Below, in pieces: positions 1-44,140 of a stretch of 44,140 bases of DNA (positions within the stretch are counted from its first letter, which is position 1; each line of letters starts with the position of its first letter). Origin of the DNA: Oscillospiraceae bacterium (lineage in GTDB: Bacteria; Bacillota; Clostridia; Oscillospirales; Oscillospiraceae). Both the position numbers and the translations under genes were made by a program. The notes under the pieces are model-generated. The model was not told the origin of the DNA. It did not search any database and worked only from the letters and a program-made list of their open reading frames with translations. The stretch is taken from contig JAFVWL010000077.1 of the NCBI GenBank assembly GCA_017501695.1, positions 1 through 44,140 on the forward strand, read 5' to 3'.

Positions 1-293
1 GGATCGCCATTGTCCGGGCGCTGGCTATGAACCCCCGGGTGCTGCTCTTCGACGAGCCCACCTCCGCCCTGGACCCGGAAATGGTGGGTGAGGTGCTGCA
101 GGTCATGAAGGAGCTGGCAGCCGAGGGCATGACCATGGTGGTGGTAACCCATGAGATGGGCTTTGCCAAAGAAGTGGCCAGCCGGGTGCTGTTCATGGAC
201 GAGGGCAAGATTCTGGAACAGGGCACTCCCGAGCAGATTTTCAACCGCCCCGTGAATCCCAGACTGCGGGAATTCTTGTCCAAGGTTTTGTAA
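1..293 (+). CDS. Amino-acid ABC transporter ATP-binding protein, C-terminal part
   Basis: Only the last 96 or so codons are present; the gene enters from the left edge, reading in the frame that starts at base 3. The piece holds the Walker B and D-loop region ([13 protein letters not shown]) and the H-loop ([10 protein letters not shown]), followed by the [17 protein letters not shown] block typical of the GlnQ/HisP family. Such proteins power uptake of polar amino acids together with a two-domain permease and a binding protein, which should lie to the left of the window. The substrate cannot be told from this part. A strong intrinsic terminator follows directly, so this is the last gene of its operon. 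Confidence 0.9.
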
Positions 294-300
294 TATTATT

Positions 301-332
301 AGAGAGACTGCTTCGACAGTCTCTCTTTTTTA
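301..332 (+). terminator. Intrinsic terminator after ABC ATPase
   Basis: A perfect AGAGACTG / CAGTCTCT stem with a short loop (TTCGA) is followed by a run of T. It begins eight bases after the stop codon of the ABC ATPase. Confidence 0.85.
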
Positions 333-360
333 CTTTTTTCTTTCCTTTTGGCAGATTTTG

Positions 361-369
361 TGCTATACT
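361..369 (+). promoter_or_regulatory. Extended -10 promoter of plsC-like gene
   Basis: TG-C-TATACT forms an extended -10 element about 30 bases before the TTG start of the acyltransferase. No good -35 hexamer lies 17 bases upstream, so the call rests on the extended -10 and its position between a terminator and a gene. Confidence 0.4.
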
Positions 370-401
370 GGTCAGGAAATCCATAACAGGAGGGATATCC
401 C

Positions 402-1112
402 TTGAATCGAATTTTACTGATGGTTCTGCGGAACATTTTCAAAGTCCCTGGGCTGTGGTTTAAGCTGTGCCACTACGCCAAAAACGCGGATAAGTACCCC
501 CGGGAGGAATCCTACGCCCATATCCAGAAGATCCTGAAGATCGCCGTGAAGTCCGGCAACATCGATCTGGTGGTCACCGGACAGGAGAACATCCCCCAGG
601 AGGGTGGCTTCCTGCTGTACGGCAATCACCAGGGAATGTTTGATGTGCTGGCCCTGGTCGCCACCTGCGATGTACCCCTGGCTGCGGTATTCAAAAAGGA
701 GCTGGTGGGCATCCCCTTCATTCAGCAGATCATCGACTGCACCGGGTCCTACGCCATGGACCGGGAGGATGTGCGCCAGTCCCTGACCGTCATCCAGAAT
801 GTGACCCGGGAGGTATCCGAGGGACGGCATTTCCTGATTTTCCCCGAGGGTACCCGGAGCAAGAACGGCAACGTCATGGGTGAATTCCACGGAGGAAGCT
901 TCCGCTGTGCCACCAAGTCCGGTGTGCCCATCGTGCCCCTGGCCTTCATCGACTGCTTCAAGGTCCTGGACGAAAAGGGCTGTAAGCCCGTCAAGGTCCA
1001 GATCCACTACCTGAAGCCCATCACCGCCGAGGAATACGCGGGCATGAAGCCCGTGGAGCTGGCGGCCCTGGTCAAGAGCCGGATCCAGGAAGCCATCGAT
1101 GCCAATACCTAA
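402..1112 (+). CDS. plsC: 1-acyl-sn-glycerol-3-phosphate acyltransferase (PlsC family)
   Basis: A 236-residue membrane-associated acyltransferase that would add the second acyl chain to lysophosphatidic acid in phospholipid synthesis. The catalytic NHxxxxD motif is NHQGMFD (His76, Asp81), the substrate-binding block is FPEGTRS (147-153), and VPIVPLAF (175-182) is motif IV. The start is TTG at 402, chosen because AGGAGGG lies seven bases upstream. The gene stands alone between two terminators. Related acyltransferases with other acceptors share these motifs, so the lysophosphatidate substrate is inferred from family. Confidence 0.88.
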   Translation: MNRILLMVLRNIFKVPGLWFKLCHYAKNADKYPREESYAHIQKILKIAVKSGNIDLVVTGQENIPQEGGFLLYGNHQGMFDVLALVATCDVPLAAVFKKELVGIPFIQQIIDCTGSYAMDREDVRQSLTVIQNVTREVSEGRHFLIFPEGTRSKNGNVMGEFHGGSFRCATKSGVPIVPLAFIDCFKVLDEKGCKPVKVQIHYLKPITAEEYAGMKPVELAALVKSRIQEAIDANT

Positions 1113-1120
1113 ATGACAAA

Positions 1121-1150
1121 ATCCGAACCCGGTTGGGTTCGGATTTTTCT
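1121..1150 (+). terminator. Terminator between plsC and arsR-like gene, probably bidirectional
   Basis: ATCCGAACCC / GGGTTCGGAT form a hairpin with a GGTT loop followed by TTTT on the plus strand. On the minus strand the same stem ends in a shorter T run, so it may also end the convergent ArsR-type gene. Confidence 0.8.
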
Positions 1151-1151
1151 T

Positions 1152-1445
1152 TTATTCCAGCACGTGCTCCAGGCCCATTTCCAGAATGGTCCGCACATGG
1201 TCGTCGGCCAGGGAGTAGAGGATGTTTTTCCCGTCCCGGCGGTATTTGATCAGATACATCTGCTTCAGGATCCGGAGCTGATGGCTCACGGCGCTCTGGG
1301 ACAGCTCCACAGCCTCGGCAATGTCCGTGACGCACAGCTCCCGGTCCACCAGGTTGGAGAGGATCTGGACCCGGGTAGGATCCGCAAAGGCCTTGAACAG
1401 GTCCGCAATGCGCTCCATGGTTTCCTTGTCCGGAATGTTCTGCAT
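1152..1445 (-). CDS. ArsR/SmtB-family metal-responsive repressor
   Basis: A 97-residue winged-helix repressor. The recognition helix region is DIAEAVELSQSAVSHQLRIL (41-60) and the wing RRDGKNILYSL follows. In the ArsR alpha3 metal motif ELCVCD the Cys is Thr here (ELCVTD), so the thiol site is lost. The C-terminal alpha5 site is intact: Asp81-x-His83, then ten residues, His94, two residues, Glu97, matching the Zn/Co/Ni site of the CzrA/SmtB group. It should therefore respond to zinc or a similar ion (inference). The start follows AGGAGGGG. No metal transporter lies next to it, so its target is elsewhere or lost. Confidence 0.87.
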   Translation of the reverse strand: MQNIPDKETMERIADLFKAFADPTRVQILSNLVDRELCVTDIAEAVELSQSAVSHQLRILKQMYLIKYRRDGKNILYSLADDHVRTILEMGLEHVLE

Positions 1446-1468
1446 ATTCTCCCCTCCTTTTCTCCCCT

Positions 1469-1497
1469 ATTCTACCCGAAAACGGTCCGGGAATCAA
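1469..1497 (-). promoter_or_regulatory. Promoter of ArsR-type gene
   Basis: On the minus strand TTGATT and TAGAAT are separated by exactly 17 bases, ending about 24 bases before the start codon. It lies just after the T run of the preceding operon's terminator, so the repressor has its own transcript. Confidence 0.65.
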
Positions 1498-1511
1498 GTT
1501 TTATTTTCACA

Positions 1512-1545
1512 GAAAACCGGGACAGCGGTTGCTGTCCCGGTTGAT
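1512..1545 (-). terminator. Terminator of esterase/ATP-grasp operon
   Basis: AACCGGGACAGC / GCTGTCCCGGTT form a perfect stem with a four-base loop; on the minus strand TTTTC and an AT-rich tract follow. It comes a few bases after the ATP-grasp stop codon. Confidence 0.85.
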
Positions 1546-1548
1546 CAA

Positions 1549-2742
1549 TTATTCGTGCATAGCAGACAGGTCGGCGTAATATGCCATCATTTCCTCTTCG
1601 GTATCGAAGTTGGCCACGAACATCTGGTTGGCCATGGCACCGGAGAGCGCATCGGGAATCCGGCCCCACATCTTCATGTGGGCACCGTACTTCAGCATGA
1701 TCTCATAGTCATCATACTTGTAGGGCTTGCCGTCCCGGCGGCCATAGAAGGCGCAGTAATGGGCGTTGCCGATGGTCTTGGTGTTGTAGTCAAAAGCGAT
1801 CATATCGGCCCAGATCTTGTACACGTCGGTCTCCTGGGAGTAGTTGTACATCTCAGGGGTGTAACCGCCGGCGGGACGCATATTGACCTCCAGGCCCAGG
1901 ATATCACCGGCCTTACCCAAGCCCTCCTGGTCCTCATTGAGGATAAAGAACTCCAGGTGAACGAAGCGGCTCTTGACGCCGAAGGACTCCACCGTAGCCA
2001 GGCCGGCGTTGCGGACCTTCTCCGGCAGCTCCTTGACCAGATAGTACACGGAGTCACCGGCGGTGTTGACGATGTCCATCAGGGAATGGGGAGTGATGTT
2101 GCCGGACTCGAACAGGGGCTGGCCCTTGGAATCGATGATGGCGTCGTAGGTCTGAACATAGCCGTTGACGAACTCTTCCATGATGTAGATGTTGTCGTCC
2201 TTGGTATTGATGAAGAACTCCACATCCTCATCACAGCGGAGCTTATAAGTATTGTTGGCACCCACGCCGTTGTCGGGCTTGACCACCACGGGATAGCCGA
2301 CCATGTGGGCAAATTCGATGGCATCGTCATAGCCCTCTACCAGATGATAACGGGCGGTGGGCAGGCCGGCCTTGTGGTAGTAGGCCTTCATGGCGGACTT
2401 GAACTTGATCTTGTCCATCTCATGGATCTTGGGGCCGGTGGTAATATTGAACTCGGTACGAAGCTGGGCGTCCCGCATGAGCCAATACTCGTTGTTGGAC
2501 TCCAGCCAGTCGATCTTACCGTACTTGAAGGTGAAGAAGGCAACAGCCTTGAACACTTCATCATAATTCTCCAGGGAACCGACCTTATAGTATTCGTGCA
2601 TGGAATTGCGCAGTTCCTGGGTCAGGTCATCATAGGGGCAGTCGCCGATACCCAGCACACGCATGCCGTTGTTCTTCAGTTCGGCGCAGAATTTCCAGTA
2701 AGTCAGGGGGAAGTTCGGGGAAATAAAGATAAAGTTTTTCAT
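1549..2742 (-). CDS. ATP-grasp ligase-like protein
   Basis: A 397-residue protein with the ATP-grasp fold of the carbamoyl-phosphate synthase/D-Ala-D-Ala ligase superfamily, which uses ATP to activate a carboxylate and join it to an amine or thiol. Visible parts are an N-terminal Rossmann-like preATP domain (FIFISPNFPLTYWKFC), the nucleotide-binding VVVKPDNGVGANNTYKL block, the IMEEFVNGYVQ hinge, and the metal-binding VHLEFFI and GLEVNMRPAGGYTPEM segment. An in-frame GTG lies 18 bases upstream, but the AAGGAG site overlaps it, so the ATG is the likely start. It is the last gene of an operon with two esterases 42 bases upstream; the esterases may cleave what this enzyme makes, or supply its substrate (inference). 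The substrate is unknown. Confidence 0.82.
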   Translation of the reverse strand: MKNFIFISPNFPLTYWKFCAELKNNGMRVLGIGDCPYDDLTQELRNSMHEYYKVGSLENYDEVFKAVAFFTFKYGKIDWLESNNEYWLMRDAQLRTEFNITTGPKIHEMDKIKFKSAMKAYYHKAGLPTARYHLVEGYDDAIEFAHMVGYPVVVKPDNGVGANNTYKLRCDEDVEFFINTKDDNIYIMEEFVNGYVQTYDAIIDSKGQPLFESGNITPHSLMDIVNTAGDSVYYLVKELPEKVRNAGLATVESFGVKSRFVHLEFFILNEDQEGLGKAGDILGLEVNMRPAGGYTPEMYNYSQETDVYKIWADMIAFDYNTKTIGNAHYCAFYGRRDGKPYKYDDYEIMLKYGAHMKMWGRIPDALSGAMANQMFVANFDTEEEMMAYYADLSAMHE

Positions 2743-2784
2743 GGTTTCGCACTCCTTCACACTGTTTTTATATCAATTATTGTA

Positions 2785-3540
2785 TCATCCCAGAAGCTGG
2801 GGCACATAGTGGTCCACCATCTTGTACCACCAGGGCCAGTCGTGGGCCACATCCAGGCCCCAGTATTCCACCCGGCCGTGGATGCCCTTGTTGCGCATGA
2901 CGCTTTCCAGCCAGCGGGTGCTCTCCACCAGAGGGCCTTCCCAAGCACCCTGGCCCACCACGATCAGAATCTTGCTGTTGTTGTACAGGTCCATGTAGTA
3001 ATGATCACCGGGCATATTGGCCAGATAGTAGTTGGGGCAGTTGTTATAGACCAGGTTGTCGCAGTAATCGCCGAAGAACTCCTTGGAGTCATACAGGCCG
3101 GAAATGGCAAAGCAGCCCTCAAACAGGTCGGGACGGCGGAAGAACAGGTTTGCCGCATGCATAGCACCCATGGAGCAGCCGAAGGTCAGGATCCGGCGGT
3201 CATGGCCATTGGCGGTGCCGCTGATGTGCTTGATGGCAGGGACCATCTCGTTGACCACGTAGTTATACCAACGCTCGTGGTTCTCGATGCGCCAACGGTT
3301 GTCTGCGCCCTTGGCGGCCCAGGCTTCGTCATCGATACAGTCGATGGAATACACGGTGCATTTGTCCGCGTCGATCCACTTGGCCCAATAGTCGGTCATC
3401 TTAAAGTTCTCGAAGTCGAAGAACCGGCCGGACTGGCAGGGAATGAACATGACGGGCATGCCCTTGCCGCTGCCGTAGACCTTGAATTCCATGTCCCGGC
3501 CCAGGTGGCTGCTGTAGTGCTTGTGGTACTGAATTTCCAT
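2785..3540 (-). CDS. Alpha/beta-hydrolase esterase (Fes-like), second in operon
   Basis: A 251-residue alpha/beta-hydrolase of the esterase D/enterochelin-esterase-like group. The nucleophile elbow is GCSMG (Ser123) and a late His lies in DVAHDWPWWYKM. There is no signal peptide, so it should act in the cytoplasm. GGAG seven bases before the ATG supports the start. It lies 30 bases after another esterase of the same fold and 42 bases before the ATP-grasp gene. Identity to the neighbouring esterase looks low outside the catalytic motifs, so the two probably have different substrates. The substrate is not known. Confidence 0.82.
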   Translation of the reverse strand: MEIQYHKHYSSHLGRDMEFKVYGSGKGMPVMFIPCQSGRFFDFENFKMTDYWAKWIDADKCTVYSIDCIDDEAWAAKGADNRWRIENHERWYNYVVNEMVPAIKHISGTANGHDRRILTFGCSMGAMHAANLFFRRPDLFEGCFAISGLYDSKEFFGDYCDNLVYNNCPNYYLANMPGDHYYMDLYNNSKILIVVGQGAWEGPLVESTRWLESVMRNKGIHGRVEYWGLDVAHDWPWWYKMVDHYVPQLLG

Positions 3541-3570
3541 TGGTATCTCCTCAATTTCTATTTTTCTTTT

Positions 3571-4326
3571 TTACAATCCAAGACAATCCATAAACACAGG
3601 GATCTGCTTCTCCCAGGAGGCCTCGCTGTGGTCGCCGCCGGGAACGATGCGGAAGGCCAGATTGACCCGCTTGGTCAGAAGAAGCTGGGACATGGTGATC
3701 ATGGTCTCCGCCGTGTAGTGATGGTTGAAGACCTCGTTGCTGCCATAGTCCATATAAATGCAGGTGTCCTTCTTCAAATCAGATCGGGCGGCCATAGCGA
3801 TAACCTGGCTTGGGTCCACCCAAAGGCTGGGAGACAGGCAAGCTGCCCGCTGGAACACATGGTTATATTCTGTTACGCCGTACATGGCCATCAAGCCGCC
3901 CATGGACGAGCCGCAGATGATGGTATTGTTCCGGTCCGGCAGGGTCCGGTAATTGGCATCCACATAGGGCTTGAGTTCATTGACCATCCATTCCAGATAG
4001 GCCTTGCCCATGCTTTCGATATGACCGTGCTCGAAGTTTTCATAGTCAAAGGGAGCATATTCCCGCAGGCGGTAATTGCCCTCATGATTACATTCCACCG
4101 CCACGATGATCAGGGGCTTCTTAGTCCAGTCCATATACTTTTTCATGCCCCAGGACTTTCCGAATGTGGCGTCTTCGTCCACAAATACATTGTGGCCATC
4201 AAACATATACATCACCGGATACCGGCGGGATTCGTCAATGTCGTAGTAATCAGGTAAATAAATGTAAGCACGCCGCTCCTTATCCCCCGTGAGCTCCGGC
4301 AGCGTAACATTCCATTTTATTAACAT
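3571..4326 (-). CDS. Alpha/beta-hydrolase esterase (Fes-like), first in operon
   Basis: A 251-residue esterase of the enterochelin-esterase-like family. Segments typical of the family are RRAYIYLPDYYD, YPVMYMFDGHNVF, the nucleophile elbow GSSMGG (Ser141) and a C-terminal GGDHSEASWE with the catalytic His. An ATG six codons upstream (4344) is also possible, but GGAGG overlaps it and sits 11 bases before the chosen ATG. No secretion signal is seen. It opens the three-gene operon, with a near-consensus promoter about 50 bases upstream. The family hydrolyses esters such as siderophore lactones, but nothing here points to iron. Confidence 0.82.
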   Translation of the reverse strand: MLIKWNVTLPELTGDKERRAYIYLPDYYDIDESRRYPVMYMFDGHNVFVDEDATFGKSWGMKKYMDWTKKPLIIVAVECNHEGNYRLREYAPFDYENFEHGHIESMGKAYLEWMVNELKPYVDANYRTLPDRNNTIICGSSMGGLMAMYGVTEYNHVFQRAACLSPSLWVDPSQVIAMAARSDLKKDTCIYMDYGSNEVFNHHYTAETMITMSQLLLTKRVNLAFRIVPGGDHSEASWEKQIPVFMDCLGL

Positions 4327-4372
4327 AGTGTGTATTTCCTCCATAGGGACAGTAGTCCTTTATATAACTTAT

Positions 4373-4401
4373 AGTATAAATGTATTTTCAGGTCTTGTCA
4401 A
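4373..4401 (-). promoter_or_regulatory. Strong promoter of esterase/ATP-grasp operon
   Basis: On the minus strand TTGACA and TATACT are separated by 17 bases, close to the sigma-A consensus, and lie about 50 bases before the first esterase. Such a promoter suggests high constitutive expression unless a repressor acts nearby. Confidence 0.85.
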
Positions 4402-4558
4402 CTTGCAAGGCAACGAAAAATCAGGCTGTTTTCAGTATTTTTCCGGTAAAACGCCCAGAAACACTGGCGCACGGGCGTTCCTGTGTGGCGCACACGGCCC
4501 CCTTCTCCCCCGCTCCGGTCCCTTGCAGAAAATTCTTCTTATTTTTTGAAATTTGTGC

Positions 4559-4586
4559 TTGACATTTTGGAAACCTGTGCTATAAT
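4559..4586 (+). promoter_or_regulatory. Promoter of tRNA-Gly
   Basis: TTGACA and a perfect TATAAT are separated by 16 bases and end 21 bases before the tRNA. Confidence 0.85.
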
Positions 4587-4607
4587 AAGTCTCGTTCCGC
4601 AGGAAAT

Positions 4608-4683
4608 GCGGGTGTAGCTCATCCGGTAGAGCGCCACCTTGCCAAGGTGGAGGTAGCGAGTTCGAGCCTCGTCACCCGCTCCA
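4608..4683 (+). tRNA. tRNA-Gly (anticodon GCC)
   Basis: A full 76-base cloverleaf: acceptor GCGGGTG / CACCCGC, D arm GCTC / GAGC, anticodon stem CCACC / GGTGG with loop TTGCCAA (anticodon GCC), T arm GCGAG-TTCGAGC-CTCGT, and an encoded CCA end. It has its own promoter and terminator. Confidence 0.97.
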
Positions 4684-4690
4684 GAAAAGA

Positions 4691-4722
4691 AAACAGTCAC
4701 CGAACGGTGGCTGTTTTTCTTT
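4691..4722 (+). terminator. Terminator of tRNA-Gly
   Basis: AACAGTCACC / GGTGGCTGTT hairpin with a GAAC loop (one internal mismatch), followed by TTTTCTTTT. Confidence 0.85.
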
Positions 4723-4751
4723 TATCGTGACGATGGCTCGAACAATTAAAT

Positions 4752-4829
4752 GCAACAGTCCGGTGTGCTGTTGCCCGCCGGCGGTTCGACGACGGCGGTT
4801 CCTGTGTTTACTTCCGCCAACAGCGGAAG
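4752..4829. other. Three consecutive hairpins in non-coding DNA
   Basis: Between the tRNA-Gly terminator and the terminator of the opposite operon lie three perfect stems in a row: GCAACAG/CTGTTGC (4752-4774), CCGCCG/CGGCGG (4775-4798) and CTTCCGC/GCGGAAG (4811-4829). No open frame with a ribosome binding site is seen. It could be a structured RNA or a palindromic repeat. Confidence 0.4.
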
Positions 4830-4853
4830 CAAACGCAAACCAGCATCCTCATT

Positions 4854-4889
4854 TTGAAAACCCGGCAGTTCACCATTGAACTGCCGGAT
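4854..4889 (-). terminator. Terminator of topoisomerase/lipoprotein operon
   Basis: CCGGCAGTTCA / TGAACTGCCGG form a perfect 11-base stem with a four-base loop; on the minus strand it runs into GTTTTC. It follows the stop codon of the lipoprotein gene by a few bases. Confidence 0.82.
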
Positions 4890-4893
4890 TTGT

Positions 4894-6423
4894 TTATGCT
4901 TCGGGGCCTGTGGGGTTCTCCGGGTCTGTGGGCTCCGGTTTTCCCATGGGCGATGTGGGGTCCGTAGGATCCGGCTCCGTAGTTTCCGTGTTACCCGTCG
5001 GTTCCGTGGGATCCGGTTCCGTTGGGTCCGGTTCTGTGGGAGGTTCCGTAGGCGGTTCCGTGGGCGGCTCCGTAGGAGGTTCCGTAGGCGGTTCCGTAGG
5101 CGGTTCCGTGGGAGGTTCCGTAGGCGGCTCCGTGGGAGGTTCCGTGGGAGGTTCCGTGGGAGGTTCCGTAGGCGGTTCCGTAGGCGGTTCCGTGGGAGGT
5201 TCCGTAGGCGGTTCCGTGGGAGGTTCCGTAGGCGGCTCCGTGGGAGGTTCCGTAGGCGGCTCCGTGGGAGGTTCCGTAGGTGGCTCCGTGGGAGGTTCCG
5301 TAGGCGGCTCCGTGGGGGGTTCCGTAGGCGGTTCCGTGGGGGGCGGATCCGGCGCTACGCTGGCAGGATATGCCGAATAATCCCACACATACCCCTCCAT
5401 ATCCACATCTGTCAGTTCCTGAAAAGAGCCCCCCAGATTGCAGCGCAGCAGATCCACATGGTAATAAATTCCACCGTCGCAGATCAGATTCCAGAACAGG
5501 GGTTCCCCTTCCCAGGTGCCCGGAATAACCATGCATTCCAGCCCAGCCCGGCGGCACATTGCCGCGTAAACCACCGCGAAGGCCTTGCTGTCACCCACGC
5601 CATGGACCAGCAGACTGTAAGTCGGAGTAATGGAGGTTTCAACGGTATACTGATTTCGTTCCATCAGGAAGGAATAAAGCTGTGCAAATTTATCGTGTTC
5701 GGAATCATTGCCCGCCACATACAGCTCCGCAGAGGTAAACAGCGGATGAACCCGGGACTGCATGGACCGCAGGCTTTCCCGGCTGCTCTGATAGGCAAAT
5801 ACAAGCTCCAGAACCCGGTCCTCTCCGGATTCCGGGTACATATTCACTGTGATCTGGGGCAGTTCCATAACCACATCCGGGTTTTCATCGGCATAGTCCG
5901 AAACAAGCTGGACCAGGTCCGTTTCCCGGTATTGCCTGACACGGATCACGATTCGGGGTTCAAAGGACTGAAGGACGTCAGTAATAATCTCATTTGCCTG
6001 GTTCATACCACTGGCCTGCTTGATTTTGTTGATCTCTCCGCGGTTATGATTATACTTCACCGTCACTGCCAGCGCACTCTGTCCGCCGCTGGTGCCCTGT
6101 TCATATTCGATCCGCTCCACGGCATAGGCACCAATGGGGTATATCTGCGTGGTATATTCCACCGCCCGCTCCATGTTTCGGATCACACTGTCCTGATTCA
6201 TTCGGGCCACATTGATCAGGGCGGATTCCGCGCCGCTTTCCACCAGATCCACCAGCACCGTAAGCAGCTCCTGATAGGTGCTCACCGCCAGGGATTGGTC
6301 GCTGTCCTCATGGTCCCGCTCCAGGTGGGGATTGACTGAGCTATAGCTTCCGTCCAGCCAGTTGGTGCAGCCGCTCAGCAGCAAGCACAGGACCAGAAGC
6401 AGCGCTGTTGCCGTTTTTCTCAT
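4894..6423 (-). CDS. Lipoprotein with Cys-less transglutaminase-like domain and PPTE-repeat tail
   Basis: A 509-residue exported lipoprotein. Residues 1-19 are a lipoprotein signal ending in the lipobox LLSGC (Cys19). The open frame extends 34 codons upstream, but the ATG with an AAGGGA site and the signal peptide fix the start. Residues 260-330 resemble the core of transglutaminase-like proteins (GDSKAFA, GLECMVIPGTW, LFWNLI, YYHVD). The expected nucleophile Cys is Ser279 and no His precedes WN, while the Asp (324) is kept, so it is probably not an enzyme. Residues 361 to about 465 are PPTE repeats, then an acidic Pro/Thr tail. The repeats lie at the free end rather than next to the membrane. 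It lies 16 bases after the YitT gene and shares its operon. Confidence 0.85.
   Translation of the reverse strand: MRKTATALLLVLCLLLSGCTNWLDGSYSSVNPHLERDHEDSDQSLAVSTYQELLTVLVDLVESGAESALINVARMNQDSVIRNMERAVEYTTQIYPIGAYAVERIEYEQGTSGGQSALAVTVKYNHNRGEINKIKQASGMNQANEIITDVLQSFEPRIVIRVRQYRETDLVQLVSDYADENPDVVMELPQITVNMYPESGEDRVLELVFAYQSSRESLRSMQSRVHPLFTSAELYVAGNDSEHDKFAQLYSFLMERNQYTVETSITPTYSLLVHGVGDSKAFAVVYAAMCRRAGLECMVIPGTWEGEPLFWNLICDGGIYYHVDLLRCNLGGSFQELTDVDMEGYVWDYSAYPASVAPDPPPTEPPTEPPTEPPTEPPTEPPTEPPTEPPTEPPTEPPTEPPTEPPTEPPTEPPTEPPTEPPTEPPTEPPTEPPTEPPTEPPTEPPTEPPTEPPTEPPTEPPTEPDPTEPDPTEPTGNTETTEPDPTDPTSPMGKPEPTDPENPTGPEA
5041..5340. repeat. 12-bp tandem repeat encoding PPTE units
   Basis: About 25 near-identical copies of a 12-base unit (GGNGGNTCCGTN on the plus strand) code for Pro-Pro-Thr-Glu on the minus strand. 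Synonymous changes alternate between copies, with some longer blocks identical, as expected from copy-number slippage. The opposite strand is open too and would read GSVG, but has no start signal. Confidence 0.95.
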
Positions 6424-6439
6424 GTCAATCCCTTCTTTC

Positions 6440-7306
6440 TTACAGAGAATCCTTGGTATACTTGGAGAAGCCGTCACCCAGGACCTGGTGGGCTTCCTGT
6501 ACGATGATAAACGCATTGGGGTCAACGCGGGTGACCAGCTCCTTCAGCTCCGCCACCTGCTGCTTTTTTACCGCCGCCAGCACCACTTTTGTCGGGGTAT
6601 GGCTGTAGCTGCCCTCGCCATGGAGGAAGGTTGCGCCCCGGTCCAGCTTCAAACCGATCTGCCGGGCAATTTCCTCGTGCTCCCGGGAGATGATCAGGGC
6701 GACCTTGGAATAATCGAAGCGGTAGACCACCGCGTCGATGACCTGGCTGGTCACAAATACGGCGATTCCGGTATACAGTGCCTTGGTGATGTCATGGAAA
6801 ACCAGGCCTGTCAGCAGCACCACCGCCGCGTCAAAGCACATGGAGATCTGACCGATGGGTACATTGCGGTAGCGCAGCTTCAGCAGGCGAACCAGAATAT
6901 CGGAGCCGCCGGTAGAGGTTCCGCAGACGAAGACAACACCCAGGCCCAGACCGCAAAGCACACCGCCGTAGAGAACACTGACCAGCGGATCCAGATTCAG
7001 TCCTCCCCAAAGGGAATAGAAAAAGTCGATCATCACAGAGCTCAGGGTCATGCCCAAAAGGGAGCCCGTAAAAAACCGCCTGCCGATCTTCATGCCGCCC
7101 AGGATAAACAGGGGCAGATTGATAAGAATGGACAGCGTACCCACACTGCCAAAGCCCAACAGCTCCACAATGATCTGGGCCAAACCGGAAATACCGCCGG
7201 CATTCAAATCCTGGGGCTGCAGAAACACCGCAAAGCCCACAGCAAACACCGTACTGCCCAGAATCGTGGCAGGAATCCATCCATACTTGTTCCAGAGGTT
7301 TTTCAT
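6440..7306 (-). CDS. YitT family membrane protein
   Basis: A 288-residue protein with the YitT layout: five or so hydrophobic segments in the first 200 residues, including the family-typical FLQPQDLNAGGISGLAQII and CGTSTGGSDIL stretches, then a soluble C-terminal DUF2179 domain (ALIISREHEEIARQI through NAFIIVQEAHQVLGDGF). The biochemical role of the family is not settled. The start is supported by AGGAGG seven bases upstream. It lies 15 bases after the ParC-like gene and 16 before the lipoprotein gene, so it is part of the same transcript. Confidence 0.9.
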   Translation of the reverse strand: MKNLWNKYGWIPATILGSTVFAVGFAVFLQPQDLNAGGISGLAQIIVELLGFGSVGTLSILINLPLFILGGMKIGRRFFTGSLLGMTLSSVMIDFFYSLWGGLNLDPLVSVLYGGVLCGLGLGVVFVCGTSTGGSDILVRLLKLRYRNVPIGQISMCFDAAVVLLTGLVFHDITKALYTGIAVFVTSQVIDAVVYRFDYSKVALIISREHEEIARQIGLKLDRGATFLHGEGSYSHTPTKVVLAAVKKQQVAELKELVTRVDPNAFIIVQEAHQVLGDGFSKYTKDSL

Positions 7307-7321
7307 AACGCGCCTCCTGTT

Positions 7322-9565
7322 TTACACCTCAAAGGTGATCTGTTTCTCGGGGGAATCTTCCGCCTTCAGCAGCGCGCCGGCGGCGGGAATCGTTTTGCAG
7401 CGGTAGCGGCTTTCGTTAACGATGCCGCTGTCCTTCAGAAGCACAGCATGACTCAGAGCTGCTTTTTTCTTCAGAGACAGCACCGCCACGCCCTGGGTGT
7501 TGCGGGTGGTCTTGGGGGCCAGCAGAGCCGTGGAGAATACCGCGGTACGGCCATCGGTGGAATACACCGCCACCTGTTCGTCAGTCTCCAGAGTGATCAG
7601 GCTGCGCAGAGGGCTCTTGTCCGAGAAGGCACCGGTAAGCTTCCGCCGGTTGGTCTTGGTCTCATATGCGGACAGAGGAACTCTGGCTGCCTTGCCGTTT
7701 TCAAAGAAGAACAGCAGGAAGCCCTTGTATTCCCCGGGCAGGACCACATACAGCAGATTCTCCCCCTGCTCGAAGCCCAGCTTCTGGGGCAGGTAATCGC
7801 CAAGCTGAGAGGCCTTGCCGTCGTCAAAATCCGACAGCCGGGATTTATAGCACTGGAATTTGTCCGTAAATACCAGCAGTTCTGCCCGGTTGGTAGTCTC
7901 CCGGGAGAAGGCCAGGCTGTCGCCTTCCTTGAATTTCTGTTCACCGCTCATCCGCAGGGACTGGGCGGTGATTTTTTTCAGGTAGCCTTCTTTGGACACG
8001 AAGACGGTCACGGGATAATCGGGAATGGGTTCCTCTTCCTCCTCCGGCTCGATCTGGGCGGTTTCGTAAACGATCTCGGTTTTCCGGGGCTTGCCGTACT
8101 TTTCAGAAACTTTTTTAAGTTCGGAAATAATAACGTTCTTCAGTTTCCGGGAGCTGTTCAGGGTAGCGCGCAGGTCCGCGATTTCCTTTTCCAGTTCTGT
8201 AATGGCACGGGTCTGCTTCAGGATGTACTCCTTATTGATATTGCGCAGCTTGATTTCCGCCACGAAGTTGGCCTGGATCTCATCGATACCGAAACCGATC
8301 ATCAGATTGGGCACGACCTCGCTTTCCAGCTCTGTTTCCCGGATGATGCGGATAGCCTTGTCGATGTCCAGCAGGATCCGCTCCAGACCCTTCAGCAGGT
8401 GGAGCCGTTCCTCTTTCTTCTGGACCTGGAAGTAAATGCGCCGTTTAATGCAGTCGGTCCGCCAGGCAGTCCACTCCTCCAGGATTTCCCCCACGCCCAT
8501 GACCCGGGGCATACCGGCAATCAGGATGTTGAAATTGCAGGGGAAGCTGTCCTGCAGGGGGGTCAGGCGGAACAGCTTCTGCATGAGCTTCTCCGGCTCC
8601 ACGCCACGCTTCAGGTCGATGGTCAGCTTCAGACCGCCCAGGTCCGTTTCGTCCCGCATATCGGAGATTTCTTTGATTTTCCCCGCCTTGATCAGCTCCG
8701 CGACCTTGTCCATAATGACCTCGGTGGCCGTGGAATAGGGAATCTCGGTGATCTCGATGAGGTTGCCCTCTTTCACATAGCGCCACTTGGCCCGGAGCTT
8801 GAAGCTGCCCCGGCCGGTGGTGTAGATCTCCCGGGTGGTGGCTTCGTCGAACAAAAGCTCCGCGCCGGTGGAGAAATCAGGTCCCGGCAGAGTCTCAAGA
8901 ATGTCGTGGTCCGGGTTGTTCATCAGGGCGATGGCCGTATCACAGACCTCCTTCAGGTTGAAGGAGCAGATATTGCTGGCCATGCCAACGGCGATGCCCT
9001 GGTTGGCGGACACCAGCACGTTGGGGAAGGAGGTGGGCAGGAGGCTGGGCTCCTTCATAGTGGCATCGTAGTTGTCCACCATATCCACGGTGTCGGAATC
9101 GATATCCCGGAACAGCTCCGCGCAGATGGGGTCCAGCTTGGCTTCCGTATAACGGGAAGCGGCATAGGCCATATCCCGGGAATAGACCTTACCGAAGTTG
9201 CCCTTGGAATCCACAAAGGGATGGAGCAGGGTCTCGTTGCCCTTGGCAAGGCGGACCATGGTCTCGTAGATGGCCGCGTCGCCGTGGGGATTCAGCCGCA
9301 TGGTCTGGCCTACAATATTGGCGGACTTGGTCCGGCCGCCGGTAAGCAGGCCCATTTTGTACATGGTGTACAGGAGCTTCCGGTGGGAGGGCTTGAAGCC
9401 GTCGATCTCCGGGATGGCCCGGGAAACGATGACGGACATGGCGTAGGGCATATAGTTGCTTTCCAGAGTCTCGGTGATAGCCTGCTCTGTGGTGGAGCCC
9501 ACCAGGCCCATAACGCCGTCCGTATTGATTTTTTTCTTCTTTTCAGGTTCCTTCTTTTTTGCCAT
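7322..9565 (-). CDS. Type IIA topoisomerase subunit A (ParC-like)
   Basis: A 747-residue breakage-reunion subunit. The catalytic Tyr is Tyr139 in AASRYTEAKL, preceded by Arg138. The tower and coiled-coil region spans roughly 390-490, and the last 220 residues form a weak beta-pinwheel domain without the GyrA-box (QRRGGKG), which points to topoisomerase IV rather than gyrase. In the quinolone region HGDAAIYE, the positions of E. coli GyrA Ser83 and Asp87 are Ala97 and Glu101. A Lys-rich N-terminus (MAKKKEPEKKKK) is unusual and resembles that of the partner subunit. AGAGGAA precedes the ATG. The partner gene lies 12 bases upstream. The sequence is divergent from textbook ParC, so it may be a paralogue specific to this lineage. 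Confidence 0.88.
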   Translation of the reverse strand: MAKKKEPEKKKKINTDGVMGLVGSTTEQAITETLESNYMPYAMSVIVSRAIPEIDGFKPSHRKLLYTMYKMGLLTGGRTKSANIVGQTMRLNPHGDAAIYETMVRLAKGNETLLHPFVDSKGNFGKVYSRDMAYAASRYTEAKLDPICAELFRDIDSDTVDMVDNYDATMKEPSLLPTSFPNVLVSANQGIAVGMASNICSFNLKEVCDTAIALMNNPDHDILETLPGPDFSTGAELLFDEATTREIYTTGRGSFKLRAKWRYVKEGNLIEITEIPYSTATEVIMDKVAELIKAGKIKEISDMRDETDLGGLKLTIDLKRGVEPEKLMQKLFRLTPLQDSFPCNFNILIAGMPRVMGVGEILEEWTAWRTDCIKRRIYFQVQKKEERLHLLKGLERILLDIDKAIRIIRETELESEVVPNLMIGFGIDEIQANFVAEIKLRNINKEYILKQTRAITELEKEIADLRATLNSSRKLKNVIISELKKVSEKYGKPRKTEIVYETAQIEPEEEEEPIPDYPVTVFVSKEGYLKKITAQSLRMSGEQKFKEGDSLAFSRETTNRAELLVFTDKFQCYKSRLSDFDDGKASQLGDYLPQKLGFEQGENLLYVVLPGEYKGFLLFFFENGKAARVPLSAYETKTNRRKLTGAFSDKSPLRSLITLETDEQVAVYSTDGRTAVFSTALLAPKTTRNTQGVAVLSLKKKAALSHAVLLKDSGIVNESRYRCKTIPAAGALLKAEDSPEKQITFEV

Positions 9566-9577
9566 TTTGCGTTCCTC

Positions 9578-11560
9578 TTAGGAAATATCCGCCAGATCCA
9601 GATATCTGGCACCGTTTTCGGCGATGAAATTCTTTCGCTCCGCCAGAGCGTCACCCAGGAGGATGTCGAAATACCATGCGGTGCGTTCCGCGTCCTCGGG
9701 CATGACCTTGATAAGGCGGCGGGTCTCCGGGTTCATGGTGGTCATCCACATCATCTCCGGGTCGTTCTCGCCCAGACCCTTGGACCGCTGGATGGCAACC
9801 TTCTTCCCTTCCAGGCTCTTGAGGATCTTTGCCTTCTCACCCTCGGTATAGGCAAACCAGGTCTTGTCCTTGCAGGTGATCTCGAACAAGGGAGACTCGG
9901 CGATATACACATAGCCGTCCCGGATCAGCGTGGGACACAGCCGGTAGATCATGGTCAGGATCAGGGTTCGGATCTGGAAGCCGTCGTAGTCAGCATCGGT
10001 ACAGATAACCACCTTGCTCCAACGGAGCTGGGAGATGTCGAAGCTGGACAGTTCCTTGGACTTCTTTCCCTGAACCTCCACGCCACAGCCCAGGACCTTC
10101 ATCAGGTCGGTGATGATGGGGCTGGCGAAGATTTTATTGTAGTCCGCCTTCAGGCAGTTGAGGATCTTACCGCGGACGGGCATGATTCCCTGGAATTCCG
10201 CATCCCGGGACAGCTTGACAGAGCCCAACGCGGAATCGCCCTCCACGATATAAAGCTCCCGGACGGCGGTATCCTTGCTGCGGCAGTCCACGAATTTCTG
10301 GACCCGGTTGGCGATATCGATGGTGCCGGAAAGCTTCTTCTTGACGCTGGATTTCGTCCTTTCCGCCGATTCTCTGGCCCGTTTGTTCACCAGGATCTGG
10401 TCTGCCGCCCGGTCCGCGTCCTGCTTATTCTCGATGAACCAGATCTGGAGCTGTTCCTTGAAGAAGGCGGTCATCGCCTCCTGGGTGAACTTGGAGTTTA
10501 CAGATTTCTTGGTCTGATTCTCAAAGCAAGCGATGGTGGAGAAGCAATTGGTTACCAGAACCAGGCTGTCCTGGATGTCCTGGTATAGGATTTTGCTCTC
10601 GTCCTTCTTATATTTGCCGGACTCCCGGATATATTTATCGAAAGCCGCGGTAAAGCCCAGGCGCACAGCCCGGTCCGGACTGCCGCCGTACTCCAGCCAG
10701 GAAGAGTTGTGGTAGAATTCTGTGCGGCTGACCTGCTTGGAGAAGCAGAAGCAAGTCGTGATTTTCAGCTTCATCTCCGGACGGTTCTCCGCATCCCGGC
10801 CCCGGCGTTCCGTCTCCCAGTAGGCAGGCATGGTGAAAGCATTGTCCCCCACCATTTCGTTGATATACTGGCGGATGCCGTCTTCGTAGAGATATTCCTC
10901 TTCCTCAAACTTCTTGCCTACCTGATAGCGGAAGCGGAAGGTGGTGCCCTTATTCACCGCAGCCTGGCGCCGCAGCACATCCCGATAGTATTCCACGGGA
11001 ATGTCAATATCCGTAAAGACCTGGGTATCCGGCCGCCAGCGGAAGCAGGAGCCGGTCTTTTTCCGGTCCACAGGAGACTTCTTCAGGCCGCCGATATTCC
11101 GGCCACGCTCGAAGTGCAGATCATAGCGGAAGCCATCCCGGCGAATTACCGCGTCGAAATACTCGGAGGCATACTGGGTAGCACAGGAGCCCACACCGTT
11201 CAGGCCCAGGCTGTACTCATAATTCTCGCCATTCTCGCCGTATTTGCCACCGGCATAAAGCTCGCAGAAAACCAGCTCCCAGTTGAAGCGCTTCTCTTTC
11301 TCATTGTAGTCCACAGGGCAGCCCCGGCCAAAGTCCTCGATCTCCACGGACAGGTCCTCGTATCGGGTGACCACGATCAAATCGCCGTGCCCTTCCCGGG
11401 CCTCGTCGATGGCGTTGGACAGAATCTCAAACACCGCGTGTTTGCAGCCCTCCAGGTCGTCAGAGCCAAAGATGATGGCGGGACGCTTGCGGACCCGGTC
11501 CTCACCCTTCAGCATAGAAATGCTTTCGTTTCCGTATTGTTCTTGCTTTTTCTTCGCCAT
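9578..11560 (-). CDS. Type IIA topoisomerase subunit B (ParE-like)
   Basis: A 660-residue ATPase subunit. The GHKL parts are EILSNAIDEA, DFGRGCPV (normally DNGRGIPV) and SLGLNGVGSCATQYAS (normally GGLHGVG), so the ATP lid differs from the consensus. The TOPRIM parts are ELYIVEGDSALGS, MPVRGKILN and CTDADYDGFQIRTL, with the Glu and the DxD pair in place. IQRSKGLGEND near the C-terminus matches the family. It is the first gene of an operon with the ParC-like subunit, and both proteins begin MAKKK. A near-consensus promoter lies about 40 bases upstream. Together they should decatenate or relax DNA using ATP. Confidence 0.88.
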   Translation of the reverse strand: MAKKKQEQYGNESISMLKGEDRVRKRPAIIFGSDDLEGCKHAVFEILSNAIDEAREGHGDLIVVTRYEDLSVEIEDFGRGCPVDYNEKEKRFNWELVFCELYAGGKYGENGENYEYSLGLNGVGSCATQYASEYFDAVIRRDGFRYDLHFERGRNIGGLKKSPVDRKKTGSCFRWRPDTQVFTDIDIPVEYYRDVLRRQAAVNKGTTFRFRYQVGKKFEEEEYLYEDGIRQYINEMVGDNAFTMPAYWETERRGRDAENRPEMKLKITTCFCFSKQVSRTEFYHNSSWLEYGGSPDRAVRLGFTAAFDKYIRESGKYKKDESKILYQDIQDSLVLVTNCFSTIACFENQTKKSVNSKFTQEAMTAFFKEQLQIWFIENKQDADRAADQILVNKRARESAERTKSSVKKKLSGTIDIANRVQKFVDCRSKDTAVRELYIVEGDSALGSVKLSRDAEFQGIMPVRGKILNCLKADYNKIFASPIITDLMKVLGCGVEVQGKKSKELSSFDISQLRWSKVVICTDADYDGFQIRTLILTMIYRLCPTLIRDGYVYIAESPLFEITCKDKTWFAYTEGEKAKILKSLEGKKVAIQRSKGLGENDPEMMWMTTMNPETRRLIKVMPEDAERTAWYFDILLGDALAERKNFIAENGARYLDLADIS

Positions 11561-11599
11561 AATTCCTACCTGCCATAGTTATCCATAATATTCTAATAT

Positions 11600-11628
11600 A
11601 TTATACGAAATATCCCACGTAAAGTCAA
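11600..11628 (-). promoter_or_regulatory. Promoter of topoisomerase operon
   Basis: On the minus strand TTGACT and a perfect TATAAT are separated by 17 bases, about 40 bases before the ParE-like start codon. Confidence 0.85.
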
Positions 11629-11664
11629 CCGTTCCCAAATTTTCACCGACCATACGATTTTTTC

Positions 11665-11693
11665 TTGCATCAAGCGCCGGAACACAGTATAAT
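11665..11693 (+). promoter_or_regulatory. Promoter of TIR-domain gene
   Basis: TTGCAT and a perfect TATAAT are separated by 17 bases, ending 35 bases before the ATG. It is divergent from the topoisomerase promoter, 36 bases away. Confidence 0.8.
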
Positions 11694-11728
11694 AAATTTC
11701 GACAAGGAACAGGAAAGGCGGAGAAAGC

Positions 11729-13081
11729 ATGGCCGGAAAAAGAGTATTTATCGGATGGACCGGAGAGAGCAGGTATATTGCCGACAAAATCGGCCTTCAA
11801 CTGAATCAACGGGGGTTTGAAACCATCGTAGGCGGCGAGGACAAGGATTCCTCCATGTTTGTAGGCACCACGGTCATCGACCAAATGAACCGCGCCGAGA
11901 TGGCGATCCTGCTGTTCGAGCAGCGGTCCCCGGAAAAAGGCGGCGGTGTCAGCGCCAATGTGATGTTCGAGTGGGGTTATCTGCTGCATAAGCTTTCCAA
12001 ATCCAACAACATCCGCATTTTCCTTCTGGATATGGACGACAAGCTTCTGCCCACGGATGTACGGGGCTGTTGGTTCTGCCCAATCAAAAAGCCTGCCGCC
12101 GGCACACCGGAGGAAAAGGAGCAGATGTATGGCACAGTGGCGGAGGAGATCGTTCAGAAATTCCTGGAGCGCAACGCTGCCGACGGCTTCATCGGCGACA
12201 AGCTGGATTGCTTTGACCGGTGGGAGGAAACCAAGCAGCTTATTTTGAACTATAACGGCAACGAGCGGATCTCCTACAGGCTGATCTACGGTCTGCAAAT
12301 GTGCATTTACACCGGTAAATCCAAAATCATTTATGACAAACTTCAGGAGATCCGCAGCCAGTCCGGCATTCATCCGGAGCTGAAGCAGGTGATCAACTGT
12401 GCCATGGCCTGCCTGAACGTGTTTATCACCACCCACAATCTGACCACCAATCTGTCTGAAAACCAATTTTTGATGTTAATGGAAGATCTTCAGGTGCTCC
12501 GGTTGGATCAGGTCAAGGATCCGGACCTGGCTGCCTGGTGCAACATTTTCCGCCAGGATAAAATGGAGCTGTGTTTTGAGTTCTACGCCAACAGTCTGTC
12601 CGGCGAAGAGAAACACAGCGCCCTGCACAACGCGGTGCAGAAATGCCAACGGATTCTGCGTATGCTGGACAAGCAGATCGCCGCAAACAGTGCTGACAAA
12701 TATTTCGCCATGCTGTATCAGGGCTTCACCCACAGGAATCTGTATCTGCTCTATAAGGCATTGGAAAAGCTGAACGATCCGGATATCAAGCCCGAAGACA
12801 TCGCGTTCCAATGCGCCGAGTCCCTGAAATACCGGGAAGCTCTGTATTTTTACTATAAGGATTCCCACAGCCCCCGGGCAATTGCCATGGACTATATCAC
12901 CCAGGAATACCTTCTCGGTCTGGTGGAGCAATACCAATTCGAGCTCGACCCGGATTTGAAGGAGGATATGAGCATCATGATCCAGGGCATCCTGCTTCGG
13001 GTTCGGGAGAATTATGATATCCGCAACATGATCTACTCCCGGATCATGGAAGCGGTTTCCGGAATTCCCGAGATCAAATAG
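11729..13081 (+). CDS. TIR-like domain protein with helical C-terminal domain
   Basis: A 450-residue protein. Residues 1-125 match the TIR-like nucleotide-binding fold found in bacterial immune effectors: VFIGWTGES at the first strand, GTTVIDQMNRAEMAILLF in the middle, and NVMFEWGYLLHKL with the candidate catalytic Glu81, equivalent to the NxxFExG of known TIR NADases. Residues 150-450 are almost all helical, rich in Tyr and Leu, without a domain I recognise, possibly TPR-like. The start has GGAG seven bases upstream. The gene has its own promoter and terminator and no cyclase or SIR2 partner, so it would act alone. A role in defence by NAD depletion is inference from the domain. Confidence 0.75.
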   Translation: MAGKRVFIGWTGESRYIADKIGLQLNQRGFETIVGGEDKDSSMFVGTTVIDQMNRAEMAILLFEQRSPEKGGGVSANVMFEWGYLLHKLSKSNNIRIFLLDMDDKLLPTDVRGCWFCPIKKPAAGTPEEKEQMYGTVAEEIVQKFLERNAADGFIGDKLDCFDRWEETKQLILNYNGNERISYRLIYGLQMCIYTGKSKIIYDKLQEIRSQSGIHPELKQVINCAMACLNVFITTHNLTTNLSENQFLMLMEDLQVLRLDQVKDPDLAAWCNIFRQDKMELCFEFYANSLSGEEKHSALHNAVQKCQRILRMLDKQIAANSADKYFAMLYQGFTHRNLYLLYKALEKLNDPDIKPEDIAFQCAESLKYREALYFYYKDSHSPRAIAMDYITQEYLLGLVEQYQFELDPDLKEDMSIMIQGILLRVRENYDIRNMIYSRIMEAVSGIPEIK

Positions 13082-13088
13082 CGCAGCA

Positions 13089-13122
13089 CCGCCGCTGTCC
13101 GTTGGACAGCGGCGGATTTTTA
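13089..13122 (+). terminator. Terminator of TIR gene
   Basis: CCGCCGCTGTCC / GGACAGCGGCGG hairpin with a short loop followed by ATTTTTATT. It overlaps the last bases of convergent mutY. Confidence 0.88.
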
Positions 13123-14163
13123 TTCGGTTTCCTCCCAGAACTGGCGGAAGGCTGTGGGCAGAGCGGCGGTTTCGTTGATTTCCTCGGGTGTCAGCCATAT
13201 ATGGCGGTCCGTTTCTGCCGATACCTCCACCCAATAGGTCCGCATTTCCCAGCGGATATGGGTGAAAATGTGCTTCCGTTCGCCCTGGCGAAGGATGTCC
13301 CGGACCTTCAGCCCCATTTTATCCAGCGCAAGCATGGCATCAGGCAGTTCCAGCTTCCCAGGCACATTGGGAAATTGCCACAAGCCCCCAAGCAAGCCCT
13401 GCTCCCCCCGCATTTCCAGAGCGTATTTCCCGTCACAGCGGAGGATAAACACCGTGTACGCCTCCACCCGCTTCTGCCGTTTGGGCAGCTTCACAGGCAG
13501 AGCTTCGGCGGTGCCCCGGGCGTGGGCCAGACAGAATTCCCGGCATGGACATTCCCCGCACCGGGGCTTCCGGTTGGGTCCGCAGAGGGTGGCACCCAGT
13601 TCCATGAGTGCCTGAGTAAAGGCTCCCGCTTCCGGAGGATACACCTGTGCCAAAGCATCCCGGACCTGCTTTTTCCAGGCAGGCTGGTCGATGGGAGTAT
13701 CATCGTCGGTCAGCCGGGAAATGACCCGCAGCACGTTCCCGTCCACCGCGGGGGTGGGGGCATCGTAGCAAATGGAGCAGATAGCTCCGGCGGTATAGTC
13801 ACCGATCCCCGGCAGGGCACGGACCGACGCGTGATCCCGGGGAAAAACCCCATCGTGTTTTTCCAGAATGATCTGGGCAGCCTTCTTCAGGTTACGGACC
13901 CGGCTGTAATACCCCAGGCCCTCCCACAGCTTATGCAGAAGCAGGTCGTCGGCGTTTGCCAGGCTTTCCAGAGTGGGCAGCGCTTCCAGAAAGCGGGCAT
14001 AGTAGCCCCTCACCGCCTCCACCCGGGTCTGCTGAAGCATGATCTCCGACAGCCACACATGGTAGGGCTCCCGGTCAGCCCGCCAGGGCAGGTCCCGGCG
14101 ATGGACAGCGTACCAGGGAAGCAGGGCCTCCGGAAGGCGGCCGTATATTTCGTTATGGCTCAT
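13120..14163 (-). CDS. mutY: A/G-specific adenine glycosylase
   Basis: A 347-residue base-excision repair enzyme that removes adenine mispaired with 8-oxoguanine. The catalytic Glu40 lies in WLSEIMLQQT, the helix-hairpin-helix is LPGIGDYTAGAI, and the Asp of PAVDGN is Asp141. The iron-sulfur cysteines are Cys194, 202, 205 and 211 (spacing 7, 2, 5, one residue longer than the E. coli 6, 2, 5). The C-terminal third is a NUDIX-like 8-oxoG recognition domain (GGLWQFPNVPG). The start has GGAGGG upstream. It diverges from the BlaI-type gene. Confidence 0.95.
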   Translation of the reverse strand: MSHNEIYGRLPEALLPWYAVHRRDLPWRADREPYHVWLSEIMLQQTRVEAVRGYYARFLEALPTLESLANADDLLLHKLWEGLGYYSRVRNLKKAAQIILEKHDGVFPRDHASVRALPGIGDYTAGAICSICYDAPTPAVDGNVLRVISRLTDDDTPIDQPAWKKQVRDALAQVYPPEAGAFTQALMELGATLCGPNRKPRCGECPCREFCLAHARGTAEALPVKLPKRQKRVEAYTVFILRCDGKYALEMRGEQGLLGGLWQFPNVPGKLELPDAMLALDKMGLKVRDILRQGERKHIFTHIRWEMRTYWVEVSAETDRHIWLTPEEINETAALPTAFRQFWEETE

Positions 14164-14187
14164 AGGCTCCCTCCGTTTCTTTTCTCT

Positions 14188-14217
14188 ATTTTACAGGAAT
14201 CCGGGGGATTCTGTCAA
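14188..14217 (-). promoter_or_regulatory. Promoter of mutY
   Basis: On the minus strand TTGACA and TAAAAT are separated by 18 bases, 25 bases before the ATG. Its -35 lies only seven bases from the -35 of the divergent BlaI promoter. Confidence 0.7.
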
Positions 14218-14224
14218 GTTCCTC

Positions 14225-14253
14225 TTGACAAATTGGTTTATCGGTGATAAACT
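14225..14253 (+). promoter_or_regulatory. Promoter of blaI/blaR-like pair
   Basis: TTGACA and TAAACT are separated by 17 bases. The -10 lies inside the first of two inverted repeats that are likely BlaI-type operators. Confidence 0.75.
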
Positions 14254-14273
14254 GGGTTTATAGATAATAAACC
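14237..14273 (+). promoter_or_regulatory. Two inverted-repeat operators for the BlaI-type repressor
   Basis: TTTATC-GGT-GATAAA (14237-14251) covers the spacer and -10 element, and GGTTTAT-AGATA-ATAAACC (14255-14273) covers the likely transcription start. Both share TTTAT/ATAAA half-sites, unlike the TACA/TGTA half-sites of staphylococcal BlaI. Position and symmetry suggest autoregulation by the gene directly downstream. Confidence 0.65.
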
Positions 14274-14288
14274 AAAGGAGGTATCCCT

Positions 14289-14651
14289 ATGGATGAAATG
14301 AAGCTGGGTGTGGTAGAATCCCGGTTCGCGGATATTATTTGGAGCCATGAGCCCCTCCATTCCCGGGACCTGGTGAAGCTGTGTGAGGCAGAGCTGAACT
14401 GGAAGAAGCCCACCACCTACACGGTCCTGCGGAAACTCTGTGAGCGGGGCCTTTTCCGCAACGACGGCGGCACCGTCACCGCCGTAATTTCCCGGCAGGA
14501 TTTTTATGCCATGCAGAGCCGCCGGTTTGTGGAAGAAACCTTTGAGGGCAGTCTTCCGGCCTTCCTGGCCGCATTTACGGCACGGAAGGAGCTGTCCGCC
14601 CAGGAGGTGGCGGAGATCCGCCGGATGATCGCCGCCTATGAGGAGGGGTGA
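14289..14651 (+). CDS. BlaI/MecI-family transcriptional repressor
   Basis: A 120-residue winged-helix repressor. The family pattern is seen in ESRFADIIWSHEPLHSRDLV, the recognition helix KKPTTYTVLRKLCERGLF (45-62), and a C-terminal dimerization part with FVEETFEGSLPAFLAAF, where BlaI and MecI are cut by their sensor. AAAGGAGG lies eight bases before the ATG. It is translationally tied to the M56 peptidase that follows (stop and start a few bases apart), the classic repressor/sensor pair. The two inverted repeats in its own promoter are its likely binding sites. Confidence 0.92.
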   Translation: MDEMKLGVVESRFADIIWSHEPLHSRDLVKLCEAELNWKKPTTYTVLRKLCERGLFRNDGGTVTAVISRQDFYAMQSRRFVEETFEGSLPAFLAAFTARKELSAQEVAEIRRMIAAYEEG

Positions 14652-14653
14652 CC

Positions 14654-17600
14654 ATGACCGACCTGTTTCTGAATCTGGTCAATACCAGCCTTTCTGCCGG
14701 GATTCTGGTCCTGGCAGTGGTGGTCCTGCGGCTGTTGCTGAAGCAAGCACCCAAATGGATCGCCTGCGCCCTGTGGGCATTGGTGGCCATACGGCTGCTG
14801 TGCCCCATATCCCTGGAAAGCGTTTTCTCTTTGATTCCGGAACCGGTAAGCACCGGCACCGTCACCCAGCAGTTCTGGAATGATTATGCCGGCGGTTCTC
14901 AGATTTACCGCAACGACACGCCCCAATTCCGGGAAGCCGTGGACGCGGGACTGGAACCCCAGGCTTCCGGCGACGGCGCGTATTATGTGGTCACCGATGA
15001 CCGGGATCATTTGAAGCCTCCGGCTACCCGGAAGGAAGCTCTTGTACCCGCGCTGACCGCAGTCTGGGCGACAGGTATGGTGATTCTTGGCAGCTATGCC
15101 CTGGTCAGCTACCTGCGGCTGCGGAAGCGGGTATCCCCTTCCCTTGTACTGCGGGAGAACATCTATCTGTGCGACTATATTGAAACGCCCTTTATCCTGG
15201 GCCTGTTCCGGCCCCGGATCTACCTGCCCTCCGGGCTGGACAACGGCAGCCGGGTCCACGTTATCGCCCATGAGCAGGCTCATCTGGCCCGGTATGACCA
15301 TTGGTGGAAGCCATTGGGGTACGCCCTGCTGTGCCTGCACTGGTTCAATCCCCTGCTGTGGCTGGCCTATGTGCTGCTGTGCCGGGACATTGAGCTGGCC
15401 TGCGACGAGAAGGTCATCCGGCAGTTGGATCACGAAGAAAAGAAATCCTATTCGGAAGCTCTGCTGGAGTGCAGCATGCCCCGGTATTGGGTGGCTGCCT
15501 GTCCTCTGGCTTTCGGCGAGGTAGGTGTAAAGGAACGGGTAAAAACCGTGCTGAATTACAAAAAACCCGCTTTCTGGGTGGTCCTGCTGGCGGTGGTTGC
15601 CCTGATCGTTACGGCGGTTTGCTTCCTGACAGACCCCATGGGAACCCGGCGAATCGTATACGGAAGCTATCGGTATCACAGCACGCTCTACGAGGAACCG
15701 ATTCCCGACGGCGGCACACTGCCCGTGGTACCTAAGGGCCACATCTTTATTCTGGAAGATGACAGCAGCCTATATCTGCTCTCCTTCGATTTTCTCCAGG
15801 TTGAGGGGCAATTGGAGCCCTGGGATCTGGACAAGAAAGAGTTGGCCGGATACCTGCGTAACAGTCAGGCCTGGACAACGGAGATGCAGAACATCTCTCC
15901 CGGTGAGGCTCTGTGGCTGCGGATGGAGGACGACACCTTCTATGTCTGGTTTCAAGCTGAGGGCAAGACCTACCTGGGCCGGGGTATCGAGGACTACGAA
16001 AACCGCCATACGCCGCAGGATACCACCCGCATCACCTGCCTTTACCGACTGGAGCAGACCCCCGGGTCCATCGGCGAAGGTTTCGCATGGCTGGAGGGAA
16101 CCGTGACCGGAACTGAGGACACGTATTTCTATGCTGAAACGCCCAATCAGGTCTATAAGATCACCCGGACGATTGAGGGCAGCAAAGTCCTCTGGGGGGA
16201 TGATTCCATCGTTGGTCAGCGTGTTCGGGTTATCTACGATGGAGTTGTCGACCAGGAGGATCACATCGCGGTTATTGAAAGAGTCCACGACATTCGAATC
16301 ATGGACGGTAGTTCCAACTATTATCTGGCCTCCTCTTACCGGGAATCCATCGTTCCCCTGCGGCTGCCCCTGGGTACGGATATCTTCACCCTGGAGCAAT
16401 CCATTCCGCCACTGATGCTGTTCGGGGAGCATGATTATGACTTCACTGTAACTTGCGATGACCGGGACATTACCGGTACCGTCCATATCTACGATGAACG
16501 CGCCCGGCGGGAGATCACCCGGGATCAGTTGAAGCCCGGTCAGACTTACCTGGTCACGGCGGAATACAAGGCGTTATACTGCTTCCGCGTTACCATGCCC
16601 CACGACCTGGGCATCACGCTGACTGCCCGGAACGTGACCGCCTCTTCCCTGACCATCAACTGCGTCCAGTCCGGCGGCACCTGCCCGGGACCCTTCACCT
16701 ACACGGAAGCCTACACCCTGGAATACTATAACGGCAGCAAATGGGTGCCGGTGAAGACCCACACCGGATCTTACCGGGGTGTATTCCCGGAAATGGCTTA
16801 TGTCCTGAAGCAAGGCCAGTCTGCCAGTTGGTATGTTAATCTGAACACCCACTATTCCCCGCTGGCTCCGGGACGCTACCGCTATGTCATTGACTTCAGC
16901 GGCGGCACCGGTCATGAAAAAACCACCCAGGCGCTGTATGTCGAATTTGTAATACAGGAAGCCGGGTACTACTCCCTGAACCAGGCCATATTGGACGGCT
17001 GTGTGGCCATGGTGGACGGGGATGTTGCGGCAAATCAGCACATCTGGCAGGAATTTATGGATCAGGTAGCGGCAGGAAACCCCGCCCAGGTCCGCTATTT
17101 GACCTACTACACCATCGGCAACCCGGACCGGATGTCCCAGGAGCTGTTCCAGGAAAGCCGAAGCCGGTACCCCGCCATGTATATCCACGACCTGACCTAT
17201 GACGGCGAAAGCTTTACCCTGCGGTGGTTTGAGGGCGAGACGGAGTATGTGCAGAACTGGAAATATCTGATGCACTATGAAGGGGTTTCCGATAATCCCA
17301 ACATCACGTTTGAAGCCTACGACTGCTATGTACTGACGGACCGGAACGATGTGACCTATCAGGAGCTTTGGAACGGCATGGTCAGTGCGGACTTCCGGGA
17401 CCAGATTCCCTTCAAGGAGGTGTATACGGACCGGATCTATGCGGATGAACCCACCCTGGCGGATCTTAATAAGGCCATGCGCGCGCTGGAGCCCTATATG
17501 CTGAATTACTGCATGGCCAGCCTGGATGCGAACGAGCTCACCGGTCGGCTGGATATTGAAGTCCGGGAGTGGAAGGACGGGCTGTTTGATCTGATCGGGC

Positions 17601-18301
17601 AGTTCATCGATCCCCACTTCGTGATGGTCACAGAGCTGCGGGGCGAAATAGAATTTACCGGAACTCTGCAGGAGCGGTATCCGGAATACTTCGGGCTGTC
17701 CGGTTTTAAGGGATTGGAGCTGTATGTGCTGCCCGGTGGGAATTGCGTACTGATGGAGGGCACCAACCGGATCAAAACCGAGGCAGAAATCGCAGCCCTG
17801 CCTCCGGCAGCCTTGGAGGAAATGCGGCAGATCCTGGCAGAATACGACATTCCTGTCGAAAACATTTTCATCGATAACCGGTCTGATATGACCGAAAGCG
17901 CGATCCGGCGAGCACTGGGCATCATGCCGGAATGCAAAATCTGGTTGGAATTGAAGGATTGCTCCGCCACCGGTGCACAGGTCTTCTGCCACATCGAAAA
18001 TCTGGGTGACGGTGCGGTCTGGACCGGGTACGACTACCGTTTGGAAATGAAGACCGATTCGGGTTGGGTCTATTACGGTTATCCTTCGGAAGATCTAGCC
18101 TGGGAGGACGCCCTGCAGTTCCACACAGCCAAGCACGATCCGGTTACGTCCATAAACGCCATTGGGTGGGAGGAACACTGGAGCCGGGTAGCTGACGCGC
18201 CTCTGCCGCCGGGAACCTACCGCTACTGCCACAGCATCACCCTGGAGCAGGATGGCAGAACCCTGTCCCGGACCTATTACGCGGAATTTACTGTTTCATA
18301 A
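14654..18301 (+). CDS. BlaR1-type M56 membrane peptidase with large Ig-like ectodomain
   Basis: A 1215-residue signal transducer. Residues 1-325 hold four membrane segments and the M56 zinc protease: HEQAH (206-210) and a Glu in IELACDE (247) as third ligand. After the last membrane segment (about 306-327) come some 880 extracellular residues. They include two likely Ig-like modules with YTLEYYNGSKWVPV / APGRYRYVIDF (near 690-760) and the C-terminal LEMKTDSGWVYYG / PPGTYRYCHSI. No SxxK penicillin-binding domain is seen, so it should not sense beta-lactams. GTG at 14648 is in frame, but AGGAGGGG fits the ATG at 14654 better. By family knowledge a stimulus would trigger cleavage of the BlaI-type repressor. 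The ligand is unknown. Confidence 0.85.
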   Translation: MTDLFLNLVNTSLSAGILVLAVVVLRLLLKQAPKWIACALWALVAIRLLCPISLESVFSLIPEPVSTGTVTQQFWNDYAGGSQIYRNDTPQFREAVDAGLEPQASGDGAYYVVTDDRDHLKPPATRKEALVPALTAVWATGMVILGSYALVSYLRLRKRVSPSLVLRENIYLCDYIETPFILGLFRPRIYLPSGLDNGSRVHVIAHEQAHLARYDHWWKPLGYALLCLHWFNPLLWLAYVLLCRDIELACDEKVIRQLDHEEKKSYSEALLECSMPRYWVAACPLAFGEVGVKERVKTVLNYKKPAFWVVLLAVVALIVTAVCFLTDPMGTRRIVYGSYRYHSTLYEEPIPDGGTLPVVPKGHIFILEDDSSLYLLSFDFLQVEGQLEPWDLDKKELAGYLRNSQAWTTEMQNISPGEALWLRMEDDTFYVWFQAEGKTYLGRGIEDYENRHTPQDTTRITCLYRLEQTPGSIGEGFAWLEGTVTGTEDTYFYAETPNQVYKITRTIEGSKVLWGDDSIVGQRVRVIYDGVVDQEDHIAVIERVHDIRIMDGSSNYYLASSYRESIVPLRLPLGTDIFTLEQSIPPLMLFGEHDYDFTVTCDDRDITGTVHIYDERARREITRDQLKPGQTYLVTAEYKALYCFRVTMPHDLGITLTARNVTASSLTINCVQSGGTCPGPFTYTEAYTLEYYNGSKWVPVKTHTGSYRGVFPEMAYVLKQGQSASWYVNLNTHYSPLAPGRYRYVIDFSGGTGHEKTTQALYVEFVIQEAGYYSLNQAILDGCVAMVDGDVAANQHIWQEFMDQVAAGNPAQVRYLTYYTIGNPDRMSQELFQESRSRYPAMYIHDLTYDGESFTLRWFEGETEYVQNWKYLMHYEGVSDNPNITFEAYDCYVLTDRNDVTYQELWNGMVSADFRDQIPFKEVYTDRIYADEPTLADLNKAMRALEPYMLNYCMASLDANELTGRLDIEVREWKDGLFDLIGQFIDPHFVMVTELRGEIEFTGTLQERYPEYFGLSGFKGLELYVLPGGNCVLMEGTNRIKTEAEIAALPPAALEEMRQILAEYDIPVENIFIDNRSDMTESAIRRALGIMPECKIWLELKDCSATGAQVFCHIENLGDGAVWTGYDYRLEMKTDSGWVYYGYPSEDLAWEDALQFHTAKHDPVTSINAIGWEEHWSRVADAPLPPGTYRYCHSITLEQDGRTLSRTYYAEFTVS

Positions 18302-18305
18302 GCAC

Positions 18306-18341
18306 AACCCCGGAAGGCAAAGCTTTCCGGGGTTCTGTTTT
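18306..18341 (+). terminator. Terminator of blaI/blaR-like operon
   Basis: AACCCCGGAA / TTTCCGGGGTT hairpin followed by CTGTTTTG, right after the stop codon of the M56 peptidase. Confidence 0.8.
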
Positions 18342-18390
18342 GGGATCGGGCGCATAAGATGTTCCATACATCGACGACGAGGTGGTACTT

Positions 18391-19002
18391 ATGGAACATT
18401 ACAACAATTCAGTGGTCCTTCGGGGAGAGCTGGCGGGGCTGCCGGAATTCTCCCACGAGAATCATGGGCGGCGTTTCTTCCGGTTCATTTTGGAGGTAGC
18501 CAGGCTGTCGGGGACAGTGGACCGGCTGCCGGTGGTGGCAGAGGAATCGATTCTGAACACGGTGGAGCTCAACGGCGGGAGCATGCTGACGGTGACGGGT
18601 CAGGTGCGGTCCCACAATTGCCGGGTGGACGGGATCCGGCGGCTGCTGATTTTTGTGTTTGCCGGGTCCGTGACGGCGGAGGACGGAGAACCCATCAACG
18701 ACGTAACCGTGGAGGGTCCCCTGTGCCGGGAGCCCACCTTCCGGCGGACACCCCTGGGACGGGAAATCTGCGATGCCATGCTGGCGGTTCCAAGAGGGTT
18801 CCGGCGGGCAGATTATCTGCCCTGCATCCTGTGGGGGCGGACAGCCCAGGAGCTGTCCCGGTGCCAGGTCCGGGACCGGGTAAGGATCTGCGGACGGCTC
18901 CAAAGCCGGGCCTATACCAAGCAGACTGAGGACGGCCCCGTGGAACGAACCGCCTATGAGATCTCTGCCCTCACCGCCGAATTACTGGACGACCCGCTGT
19001 AA
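18391..19002 (+). CDS. SSB-like protein with two OB folds
   Basis: A 203-residue protein related to single-stranded DNA-binding proteins. The second half (about 105-203) has the SSB pattern: ADYLPCILWGRTA, then VRDRVRICGRLQSRAY. The first half is a diverged OB fold (NSVVLRGELAGLPEFSH, RRFFRFILEVARLSG, MLTVTGQVRS). There is no acidic SSB C-tail (DDDIPF); the end is ELLDDPL. The start is the ATG with GAGG upstream; a GTG nine bases earlier is less likely. It stands alone between terminators. It could be an accessory SSB or a PriB-like factor; the housekeeping SSB is expected elsewhere. Confidence 0.78.
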   Translation: MEHYNNSVVLRGELAGLPEFSHENHGRRFFRFILEVARLSGTVDRLPVVAEESILNTVELNGGSMLTVTGQVRSHNCRVDGIRRLLIFVFAGSVTAEDGEPINDVTVEGPLCREPTFRRTPLGREICDAMLAVPRGFRRADYLPCILWGRTAQELSRCQVRDRVRICGRLQSRAYTKQTEDGPVERTAYEISALTAELLDDPL

Positions 19003-19011
19003 ATAGAGGAA

Positions 19012-19043
19012 AACCGCCCCGGGGTTCCGGGGCGGTTGTTGTT
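19012..19043 (+). terminator. Terminator of SSB-like gene
   Basis: ACCGCCCCGG / CCGGGGCGGT hairpin with a GGTT loop followed by TGTTGTTT. Confidence 0.8.
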
Positions 19044-19061
19044 TGGGTGGCTCACAGTCCA

Positions 19062-19096
19062 CGGGATTGCCACGGCCTAGGGCCTCACAAGGACGT
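19062..19096. repeat. Degenerate copy of a GATTGCCACG dispersed repeat
   Basis: The core GGGATTGCCACG, then a short palindrome GGCCTAGGGCC and CTCACAAGGACG, matches the copy at 34288-34324 (GAGATTGCCACG, then CTCGCAATGACA). It lies between two converging terminators, the usual place for such non-coding repeats. Confidence 0.5.
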
Positions 19097-19125
19097 AAAA
19101 CGGGGGCGGCACAGTGGCCGCCCCA
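19094..19125 (-). terminator. Terminator of flavoprotein/CPBP/pepD operon
   Basis: GGGGCGGC / GCCGCCCC stem with a six-base loop; on the minus strand it continues into CGTTTTACG. It follows the pepD stop by 16 bases. Confidence 0.75.
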
Positions 19126-19140
19126 GCAAGTATGATTTGA

Positions 19141-20583
19141 TTACAGCTCCTTCAAAATTTCCAGCAGGAAGTTCCAGGTGCGCTCGGTGGAGGCGATACC
19201 CAGGCGTTCCCGGCTGGTGTGGATGTCGTGCATCTCCGGGCCGATGGAAACGCAATCCAGGCCCGGCAGCTTCTCGCTGAGGAGTCCGCACTCCAGACCC
19301 GCGTGGATGGCCACCACCTCCGGCTCCTTGCCGAACATCTCCCGGTAGACCCGGACCATGGTGTCCCGGAGCCGGGAATCCTTCTTATACTCCCAGGCGG
19401 GGTAGTCCCCCATCTGACTGTAGGCGGCATCGTTGAAGGCCGCCAAATCCCGCAGCCGCTGCAGCAAATCGTGCTTCTCCTGATTTACGGAGGAACGGAC
19501 CGCGAAGGTCATCTTCAGGCTGTCGCTCAGGTCCACGATGCCCAGATTCAGGCTGGTCTGGACCAGGCCGGGAATGTCCTGGCTCCAGGCCTGGACGCCA
19601 TTGGGGGCCGCGTTCAGCAGAGCGATGACCTTGGCGCTGTCCTGGGTGGACAGGGCGTTGCCGCCCAGGGCATCCACATCGTCGCCCCGGACAATGGCCT
19701 CCGGCTCGTCATACTGCTCCCGCAGCTCCTGCTGGAGCTGGGCCGCGATATCGTTGATCCGCTCAATGTACATACCCATAGCCACCAGGGTCACAGTGCA
19801 GGAACGGGGAATGGCGTTGTCCTTGGAGCCGCCCTGGAGCTTGGTGATGCACACAGGCATCAGCTTCTGGACCCGGCCCAGGAACTCGCCCATGGCCTTG
19901 TTGGCGTTGGCCCGGTTCTTGTGGATCTCCACACCGGAGTGACCGCCCTGGAGCCCTTCCACCGTCAGCTTCACGCAGGGACCGTACACAGGATGCCGGG
20001 AAACGGGCATGGTGATGGTGCCCCGGGCTCCGCCGGCGCAGGATACGGTAAAGATGCCCTCCTCCTCGGAGTCGATGTTGATCAGGGTCCGTCCCTTCAG
20101 GCCGGACAGGTCCACCCCGGCGGCACCTTCCATGCCGATCTCCTCGTCCACAGTGATGATGACCTCCAGGGGCGGGTGGGGAATGGATTTGTCCGCCAGC
20201 AGTGCCAGGGCATAGGCCACAGCGATGCCATCGTCACCGCCCAGGGTCGTGCCCCGGGCAAATACATACTGTCCGTCGTGGGTCACATCCAGGCCGTCGG
20301 TGTCCATGTTGATAGGACAGTCCTCGTCCTTCTCACAAACCATGTCCATGTGGCCCTGGATAATCACCGGCTCATGGTCCTCATAGCCGCAGGTGCCCTC
20401 CTGGAACATGACTACATTGTTCAGCTCGTCCTGGAAATAGCGGATGCCGTGTTCCTGGGCAAAGGACACCAGGTAATCGGAGATCAGCTTGGTATTCCGG
20501 GAGCCGTGGGGAATAGAACAGATCTTTTCAAAATATCCAAACACAGACGCGGGTTCCAGACCCGCCAGCTTCATGGCTTTCAT
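19141..20583 (-). CDS. pepD: Aminoacyl-histidine dipeptidase (M20 family)
   Basis: A 480-residue cytoplasmic metallodipeptidase that cleaves Xaa-His and other dipeptides. Di-zinc ligands are seen in GHMDMV (His78, Asp80), the bridging GGDDG (117-118), the catalytic DEEIG (147-148), IDSEEEG, and the final MHDIHTSRERLG with a His ligand. The dimerization lid lies in between (GGHSGVEIHKNRANANKA). Length fits the PepD subfamily. AAGGAG precedes the ATG. It is the last gene of the four-gene operon, 18 bases after the CPBP protease gene, so it may recycle peptides, though no direct link to its partners is known. Confidence 0.94.
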   Translation of the reverse strand: MKAMKLAGLEPASVFGYFEKICSIPHGSRNTKLISDYLVSFAQEHGIRYFQDELNNVVMFQEGTCGYEDHEPVIIQGHMDMVCEKDEDCPINMDTDGLDVTHDGQYVFARGTTLGGDDGIAVAYALALLADKSIPHPPLEVIITVDEEIGMEGAAGVDLSGLKGRTLINIDSEEEGIFTVSCAGGARGTITMPVSRHPVYGPCVKLTVEGLQGGHSGVEIHKNRANANKAMGEFLGRVQKLMPVCITKLQGGSKDNAIPRSCTVTLVAMGMYIERINDIAAQLQQELREQYDEPEAIVRGDDVDALGGNALSTQDSAKVIALLNAAPNGVQAWSQDIPGLVQTSLNLGIVDLSDSLKMTFAVRSSVNQEKHDLLQRLRDLAAFNDAAYSQMGDYPAWEYKKDSRLRDTMVRVYREMFGKEPEVVAIHAGLECGLLSEKLPGLDCVSIGPEMHDIHTSRERLGIASTERTWNFLLEILKEL

Positions 20584-20601
20584 AATAATTCTCCTTCTGA
20601 G

Positions 20602-21597
20602 TTATCTAAAATTTTCGATGACCTGCAGGATCAGTGGGCTTACGGCAGACAGGGCCAACAGGATCATCATAATAATCACACCGGGGGTCCGCAGGAACGC
20701 GCCCACATATTTCCAGGAAATGGGATCCATCCGGCGGTACTGGGACACATCATCCCGATAGACCAGCAGCAAGATCGCTCCGGCGATGCCGCAGGCCCAG
20801 ATGATGAGGCCCGGGATCAGATTCGCCAGAATATCTGGCAGGGGCTCTGTCAGCCGGCCCAGAGTATCTGCCAGCAGCAGGTTGTTGATCATGTGCAGGA
20901 CCATGGCCCAGACGATGTTGTGTTCCATGGCCACGTAACCCAGAATCAACCCCACCACAAAGGCGTAGGGGGTCTGGACCAGGTTGCCATGAAAAATGGC
21001 AAACGCAAAGGCGGACATGAAAATAGCCAGCCGCTTGCCGTAGGGCGCCAGGGACCGAAGCACCAGGCCCCGGAACAGAATCTCCTCCGCAATGGGCGCG
21101 CCGATGCATACATACAGGAACATGGTAATGCTGTCCGTGGAGATCTGAGCCGATTCCACAGAGGACATCAATGACAGGCCAAACAGATTCATAATAAGTT
21201 CCAGAACGACGGTAACCAACTGGAACACCAGCTGTCCCCCCAGGAACAGGGCCAGCAGGCTCATGAAGTCACCGGGTCTCATGGGTCTGCCCTGGGTCCA
21301 CAGAGTCTCCTCACAGAACTCCGGACCCTTCCAAAGGCGCAGGAGAAATAGACCAATGACGATGGTCAAAAGATAACCGGTGCCGTTACCCGCCAGAGCC
21401 GAAGCTACTCCGGGATCGTCCATGGACGCGCCTCCGGCGATCCGCAGGGCCATGTCCACGATCATCACCAGGTAAACACAAAGGTTCATAATCAGCAGGT
21501 AGATCAGCAGCGACCAGCCCAAGGGAGAAAACAGTTTGGACATGGCTTTGCGCTGCGCCTTCCGCTGCCGTGCGTATTCTAAGATTTCTTCTTCCAT
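20602..21597 (-). CDS. CPBP-family intramembrane glutamic protease
   Basis: A 331-residue membrane protein with about eight hydrophobic segments. The CPBP (Abi, Rce1-like) motifs are complete: EEILFR (Glu171, Glu172, Arg176), FAIFHGN (Phe202, His203) and HMINN (His235). The family includes prenyl-protein endopeptidases and bacteriocin-immunity proteins; the substrate here is unknown. Its ATG overlaps the TGA of the preceding flavoprotein gene (ATGA), so translation is coupled. An N-terminal Arg/Lys-rich soluble stretch of 25 residues precedes the first membrane segment. Confidence 0.9.
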   Translation of the reverse strand: MEEEILEYARQRKAQRKAMSKLFSPLGWSLLIYLLIMNLCVYLVMIVDMALRIAGGASMDDPGVASALAGNGTGYLLTIVIGLFLLRLWKGPEFCEETLWTQGRPMRPGDFMSLLALFLGGQLVFQLVTVVLELIMNLFGLSLMSSVESAQISTDSITMFLYVCIGAPIAEEILFRGLVLRSLAPYGKRLAIFMSAFAFAIFHGNLVQTPYAFVVGLILGYVAMEHNIVWAMVLHMINNLLLADTLGRLTEPLPDILANLIPGLIIWACGIAGAILLLVYRDDVSQYRRMDPISWKYVGAFLRTPGVIIMMILLALSAVSPLILQVIENFR

Positions 21598-23177
21598 CAG
21601 GAAACCTCCAATCCGGCGATCAATGCTTCCGCGGACAGGATACCGTCAATGGCCGCGGACATGATGCCTCCGGCGTAGCCCGCGCCCTCGCCGCAGGGGT
21701 ACAGGCCCTTCAGGGCAGATTGGCGGGACTCGTCCCGCAGGATCCGCACCGGGGATGAGCTCCGGGTCTCCGGGGCTGTCAGAATGCCCTGGGGGGCCGC
21801 AAAGCCCTTCAGGCTCCCGTCCATCAGGGGTAACGCTTCTTTCAGGGCTCTTGTGATCTTCTCCGGCAGCACTGTATGCAAATCGCACCAGGTAACTCCG
21901 GGCCGATAGGTAGGCCGTACCTCCCCTGCCCCGGCGCCGGTTCTTCCTGCCAAAAAATCACCTATGGTCTGGGCCGGGGCACGGTAATTTCCGCCGCCCG
22001 CGGTGAAGGCTGCCGCTTCGATATCCCGCTGCCAGTACATCCCGGCCAAAGGGCCTTCCCCGGGAAAATCCACAGGGTTCAGGGTCACCAGCAGGGCCGC
22101 GTTGGCGTTTTCACCGTCCCGGTCCGCATAGCTCATGCCGTTGGTCACCACCCGGCCTTCTTCCGAAGCCGCTGCCACCACATAGCCCCCGGGGCACATA
22201 CAGAAGGTATACACCGTCTCATTTTCCAGATGCTTCACCAGCTTGTAATCCGCAGGCGGCAGCACCGGGTCCCCCCGACCGTACTGGGCCGCGTCGATGG
22301 TGGATTGCTTCTGCTCAATGCGGACACCCATGGAGAAGGGCTTGGACTCCAGGGGAATGTTCATGCCGTGGAGCATTTCAAAGGTATCCCGGGCGCTGTG
22401 GCCGATGGCCAGGACAACTTTGTCACAGGGAATCACTTCCCCGTTCACTTCCAGACCCGAGATCTCTCCCTTTTCCCGGAGGATCCCGGTGACCTGAGCG
22501 TTGAACCGAACCTCTCCGCCCAGGCTGATGATCCGGCGGCGAATATTCTGCACTACCTCCAGCAGCACATCGGTGCCCACATGGGGCTTGGCATCGAAGA
22601 GGATCTCCTCCCGGGCACCGGCGGCCACAAACTGCTCCAGGATCCAACCGATCCGGGGGTTGTTGACACCGGTATTCAGCTTGCCGTCGGAGAAGGTTCC
22701 GGCACCGCCCTCGCCGAACTGGACATTGCTTTTGGGATCCAGCTCTCCGGTTTCCCAGAACTTCCGGACCTTTTCATGGCGGACCGCCGCTTCCTCACCC
22801 CGTTCCAGGACCAAAGGACGCAGGCCTGCCATGGCCAAAATCAGGGCAGCGAACATACCCGCCGGGCCGAAGCCCACCACCACAGGCCGATGCGCGGGCA
22901 CCGGGGCGGATTTGGGTGGCTTATAGAAAGACACCGGGGCGATGGATGCCCGCTTGCATCCGCTTTGCTTTAATATTTTGTTTTCGTTTCCCTCTACCGT
23001 CACATCCACAGTGTAGACGATCTTGATATCCGGCTTTTTCCGGGCATCCACGGACCGCTTCACCAGACGGATGCCCCGGATCTTGGAGTTGGAAATTTTC
23101 AGCAGCCGGGCGGCCTCGTAGGGAAGCTGGGCCACATTATGCTCCGGCGGCAGGGGGATTTCCCGAATTCGTATCAT
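21597..23177 (-). CDS. FAD-dependent dehydrogenase (COG2509 type)
   Basis: A 526-residue flavoprotein. It has an N-terminal 90-residue ferredoxin-like part (MIRIREIPLPPEH, KISNSKIRGIRLVKRSVDARKK), then the FAD-binding VVVGFGPAGMFAALILA (99-115) with the ERG end of the Rossmann unit. Family-typical SNVQFGEGGAGTFSDGKLNT, FCMCPGGYVV and a final CGEGAGYAGGIMSAAIDG follow. The open frame runs 25 codons further upstream, but AAGGA before the ATG and the overlap with the upstream gene's stop (ATGA) fix the start. The enzymatic role of this family is not established. It is coupled on both sides to its operon neighbours. Confidence 0.9.
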   Translation of the reverse strand: MIRIREIPLPPEHNVAQLPYEAARLLKISNSKIRGIRLVKRSVDARKKPDIKIVYTVDVTVEGNENKILKQSGCKRASIAPVSFYKPPKSAPVPAHRPVVVGFGPAGMFAALILAMAGLRPLVLERGEEAAVRHEKVRKFWETGELDPKSNVQFGEGGAGTFSDGKLNTGVNNPRIGWILEQFVAAGAREEILFDAKPHVGTDVLLEVVQNIRRRIISLGGEVRFNAQVTGILREKGEISGLEVNGEVIPCDKVVLAIGHSARDTFEMLHGMNIPLESKPFSMGVRIEQKQSTIDAAQYGRGDPVLPPADYKLVKHLENETVYTFCMCPGGYVVAAASEEGRVVTNGMSYADRDGENANAALLVTLNPVDFPGEGPLAGMYWQRDIEAAAFTAGGGNYRAPAQTIGDFLAGRTGAGAGEVRPTYRPGVTWCDLHTVLPEKITRALKEALPLMDGSLKGFAAPQGILTAPETRSSSPVRILRDESRQSALKGLYPCGEGAGYAGGIMSAAIDGILSAEALIAGLEVS

Positions 23178-24415
23178 TGTGTTTCCTTTCCGGCACAGGT
23201 GCCCGCCAGTCGTCCGGAGCTCCATGCCCATTGCAGGTTGTAGCCGCCGCATTTGCCGTCAATGTCCAGAACCTCGCCGCAGGCATACAGCCCCGGCACC
23301 AGTTTGCTTTCCATAGTGTTGGGGTCAAATTCATCGGTCAAAATACCGCCAGCGGTGACCTGGGCACTGTCCATGCCCATGGGCTCGGTCAGGTGGATGT
23401 CAAATTCCATGACCAGCCGGCAGACCTCCCGCAGCACATCATCGGGAATGTCCCGGACAAAGCCCCCGGCTTTGACCCCCGCCGCCTTGCTGATGACCCG
23501 GCCCAGGCGGTTGTGGAGAATTCCGGTCAGCAGGTCATCGCTGGAAAGATTGGTGTTTTTCCGGCGGAACAGCTCATATTCCAGGTCTTCCTCATGGAAG
23601 CCCGGAAGCAGGTCCAGCCGGCAGACCCATTCGCCCTTTTCCTGGCATACATCCCGGGAGATCTCAAAAATCACCGGGCCGGAAATGCCGTACTCCGTAA
23701 ACTGCAGCTCTCCCCTGCTCTGGGCCACGGGCTTTCCGTCCCGGAGGATCGTCGCCCAGCACTGGGTCCGGACGCCCTTCAGGGCCTGGCAGCCGGACCA
23801 ATCGGACTTGAGCTGCACCAGGGCAGGCCGCAGCTTGGTGCAGCGGTGCCCCAGGGACCGCAGGATCTGATAGCCGGACATGGTGCCGCCCAGCTTGGAA
23901 CCGGCGATGCCGCCGCAGGCTACGATGACCCGGTCGCAAGTAACGGTTTCCTCATTATCGGTCACCGCAAAGATACCGTCCTTTTTGACGACCTTCTTCA
24001 CTTCCCTGCCGCACAGCAGCCGGATATTGGGCTTTTCCAGAGCAAACCGCAGCACATCCACCACAGAGTTGGCCTGGTCGGAGAAGGGGTACACTCGTCC
24101 GGATTCCTCCGCCACCGTATACAGGCCCAACCGCAGGAACCATTGCCGCGTATTCTCCGCACCGTAATGGAGAAGGGCGTGTTTGGCAAAACCGGGAGAT
24201 GTCCCGTGATAGGCCCAGGGCGCCGCATCCGGATACTCTATCCGGGGGCGTACATTCATATTGGTCAGATTACAACGTCCGTTTCCGGTGGCCTGAAGCT
24301 TTCTGCCCACTCTGGCCTGCCGCTCCCACAGAATGACCTGGGTATTTTCGTTTTGTGCCGCTTCCAGGGCCGCGGCCATACCCGATGCCCCCGCGCCAAT
24401 GATTCCCACGATCAT
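23174..24415 (-). CDS. HI0933/BaiN-family flavoprotein
   Basis: A 413-residue NAD(P)/FAD-dependent oxidoreductase-like protein. It begins with the FAD-binding GIIGAGASGMAAALEA, followed by the family signature LQATGNGRCNLTN (about 40-52), a CGG-containing second dinucleotide motif (VIVACGGIAGSKLG) and the terminal CGEVLDIDGKCGGYNLQWAWSSG. BaiN-type members have been linked to bile-acid 7-dehydroxylation, but most of the family is uncharacterised and no bai genes lie here. It is the first gene of the operon, overlapping the next by four bases. Confidence 0.9.
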   Translation of the reverse strand: MIVGIIGAGASGMAAALEAAQNENTQVILWERQARVGRKLQATGNGRCNLTNMNVRPRIEYPDAAPWAYHGTSPGFAKHALLHYGAENTRQWFLRLGLYTVAEESGRVYPFSDQANSVVDVLRFALEKPNIRLLCGREVKKVVKKDGIFAVTDNEETVTCDRVIVACGGIAGSKLGGTMSGYQILRSLGHRCTKLRPALVQLKSDWSGCQALKGVRTQCWATILRDGKPVAQSRGELQFTEYGISGPVIFEISRDVCQEKGEWVCRLDLLPGFHEEDLEYELFRRKNTNLSSDDLLTGILHNRLGRVISKAAGVKAGGFVRDIPDDVLREVCRLVMEFDIHLTEPMGMDSAQVTAGGILTDEFDPNTMESKLVPGLYACGEVLDIDGKCGGYNLQWAWSSGRLAGTCAGKETQ

Positions 24416-24447
24416 AATCGCACCTGCTTTCTGGTTTCTATCCTATC

Positions 24448-24476
24448 ATTATAGCCGAAAGACGCGGGATACTCAA
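24448..24476 (-). promoter_or_regulatory. Promoter of flavoprotein/CPBP/pepD operon
   Basis: On the minus strand TTGAGT and a perfect TATAAT are separated by 17 bases, about 32 bases before the ATG of the first gene. Confidence 0.82.
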
Positions 24477-24506
24477 GAAAAACTTCTTTTCAGAACAGAA
24501 TTCTTA

Positions 24507-24515
24507 TGCTATAAT
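24507..24515 (+). promoter_or_regulatory. Extended -10 promoter of small membrane protein/ylmH operon
   Basis: TG-C-TATAAT, a perfect extended -10, lies 19 bases before the ATG. The -35 region is weak, as is usual for this class. Confidence 0.65.
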
Positions 24516-24534
24516 GATTGATAGAGGTGACACT

Positions 24535-24738
24535 ATGAAAGAATTATTGCTCATCATTGCCGCGTTTGTCACAATTATGATTTTTATATTCATTCCCGGT
24601 ATCGGTTATCTCTTTGGTCTTGGTTTGGGCGGGCTTGTTCTGGTCCTGTGGCTGATTCACGCCACCGTGAAGTCCGCGGTCAAGGATGCCCTTCGGGAAT
24701 ATGACGAGGAAAAAAAGAAAGATAATGGACAGAAGTAA
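24535..24738 (+). CDS. Small membrane protein
   Basis: A 67-residue protein with two hydrophobic segments (LLLIIAAFVTIMIFIF and LFGLGLGGLVLVLWLI) and a charged cytoplasmic tail (REYDEEKKKDNGQK). The start is the ATG after GAGGTGACACT. It overlaps the YlmH gene by 14 bases, so the two are co-transcribed. I do not recognise a family. Confidence 0.65.
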   Translation: MKELLLIIAAFVTIMIFIFIPGIGYLFGLGLGGLVLVLWLIHATVKSAVKDALREYDEEKKKDNGQK

Positions 24739-25510
24739 CATCGAAAAGATCACCTCGGACCCCCAGGATCGGCTTTTGCTGGCCAAGGTATGGGACAAGA
24801 TCCAGTCCGGTATCCGGAAAAACATTCTGTCCAACACCTGCTTCCTCTCCCCCCGGGAGATGGAAATGGCACGTTATCTGTTCGGAGACTTGGACGGACT
24901 CCACAGCTTCGGCGGTTACGGCGAAGCCGAGCGAAAAATGCTGGTATATCTGCCGGAGTACCTGGACGAAACAGCTCTGGAGTCGGAGGATGGGCCTCTG
25001 GTATGCCTGCGGGCGGAATTCTATCAGGGGGACAGCCCTTCCCACCGGGATTTTCTGGGTGCCCTCATGGGGGCCGGCATAGGCCGGGAGACCATCGGCG
25101 ACATCTGTGTTGGCAAAGGAAGCTGTGATTTCTTCGTCACGTCGGAGATCGCGCCTTATATCGAACAGAATTTCCTCTCCGCGGGACGGACCCATCTGCG
25201 GCTGAGCCGGATCCCGGTTTCTGAGGTACAGGTCCCGGAGCCGGAAGTGAAGATCATCAAGGACACGGTGGCTTCCCTGCGGCTGGACAGTGTGATTTCC
25301 TCCGGCTTCCGCATCGGACGGAGCCTTGCTGCCCAGTACATCGCCGCCGGAAAAGCCGCCATTGACGGCCTGCCCTGCGAAAAGCCGGACAAGGCCGTAT
25401 CGCAGGGAGCAAAGCTTTCGGTTCGGGGGCTGGGCAAAATCAAGCTGGAAACCGTCAACGGCCAGACGAAAAAAGGCCGGATTTCCATAGTCATCCATCG
25501 ATATATGTGA
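24725..25510 (+). CDS. ylmH: YlmH-type RNA-binding protein with S4 domain
   Basis: A 261-residue protein. The N-terminal two thirds match the YlmH fold (CFLSPREMEMARYLF, HRDFLGALMGAGIGRETIGDICVG, YLFGD-like parts) and the last 80 residues are an S4 RNA-binding domain (LRLDSVISSGFRIGRSLAAQYIAAGKAAIDG). YlmH acts on ribosomes, in rescue of stalled 50S subunits, and is often next to cell-division genes; here it is not in a dcw-type cluster. The frame is open 39 bases further upstream, but MDRSNIEKITS at 24725 fits the family start. Confidence 0.88.
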   Translation: MDRSNIEKITSDPQDRLLLAKVWDKIQSGIRKNILSNTCFLSPREMEMARYLFGDLDGLHSFGGYGEAERKMLVYLPEYLDETALESEDGPLVCLRAEFYQGDSPSHRDFLGALMGAGIGRETIGDICVGKGSCDFFVTSEIAPYIEQNFLSAGRTHLRLSRIPVSEVQVPEPEVKIIKDTVASLRLDSVISSGFRIGRSLAAQYIAAGKAAIDGLPCEKPDKAVSQGAKLSVRGLGKIKLETVNGQTKKGRISIVIHRYM

Positions 25511-25519
25511 GGTATTGTT

Positions 25520-25726
25520 ATGAATATGAACGAAGTCATCGCCCGGATCAACGAACTGGCGAAAAAGGCAAAAACGGAAGGGCTCACCGAGGAGGAGCTG
25601 GTGGAGCGGGACAAGCTGCGCCGGATCTACATCGATTCCGTCAAGGGAAACCTGATCGGCCAGTTGGAGCATACCACCATCGTCTACCCCGACGGCACCC
25701 GGAAAAAGGTGACCAAAAAGCAGTAA
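25520..25726 (+). CDS. DUF896 (YnzC-like) small protein
   Basis: A 68-residue helical protein with the family pattern INELAKKAKTEGLTEEE and RRIYIDSVKGNLIGQL. Members such as B. subtilis YnzC are small two-helix proteins of unclear role, some linked to the SOS or sporulation regulons. It lies 9 bases after ylmH and ends the operon. GAGG is found upstream; the start could also be two codons later. Confidence 0.9.
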   Translation: MNMNEVIARINELAKKAKTEGLTEEELVERDKLRRIYIDSVKGNLIGQLEHTTIVYPDGTRKKVTKKQ

Positions 25727-25731
25727 GGTGC

Positions 25732-25765
25732 AAAAAGCAGAACCGAAAACCGGTTCTGCTTTTTA
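25732..25765 (+). terminator. Terminator of ylmH operon
   Basis: AAAAAGCAGAACCG / CGGTTCTGCTTTTT hairpin with an A-rich loop and a T tail. Confidence 0.9.
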
Positions 25766-25769
25766 CATT

Positions 25770-26222
25770 ATCAATTTCGAAGGGCATCCTTAATGCAGTC
25801 CATGCAATACATGGCATTGGGATCCACATAACAGCGGCAAGGATCAGCAGTACGCTGAGTAAAGTTTTGAAACTCTTCATAACAGCGCAGTCATCCTGAT
25901 TGCAGGTATTCAGGAGGCCCGGCAGGGTCTCAGCAGTCGCAAAATTATCCTGGATCTTGGCCTTGGTCGCGTTGACCTTGCCGTTAAAGCTCTGTACCCC
26001 GGGAATCCGGCGGGACATTTCCGAAACCGCTTCCTTCAAAAACGCGTGCTCATCTCAATAGCGTAAAACTTTTAGGCAACCGGAAAAAGCTTCTCGACCT
26101 ATGATTATCCCCGACCCGGGCACTACAATCTCCAAGGATGTGCAATCACAAAAGGCATCGCCACCGATCCGTTCCATGCTCTTCGGCAAAACAATGTGTC
26201 CATTTTTGGGACAGGGGGGTTG
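25770..26222 (-). pseudogene. Remnant of a BspA-type leucine-rich-repeat protein
   Basis: On the minus strand the frame from 26222 reads GHIVLPKSMERIGGDAFCDCT, then SLEIVVPGSG and REAFSGCLKVLRY, which is the BspA/LRR_5 repeat pattern (AF..C..L..V..P.S...IG). It has an in-frame stop just upstream (26223) and no start codon, and another stop after LRY (26055). The same frame then stays open as an unrelated-looking stretch with one hydrophobic segment (LLSVLLILAAVMWIPM). I read this as a decayed gene; the downstream part could be a separate small membrane protein instead. It marks the left edge of the accessory island. Confidence 0.5.
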
Positions 26223-26229
26223 TTATAAT
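26221..26229 (+). promoter_or_regulatory. Extended -10 promoter of left island cluster
   Basis: TG-T-TATAAT lies 63 bases before the start of the first gene of the plus cluster, inside the LRR remnant. The -35 region is weak. Confidence 0.5.
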
Positions 26230-26292
26230 GGGCATATAAACCCGGCCGCGTTATCGGCCACCCATTTTACTACACTTCTGGAGGTAATGATT

Positions 26293-26850
26293 ATGATGAA
26301 GAACGCGATTTCCCAGTACGTCCGCACCATGTTTAAGGAGAGCTGGGACGGTGAACTGACCGTGGGCGACGAAAATGATCAGTATGACTGCCCCGTGGAA
26401 TGGGACGAGCAGACCGCTGAAATGCTGGCACAGCGGTGCGGCGAACTGATCGGTCATCTGACGGAGCTGTCCTGGCAGTATGACAAGCTGCTGACAGAAA
26501 CCCGCCACCTTACCAAAGCGCAATTTGAGGTCTGGAACACCTACCTGCGCCCTTTCCCCGACCACGGTTTGGATATGGAAGCCCTGCAGTTCATCTGGGA
26601 GAAGTTCGAAACCGATGCGCGTGTAACGGAGGAAGAACGGGCGCTTGCCGACCGGTATGTCTGCTGGTTTGAAGAAAACGCACTGGAGCGTCTTCCCGCC
26701 AATCGCTGCGACCCTATTCAGCTGATCAGCCGTGCCAGGCGGTACAGCAAGCTTATTCGGCTGAACGCCCCGGCCATTGTTCAGGAAAATGAAGCAAAAC
26801 GGCTGGCAGAAGAATTTGTACTATATCACTGTATGATGAAAAAAATTTGA
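26293..26850 (+). CDS. Unknown acidic helical protein
   Basis: A 185-residue, largely helical, acidic protein (for example VGDENDQYDCPVEWDEQTAE, LAEEFVLYHCMMKKI at the end). The open frame starts much further left, but GGAGG at 26280 with an eight-base gap to the ATG, together with the promoter position, fix the start here; two further ATG codons lie within nine bases. I recognise no domain. It is the first gene of the plus-strand island cluster, and the next gene's -35 element overlaps its stop codon. Confidence 0.7.
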   Translation: MMKNAISQYVRTMFKESWDGELTVGDENDQYDCPVEWDEQTAEMLAQRCGELIGHLTELSWQYDKLLTETRHLTKAQFEVWNTYLRPFPDHGLDMEALQFIWEKFETDARVTEEERALADRYVCWFEENALERLPANRCDPIQLISRARRYSKLIRLNAPAIVQENEAKRLAEEFVLYHCMMKKI

Positions 26851-26875
26851 ATAAATTTGAATACTGTGTTACAAT
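26847..26875 (+). promoter_or_regulatory. Promoter of double winged-helix gene
   Basis: TTGAAT and TACAAT are separated by 17 bases, 20 bases before the ATG. The -35 overlaps the stop codon of the preceding gene. Confidence 0.65.
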
Positions 26876-26895
26876 GACAAAAAAGGAGGATTTTT

Positions 26896-27762
26896 ATGGA
26901 AGAAGTTTGGAAATGTCAATGGGAGACCATCCCCGGTGACGGGGAACATGTTGAGTATTTCTCCACCGAAGCTGCAGCCAAGCAGGCCATGCGGCAAAAA
27001 ATTGTGGAAAGTATCGACTTGAAAGAATACACCACTGATCTGGATCCCCGGGCCGCACAGTTTTTGGATAACTATCTGTCAGACCCGCTGTTCCCCAGAG
27101 GTGAGGCGGATGTGCCGGAAGAATACGAAGAACCGGAGCACGGTGAGTTGTATCTGGATCCCGGATTTATCACTTGGAACTACCCGTATGATGCATATCC
27201 CAAGTTGGATACCAATCTGGTCTTGACAGATAGGAATTACGGTGAGTACCGCTTCATGTTTTACTATATGTATCCGGAAGAGGCAACCGGTAACGGCGTC
27301 ACAGAGCTAAGCATCACCATTGCTTCCCACGTTAATTACGGCAACAGCGCTTACCCGCTGTTGGTTTGGAAGGTGCTTTGGAATGAGCCTCAGACCCAGG
27401 AGCAGCTTTCACGGCGTATTCTCAACGAGCTGGGTACAGCTATTGAACGAAAATCCATCGGCAGGCACCTGAATCTTTTGAAGAAACTGGGATATCCGGT
27501 ACACCACGGTCCGGATGGGTATTATCGGGAAGGGGAATTTGGTGAGCCGGAGTCTGGTACCCAATACACGCGCAGTGCCTTTCCGCTGCTGATTCTGGGT
27601 GTGCTGGATGATACCCCCAAAACCCAAGCGGAAATCATCCGGGAGGTTCAGGCGAAATACGGTGCCAAGATCGGCCGTAAGGCGGTGAAAAGGCATTTGG
27701 AACTGCTGGAAGCGCTGGACTTCCCCATTGAATGCAAACCGGATGGCTACTGTTTAAGGTGA
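26896..27762 (+). CDS. Protein with two tandem winged-helix domains
   Basis: A 288-residue protein. Residues 152-211 and 228-288 are two copies of one winged-helix unit: YPLLVWKVLWNEPQTQEQL ... GRHLNLLKKLGYPVHHGPDGYY and FPLLILGVLDDTPKTQAEI ... KRHLELLEALDFPIECKPDGY. This resembles the WYL-associated or DeoR-type HTH, but no WYL domain follows. The N-terminal 145 residues (VWKCQWETIP, STEAAAKQAMRQKI, YPKLDTNLVL, ELSITI) are similar in layout to the whole protein at 29286-29867. AAAGGAGG precedes the ATG. It may be a DNA-binding regulator of the island (inference). Confidence 0.72.
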   Translation: MEEVWKCQWETIPGDGEHVEYFSTEAAAKQAMRQKIVESIDLKEYTTDLDPRAAQFLDNYLSDPLFPRGEADVPEEYEEPEHGELYLDPGFITWNYPYDAYPKLDTNLVLTDRNYGEYRFMFYYMYPEEATGNGVTELSITIASHVNYGNSAYPLLVWKVLWNEPQTQEQLSRRILNELGTAIERKSIGRHLNLLKKLGYPVHHGPDGYYREGEFGEPESGTQYTRSAFPLLILGVLDDTPKTQAEIIREVQAKYGAKIGRKAVKRHLELLEALDFPIECKPDGYCLR

Positions 27763-27815
27763 GCTTTATAAGTAATAAAAGATACACAATAATTTTTTGA
27801 TAGGAGATTGATTAT

Positions 27816-28703
27816 ATGCAGTATGGCGGAATTACACTGAATCACGTTTTGGCTTTTCAAATCCGAATTATGATGGGCAATCAGTATGGCAGGCTGGTAA
27901 GTGCCGTAAAAAACGAAGATAAAGACGGCATCATTATTGCTTGTCTTCGTCTGGGGTGGAATGACGCCTTTCGGCATGTCAGCAAAAACAAATCAGATGC
28001 GGATATTATATCCGAATGTGCGAAGCAGAGATGGAATTCACCGTTTAAGAGGCGGAAACCCGGTGTAGTAAAAGTTGACGACCAGGAAAAAGACCAGATT
28101 ATCGTCGAGATCTGTCGTTCTCTGTGCGAAGAGTTTAAGGAGTACGCAAGTAAAAGTAGCACAGAAGACCGCCATGCCTACATCCATGAGAAGATGGCTT
28201 GCAAAGATTTTGTCAACAAGTTTGCCGTAATCAAAGTAGTCGATCCGAAGCAGAGCGACAAATATCTTTGTTTTGGACACATTCAAAAGCTGTTCAACAT
28301 GGCGGTCAAGCTTTACCTCTGTCTGAAAATTTGTGCCGAGGAACAGAATAATCACGATCTTCAGATCATCCTGCAATTTGGAGCGACACCGCAGAAGAAT
28401 GTTTTCTTAAAACCCGAAATGTTTACTTTGTTTAGCAGCAACGATACTTCTGCAGATTGTCCCATAGATCGCTATATTCTGGAAGCCATTGACCGGGAGA
28501 TCGATGAGCAGGATGCAGATCTTACTGCAATAAATCCAGAAAGACGGAATCGGGATTCCGCAAAGTTCGCTTCTATTGCATGGAGTAAACTTAACGCACA
28601 AAGCGACGCAGCGTATATCGATATTCAAAATGAGATTGCGGCACTGCAGGCAGATTCCGGAAAGAGCAATCTCTGTTTTGACTTTGAACATTGGAATTCA
28701 TAA
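27816..28703 (+). CDS. Unknown protein with GHxQKLxNMxxK motif
   Basis: A 295-residue protein, mostly helical. The most distinctive parts are GHIQKLFNMAVKLYLCL (154-170) and CPIDRYILEAI (215-225), a pattern I associate with a family of uncharacterised bacterial proteins (QKxxNMxxK...PxDxxI), without known function. The first 80 residues are basic (RRKPGVVK) and contain two Trp-rich helices. TAGGAG lies before the ATG. It is read in the same direction as its neighbours, 53 bases after the winged-helix gene. Confidence 0.62.
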   Translation: MQYGGITLNHVLAFQIRIMMGNQYGRLVSAVKNEDKDGIIIACLRLGWNDAFRHVSKNKSDADIISECAKQRWNSPFKRRKPGVVKVDDQEKDQIIVEICRSLCEEFKEYASKSSTEDRHAYIHEKMACKDFVNKFAVIKVVDPKQSDKYLCFGHIQKLFNMAVKLYLCLKICAEEQNNHDLQIILQFGATPQKNVFLKPEMFTLFSSNDTSADCPIDRYILEAIDREIDEQDADLTAINPERRNRDSAKFASIAWSKLNAQSDAAYIDIQNEIAALQADSGKSNLCFDFEHWNS

Positions 28704-28726
28704 CACTAAGGTGGAGGCAGCAGATT

Positions 28727-29236
28727 ATGGAAGAAAAGAAAAGCTACCGCGCTCTTTTTAGGCAAAAGAAGGATGAAGTACATAGCCACGAAGAGATCAA
28801 GCTGGCATTTGAGGACAGTTTTGCTGTATGTTTTACCTTGGTAGAAGATCATACCCCCGGCGCAAGAATGCAGCTTTTCGGCCAGATCTGGGAGATCAAT
28901 CCCGATACCATAATTACAGAAGCCGATCTCTTTGTTGTGCAATCCGATTCTGTGGCAGCAATGGATCAGTACCTTGTGATCAGCAAGAACGGAACAAAGG
29001 AAAGCAACGCCCGTCTGGCGCAGCGCCTGGAGGAATCCGGATTCATCACGTCCCCCTGGTATATCAAGAGTGAAAAACACGGCGGCATCAAAACTTGCTA
29101 TCGGTTTGCTTCGGAAACCCAGCAGAAAGCCGTTGTCCACAAGGCCAACCTTCTGATCGACGGAAACAACCTATTGCTGTCCGTACGGCACTTGTCCACT
29201 GCCGACCATGCGCAAATGAATGCCTCCCAGGAATAA
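28727..29236 (+). CDS. Unknown island protein
   Basis: A 169-residue protein of mixed alpha/beta character (FAVCFTLVEDHTPGARMQLFG, LIDGNNLLLSVRHL). A frame extending 12 codons upstream overlaps the ribosome binding site GGAGG, so the ATG nine bases after it is the start. The C-terminal half (LAQRLEESGFITSPWYIKSE) looks like a small winged-helix, which is only a guess. It is the last gene of the plus cluster and is followed by a strong terminator. Confidence 0.62.
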   Translation: MEEKKSYRALFRQKKDEVHSHEEIKLAFEDSFAVCFTLVEDHTPGARMQLFGQIWEINPDTIITEADLFVVQSDSVAAMDQYLVISKNGTKESNARLAQRLEESGFITSPWYIKSEKHGGIKTCYRFASETQQKAVVHKANLLIDGNNLLLSVRHLSTADHAQMNASQE

Positions 29237-29242
29237 TGACTA

Positions 29243-29284
29243 TGAAAACCCGCCCCTGTGCATACACACCGGGGCGGGTTTATG
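29243..29284 (+). terminator. Terminator between the two convergent island clusters
   Basis: AAACCCGCCCC / GGGGCGGGTTT form an 11-base stem with a 14-base loop. It has T tracts only on the plus side, but may act in both directions as it lies between two stop codons 50 bases apart. Confidence 0.75.
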
Positions 29285-29285
29285 G

Positions 29286-29867
29286 TTATGAATAGAGTGT
29301 AAGCTGGTCAAGTTCCATCGTTAAGTCAATATACAACTCTGAAGAAACGCACGACCATTGCCCAAACATATCGTCTATGTAAAGGTAGTAATCTTTTTCT
29401 TCCTGCATAGACAGAAAATTGGTATCAATTTTAGGATTGTAGCCGTTCACTACTCCCTCACCGGTACCACGGATGGTAATGGAATCACGGGCAAAATCCG
29501 CTTCTATATCGGCATTGAAATACCGGCCGAAAGGAATGCGGATGTCAACATCCTTTCCTTCAAAAATACAAGAGAAGGTATTGAGCAAAGCTACCGCTAT
29601 TTTCCCTGTGAACCACTCCGGCATCGGATCATCTATTTCTCCGTCTTCACGCTTGATCATATCCATATATTTTTCCATATGAATCATACTGCCGTAACCG
29701 TCAAACATCTCATTGTGAGAAAAAGCAAACTCTCGCAGCTTTGCGCGCAAAGCCGCCCGTGCTGTTTCAAAATCATCAAAAGTGAAGGTGCTGGTTACCA
29801 AATCCTCTTCTCCGTAACAAACATTTGGCAGTGATGTTCTGATGGTTAATTTCCATTTTGTACACAT
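29286..29867 (-). CDS. Unknown island protein related to the winged-helix protein's N-terminus
   Basis: A 193-residue protein. The order of conserved parts, KWKLTIRT (4-11), FETARAALRAKLREF (33-47), YNPKIDTNFL (143-152), YYLYIDDMF (160-168) and SELYIDLTMEL (176-186), parallels that in the first 145 residues of the protein at 26896-27762. It has an insert of acidic residues and PEWFTGKIAVALLNTFSC in the middle. AAGGAGAT precedes the ATG, which overlaps the preceding gene's end by 22 bases. No function is known. Confidence 0.65.
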   Translation of the reverse strand: MCTKWKLTIRTSLPNVCYGEEDLVTSTFTFDDFETARAALRAKLREFAFSHNEMFDGYGSMIHMEKYMDMIKREDGEIDDPMPEWFTGKIAVALLNTFSCIFEGKDVDIRIPFGRYFNADIEADFARDSITIRGTGEGVVNGYNPKIDTNFLSMQEEKDYYLYIDDMFGQWSCVSSELYIDLTMELDQLTLYS

Positions 29868-30091
29868 AGTAGAATCTCCTTACTTTTTCTATAGTCAACA
29901 ATGGTAGCTTTATTACAGGAGGAATATTCATTTTCCTCTGTGATGCCGTCATATTCCCAGCCGCAGGTTGGGCAGATGAAATAATCATCCAGTGTTTCTT
30001 TACCGCATACGGGGCAAGTGACAATTTTGAATCCCAATTCCCGGTATTCCTGGGTAGCGCGCAGGTCAAAGGGTGTGGACTGCTGTGTCAT
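29846..30091 (-). CDS. CPCC-type cysteine-rich zinc-ribbon protein
   Basis: An 81-residue protein with CPVCGKETL (Cys26, Cys29) and FICPTCGWEYDG (Cys40, Cys43), matching the Cys-rich CPCC family, where CPCCGxxTL and ICPVCxWEDD are separated by about ten residues. It should bind one zinc. GGAGGAG lies 8 bases before the ATG; a longer frame upstream lacks such a site. It overlaps the genes on both sides (26 and 22 bases), so the three are translated from one transcript. The family is often found as single small genes near toxins or in variable regions; its role is unknown. Confidence 0.75.
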   Translation of the reverse strand: MTQQSTPFDLRATQEYRELGFKIVTCPVCGKETLDDYFICPTCGWEYDGITEENEYSSCNKATIVDYRKSKEILLCVQNGN

Positions 30092-30728
30092 GGGGCATCT
30101 CCTCCGATATTTTGATTTGATAAGAATGGAGAACGGCAATAAAAATCTGCCGCTCGGTTGCTTTCAGTGCCTCGAAGATCGGCTGCAGGTCAACGGCTTC
30201 GTCCAGCCGCTCCAGGAAATTATAAAGGAAGAGGGGGCGTGTATCCCCCAGTAGGGAACGCCGCTGGGTCTCCTTCAGGAAAAGCTGAAACCTTCGAAGC
30301 GTTTCATCGCTTTCACCAAGTGTATCAAAGCTGCCTGATTTGGATCTATTGTCAAAAATGTGGGTGGTATTGGATCCGTTACGGAAGCGACGTTTGTGGA
30401 TTGCTTTTACCCTTTCGGCGGAATGGGCAGACAAGCCGGATTTGGTATCATCGACGCTGTGTACCCAGACGGCTTTTTCTTCTTTACTGAACCTTGCGCC
30501 AAGCGTGCAGGATAAGCCATCCGTCCAGACAACAGCAGCCTTGACTTCGTATTCTTCCCGTTCGCAGAAGCAATTGTCAGGCAGGCCGCCAAACAGTCCT
30601 GCCAAAGCCAGAAGAAAGCCTTCGGCATCCCGGCCCTGGAGGAAATTGATCTGTGTGCTTGGCTGGATTTCCAGCATACGGTCTGTTCTGCATTCCCTGA
30701 CCAAAGCGGATGTAATTCGATTGTGCAT
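30066..30728 (-). CDS. Degenerate P-loop ATPase-like protein
   Basis: A 220-residue protein. INFLQGRDAEGFLLALAGLFGG (near 25-45) lies where ABC/SMC-type ATPases carry GPNGSGKST, and LGESDETLRRFQLFL, then RPLFLYNFLERLDE and RQIFIAVLHSY resemble the signature, Walker B and D-loop, and H-loop regions. The Walker A Lys and the Walker B Asp-Glu pair are absent (LFLYN), so it should not hydrolyse ATP. The alternative is an unrelated protein with chance similarity. The start is the ATG after AGGAG; two upstream start codons lie in the promoter. It is 46 bases downstream of the PolC-like gene. Confidence 0.55.
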   Translation of the reverse strand: MHNRITSALVRECRTDRMLEIQPSTQINFLQGRDAEGFLLALAGLFGGLPDNCFCEREEYEVKAAVVWTDGLSCTLGARFSKEEKAVWVHSVDDTKSGLSAHSAERVKAIHKRRFRNGSNTTHIFDNRSKSGSFDTLGESDETLRRFQLFLKETQRRSLLGDTRPLFLYNFLERLDEAVDLQPIFEALKATERQIFIAVLHSYQIKISEEMPHDTAVHTL

Positions 30729-30744
30729 ATTACACTCCTGTTTC

Positions 30745-30773
30745 ATGTTATCACGAGAGATTATCCGTGTCAA
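30745..30773 (-). promoter_or_regulatory. Internal promoter of minus island cluster
   Basis: On the minus strand a perfect TTGACA and a weaker TAACAT are separated by 17 bases, immediately after the stop codon of the PolC-like gene. It would let the three downstream genes be expressed without the PolC-like one. Confidence 0.6.
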
Positions 30774-30774
30774 C

Positions 30775-32976
30775 TTAGACTACTTTGTAAAACTGCTCCG
30801 GGTAGTAAAGCGCAAACCATGCAAGACTGAATGCCAGCTTCATATAGGTTGCGGCATGTGCCTTGGCGGACAAATAGCGGATTTTCTGCATGGATCGAAC
30901 GTACCACTCCGGTACACCGGTATCCAGCAGCTTTTGTGCCAGCTTCGGATATTTGCGGAAACGGCCCGTACGGACGATATACATTGTGATATATGCGGTT
31001 TCCCGGTCTATACCGTATTTCTGAAGTGTCAGGAAAACATCATCCCGGTCACCGATCAGATAACTGAAGGGATACTCCTTTATCAAATGCTCTGCGTTGT
31101 TATCCCATACATGGATTCCATGGGACATTCCAAACAGCCGCACCAGATCGCTGAAGTTTTCCGGCTGGATCTGTTCCAGCCGCTTTTTCATTTCGTCATT
31201 GATAAAGCCCGGCGGGACGGAGCTGTTCCCCTCCAGGAAAAGCCTATACACTTCCGGGTCACTGTAATCAATGTCCTCCGGTTTGACTCCGGTCAGCCGA
31301 AACAGCACACTCAGCCGCATATAGTCACTATGTCCCAGAAGGCTGATCTTCGGCAGGGCATCCTTTATGCTGTGGTAATCCATATGCGTAGCCTGATCGA
31401 TGCCATACATCGGTTTATCCAGTTTTCTTATTGGGGTAACATCCTCAAATTCCATCCCCTCCGGCAACAGAACGATGCCGCCGGGGTGCCTGCCCTCGCT
31501 GCGTTTCACACCATTCAATTTGGAAAGAATCTGCGCATACCGTTCATTGGAAAACACTTCGCCGGTCTGTTCCACATATGCTTCCACATATTTCTCTGCC
31601 GGATAACGGGCAATACTTCCCACAGTGCCTGCATATGCCACCCGTTCCTTACCAAGAAGCTCAGCCAAAAACTGCCGGGCTCCCGGCATTGCCTCTGCGG
31701 ATATATTGATTTCGATATCCGGAGCCATCCTGCCATCCAATCTCATGCAGGTCTCATAAGGAATATTGTGTCCATCGCCGCCCATTCTTCCTCCACAGCA
31801 GAGGCAGGTCTTGGAAGGAAGATCATAGCCGGAAATGGCATCCACATTGAAATCCGTATAACCGCATCCGGAACAGTGATAGTGGGCAGGTAAAGGATTT
31901 ACATCGGAGATCTCCAGCAGATAAGCCACCAGAGAGGAGCCCAAAGTTCCCCGGCAGCTTGTGACTTCTTCCTTTTCGTGCAGGAATCGAACGATGTGGC
32001 CAGTCAGCAGATATAATGATGCATACTGCCGTTTTTTCAGCAGCCTCAGCTCCGTTTCCAACCGCTCCACAATTCTCTCCGGCGGCTGGGGTCCGTAAAG
32101 GGCATGGAGCTTTTCTATGCTGAGCCGTCGAACCTCCTCATTGGCATTGGGCAGCGTAAAGCGCGGATATGAACGGTCCATGATTGGGTGGACATCTTCG
32201 ATTCTGTCTGCAATCAGATTGGTGTTGGTGACTACCACCTCGTATGCCGCCTCCCGGCCCAGATAAGAGAATTCATCCAGCATTTCTTCTGTTGTCCGGA
32301 AATGAGTGGATCGGATTTCCTCCGCTTTCCCATAAGTATTGGAAAGAATTTTTTTGCAGATCCGGTCCTCCGGAACGATATAGTGGCAGTTTCCCACCGC
32401 CACCACAGGAATGCCGCTTGCTTTTCCGATGGCATACAACTGCAGATTGATTCCCTTTTCCTCAGGATAATCGTAGGGGACCAGAGCAATGTAGTCATAG
32501 CGCTTTGCGATCTCGGCCTGCTGCTGGGGTGTGTCCTCCGAAGACATAACCGAAGCTTTCAGTTCTGTCATCAGGGCACAGTCACATCCGCAAAGCAGGT
32601 TTTTTCTGTTATCTTCAATGACTTGCCAATCTGCCACCTTACAGTTTCCAAGTTTTCGCATAGAGGAGAGAATGCGGTAAAGGCCCCTGAGACCCTCTTG
32701 ATTTTTAGCAAGCAAGGATATTCCGTATTCAGTATCATCTTTCAAGTAATGTACTTTCGCACCGTAGATTACCTTAAGTTTATTTCCGTATCTGCGCTGA
32801 CAGTCCTCCAGTTCAGGAAAATCCTGTACCGAATTCAGGTTGGTGACAGCAACTGCCCTGTGTCCCAGCTTAACAGCTGTTTCAATCGCCTCTCTGGGGG
32901 TTATCACTGAGATATCATCCGATACCGTGGTGTGCAGACTCAGCTCAACGCGTTCCAGTGTTGCATCATTCATCAT
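30775..32976 (-). CDS. PolC-like protein with lost catalytic residues
   Basis: A 733-residue protein similar in order to PolC-type DNA polymerase III: PHP domain (1-230), thumb/palm entry with SCRGTLGSSLVAYLLEISDVN (340-360), zinc site (Cys368, 371, 391, 394), and fingers (RHPGGIVLLPE, LSHG-like MSHGIHVWDNN, PEWYV, KAHAATYMKLAFSLAWFALYYPEQF). It lacks the N-terminal OB and exonuclease domains and stops at the end of the fingers. The palm motif PDIDLNFSGE of PolC is PDIEINISAE (Asp420 kept, Asp to Glu422), and KLDILGHDD is KISLLGHSD (third Asp to Ser545). PHP motifs LHLHT and TDH are LSLHT and TNL. It should not polymerize DNA. AGGAGG precedes the start, and a TATACT -10 lies at 33004-33009. 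Confidence 0.85.
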   Translation of the reverse strand: MMNDATLERVELSLHTTVSDDISVITPREAIETAVKLGHRAVAVTNLNSVQDFPELEDCQRRYGNKLKVIYGAKVHYLKDDTEYGISLLAKNQEGLRGLYRILSSMRKLGNCKVADWQVIEDNRKNLLCGCDCALMTELKASVMSSEDTPQQQAEIAKRYDYIALVPYDYPEEKGINLQLYAIGKASGIPVVAVGNCHYIVPEDRICKKILSNTYGKAEEIRSTHFRTTEEMLDEFSYLGREAAYEVVVTNTNLIADRIEDVHPIMDRSYPRFTLPNANEEVRRLSIEKLHALYGPQPPERIVERLETELRLLKKRQYASLYLLTGHIVRFLHEKEEVTSCRGTLGSSLVAYLLEISDVNPLPAHYHCSGCGYTDFNVDAISGYDLPSKTCLCCGGRMGGDGHNIPYETCMRLDGRMAPDIEINISAEAMPGARQFLAELLGKERVAYAGTVGSIARYPAEKYVEAYVEQTGEVFSNERYAQILSKLNGVKRSEGRHPGGIVLLPEGMEFEDVTPIRKLDKPMYGIDQATHMDYHSIKDALPKISLLGHSDYMRLSVLFRLTGVKPEDIDYSDPEVYRLFLEGNSSVPPGFINDEMKKRLEQIQPENFSDLVRLFGMSHGIHVWDNNAEHLIKEYPFSYLIGDRDDVFLTLQKYGIDRETAYITMYIVRTGRFRKYPKLAQKLLDTGVPEWYVRSMQKIRYLSAKAHAATYMKLAFSLAWFALYYPEQFYKVV

Positions 32977-33072
32977 GAATTCCTCCTGTTTTTATCTGAC
33001 AACAGTATACACCATTGCCTGAGACAAAAAAGGGACACCACAAGAACTGGCAAACTCCCGTTTTCCCGTAAA

Positions 33073-33159
33073 ATAACGATAGCCCGATTTAACGATTGCA
33101 TCGGCCAATTCTGATTGGTAATCAGATGCAATTTCGTAAACCAGGCTATTATTCGTTAT
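33073..33159. repeat. Long imperfect foldback element
   Basis: The two arms, each 30 to 35 bases, are inverted copies with a few gaps: ATAACGA, TAGCC, TTTA-CGA and TTGCATC on the left pair with the same blocks on the right. The 22-base loop holds a further small stem CCAAT/ATTGG. It lies in the leader region upstream of the PolC-like gene (minus strand), 100 bases from tRNA-Ser. It could be a structured RNA, a regulator binding site or a remnant of a miniature element. Confidence 0.6.
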
Positions 33160-33217
33160 CTATTTGCTGAATGCGTGACAAAAACGCATTAGAATCCAAC
33201 TCTTTCAGAACAAATAA

Positions 33218-33256
33218 AAGAACCTACTGCTGAATTTTTGTATCAACAGTAGGTTT
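33218..33256 (-). terminator. Terminator of tRNA-Ser (TGA)
   Basis: AACCTACTG / CAGTAGGTT stem with a 17-base AT-rich loop; on the minus strand it is followed by CTTTTATTTG. Confidence 0.7.
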
Positions 33257-33261
33257 TAGTT

Positions 33262-33350
33262 TGGCGGAGAGTGTGAGATTCGAACTCACGGTGGGTTTCC
33301 CCATCACCAGTTTTCAAGACTGGCTCCTTAAACCGCTCGGACAACTCTCC
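33262..33350 (-). tRNA. tRNA-Ser (anticodon TGA)
   Basis: An 89-base class II tRNA on the minus strand: acceptor GGAGAGT / ACTCTCC, anticodon stem CCAGT / ACTGG region with loop containing TGA, a long variable arm (GATGGGGAAACCCACC), T loop TTCGAAT and an encoded CCA. It has a strong promoter. Confidence 0.96.
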
Positions 33351-33361
33351 ATGTGGGGTAA

Positions 33362-33390
33362 ATAATAACATTTCCAACTCAAATTGTCAA
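33362..33390 (-). promoter_or_regulatory. Promoter of tRNA-Ser (TGA)
   Basis: On the minus strand TTGACA and TATTAT are separated by 17 bases, 11 bases before the tRNA. Confidence 0.8.
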
Positions 33391-33428
33391 GGGACATCCG
33401 CCGGAGTATAAAATCCCCAGGATTTGAC

Positions 33429-33457
33429 TTGACAAACGCAGTGGGTTGTGCTAGAAT
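33429..33457 (+). promoter_or_regulatory. Promoter of tRNA-Ser (GCT)
   Basis: TTGACA and TAGAAT are separated by 17 bases, 30 bases before the tRNA. It diverges from the promoter of the other tRNA-Ser. Confidence 0.8.
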
Positions 33458-33487
33458 ACTTTGGCACAAACAAATAGACTTTCATTC

Positions 33488-33579
33488 GGAGTGATACCCA
33501 AGAGGCCGAAGGGGCTCCCCTGCTAAGGGAGTAGGCCGTCAAAAGCGGCGCGAGGGTTCAAATCCCTCTCACTCCGCCA
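33488..33579 (+). tRNA. tRNA-Ser (anticodon GCT)
   Basis: A 92-base class II tRNA: acceptor GGAGTGA / TCACTCC, anticodon loop CTGCTAA (GCT), long variable arm (TAGGCCGTCAAAAGCGGC), T loop TTCAAAT and encoded CCA. Confidence 0.96.
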
Positions 33580-33584
33580 TCAAG

Positions 33585-33620
33585 AAAACGCCTGAAACAG
33601 TAGTTTCGGGCGTTTTTTCT
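33585..33620 (+). terminator. Terminator of tRNA-Ser (GCT)
   Basis: AACGCCTGAAAC / GTTTCGGGCGTT stem with an AGTA loop, followed by TTTTTC. Confidence 0.88.
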
Positions 33621-33697
33621 TTGTATTATACTGTTTCTATAACTTTCTTTATTCGTTTATAGCAAACGAATTTTCGGGTTAAAGAATCAAAAATGCT

Positions 33698-33740
33698 AAC
33701 AAAAATCCCCCTCCCGGAAAAGTCCAGGAGGGGGATCATT
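33698..33740 (-). terminator. Terminator of holin-like gene
   Basis: ATCCCCCTCC / GGAGGGGGAT stem; on the minus strand it is followed by TTTTTG. Confidence 0.8.
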
Positions 33741-33742
33741 GT

Positions 33743-34143
33743 TTAATCGATCCGCTGCTCCTCCGGGTCGGGAGGGGCGGTGGGCTCGATTTCGGGTGTG
33801 TAAGGTTCGTCGGGGGTGATGTCCGTGGCGGTGTCGCCGGCGGTGTTGAACATGGCCAGGCTGGCGGTGTGGAGCTTGACCAGCCACTCGAGGACGGATG
33901 CTCCCATTTTCACGGCGTTCTCCAGGATGGAGCCCAGCTCCGTGATGATGTACCAGGCCAGGACCAGGGGCAGGATCAGGCCGGGCCAGTCCATGCCGAT
34001 GGGCAGATTGGCACAGATCACGGCCATAATGCCGTCGGCGATGGCTGCCACCCATGCCATGATGCCCTGCCAGCCCAGGACGGCCCCAGGGCCATGAAGA
34101 GGGCGGCGATGGTGTCCTTGAAGATCATCAGATTATCTTCCAT
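33743..34143 (-). pseudogene. Phage holin-family protein, frameshifted
   Basis: The minus strand starts at an ATG after AGGAGG and reads MEDNLMIFKDTIAALFMALG, then leaves frame at a G4 run near 34084. A single added G would join it to AVLGWQGIMAWVAAIADG and the rest, which holds two hydrophobic segments and an acidic, Pro-rich C-terminus (ITPDEPYTPEIEPTAPPDPEE). This matches the layout of the phage holin family found near amidases in clostridial prophages, but no other phage gene lies here. It is a recently broken domesticated gene or a sequencing error in a homopolymer. Confidence 0.6.
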
Positions 34144-34160
34144 ATTGTTTTCCTCCTATG

Positions 34161-34470
34161 TAGAAATGATGTCATTCCAATGGCGACAGCCCGTGGGAAT
34201 CTCCAGCACCGACTGAAATGACCAGCCATCCAATTAACATCGAACATCTACGATGGACTTTGGTCGACAGGTTTCGCAACCGTCCACCAGGAGATTGCCA
34301 CGCTGCTTCGCAGCTCGCAATGACATAGTTTTCGGCAGCTGTTTGCCACAGAATACGGGATTGCCAGGAGATGAATTGCCCGTAGGGCAAGAGAGACCTC
34401 CCTGGGGTGCGGGTGTGGACACAGGTCCATAATTGGTCGCGGGTCATTCCTGAACATCCGAAGAATATTT
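34161..34470. repeat. Non-coding region with dispersed repeats
   Basis: No gene with a ribosome binding site is seen from 34144 to 34542. It contains a GATTGCCACG...CTCGCAATGACA unit with an internal GCTGCTTCGCAGC hairpin (34288-34324), a partial second copy (GGGATTGCC at 34357), a TTGCCC-GTA-GGGCAA hairpin (34376-34390) and the promoter of the methyltransferase. Confidence 0.5.
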
Positions 34471-34480
34471 CACTTCTTGT

Positions 34481-34509
34481 TTGAACATTTTATTGTTTTG
34501 TGGTATGAT
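34481..34509 (+). promoter_or_regulatory. Promoter of methyltransferase gene
   Basis: TTGAAC and TATGAT are separated by 17 bases, 33 bases before the ATG. Confidence 0.7.
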
Positions 34510-34531
34510 CAATTCGACAAATTTGAATTTG
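34507..34531 (+). repeat. Imperfect direct repeat, left copy
   Basis: 25 bases containing GACAAATT and AATTTG that match 20 of 25 bases of the copy at 35337-35361 on the other side of the methyltransferase gene. Confidence 0.55.
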
Positions 34532-34542
34532 GAGTTGCATTT

Positions 34543-35334
34543 ATGGACAGAAAAGCGATACTTGAAGATTATTATAATGAGTGGAATGAAGATGACCGAC
34601 TTCTCTCTCGTTTTGGACAGGTTGAATTTTTAACCACTATTCGTTTTGTTGAGAAATACCTTAAGCCAGGAATGAAAATCTTGGAGGTCGGGGCAGGCAC
34701 AGGTCGATACTCCCACTACTTTGCCAGAAAAGGATACACAGTTCATGCGGTTGAATTGGTGGAGAGGAATATTGAGGGTTTCAAAGAAAAGACTTTGCCT
34801 GGTGAAGATGTCACAATTGTCCAGGGTGATGCGGTCAAGCTCCACATGCTGAAAGACAATGAATATGACATTGTTCTTCATTTAGGTCCGATGTACCACC
34901 TTTCTGCTGACACCGAGAGAAAAGCAGCGGTAAGTGAAGCACTTAGGGTGACAAAGCCTAATGGAACGGTTTTTATGGCATATATCTTAAACGAAATGAC
35001 TGTAATAAACTATTTCTTTAGAAATGGTCATATCAACGAAGCAGAGGCAAGAGAAAAGATTATCTCTTCAAATTGGCGATTTAAGGAAAACAAGAAAAGA
35101 CACCTTTCCTTTTACCGAATTGAAGATATCAATGCTCTTATGAGTGGCTTTGATGTACATCGTCTTCATTTAGTAGGAACAGAAATGATATCGGGAGCAA
35201 TGAGAGAATTATTGTTGTCAATGTCTGATGAAGAATTTGCTTGTTATACCGAATACATTTACTCCATCTGTGAGCGTGCCGACATGATAGGATTGTCTGG
35301 TCATTTGCTCGATATATATGAAAAGAAACAATAA
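34543..35334 (+). CDS. Class I SAM-dependent methyltransferase
   Basis: A 263-residue Rossmann-fold methyltransferase. Motif I is ILEVGAGTGRYS (46-57), followed by the acidic end of strand 2 (VHAVELVERNI), the DAVKL motif and the YDIVLHLGPMYHLS motif IV, as in small-molecule methyltransferases of the UbiE/Methyltransf_11 or _25 group. The frame opens 22 codons upstream, but GGAG eight bases before this ATG sets the start. The gene is much richer in A and T than its surroundings (codons ending in A/T), a sign of recent transfer. Its substrate is unknown. Imperfect direct repeats flank it. Confidence 0.88.
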   Translation: MDRKAILEDYYNEWNEDDRLLSRFGQVEFLTTIRFVEKYLKPGMKILEVGAGTGRYSHYFARKGYTVHAVELVERNIEGFKEKTLPGEDVTIVQGDAVKLHMLKDNEYDIVLHLGPMYHLSADTERKAAVSEALRVTKPNGTVFMAYILNEMTVINYFFRNGHINEAEAREKIISSNWRFKENKKRHLSFYRIEDINALMSGFDVHRLHLVGTEMISGAMRELLLSMSDEEFACYTEYIYSICERADMIGLSGHLLDIYEKKQ

Positions 35335-35336
35335 AA

Positions 35337-35361
35337 GAGCAGTTGGACAAATTCCAATTTG
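35337..35361 (+). repeat. Imperfect direct repeat, right copy
   Basis: Right partner of the repeat at 34507-34531; it begins three bases after the methyltransferase stop and contains a GACAAATT-CC-AATTTGTC palindrome. Confidence 0.55.
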
Positions 35362-35536
35362 TCGAATACTTCCGCAGGAACGATACCGAGCGGGTCAGGG
35401 CAGTAACGAAACGCTCTGCACCGAGCACGCATTGTCCGCGGCGACTCGCCGCCAAATTCCATTTTTTCGAACAGTGTGGCATATTCCTGGGGATATTTTT
35501 CTCAATTCTGCTCCACCTTGCTTTTTGATAGCATAA
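35362..35536. other. Non-coding stretch, possible dispersed repeat
   Basis: After the AT-rich methyltransferase the base composition returns to GC-rich. A plus-strand frame is open (EYFRRNDTERVRAVTKRSA) but has no start signal. A small CCGCGGCGACTCGCCGC palindrome is seen. I cannot assign a gene. Confidence 0.3.
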
Positions 35537-35562
35537 CGCCCTCCGGTAGGATCCGGAGGGCG
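35537..35562 (-). terminator. Hairpin after membrane protein gene
   Basis: CGCCCTCCGG / CCGGAGGGCG stem with a six-base loop, eight bases after the minus-strand stop codon. The T run is poor on both strands, so it may be a weak terminator. Confidence 0.55.
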
Positions 35563-35570
35563 TGATTTAT

Positions 35571-35969
35571 TTACAGAGTCATGGTATTCAGGAACCAGAT
35601 CAAAAGGGGCAGCACCAGGGTGAAGATGCTGATGAGCCAAGGATAGATGGTCCTGCGGGAACAGAACATAAGGATCAGGGCGATCAAAGTCAGGGCCAGG
35701 GGGCCATAGACCGCCGTTTCCCGGGAGATCATCTGGGCAAACTCGCCGGTGGACTGGATATCAAAGCCCACCACCTCCGGCAGCTCTTCCATGTTCTTCT
35801 TCGCCAGGTCCAGGGCGTAATACAGCACCGGCAGTGCCATGAATATTTTACGCAGGCGGAAGATCCAGTCCCACACCGCCCGGCAGACCGTGCCAAAGCG
35901 TTCCGCGCCGCCGCTGACGATCCGGCAGAAGTTCTGCCATCCGTTCATTTGATTTTCCTTGTTTTCCAT
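35571..35969 (-). CDS. Small membrane protein
   Basis: A 132-residue protein with an N-terminal soluble part and about three hydrophobic segments (KIFMALPVLYYALDL, VYGPLALTLIALILMF, WLISIFTLVLPLLIWFL). The open frame begins 13 codons earlier, but GGAGG six bases before the chosen ATG and the promoter position set the start. No family is recognised. Confidence 0.7.
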   Translation of the reverse strand: MENKENQMNGWQNFCRIVSGGAERFGTVCRAVWDWIFRLRKIFMALPVLYYALDLAKKNMEELPEVVGFDIQSTGEFAQMISRETAVYGPLALTLIALILMFCSRRTIYPWLISIFTLVLPLLIWFLNTMTL

Positions 35970-35996
35970 AAGCCACCTCCGGCTGATACTTGTCAT

Positions 35997-36025
35997 ATCA
36001 TACCACAAATCTCAATAAGATGCAA
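35997..36025 (-). promoter_or_regulatory. Promoter of membrane protein gene
   Basis: On the minus strand TTGCAT and TATGAT are separated by 17 bases, 28 bases before the ATG. Confidence 0.65.
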
Positions 36026-36123
36026 GAGGACAAACAAATTGTCACAAATTGTTAATCAGTCCATTTTATTGGACAATGTATGTTGTATGCTAAGGCCAGA
36101 TCAAACAAAAGGAGGACTTCACC

Positions 36124-36321
36124 ATGAAAAACACCGCCGCTATCCGCAGACCCAATTTTGCAGCCTGCCGCCGCCGGGCTTATATCCGGACCAACCATAA
36201 TCCCTTCCCCAATGCAGCCCGGGCAGGTTACTTCCTGGAAAAGGTCCTGGACGGAGCCCTGGCTGCCGCCACCACCCTGGCTGTGGTGGTGATCCTGCTG
36301 TTCGTGGTTACGGTTTTCTGA
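36124..36321 (+). CDS. Small membrane protein with basic N-terminus
   Basis: A 65-residue protein: an Arg-rich N-terminal half (RRPNFAACRRRAYIRTNHN) followed by a single C-terminal membrane helix (LAAATTLAVVVILLFVVTVF). AAAGGAGG nine bases before the ATG is a very good binding site, which is the main evidence that the gene is real. Its last 14 bases overlap the end of convergent coaX. The function is not known. Confidence 0.65.
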   Translation: MKNTAAIRRPNFAACRRRAYIRTNHNPFPNAARAGYFLEKVLDGALAAATTLAVVVILLFVVTVF

Positions 36322-37081
36322 CGTTATCCCGGTACAGGGCCGCCAGGCCCTTGACCAGCAGGTCCTTGTCATAGATCATGGGGGTCTTGCACATGGGGAT
36401 CACAAACTTGGCGATGCCGCCGGTGGCAACGACCGTAGTCTTGCAGCCCAGCTCCGCCTCCATCCGCTCCACCATTCCATCCAGCATACAGGCGGCGCCC
36501 ATCATAATGCCGCTGCGCATACAGTCGATGGTATTACGGCCGATGGCCTTCTTGGGCTGGTCCAACTGCAGGCCCGGCAGCAGTGCGGTCCGCTCCGTCA
36601 GGGCATCCAGAGAGATTTTGACGCCGGGAGCGATCATACCGCCAATGAGGGCACCGTCCTTGTTCAGGACGATCATGGTAGTGGCGGTGCCCATGTCCAC
36701 CACGATCATAGGGGGCTTATGCTCCCGCAGGGCCGCCACGCAGCCCACCACCAGATCCGCGCCGGTCTGGGCAGGATTCTCAATGAGGATGTTCAGACCG
36801 GTCTTCAGGCCGGGCCCAACCACCAGCGCTGTCTTGCCCGTGAGTTTCTTGACAGCAGTCTGCATGGAGTTCAGGACCTGGGGAACCACAGAGGCGATAA
36901 TGGTGCCCTCGATGTCAACGGACTTGATTCCATAAACCTCCAGGATCATTTTCAGGTCGATGCAGTATTCGTCCGATGTTTTGGTAGCATCCGTCCGCAG
37001 TCTCGCTTCAAAAACAATGTCATTGCCTTCCACACCGCCCAGGACGATGTTGGAATTACCGACGTCGATGGTCAGGATCAT
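36308..37081 (-). CDS. coaX: Type III pantothenate kinase
   Basis: A 257-residue cytoplasmic kinase, the first step of coenzyme A synthesis (pantothenate to 4'-phosphopantothenate). The ASKHA-fold motifs are IDVGNSNIVLGG (5-16, phosphate 1), PAQTGADLVVGCVAA and VDMGTATTMIVLN (phosphate 2), and ATGGIAKF near the end. Length fits the family. GGAGG lies before the ATG. The ATG overlaps the stop codon of the phosphoesterase gene upstream, so translation is coupled. Confidence 0.95.
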   Translation of the reverse strand: MILTIDVGNSNIVLGGVEGNDIVFEARLRTDATKTSDEYCIDLKMILEVYGIKSVDIEGTIIASVVPQVLNSMQTAVKKLTGKTALVVGPGLKTGLNILIENPAQTGADLVVGCVAALREHKPPMIVVDMGTATTMIVLNKDGALIGGMIAPGVKISLDALTERTALLPGLQLDQPKKAIGRNTIDCMRSGIMMGAACMLDGMVERMEAELGCKTTVVATGGIAKFVIPMCKTPMIYDKDLLVKGLAALYRDNVRKP

Positions 37082-37575
37082 ACAAATTCCTCCAAATCAT
37101 TATGTTCCAGAATCCGGCAGGACCGGATCCCGCCGTTTTCGATTTCCATCAGGCCCACGCTGCCGCCGTAGTAATTGCAGCTTCCCGGGTTCAGGACCCA
37201 CAGGCCATCGGGCTCCCGGTGGCAGTCCGCCACATGGGTATGTCCGTACAGGACCGCCTTGGCACCGGTCTTCCGGGCTTCCCGAAGCAAATTCTCAATG
37301 CCATATTTGACACCGTGCTTGTGGCCGTGGGTCATATACAGCTCCACGCCGCCCACAGCGTAGTTCAGGATATCCGGAGCGAACCGGACCATCCGGTACA
37401 GGTCGCAGTTACCCGGTACCTGGTGCATGGGGATATGGGGATTCTCCTCCGCGATGGTCTGGGCGTCCTCATAAAAATCACCCAGGTGGATCATGGCATC
37501 CGGCTTTACCAGACTGACACACCGGCGCATAAAGCTCAAGGCTGAATGGGAATCGGACAATACAAGAATTTTCAT
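37078..37575 (-). CDS. YfcE/MJ0936-type metallophosphoesterase
   Basis: A 165-residue calcineurin-like phosphoesterase. Metal ligands are seen in LSDSHS (Asp8, His10), HLGDF (Asp33), GNCD (Asn56), MTHGHKHG and YGHTH. The small YfcE group hydrolyses phosphodiesters such as bis-pNPP in vitro, with the natural substrate uncertain. It lies in front of coaX and overlaps it by four bases. AGGTG precedes the ATG. Confidence 0.9.
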   Translation of the reverse strand: MKILVLSDSHSALSFMRRCVSLVKPDAMIHLGDFYEDAQTIAEENPHIPMHQVPGNCDLYRMVRFAPDILNYAVGGVELYMTHGHKHGVKYGIENLLREARKTGAKAVLYGHTHVADCHREPDGLWVLNPGSCNYYGGSVGLMEIENGGIRSCRILEHNDLEEFV

Positions 37576-37611
37576 AGCGCACCTGCCGTTCTATTACCGC
37601 ATATAGTAGTA

Positions 37612-37640
37612 TTGATCAAAATCATACACTCTATTATAAC
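37612..37640 (+). promoter_or_regulatory. Promoter of three small genes
   Basis: TTGATC and TATAAC are separated by 17 bases, 25 bases before the GTG of the first gene. Confidence 0.6.
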
Positions 37641-37665
37641 AGGCAAATCGACAGGAGGCAAGAAA

Positions 37666-37905
37666 GTGGAGAAAAAATCTCAGGATTTTTCTATGGAAGA
37701 TGCCCTGCGGCTGGCCCAATCCCCGGCCGCGCGGCAATTAATGGACCTGATGCGGTCAAGAGATCCCGCCGCGGTGGACCGGGCCATGAATCAGGCCGTC
37801 GCCGGAGACTACGGTCAGGCCCTGGATGCCATGGAGCAGCTTCTGGCGGTGCCGGAGATCCGGCAGCTTCTTGGAAAGCTTGGTGATTCCCGTGGACGGT
37901 CTTGA
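37666..37905 (+). CDS. Small helical protein, first of three
   Basis: A 79-residue protein starting at GTG, chosen because AGGAGG lies seven bases upstream; the open frame reaches further back without a site. It is almost entirely helical (SMEDALRLAQSPAARQLMDL, YGQALDAMEQLLAVPEIRQLL). The next gene overlaps it by 14 bases. No family is recognised. Confidence 0.7.
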   Translation: MEKKSQDFSMEDALRLAQSPAARQLMDLMRSRDPAAVDRAMNQAVAGDYGQALDAMEQLLAVPEIRQLLGKLGDSRGRS

Positions 37906-38239
37906 AGAAAAGCTGGGGGCTGTGCTGAGCAACCCCCAGCTCATGCAGCAGATCATGACCATGGCTCAGTCCATGGGAACCCAGACCCAAGCCCCGGTCC
38001 AGGAAGCATCCCCGCCTGGGCTGCCGGAGTTTGACCCAGGACTGCTGCGGACCCTTTCCGGCGTTATGGGACAGACCGGAGTGGACCGGAATCAAAAGGC
38101 CCTGCTTCAGGCTCTGAATCCCTATCTGGGCAAGGACCGGCTGAACCGGTTGGAGCGGGCCATGCGGGCCGCTAAGCTGGCAAGGGTCGCTTCCGCATTC
38201 CTGGGCCAGAGCGGTTTCCTATCCATGTCAGGCAGGTGA
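37892..38239 (+). CDS. Small helical protein, second of three
   Basis: A 115-residue protein starting at a GTG inside the end of the previous gene. LEEKLGAVLSNPQLMQQIMTMA resembles an STI1-like helix repeat. A Pro/Thr-rich linker follows, then a basic helical end (RLNRLERAMRAAKLARVA). The exact start is uncertain, as the Shine-Dalgarno site (GGTG) is weak. No function is known. Confidence 0.65.
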   Translation: MDGLEEKLGAVLSNPQLMQQIMTMAQSMGTQTQAPVQEASPPGLPEFDPGLLRTLSGVMGQTGVDRNQKALLQALNPYLGKDRLNRLERAMRAAKLARVASAFLGQSGFLSMSGR

Positions 38240-38244
38240 CGACC

Positions 38245-38631
38245 ATGTATAACCGATACATTCCACAGCCCGACGGCAGCTATCGCCGAAGCAGCACCCC
38301 GGACCGGGTTCCTCAGAAACAGGCCCCTCCCCCGCCCCGGCCAAAGCCGAAACCTCAGCCCCCGGCGGAAGCCCCGTGTCCGGCCCGGGAGCCTGAGCCC
38401 TGCCCCCCGCCAAAAGAGCCACCCCGGCAGGAACATCTCCGGCCGGAGCCAGCCAGGCCCCCGTGCCGGGAATCCCGACAGGGCATCGGCCAGTTCTTTC
38501 GGCAGCTTCTGCCCAAGGATTTTGATACCGCGGATTTGCTGATACTGCTGTTGCTGCTGCTTATGGCCGGAGATGACCAGGAGGACCAGAACTGCGCCCT
38601 GCTGACTCTGGCGCTGTATCTGTTTTTGTAG
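38245..38631 (+). CDS. Proline-rich protein with hydrophobic C-terminus
   Basis: A 128-residue protein. Residues 1-80 are Pro/Arg/Lys-rich (KQAPPPPRPKPKPQPP) with several Cys next to Pro, followed by an amphipathic GIGQFFRQLLPKDFDTADLL and a Leu-rich membrane-like end (LILLLLLLMAGDD, ALLTLALYLFL). A GTG nine bases upstream is also in frame. The three genes form one operon; low complexity and short length recall spore-coat or envelope proteins, which is only a guess. Confidence 0.65.
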   Translation: MYNRYIPQPDGSYRRSSTPDRVPQKQAPPPPRPKPKPQPPAEAPCPAREPEPCPPPKEPPRQEHLRPEPARPPCRESRQGIGQFFRQLLPKDFDTADLLILLLLLLMAGDDQEDQNCALLTLALYLFL

Positions 38632-38636
38632 GCAAA

Positions 38637-38704
38637 CTCTAAAAACTACTATTGGTGATTTGGGCAGAAGGTTCGTCCAAAATCCAAAAGGGGAGTTTTT
38701 AGAG
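38637..38704. repeat. 68-base foldback after Pro-rich gene
   Basis: CTCTAAAAACT and AGTTTTTAGAG are perfect inverted 11-base ends. A second inner stem pairs GATTTGG with CCAAAATC. It starts six bases after a stop codon and 69 bases before nth. It may be a terminator-like RNA or a very small inverted-repeat element. Confidence 0.55.
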
Positions 38705-38772
38705 GTGCCCTGTAGTTTTCTCTTTTCTTTTGGGGCTTCCTGTGGTAAAATGGAGAAAAGGAAGTGAGCTCC

Positions 38773-39399
38773 ATGAAAGAAAAGGTCCAGGCCATTATTG
38801 ACATTTTGAAGCAGCGTTATCCCGATCCGGTTTGCGCGCTCCATTATGAAAAGGATTACGAGCTGATGATCGCAGTACGGCTTTCCGCCCAGTGTACCGA
38901 TGCCCGGGTGAATCTGGTGACCCCGGCTCTCTTTGCCGCCTACCCCACCCTGGAGGCCATGGCCACAGCTCCCATCAGCCATGTGGAGGAGCTGGTCCAT
39001 TCCTGCGGTTTCTACAAGCACAAAGCCCGGGACATCGTCCTGGCCTGCGGTCTGCTGCTGGAAAAGCACGGCGGCAAGGTACCGGATACCATGGAAGCGC
39101 TGCTGGAACTCCCCGGTGTGGGCCGGAAGACCGCCAATCTTCTGCTGGGGGATTTGTATAAGCAGCCGGGCAGCGTAGTTTGCGACACCCACTGCATCCG
39201 TATCTGCGGCCGGCTGGGCCTGTCCCAGGGCAAGGAACCGGAAAAGGTGGAGCGGCAGCTCCGGCAGATTCTTCCACCGGAGGAAAGCTCCGATTTCTGC
39301 CACCGGATCGTTCTGTTTGGCCGGGAGGTATGCACCGCCCGGAGCCCCAAATGCGGCGAATGCCCCCTGGCACCCCTGTGCAAGGAGATGAACGGATAA
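38773..39399 (+). CDS. nth: Endonuclease III
   Basis: A 208-residue bifunctional DNA glycosylase/AP lyase that removes oxidised pyrimidines. The helix-hairpin-helix LPGVGRKTANLLLG holds the catalytic Lys119, and Asp138 lies in VVCDTH. The 4Fe-4S cysteines are Cys187, 194, 197 and 203 with the standard 6-2-5 spacing. The ATG is preferred over a GTG nine bases upstream. Together with mutY the window holds two repair enzymes of the same superfamily. Confidence 0.95.
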   Translation: MKEKVQAIIDILKQRYPDPVCALHYEKDYELMIAVRLSAQCTDARVNLVTPALFAAYPTLEAMATAPISHVEELVHSCGFYKHKARDIVLACGLLLEKHGGKVPDTMEALLELPGVGRKTANLLLGDLYKQPGSVVCDTHCIRICGRLGLSQGKEPEKVERQLRQILPPEESSDFCHRIVLFGREVCTARSPKCGECPLAPLCKEMNG

Positions 39400-39401
39400 C
39401 A

Positions 39402-39432
39402 ACAGGACCTGCCAAACGGCAGGTCCTTGGTA
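39402..39432. terminator. Hairpin between nth and XRE gene
   Basis: AGGACCTGCC / GGCAGGTCCT stem with a four-base loop between two converging stop codons. T tracts are weak on both sides, so it likely works as a shared terminator. Confidence 0.6.
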
Positions 39433-39433
39433 T

Positions 39434-40039
39434 TTACCGCACAATCCGGTGACGACACATCCCGGTCTTTCCGCAGGAAGGGCAGGTCAAGTGCCGCTTG
39501 GTCAGGGTATGGTAACCCTTCACATATTCTCCCATAGTCGGTACAAACAGGTGCTTACAGTGGGGGCACTCAAAATGGCCCGCCTCCCGTTCCAGCACCG
39601 CCGCGGCACCCACACCCACGACAGACACCGCAACGGCCAGTAGCACCAGCACCACCCGGACCGCCACGGGCATTTCGATATAGGCCGAAATAACCACCAG
39701 AGAACACACCGCAATAATGGTGATCACGACACAGATGGCCGACAGGATGGCCCGCTTCCTGTTTTCCTGGTTTTCCCGAATCAGATTCATCATGTTTTCC
39801 TCCGCTTTTTGTTGGTATTCCGCCGGAGCAACCTTTTCACCGGTGAGCAGGTCGTTAACGGTAATTTCCAGCTCCCGGCATAGGGGCAGCATCAGGGAAA
39901 CCTCCGGCAGTCCCTTGCCCCGTTCCCATTTGGATACAGTCTTGTCGCTGATTTCCATGCGATCCGCCAACTGCCGCTGGGTGATGCCTTTGCTTTTTCT
40001 GACCTCGGCTATAAAACTGCCGATCTTGATTTGGTCCAT
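39434..40039 (-). CDS. XRE-type regulator with membrane segments and zinc ribbon
   Basis: A 201-residue protein. Residues 5-60 are a Cro/C1-type helix-turn-helix (ITQRQLADRMEISDKTVSKWERGKG). Residues 97-147 hold two hydrophobic segments, and the end is a zinc ribbon with ECPHC (Cys158, 161) and TCPSC (Cys186, 189). The start is the ATG with AGGAGG upstream, nine codons inside the open frame. A membrane-bound HTH with a metal site suggests a sensor/regulator at the membrane. The target is unknown. Confidence 0.85.
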   Translation of the reverse strand: MDQIKIGSFIAEVRKSKGITQRQLADRMEISDKTVSKWERGKGLPEVSLMLPLCRELEITVNDLLTGEKVAPAEYQQKAEENMMNLIRENQENRKRAILSAICVVITIIAVCSLVVISAYIEMPVAVRVVLVLLAVAVSVVGVGAAAVLEREAGHFECPHCKHLFVPTMGEYVKGYHTLTKRHLTCPSCGKTGMCRHRIVR

Positions 40040-40118
40040 ATATTGGCCTCCTTTCCACCTGAGCATAGCAAATCAGGGTTATTTTTAACACCCACGGACC
40101 GTAGAGTTCCGGTTTATT

Positions 40119-40160
40119 CAAAAAAATCACCCGAACGGAGATGCCGTTCGGGTGATTTTG
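40119..40160 (-). terminator. Terminator of spoIIP
   Basis: AATCACCCGAACGG / CCGTTCGGGTGATT, a 14-base perfect stem; on the minus strand it is followed by TTTTTTT. Confidence 0.92.
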
Positions 40161-40166
40161 CAGAAA

Positions 40167-41252
40167 TTATCCGTTCAGATTGGCGCCGGCACCCAGCTCT
40201 GCCAGAGCTTTGGCCAGCAGCTCCGCGGCATTCAGGGCTTCGTCCATGGTGTTGCCTGCGGTACCTATCTCAATGAGCATGGTGGTGGGTCCCAGGTACT
40301 GGTTGTAGTGGCTGCTGGTATCGGTGACCAGTAGCTGGCGGAATGTCTTGTCCACATTCAGGTTCAACTGGGCACCCAGCTTCACCGCGAAGGACAGGTT
40401 TCGGGCGTACCACCGGGGATTGTTGGTATCCTGAGAAATGGCCATAGATATCCGGGCAGCCTTCTCCCCGTTAACGGTGACCGTGGGGGCCCACTGGGTG
40501 CCGTCGGAATTTTCCACCGCGTCCCGGTGGATATCCAGGATCAAGCTGATGTTGGGATTCTCTTCAAGCAGATCCTTCAGATAGGTCTTGGCATTTCCGT
40601 AGGCATAGTCAGAATTAGGCTTTTCAAAAGATGTGGTATCGTGGATCACGTTAATGCCATGATCCTCCAGGACCTGAGCAATCCGCTTGCCAATGGCGAC
40701 CATGTTATACCGCTCGTCATCGGTGCGGTAGGGATCGCTGGTAAAAGATGAGGACTCATCGGGAACCTCATCAGGACCCAGGGTATAGCTTTCGGAAATA
40801 TGGGAGTGGATGATCAGCACCGTAAAGCTGGGGTCCAGCAGGTTCCAGTCCAGCGGAGCCAGCATGGCTTCCTCAATGTCCGCCTCCGCGCCGTAGATTT
40901 CCCGGGCGTAGATCAGATCCACGTGTTCCTCCGTAAAGGTCAGGGGCACCGGGGTAAAGACTGTGGTAGGCGGGTCCGTGGGGGGATCTGTAGGCGGATC
41001 CGTGGGCGGGTCCGTGGGGTCTGTAGGATTTTCCAGCACCGGATCATCCGTGGGATTCGGCTGGATCTGCTGCCGGGGCATGGCAATGGCCAAAAGCACC
41101 ACCAGGGTGACGGCAGCCAGGAAGATCAGATCAAAACGGACCCGGTTTCTTTTTCTGCGGCGGCGCTTCCGGGTCGTGGTGGCGGAAGCGGAGGTCCGTC
41201 TGCGCCGGGGAGCGGATACGGTTTCCTCATCCATGGGATATTGATATGCCAT
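40167..41252 (-). CDS. spoIIP: Stage II sporulation protein P
   Basis: A 361-residue peptidoglycan amidase/endopeptidase of the engulfment machinery (partner of SpoIID and SpoIIM). Residues 20-40 are very basic, followed by one membrane helix (41-58) and a PTDP-repeat linker (76-97). The catalytic domain has LIIHSHISESY (His151, Glu154), ILDIHRDAV (His242) and MLIEIGTAGNTMDEAL at the end. GGAGG precedes the ATG. The presence of this gene is strong evidence that the organism forms, or formed, spores. It is somewhat shorter than the B. subtilis protein. Confidence 0.9.
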   Translation of the reverse strand: MAYQYPMDEETVSAPRRRRTSASATTTRKRRRRKRNRVRFDLIFLAAVTLVVLLAIAMPRQQIQPNPTDDPVLENPTDPTDPPTDPPTDPPTDPPTTVFTPVPLTFTEEHVDLIYAREIYGAEADIEEAMLAPLDWNLLDPSFTVLIIHSHISESYTLGPDEVPDESSSFTSDPYRTDDERYNMVAIGKRIAQVLEDHGINVIHDTTSFEKPNSDYAYGNAKTYLKDLLEENPNISLILDIHRDAVENSDGTQWAPTVTVNGEKAARISMAISQDTNNPRWYARNLSFAVKLGAQLNLNVDKTFRQLLVTDTSSHYNQYLGPTTMLIEIGTAGNTMDEALNAAELLAKALAELGAGANLNG

Positions 41253-41282
41253 TTCGGCACCTCCAGATACAAGTTACATAGC

Positions 41283-41291
41283 ATTATACCA
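41283..41291 (-). promoter_or_regulatory. Extended -10 element before spoIIP
   Basis: On the minus strand TGG-TATAAT type sequence (TGGTATAAT) lies 31 bases before the ATG. No clear sigma-E or sigma-G pattern is recognised, although sporulation control would be expected. Confidence 0.4.
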
Positions 41292-41379
41292 AATAACGAC
41301 AAAAAAATCTACCCCTTTTTTCATGACGGACATACCCTTGTTTTTCGCCGCATAGGATACGGCAAAGGGGATGATCGCG

Positions 41380-42861
41380 TTGCCGAAAAAACTGCCCATG
41401 TTTTACAATGCTCTGCTGCTGACTGCCGTGAATCTGGCCCTGCGGCTGGTTTCCACATCCTTTCAGGTGTTTATCTCCGGCCGGCTGGGCGCCTCCGGGG
41501 TGGGTTTGCTGCAGCTTGTACTCTCCGTGGGAAGTCTGGCCATGACCGCAGGTATGGCGGGCATCCGCACCGCCACCATGTACCTGACCGCCGAGGAGCT
41601 GGGCAAAAAGCGGCCGCAAAATGTGACCTGGGTACTGCGGGGATGTCTGCTGTACAGTCTGATCTGCAGCGGAGCTTTATCCTTGGGATTGCAATTGGCC
41701 GCGCCCTGGATCGCGGAGGTCTGGATCGGTGAGCCGGCTACGGTGGGAGCGCTGAGGACCTTTGCCGTGTTTTTGCCTGTGGTGTGCCTGTGCGGATGCA
41801 TGACCGGGTATTTCACAGCCGCCAACCGTATTGGAACCTTGGCGGCGGTGGAGATTGGGGAACAGCTCTGCTCCATGGGGGTGACCGTGGGCGCTCTGAC
41901 CCTGTGGGCCGGAGACGATCCAGGCAAGTCCTGCCAAGCGGTGGTTCTGGGCAGCGGGGTTGGGGCTTGCCTGACCGTGATTTGCCTGCTGATCCTGCGG
42001 CACAGGGAAAAGGCTCCCAGAGGCAAGCGGATCCCGGTGGCTGCCCGGCTGGTGGACACAGCGGTACCCCTTGCCCTGGCAGACGATTTGAAGATTGGCA
42101 TCAACACGGCGGAAAACCTCATGGTCCCACGAAGGCTGGCACTGTATCCCAGTCTGATCCCGCCGCTGGCGGCCTTTGGCACAGTATGCGGCATGGTGTT
42201 CCCGGTGCTTATGTTCCCGGCTGCGATCCTGTTCGCCCTGGCGGAGCTGCTGATTCCTGAGCTGGCCCGGTGTGCCGCGGCGGGCAGTCAGCAGCGTATT
42301 CGTTATCTGACGGGCCGGAGCCTTCGTATCGCCCTGCTGTACGGATGTCTTTGCTTTGGGATCCTGCATCTGCTGGCAGGGGATCTGTGTTCCGCATTGT
42401 ACGGCAGTACCGAAGCCGGACAGCATTTGGCGTTGTACGCCTGGCTGGCCCCCATGCTCTACTGCGACGCCATTACAGATGCCATGACCAAGGGGCTGGG
42501 CCAGCAGAAAATCTGTGTCCGGTATAACATCCTAACCTCCGCACTGGATGTGGTGCTGCTGTATCTGCTGCTGCCGCGGTTTGGAATGACCGGGTATTTC
42601 GTCAGCTTTCTCATCACCCATTTGCTGAATTTCATTCTCAGCCTGAGGCTGCTGCTAAAAACCGCAGATATTCGTCTGCCCCTCCGGGAATCCGGCTTAA
42701 CCTTGGCGGCGGCGCTGTGCGCCGTTGCCGCCGCGGCCATGGTCACGGGCTGGCTTTGGCGGCTGGGTGCTTTTCTGGCAGTTTTTGGCAGCTTACTGAC
42801 CCTGCTTGGGGTAATATCCAGGGATGATCTAAGCTGGCTTCGTGGACTCGTAAAGAAGTAA
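41380..42861 (+). CDS. SpoVB/MurJ-like polysaccharide flippase
   Basis: A 493-residue integral membrane protein of the MOP (MATE-like) superfamily, with about 14 hydrophobic segments. Start FYNALLLTAVNLALRLVST and segment GLLQLVLSVGSLAMTAGMAG fit the SpoVB/oligosaccharide flippase group, which moves lipid-linked sugars across the membrane in cell-wall or spore-cortex synthesis. The ATG at 41371 directly abuts AAAGGGG, too close for initiation; the TTG at 41380 is nine bases away and gives MPKKLPMF, so it is preferred. Its position next to spoIIP supports a sporulation role (inference). Confidence 0.85.
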   Translation: MPKKLPMFYNALLLTAVNLALRLVSTSFQVFISGRLGASGVGLLQLVLSVGSLAMTAGMAGIRTATMYLTAEELGKKRPQNVTWVLRGCLLYSLICSGALSLGLQLAAPWIAEVWIGEPATVGALRTFAVFLPVVCLCGCMTGYFTAANRIGTLAAVEIGEQLCSMGVTVGALTLWAGDDPGKSCQAVVLGSGVGACLTVICLLILRHREKAPRGKRIPVAARLVDTAVPLALADDLKIGINTAENLMVPRRLALYPSLIPPLAAFGTVCGMVFPVLMFPAAILFALAELLIPELARCAAAGSQQRIRYLTGRSLRIALLYGCLCFGILHLLAGDLCSALYGSTEAGQHLALYAWLAPMLYCDAITDAMTKGLGQQKICVRYNILTSALDVVLLYLLLPRFGMTGYFVSFLITHLLNFILSLRLLLKTADIRLPLRESGLTLAAALCAVAAAAMVTGWLWRLGAFLAVFGSLLTLLGVISRDDLSWLRGLVKK

Positions 42862-42892
42862 AAAGGACCCGCCGATGGCGGGTCCTTCTTTC
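42861..42892. terminator. Bidirectional terminator between flippase and trpS
   Basis: AAGGACCCGCC / GGCGGGTCCTT stem with a GAT loop; CTTTC follows on the plus strand and TTTTTACTT on the minus strand. Confidence 0.88.
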
Positions 42893-42900
42893 GATATCCA

Positions 42901-43914
42901 TTATCTGGCCACGAAGCCGACCTTCTTGTAGACCTTGCGCAGGGTCTTCTCAGCCACATAGGAGGCCTTCTGGGCGCCGTCCCGGTAGACGGACTCCAGA
43001 TATGCCTTGTCCTTCATAAGCCGCAGGGATTCCTCACGAATGGGGCGCAGATGCTCCACCACTGCCTCACCCACCACGGGCTTGAACTTGCCGTAGCCGC
43101 AGCCGGCAAACTCAGCTTCGATTTCCTCAAAGGTCTTGCCGGTGACGGCGGAGTAAATGGTCATCAGGTTGGAAACACCGGGTTTGTTCTCCTTGTCGTA
43201 GCGGACGCAGTTTTCCGTATCGGAGTCGGTAATGGCCCGCTTGAACTGCTTCATGATGACCTCAGGGGGATCCATCAGCAGCACCCGGCCTGTGTCCTCA
43301 TTCTCGGACTTGGACATCTTGGCGGTGGGGTTGGTCAGGGACATGATCCGGGCACCGACCTTAGGAACAAAGGGCTCGGGAATCTTGAACACATCGCCGT
43401 AGATTCCATTAAAGCGGCGGGCGATGACGTGGGTCAGCTCCACGTGCTGCTTCTGGTCCTCGCCCACGGGCACCAGATCCGGCTGGTACAGCAGGATGTC
43501 ACCGGCCATCAGGCTGGGATAGGTAAACAGGCCGGCGTTGATGTTGTCGGCATTCTTGGCAGACTTGTCCTTGAACTGGGTCATGCGGCTCAGCTCGCCG
43601 AACATGGAATAGCAGTCCAGGACCCAGCCCAGCTCCGCATGCTGGTGCACATGGCTCTGGATGAACAGGGTATTCTTCTCCGGGTCCAGACCGCAGGCGA
43701 TGTACTGAGCTAATTGCTCCAGGGTCCGGCGGCGCAGGTCCGCGGGGTTCTGACGGACAGTGATGGCGTGGAGATCCGCCATAAAGTAGAAGCATTCATA
43801 TTGATCGGCGCGCTCCGCCCAGTTCTTCACGGCCCCCAGGTAGGAACCCAGGGTCAGGTCACCGGAGGGCTTGATGCCGGATAACATTCTTTTCTTAGTT
43901 ACGATCTCTTCCAT
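42901..43914 (-). CDS. trpS: Tryptophan--tRNA ligase
   Basis: A 337-residue class I aminoacyl-tRNA synthetase charging tRNA-Trp. The signature is SGIKPSGDLTLGSYLGA (12-28) with TLGS in place of HIGN, and KMSKS is complete (199-203). Conserved GEDQKQHVEL and the ADLHAIT segment bind the adenylate. AGAGGTG precedes the ATG. No T-box leader is visible in the 226 bases upstream that remain in the window. Confidence 0.95.
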   Translation of the reverse strand: MEEIVTKKRMLSGIKPSGDLTLGSYLGAVKNWAERADQYECFYFMADLHAITVRQNPADLRRRTLEQLAQYIACGLDPEKNTLFIQSHVHQHAELGWVLDCYSMFGELSRMTQFKDKSAKNADNINAGLFTYPSLMAGDILLYQPDLVPVGEDQKQHVELTHVIARRFNGIYGDVFKIPEPFVPKVGARIMSLTNPTAKMSKSENEDTGRVLLMDPPEVIMKQFKRAITDSDTENCVRYDKENKPGVSNLMTIYSAVTGKTFEEIEAEFAGCGYGKFKPVVGEAVVEHLRPIREESLRLMKDKAYLESVYRDGAQKASYVAEKTLRKVYKKVGFVAR

Positions 43915-43964
43915 GTTGATACACCTCTGATTCTGTCGTGGAAATTGTAGTTTATATCAGCACC

Positions 43965-44140
43965 GCACCCCTTGCCCCCCGCATTTATGAGGGGGGGGTG
44001 GCCCGCAGGGCCGGGGGGGGGAGAGAAAAAAGAACTCCCCCAGTCAAAAATCGGTTCCGAAGAGCCGATTTTTGCCAGCCCCCTCTTGAAAAGCGGGGGC
44101 CGAGGCGGCTTCGCCGCCGGGCGACCGCAAGGGTCGCCCC
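43965..44140. repeat. GC-rich multi-hairpin repeat at right edge
   Basis: From 43965 to the end there is no gene. In order it holds a C/G-homopolymer hairpin (CCCCCCGC... GGGGGGGG), GGCCCGCAGGGCC, AAAAATCGG / CCGATTTTT (44045-44073), CCCCCTC... GGGGG, GGCGGCTTCGCCGCC and GGGCGACC-GCAA-GGGTCGCCC. Such mosaics of small hairpins are typical of dispersed non-coding repeats in this group. Confidence 0.55.

Follow-up and report, generated by a model that had tools for sequence, protein, structure and literature searches.

Within the 44,140-nucleotide stretch of Oscillospiraceae DNA analysed here (the window) lies a gene for a short relative of the polymerase PolC in which catalytic residues have been replaced, and the question that it raises is whether such a protein, here called dPolC, has been kept for some other purpose or is a gene in decay. 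The reading preferred here, to which we give a probability of roughly 0.7 on the sequence evidence, is that dPolC is a kept, non-catalytic accessory derivative of PolC that belongs to an accessory cassette. That it has been kept appears well supported; its paralogy, the loss of the catalytic triad across a clade of four members, the constraint, the gene linkage and the odd base composition were each obtained by calculation.

The short PolC paralogue and its catalytic sites

The open reading frame reported by the first-pass annotation, which gave no strand, is present on the minus strand (32976 to 30775), where it is read from an ATG at 32976, with a good ribosome-binding site (AGGAGG) just 5′ of this ATG, to a stop at 30775. 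Its recognizable parts are as follows.

30775..32976, minus strand: dPolC, a short PolC paralogue without the polymerase triad, 733 aa (from sequence, profile and alignment)
32383..32952, minus strand: degenerate PHP part, residues 9-198, with 3/9 metal residues kept (profile and alignment)
31795..31875, minus strand: zinc site C368, C371, C391 and C394, all kept (alignment)
31711..31719, minus strand: triad positions 1 and 2, residues 420-422, D I E where PolC has D I D (alignment)
31342..31344, minus strand: triad position 3, residue 545, Ser where PolC has Asp (alignment)
30787..31290, minus strand: fingers, residues 563-730, with R644 and R669 kept (profile and alignment)

The PHP, palm, zinc and fingers parts are sequence kin of those of PolC, with matches to the NCBIfam PolC model PRK00448 (E 1.3e-177) and to Geobacillus PolC (PDB 3f2b; E 4.2e-131). 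The protein scores under the curated equivalog cut-offs of two PolC models (592.9 of 873 bits for PRK00448 and 547.9 of 1043.45 bits for the second), in the case of PRK00448 because it is short. The chain begins at the PHP part and ends just past the fingers, and the N-terminal, OB and DEDDh exonuclease domains and the (HhH)2/clamp-binding tail are missing; the profile match stops at position 1298 of 1445. The first-pass annotation was thus right that the exonuclease and OB domains are absent and that the protein ends after the fingers, but its list was incomplete, as the N-terminal domain and the last ∼145 PolC positions are gone too. The genome of the window also encodes a 1457-aa PolC frame and a 1231-aa DnaE-like frame, and dPolC is therefore an extra copy; full-length PolC frames are present in genomes G000, G096, G125, and G132.

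The polymerase triad reads D,E,S in dPolC and D,D,D in 39/39 reference PolCs (PDIDLN has become PDIEIN, and KLDILGH has become KISLLGH), which bears out the earlier claim that two of the three catalytic Asp residues are changed. The references were hand-picked from more than 100 PolC frames, 31 being used in one alignment and 39 in later analyses. A displaced catalytic Asp, an alternative that the first-pass annotation had itself raised, is rejected, since the residues flanking the triad align without a shift in phmmer, in MAFFT and against a profile HMM of the 39 references, and the profile built from the references alone reads PDIEIN and KISLLGH in unshifted positions. The PHP metal site is degenerate, as had also been noted, with 3/9 residues remaining (H15, C133, and H198). 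PHP metal residues are often inactivated in other C-family groups. The claim that the zinc cysteines and the fingers are both well conserved stands for the cysteines, of which 4/4 are kept, but not for the fingers: 25/38 invariant columns are kept there, against 99/160 over the whole protein, so that by this count the fingers as a block are not clearly better kept than the rest, and it is individual residues (R644 and R669, for instance) that stand out.

PolC forms without an exonuclease are described as a clostridial minority, found in Clostridia and Negativicutes, in passages of a survey of C-family polymerases (PMC3919608), and dPolC resembles them in having a core without the inserted exonuclease domain. 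Those collected here are long, however (991-1410 aa, some of them ended by the contig), and those in the reference set keep D,D,D, whereas dPolC is without the triad and has lost its N-terminal, OB and C-terminal parts as well.

Relatives of dPolC and the constraint upon them

Relatives were sought at the level of the genus (136 genomes), the family (400) and the order (295), in sets that overlap and that include many incomplete genomes; counts of short PolCs in the genus and family sets are lower bounds. The nearest relatives among the matches listed are L125 (genome G325, another genus of the same family; 731 aa), with 44-46% identity to the dPolC of the window, and L117 (G096) and L118 (G125), both of the same genus as the window, with 47 and 48%. 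The four proteins form a clade with support of 100/98 in a first tree, which held 10 short-PolC rows (with the triad intact in two, L119 and L126), and of 99/97 in a second tree made without L122 and L126. A full triad is found in none of the four: L125 has D,E,G, L117 has T,D,I and L118 has T,E,I. The third Asp, kept in 39/39 references, is lost in 4/4 clade members (S, G, I and I). The dPolC of the window and its three nearest relatives all retain R644, D645, R669, Y701 and the zinc cysteines. In L117 and L118 the PHP part is missing and the alignment has a gap opposite window residues 450-492, a segment that may correspond to most of the thumb, the part gripping duplex DNA; the PolC thumb is described as splitting the palm in the passages seen of PMC12592400.

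The first-pass annotation had allowed that close homologues might carry a complete active site, the present copy being a random mutant of an intact gene. This is rejected, as the three nearest relatives among the matches listed also lack the full triad; the nearest triad-intact relative among those matches, L141, is 34% identical and lies outside the clade. That a complete PolC was recently interrupted by a stop or frameshift is unlikely, since L125 shares both the start and the end of the protein. As to homologues with like substitutions and like neighbours, for which it had proposed to look, triad loss is found in L125, L117, and L118 and shared neighbours in L117 and L118, but the identical combination D,E,S occurs in no relative of the clade.

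Purifying selection acts on the closest pair, L117 and L118, as calculated from their sequences: at 62% identity over 490 codons, dN is 0.25 and dS 1.93 (dN/dS ∼0.13), with 0.27, 0.20, and 0.50 differences per site at the first, second and third codon positions. The distribution is similar in two pairs of intact reference PolCs that are 42 and 46% identical (0.44/0.36/0.66 and 0.43/0.33/0.74). For most of the pairs compared, the window and L125 among them (dN 0.49, dS 2.22), dS is close to saturation. Across eight dead short PolCs, 32/32 zinc-cysteine positions are retained, and fully kept columns amount to 19 of the 78 invariant columns that are filled in all eight, so that the chance of four given columns all being kept is 0.0027. 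The low dN/dS and the retention of the zinc cysteines therefore argue against simple decay of the clade, though not of every copy.

More distant short PolCs are varied. Both D,D,D and 5/9 PHP residues persist in L141 (G556, of another family; 817 aa). L119 (G132) also keeps D,D,D but is missing residues 622-686, part of the fingers, and the coding sequence of L104 (G043), with the triad E,Y,E, is divided between two frames. All three triad columns are gaps in L120 (5868-7208) and L121 (9963-11309). These two, 59% identical to each other, represent a second type of short PolC from which the triad region is absent, and are located 3′ of a WYL-domain regulator and of proteins with no known domain among those scanned; upstream of L121 is a gene that, by eye, resembles a Y-family polymerase. 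In L122 (G032:C30, 4044-6179, plus strand; 712 aa) a DnaB_C domain (Pfam PF03796, E 8.3e-27) is fused to zinc and fingers parts that resemble those of PolC. In the second tree a branch with support of 92/90 separates all 39 references from all nine short forms, and a single origin of the short forms is therefore possible; a grouping of the seven short forms other than L120 and L121 is not rejected (p-AU 0.335). The branching order of the short PolCs, several rows of which are long, is tentative.

No relative was found in scans of viral contigs. Matches occurred in 79 phage and 37 plasmid records, all below 60% identity, and three of the four inspected were full-size PolCs of 1273-1451 aa with PDIDLN, the fourth being L126; a phage or plasmid gene was on these grounds rejected. 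L126 (NZ_CP143322.1, Cetobacterium somerae plasmid p3, 3768-6512; 914 aa), annotated as hypothetical, is PolC-like (26%), keeps D,D,D, lacks the zinc cysteines and has a DnaB-like gene nearby. Neither F235 nor F295 of L118 gave a match when searched against plasmids.

The cassette and the linked nuclease

The genes around dPolC run, on the plus strand, F249, F288, F295, F181 and, on the minus strand, dPolC, F235, F97, F193; those counted as cassette genes belong to protein families common to the window, L117, and L118 in the comparison. The features of this region are listed below.

25501..36000: stretch of low G+C (0.45-0.51) that holds the cassette, ends approximate
26101..26850, plus strand: F249, with homologues in the L117 and L118 cassettes
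26896..27762, plus strand: F288, with weak HTH matches and homologues in the L117 and L118 cassettes
27816..28703, plus strand: F295, which occupies the place of another family in L117 and L118
29846..30139, minus strand: F97, a Cys-rich CPCC protein with a homologue beside F235 in L118
30066..30728, minus strand: F235, 220 aa from an ATG at 30728 (235 aa for the open reading frame from a TTG at 30773), with homologues adjoining dPolC in L117 and L118
33262..33579: two tRNA-Ser genes beside dPolC (33262-33350, minus strand, and 33488-33579, plus strand)

Clear homologues of F249, F288, and F235 (E 1e-30 or better) surround dPolC in both L117 and L118. F295 of the window has only 23% aligned identity to the family found in L117, L118, and L119, and was not found by BLAST or by search. 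F235 is encoded in 3/136 genus genomes, adjacent to dPolC every time, and in 1/400 family genomes, that of the window itself; the searches made did not find it at L125. By eye F235 resembles a worn RecF/SMC-type ATPase, a likeness that gained no confirmation from Pfam (no match for 3/3 members), from the PDB (no ABC ATPase among 10 weak matches) or from a single-sequence model (pLDDT 34). The PADLOC library of 2023 gave no match for dPolC, F235, F249, F295, and F181 and a weak one for F288 (E 0.0023). A chimeric assembly is unlikely, as cassettes with homologous genes occur in other genomes, where the flanking genes differ among those read.

G+C is 0.45-0.51 at 25.5-36 kb and 0.52-0.61 elsewhere in the window, and GC3 is 0.44-0.62 in seven genes of the cassette region, 0.36 in a methyltransferase gene adjoining the cassette genes and 0.70-0.82 in seven flanking genes. 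The low G+C, the odd GC3, the tRNA-Ser genes and the sharing of the cassette with L117 and L118 together suggest horizontal acquisition, and the cassette with dPolC was probably acquired in this way. No direct repeats of at least 20 bases marking island ends were found at 25500-36500, and no integrase was seen by Pfam among 31 chosen open reading frames of the window. Beside the tRNA-Ser genes is a holin-like gene (33743-34060, minus strand; Pfam PF05105, E 2.6e-09), perhaps a phage remnant, and outside the low-G+C stretch the window encodes a TIR-domain protein of the CAP12/Pycsar effector type (11729-13081, plus strand; Pfam PF10137, E 3.5e-08).

Related short PolCs are adjoined by genes for DUF2779 proteins (PF11074), which are presumed to be 3′–5′ exonucleases with a PD-(D/E)XK domain according to passages of PMC3985635; unlike these relatives, the window gene has no such neighbour. 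DUF2779 is encoded near four related short PolCs and is present as a remnant near a fifth, the copy of L125, at 1.8 kb. It was found in 5/136 genus genomes, in three of them 2.0-5.2 kb from a short PolC and in the other two with none seen on the stretch read. These three fall among at least four genomes whose short PolC is of the type seen in the window or in L119, a co-occurrence (3 of 4 genomes) with a hypergeometric probability of 9.6e-5 when genomes are treated as unrelated. DUF2779 motifs, as we name them, are intact in five copies, and the DUF2779 protein of a relative matches PADLOC Cas4 models (best E 4e-8). DUF2779 was not found in the genome of the window, and the linked nuclease is therefore not required. 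At L141 (4256-8502), where the Asp triad is intact, the DUF2779 nuclease gene lies 0.3 kb from the short PolC gene, which may encode an active mini-polymerase whose exonuclease is a protein of its own. No link between DUF2779 and PolC was found in the passages of PMC3985635 or in literature listings.

Possible roles and rival explanations

The proposal that the protein was recruited for another job and is not simply decaying is supported: four open frames without a full triad, a dN/dS of ∼0.13, the zinc cysteines of eight dead forms and the neighbours shared in L117 and L118 all speak for it. The particular jobs suggested are less well supported. Under the reading preferred here, dPolC would be an accessory paralogue of PolC trimmed to the PHP, palm, zinc and fingers parts, of a lineage that lost both polymerase and PHP catalysis and was nevertheless kept. 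The zinc region and certain fingers residues would bind single-stranded template, the replication fork or a replication partner, and dPolC, as a non-catalytic adaptor, would steer or gate the other proteins of a small cassette, which in related copies includes the predicted 3′–5′ exonuclease joined to a Cas4-like nuclease (DUF2779). The fusion of zinc and fingers parts with DnaB_C in L122 is counted in favour of a kept adaptor, and a role in repair or defence may be envisaged, but this specific adaptor mechanism is doubtful. The earlier idea that the protein senses primer ends is weakened by the gap at 450-492 in L117 and L118, read as thumb, and by the gapped triad columns of L120 and L121; with the thumb or triad region lost in its kin, binding of a single strand or of a protein partner is likelier.

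It is unlikely that dPolC is instead a functionless remnant of a mobile element that once carried an active short PolC and whose copies now stand at differing stages of loss. Catalysis has indeed been lost diversely (D,E,S; T,E,I; E,Y,E and the split frame of L104; part of the fingers in L119; the triad columns in L120 and L121), L141 still has the triad, a DUF2779 remnant lies beside the L125 copy, and some copies do decay, as the division of L104 over two frames indicates. Against this stand the frames of 493-733 aa that remain open in the four divergent members of the clade, the low dN/dS in L117 and L118, the retention of all zinc cysteines and the good ribosome-binding site in the window.

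A still-active specialized polymerase, such as a translesion extender using D420, E422, and another carboxylate, is very improbable, given that the third Asp is S, G, I or I with no Asp shifted in, that neither the first Asp nor the thumb stretch is present in L117 and L118, and that the clamp-binding tail is missing. The window and L125 do keep D420 with E at 422, the D-to-E change at the second Asp being a mild one, which counts against a non-catalytic reading, and the B-family polymerase Dpo2, predicted to be inactive, proved active (PMC8764526, as seen in part). A dominant-negative mimic would block or slow replication by competing for template or partners, either with the host PolC or with the replicases of phages or plasmids, and a low-G+C stretch beside tRNA genes and the retention of R644, R669, and Y701 in all four clade members would suit it; as the N-terminal, OB and clamp-binding parts are gone and no PADLOC family matches dPolC or F235, it is very improbable.

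The kept, non-catalytic derivative of PolC has parallels in other polymerase families, inactive forms being described in the Y family and PolX in the passages seen of PMC12926913. ImuB and other inactivated Y-family polymerases, as well as polymerase-dead PolX, work in a like way, as polymerase homologues in an accessory role without catalysis; ImuB differs in its polymerase family and has ImuA and DnaE2 as partners, and PolX, of another family again, keeps its PHP site, which dPolC has lost too. Those passages hold no mention of a PolC with a dead polymerase site, and literature searches on dead, extra or short PolCs returned no paper describing such proteins, as judged by titles and the starts of abstracts. 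Tentatively, the short C-family PolCs carried with the DUF2779 nuclease may be a pseudoenzyme family in which polymerization was lost stepwise and which now serves a new clostridial cassette for repair or defence as an adaptor that binds DNA or forks. Such a family would have escaped notice because C-family sequences lacking the Asp triad were discarded in at least one survey: the triad is called invariant or absolutely conserved there, after sequences lacking it had first been removed (PMC3919608, as seen in part). If dPolC belongs to a clade of dead PolCs under selection, the main bacterial replicase too would have been turned into a non-enzyme, which would allow a test of which PolC parts are useful apart from DNA synthesis, and the linkage points to an undescribed set of genes around DUF2779 nucleases.
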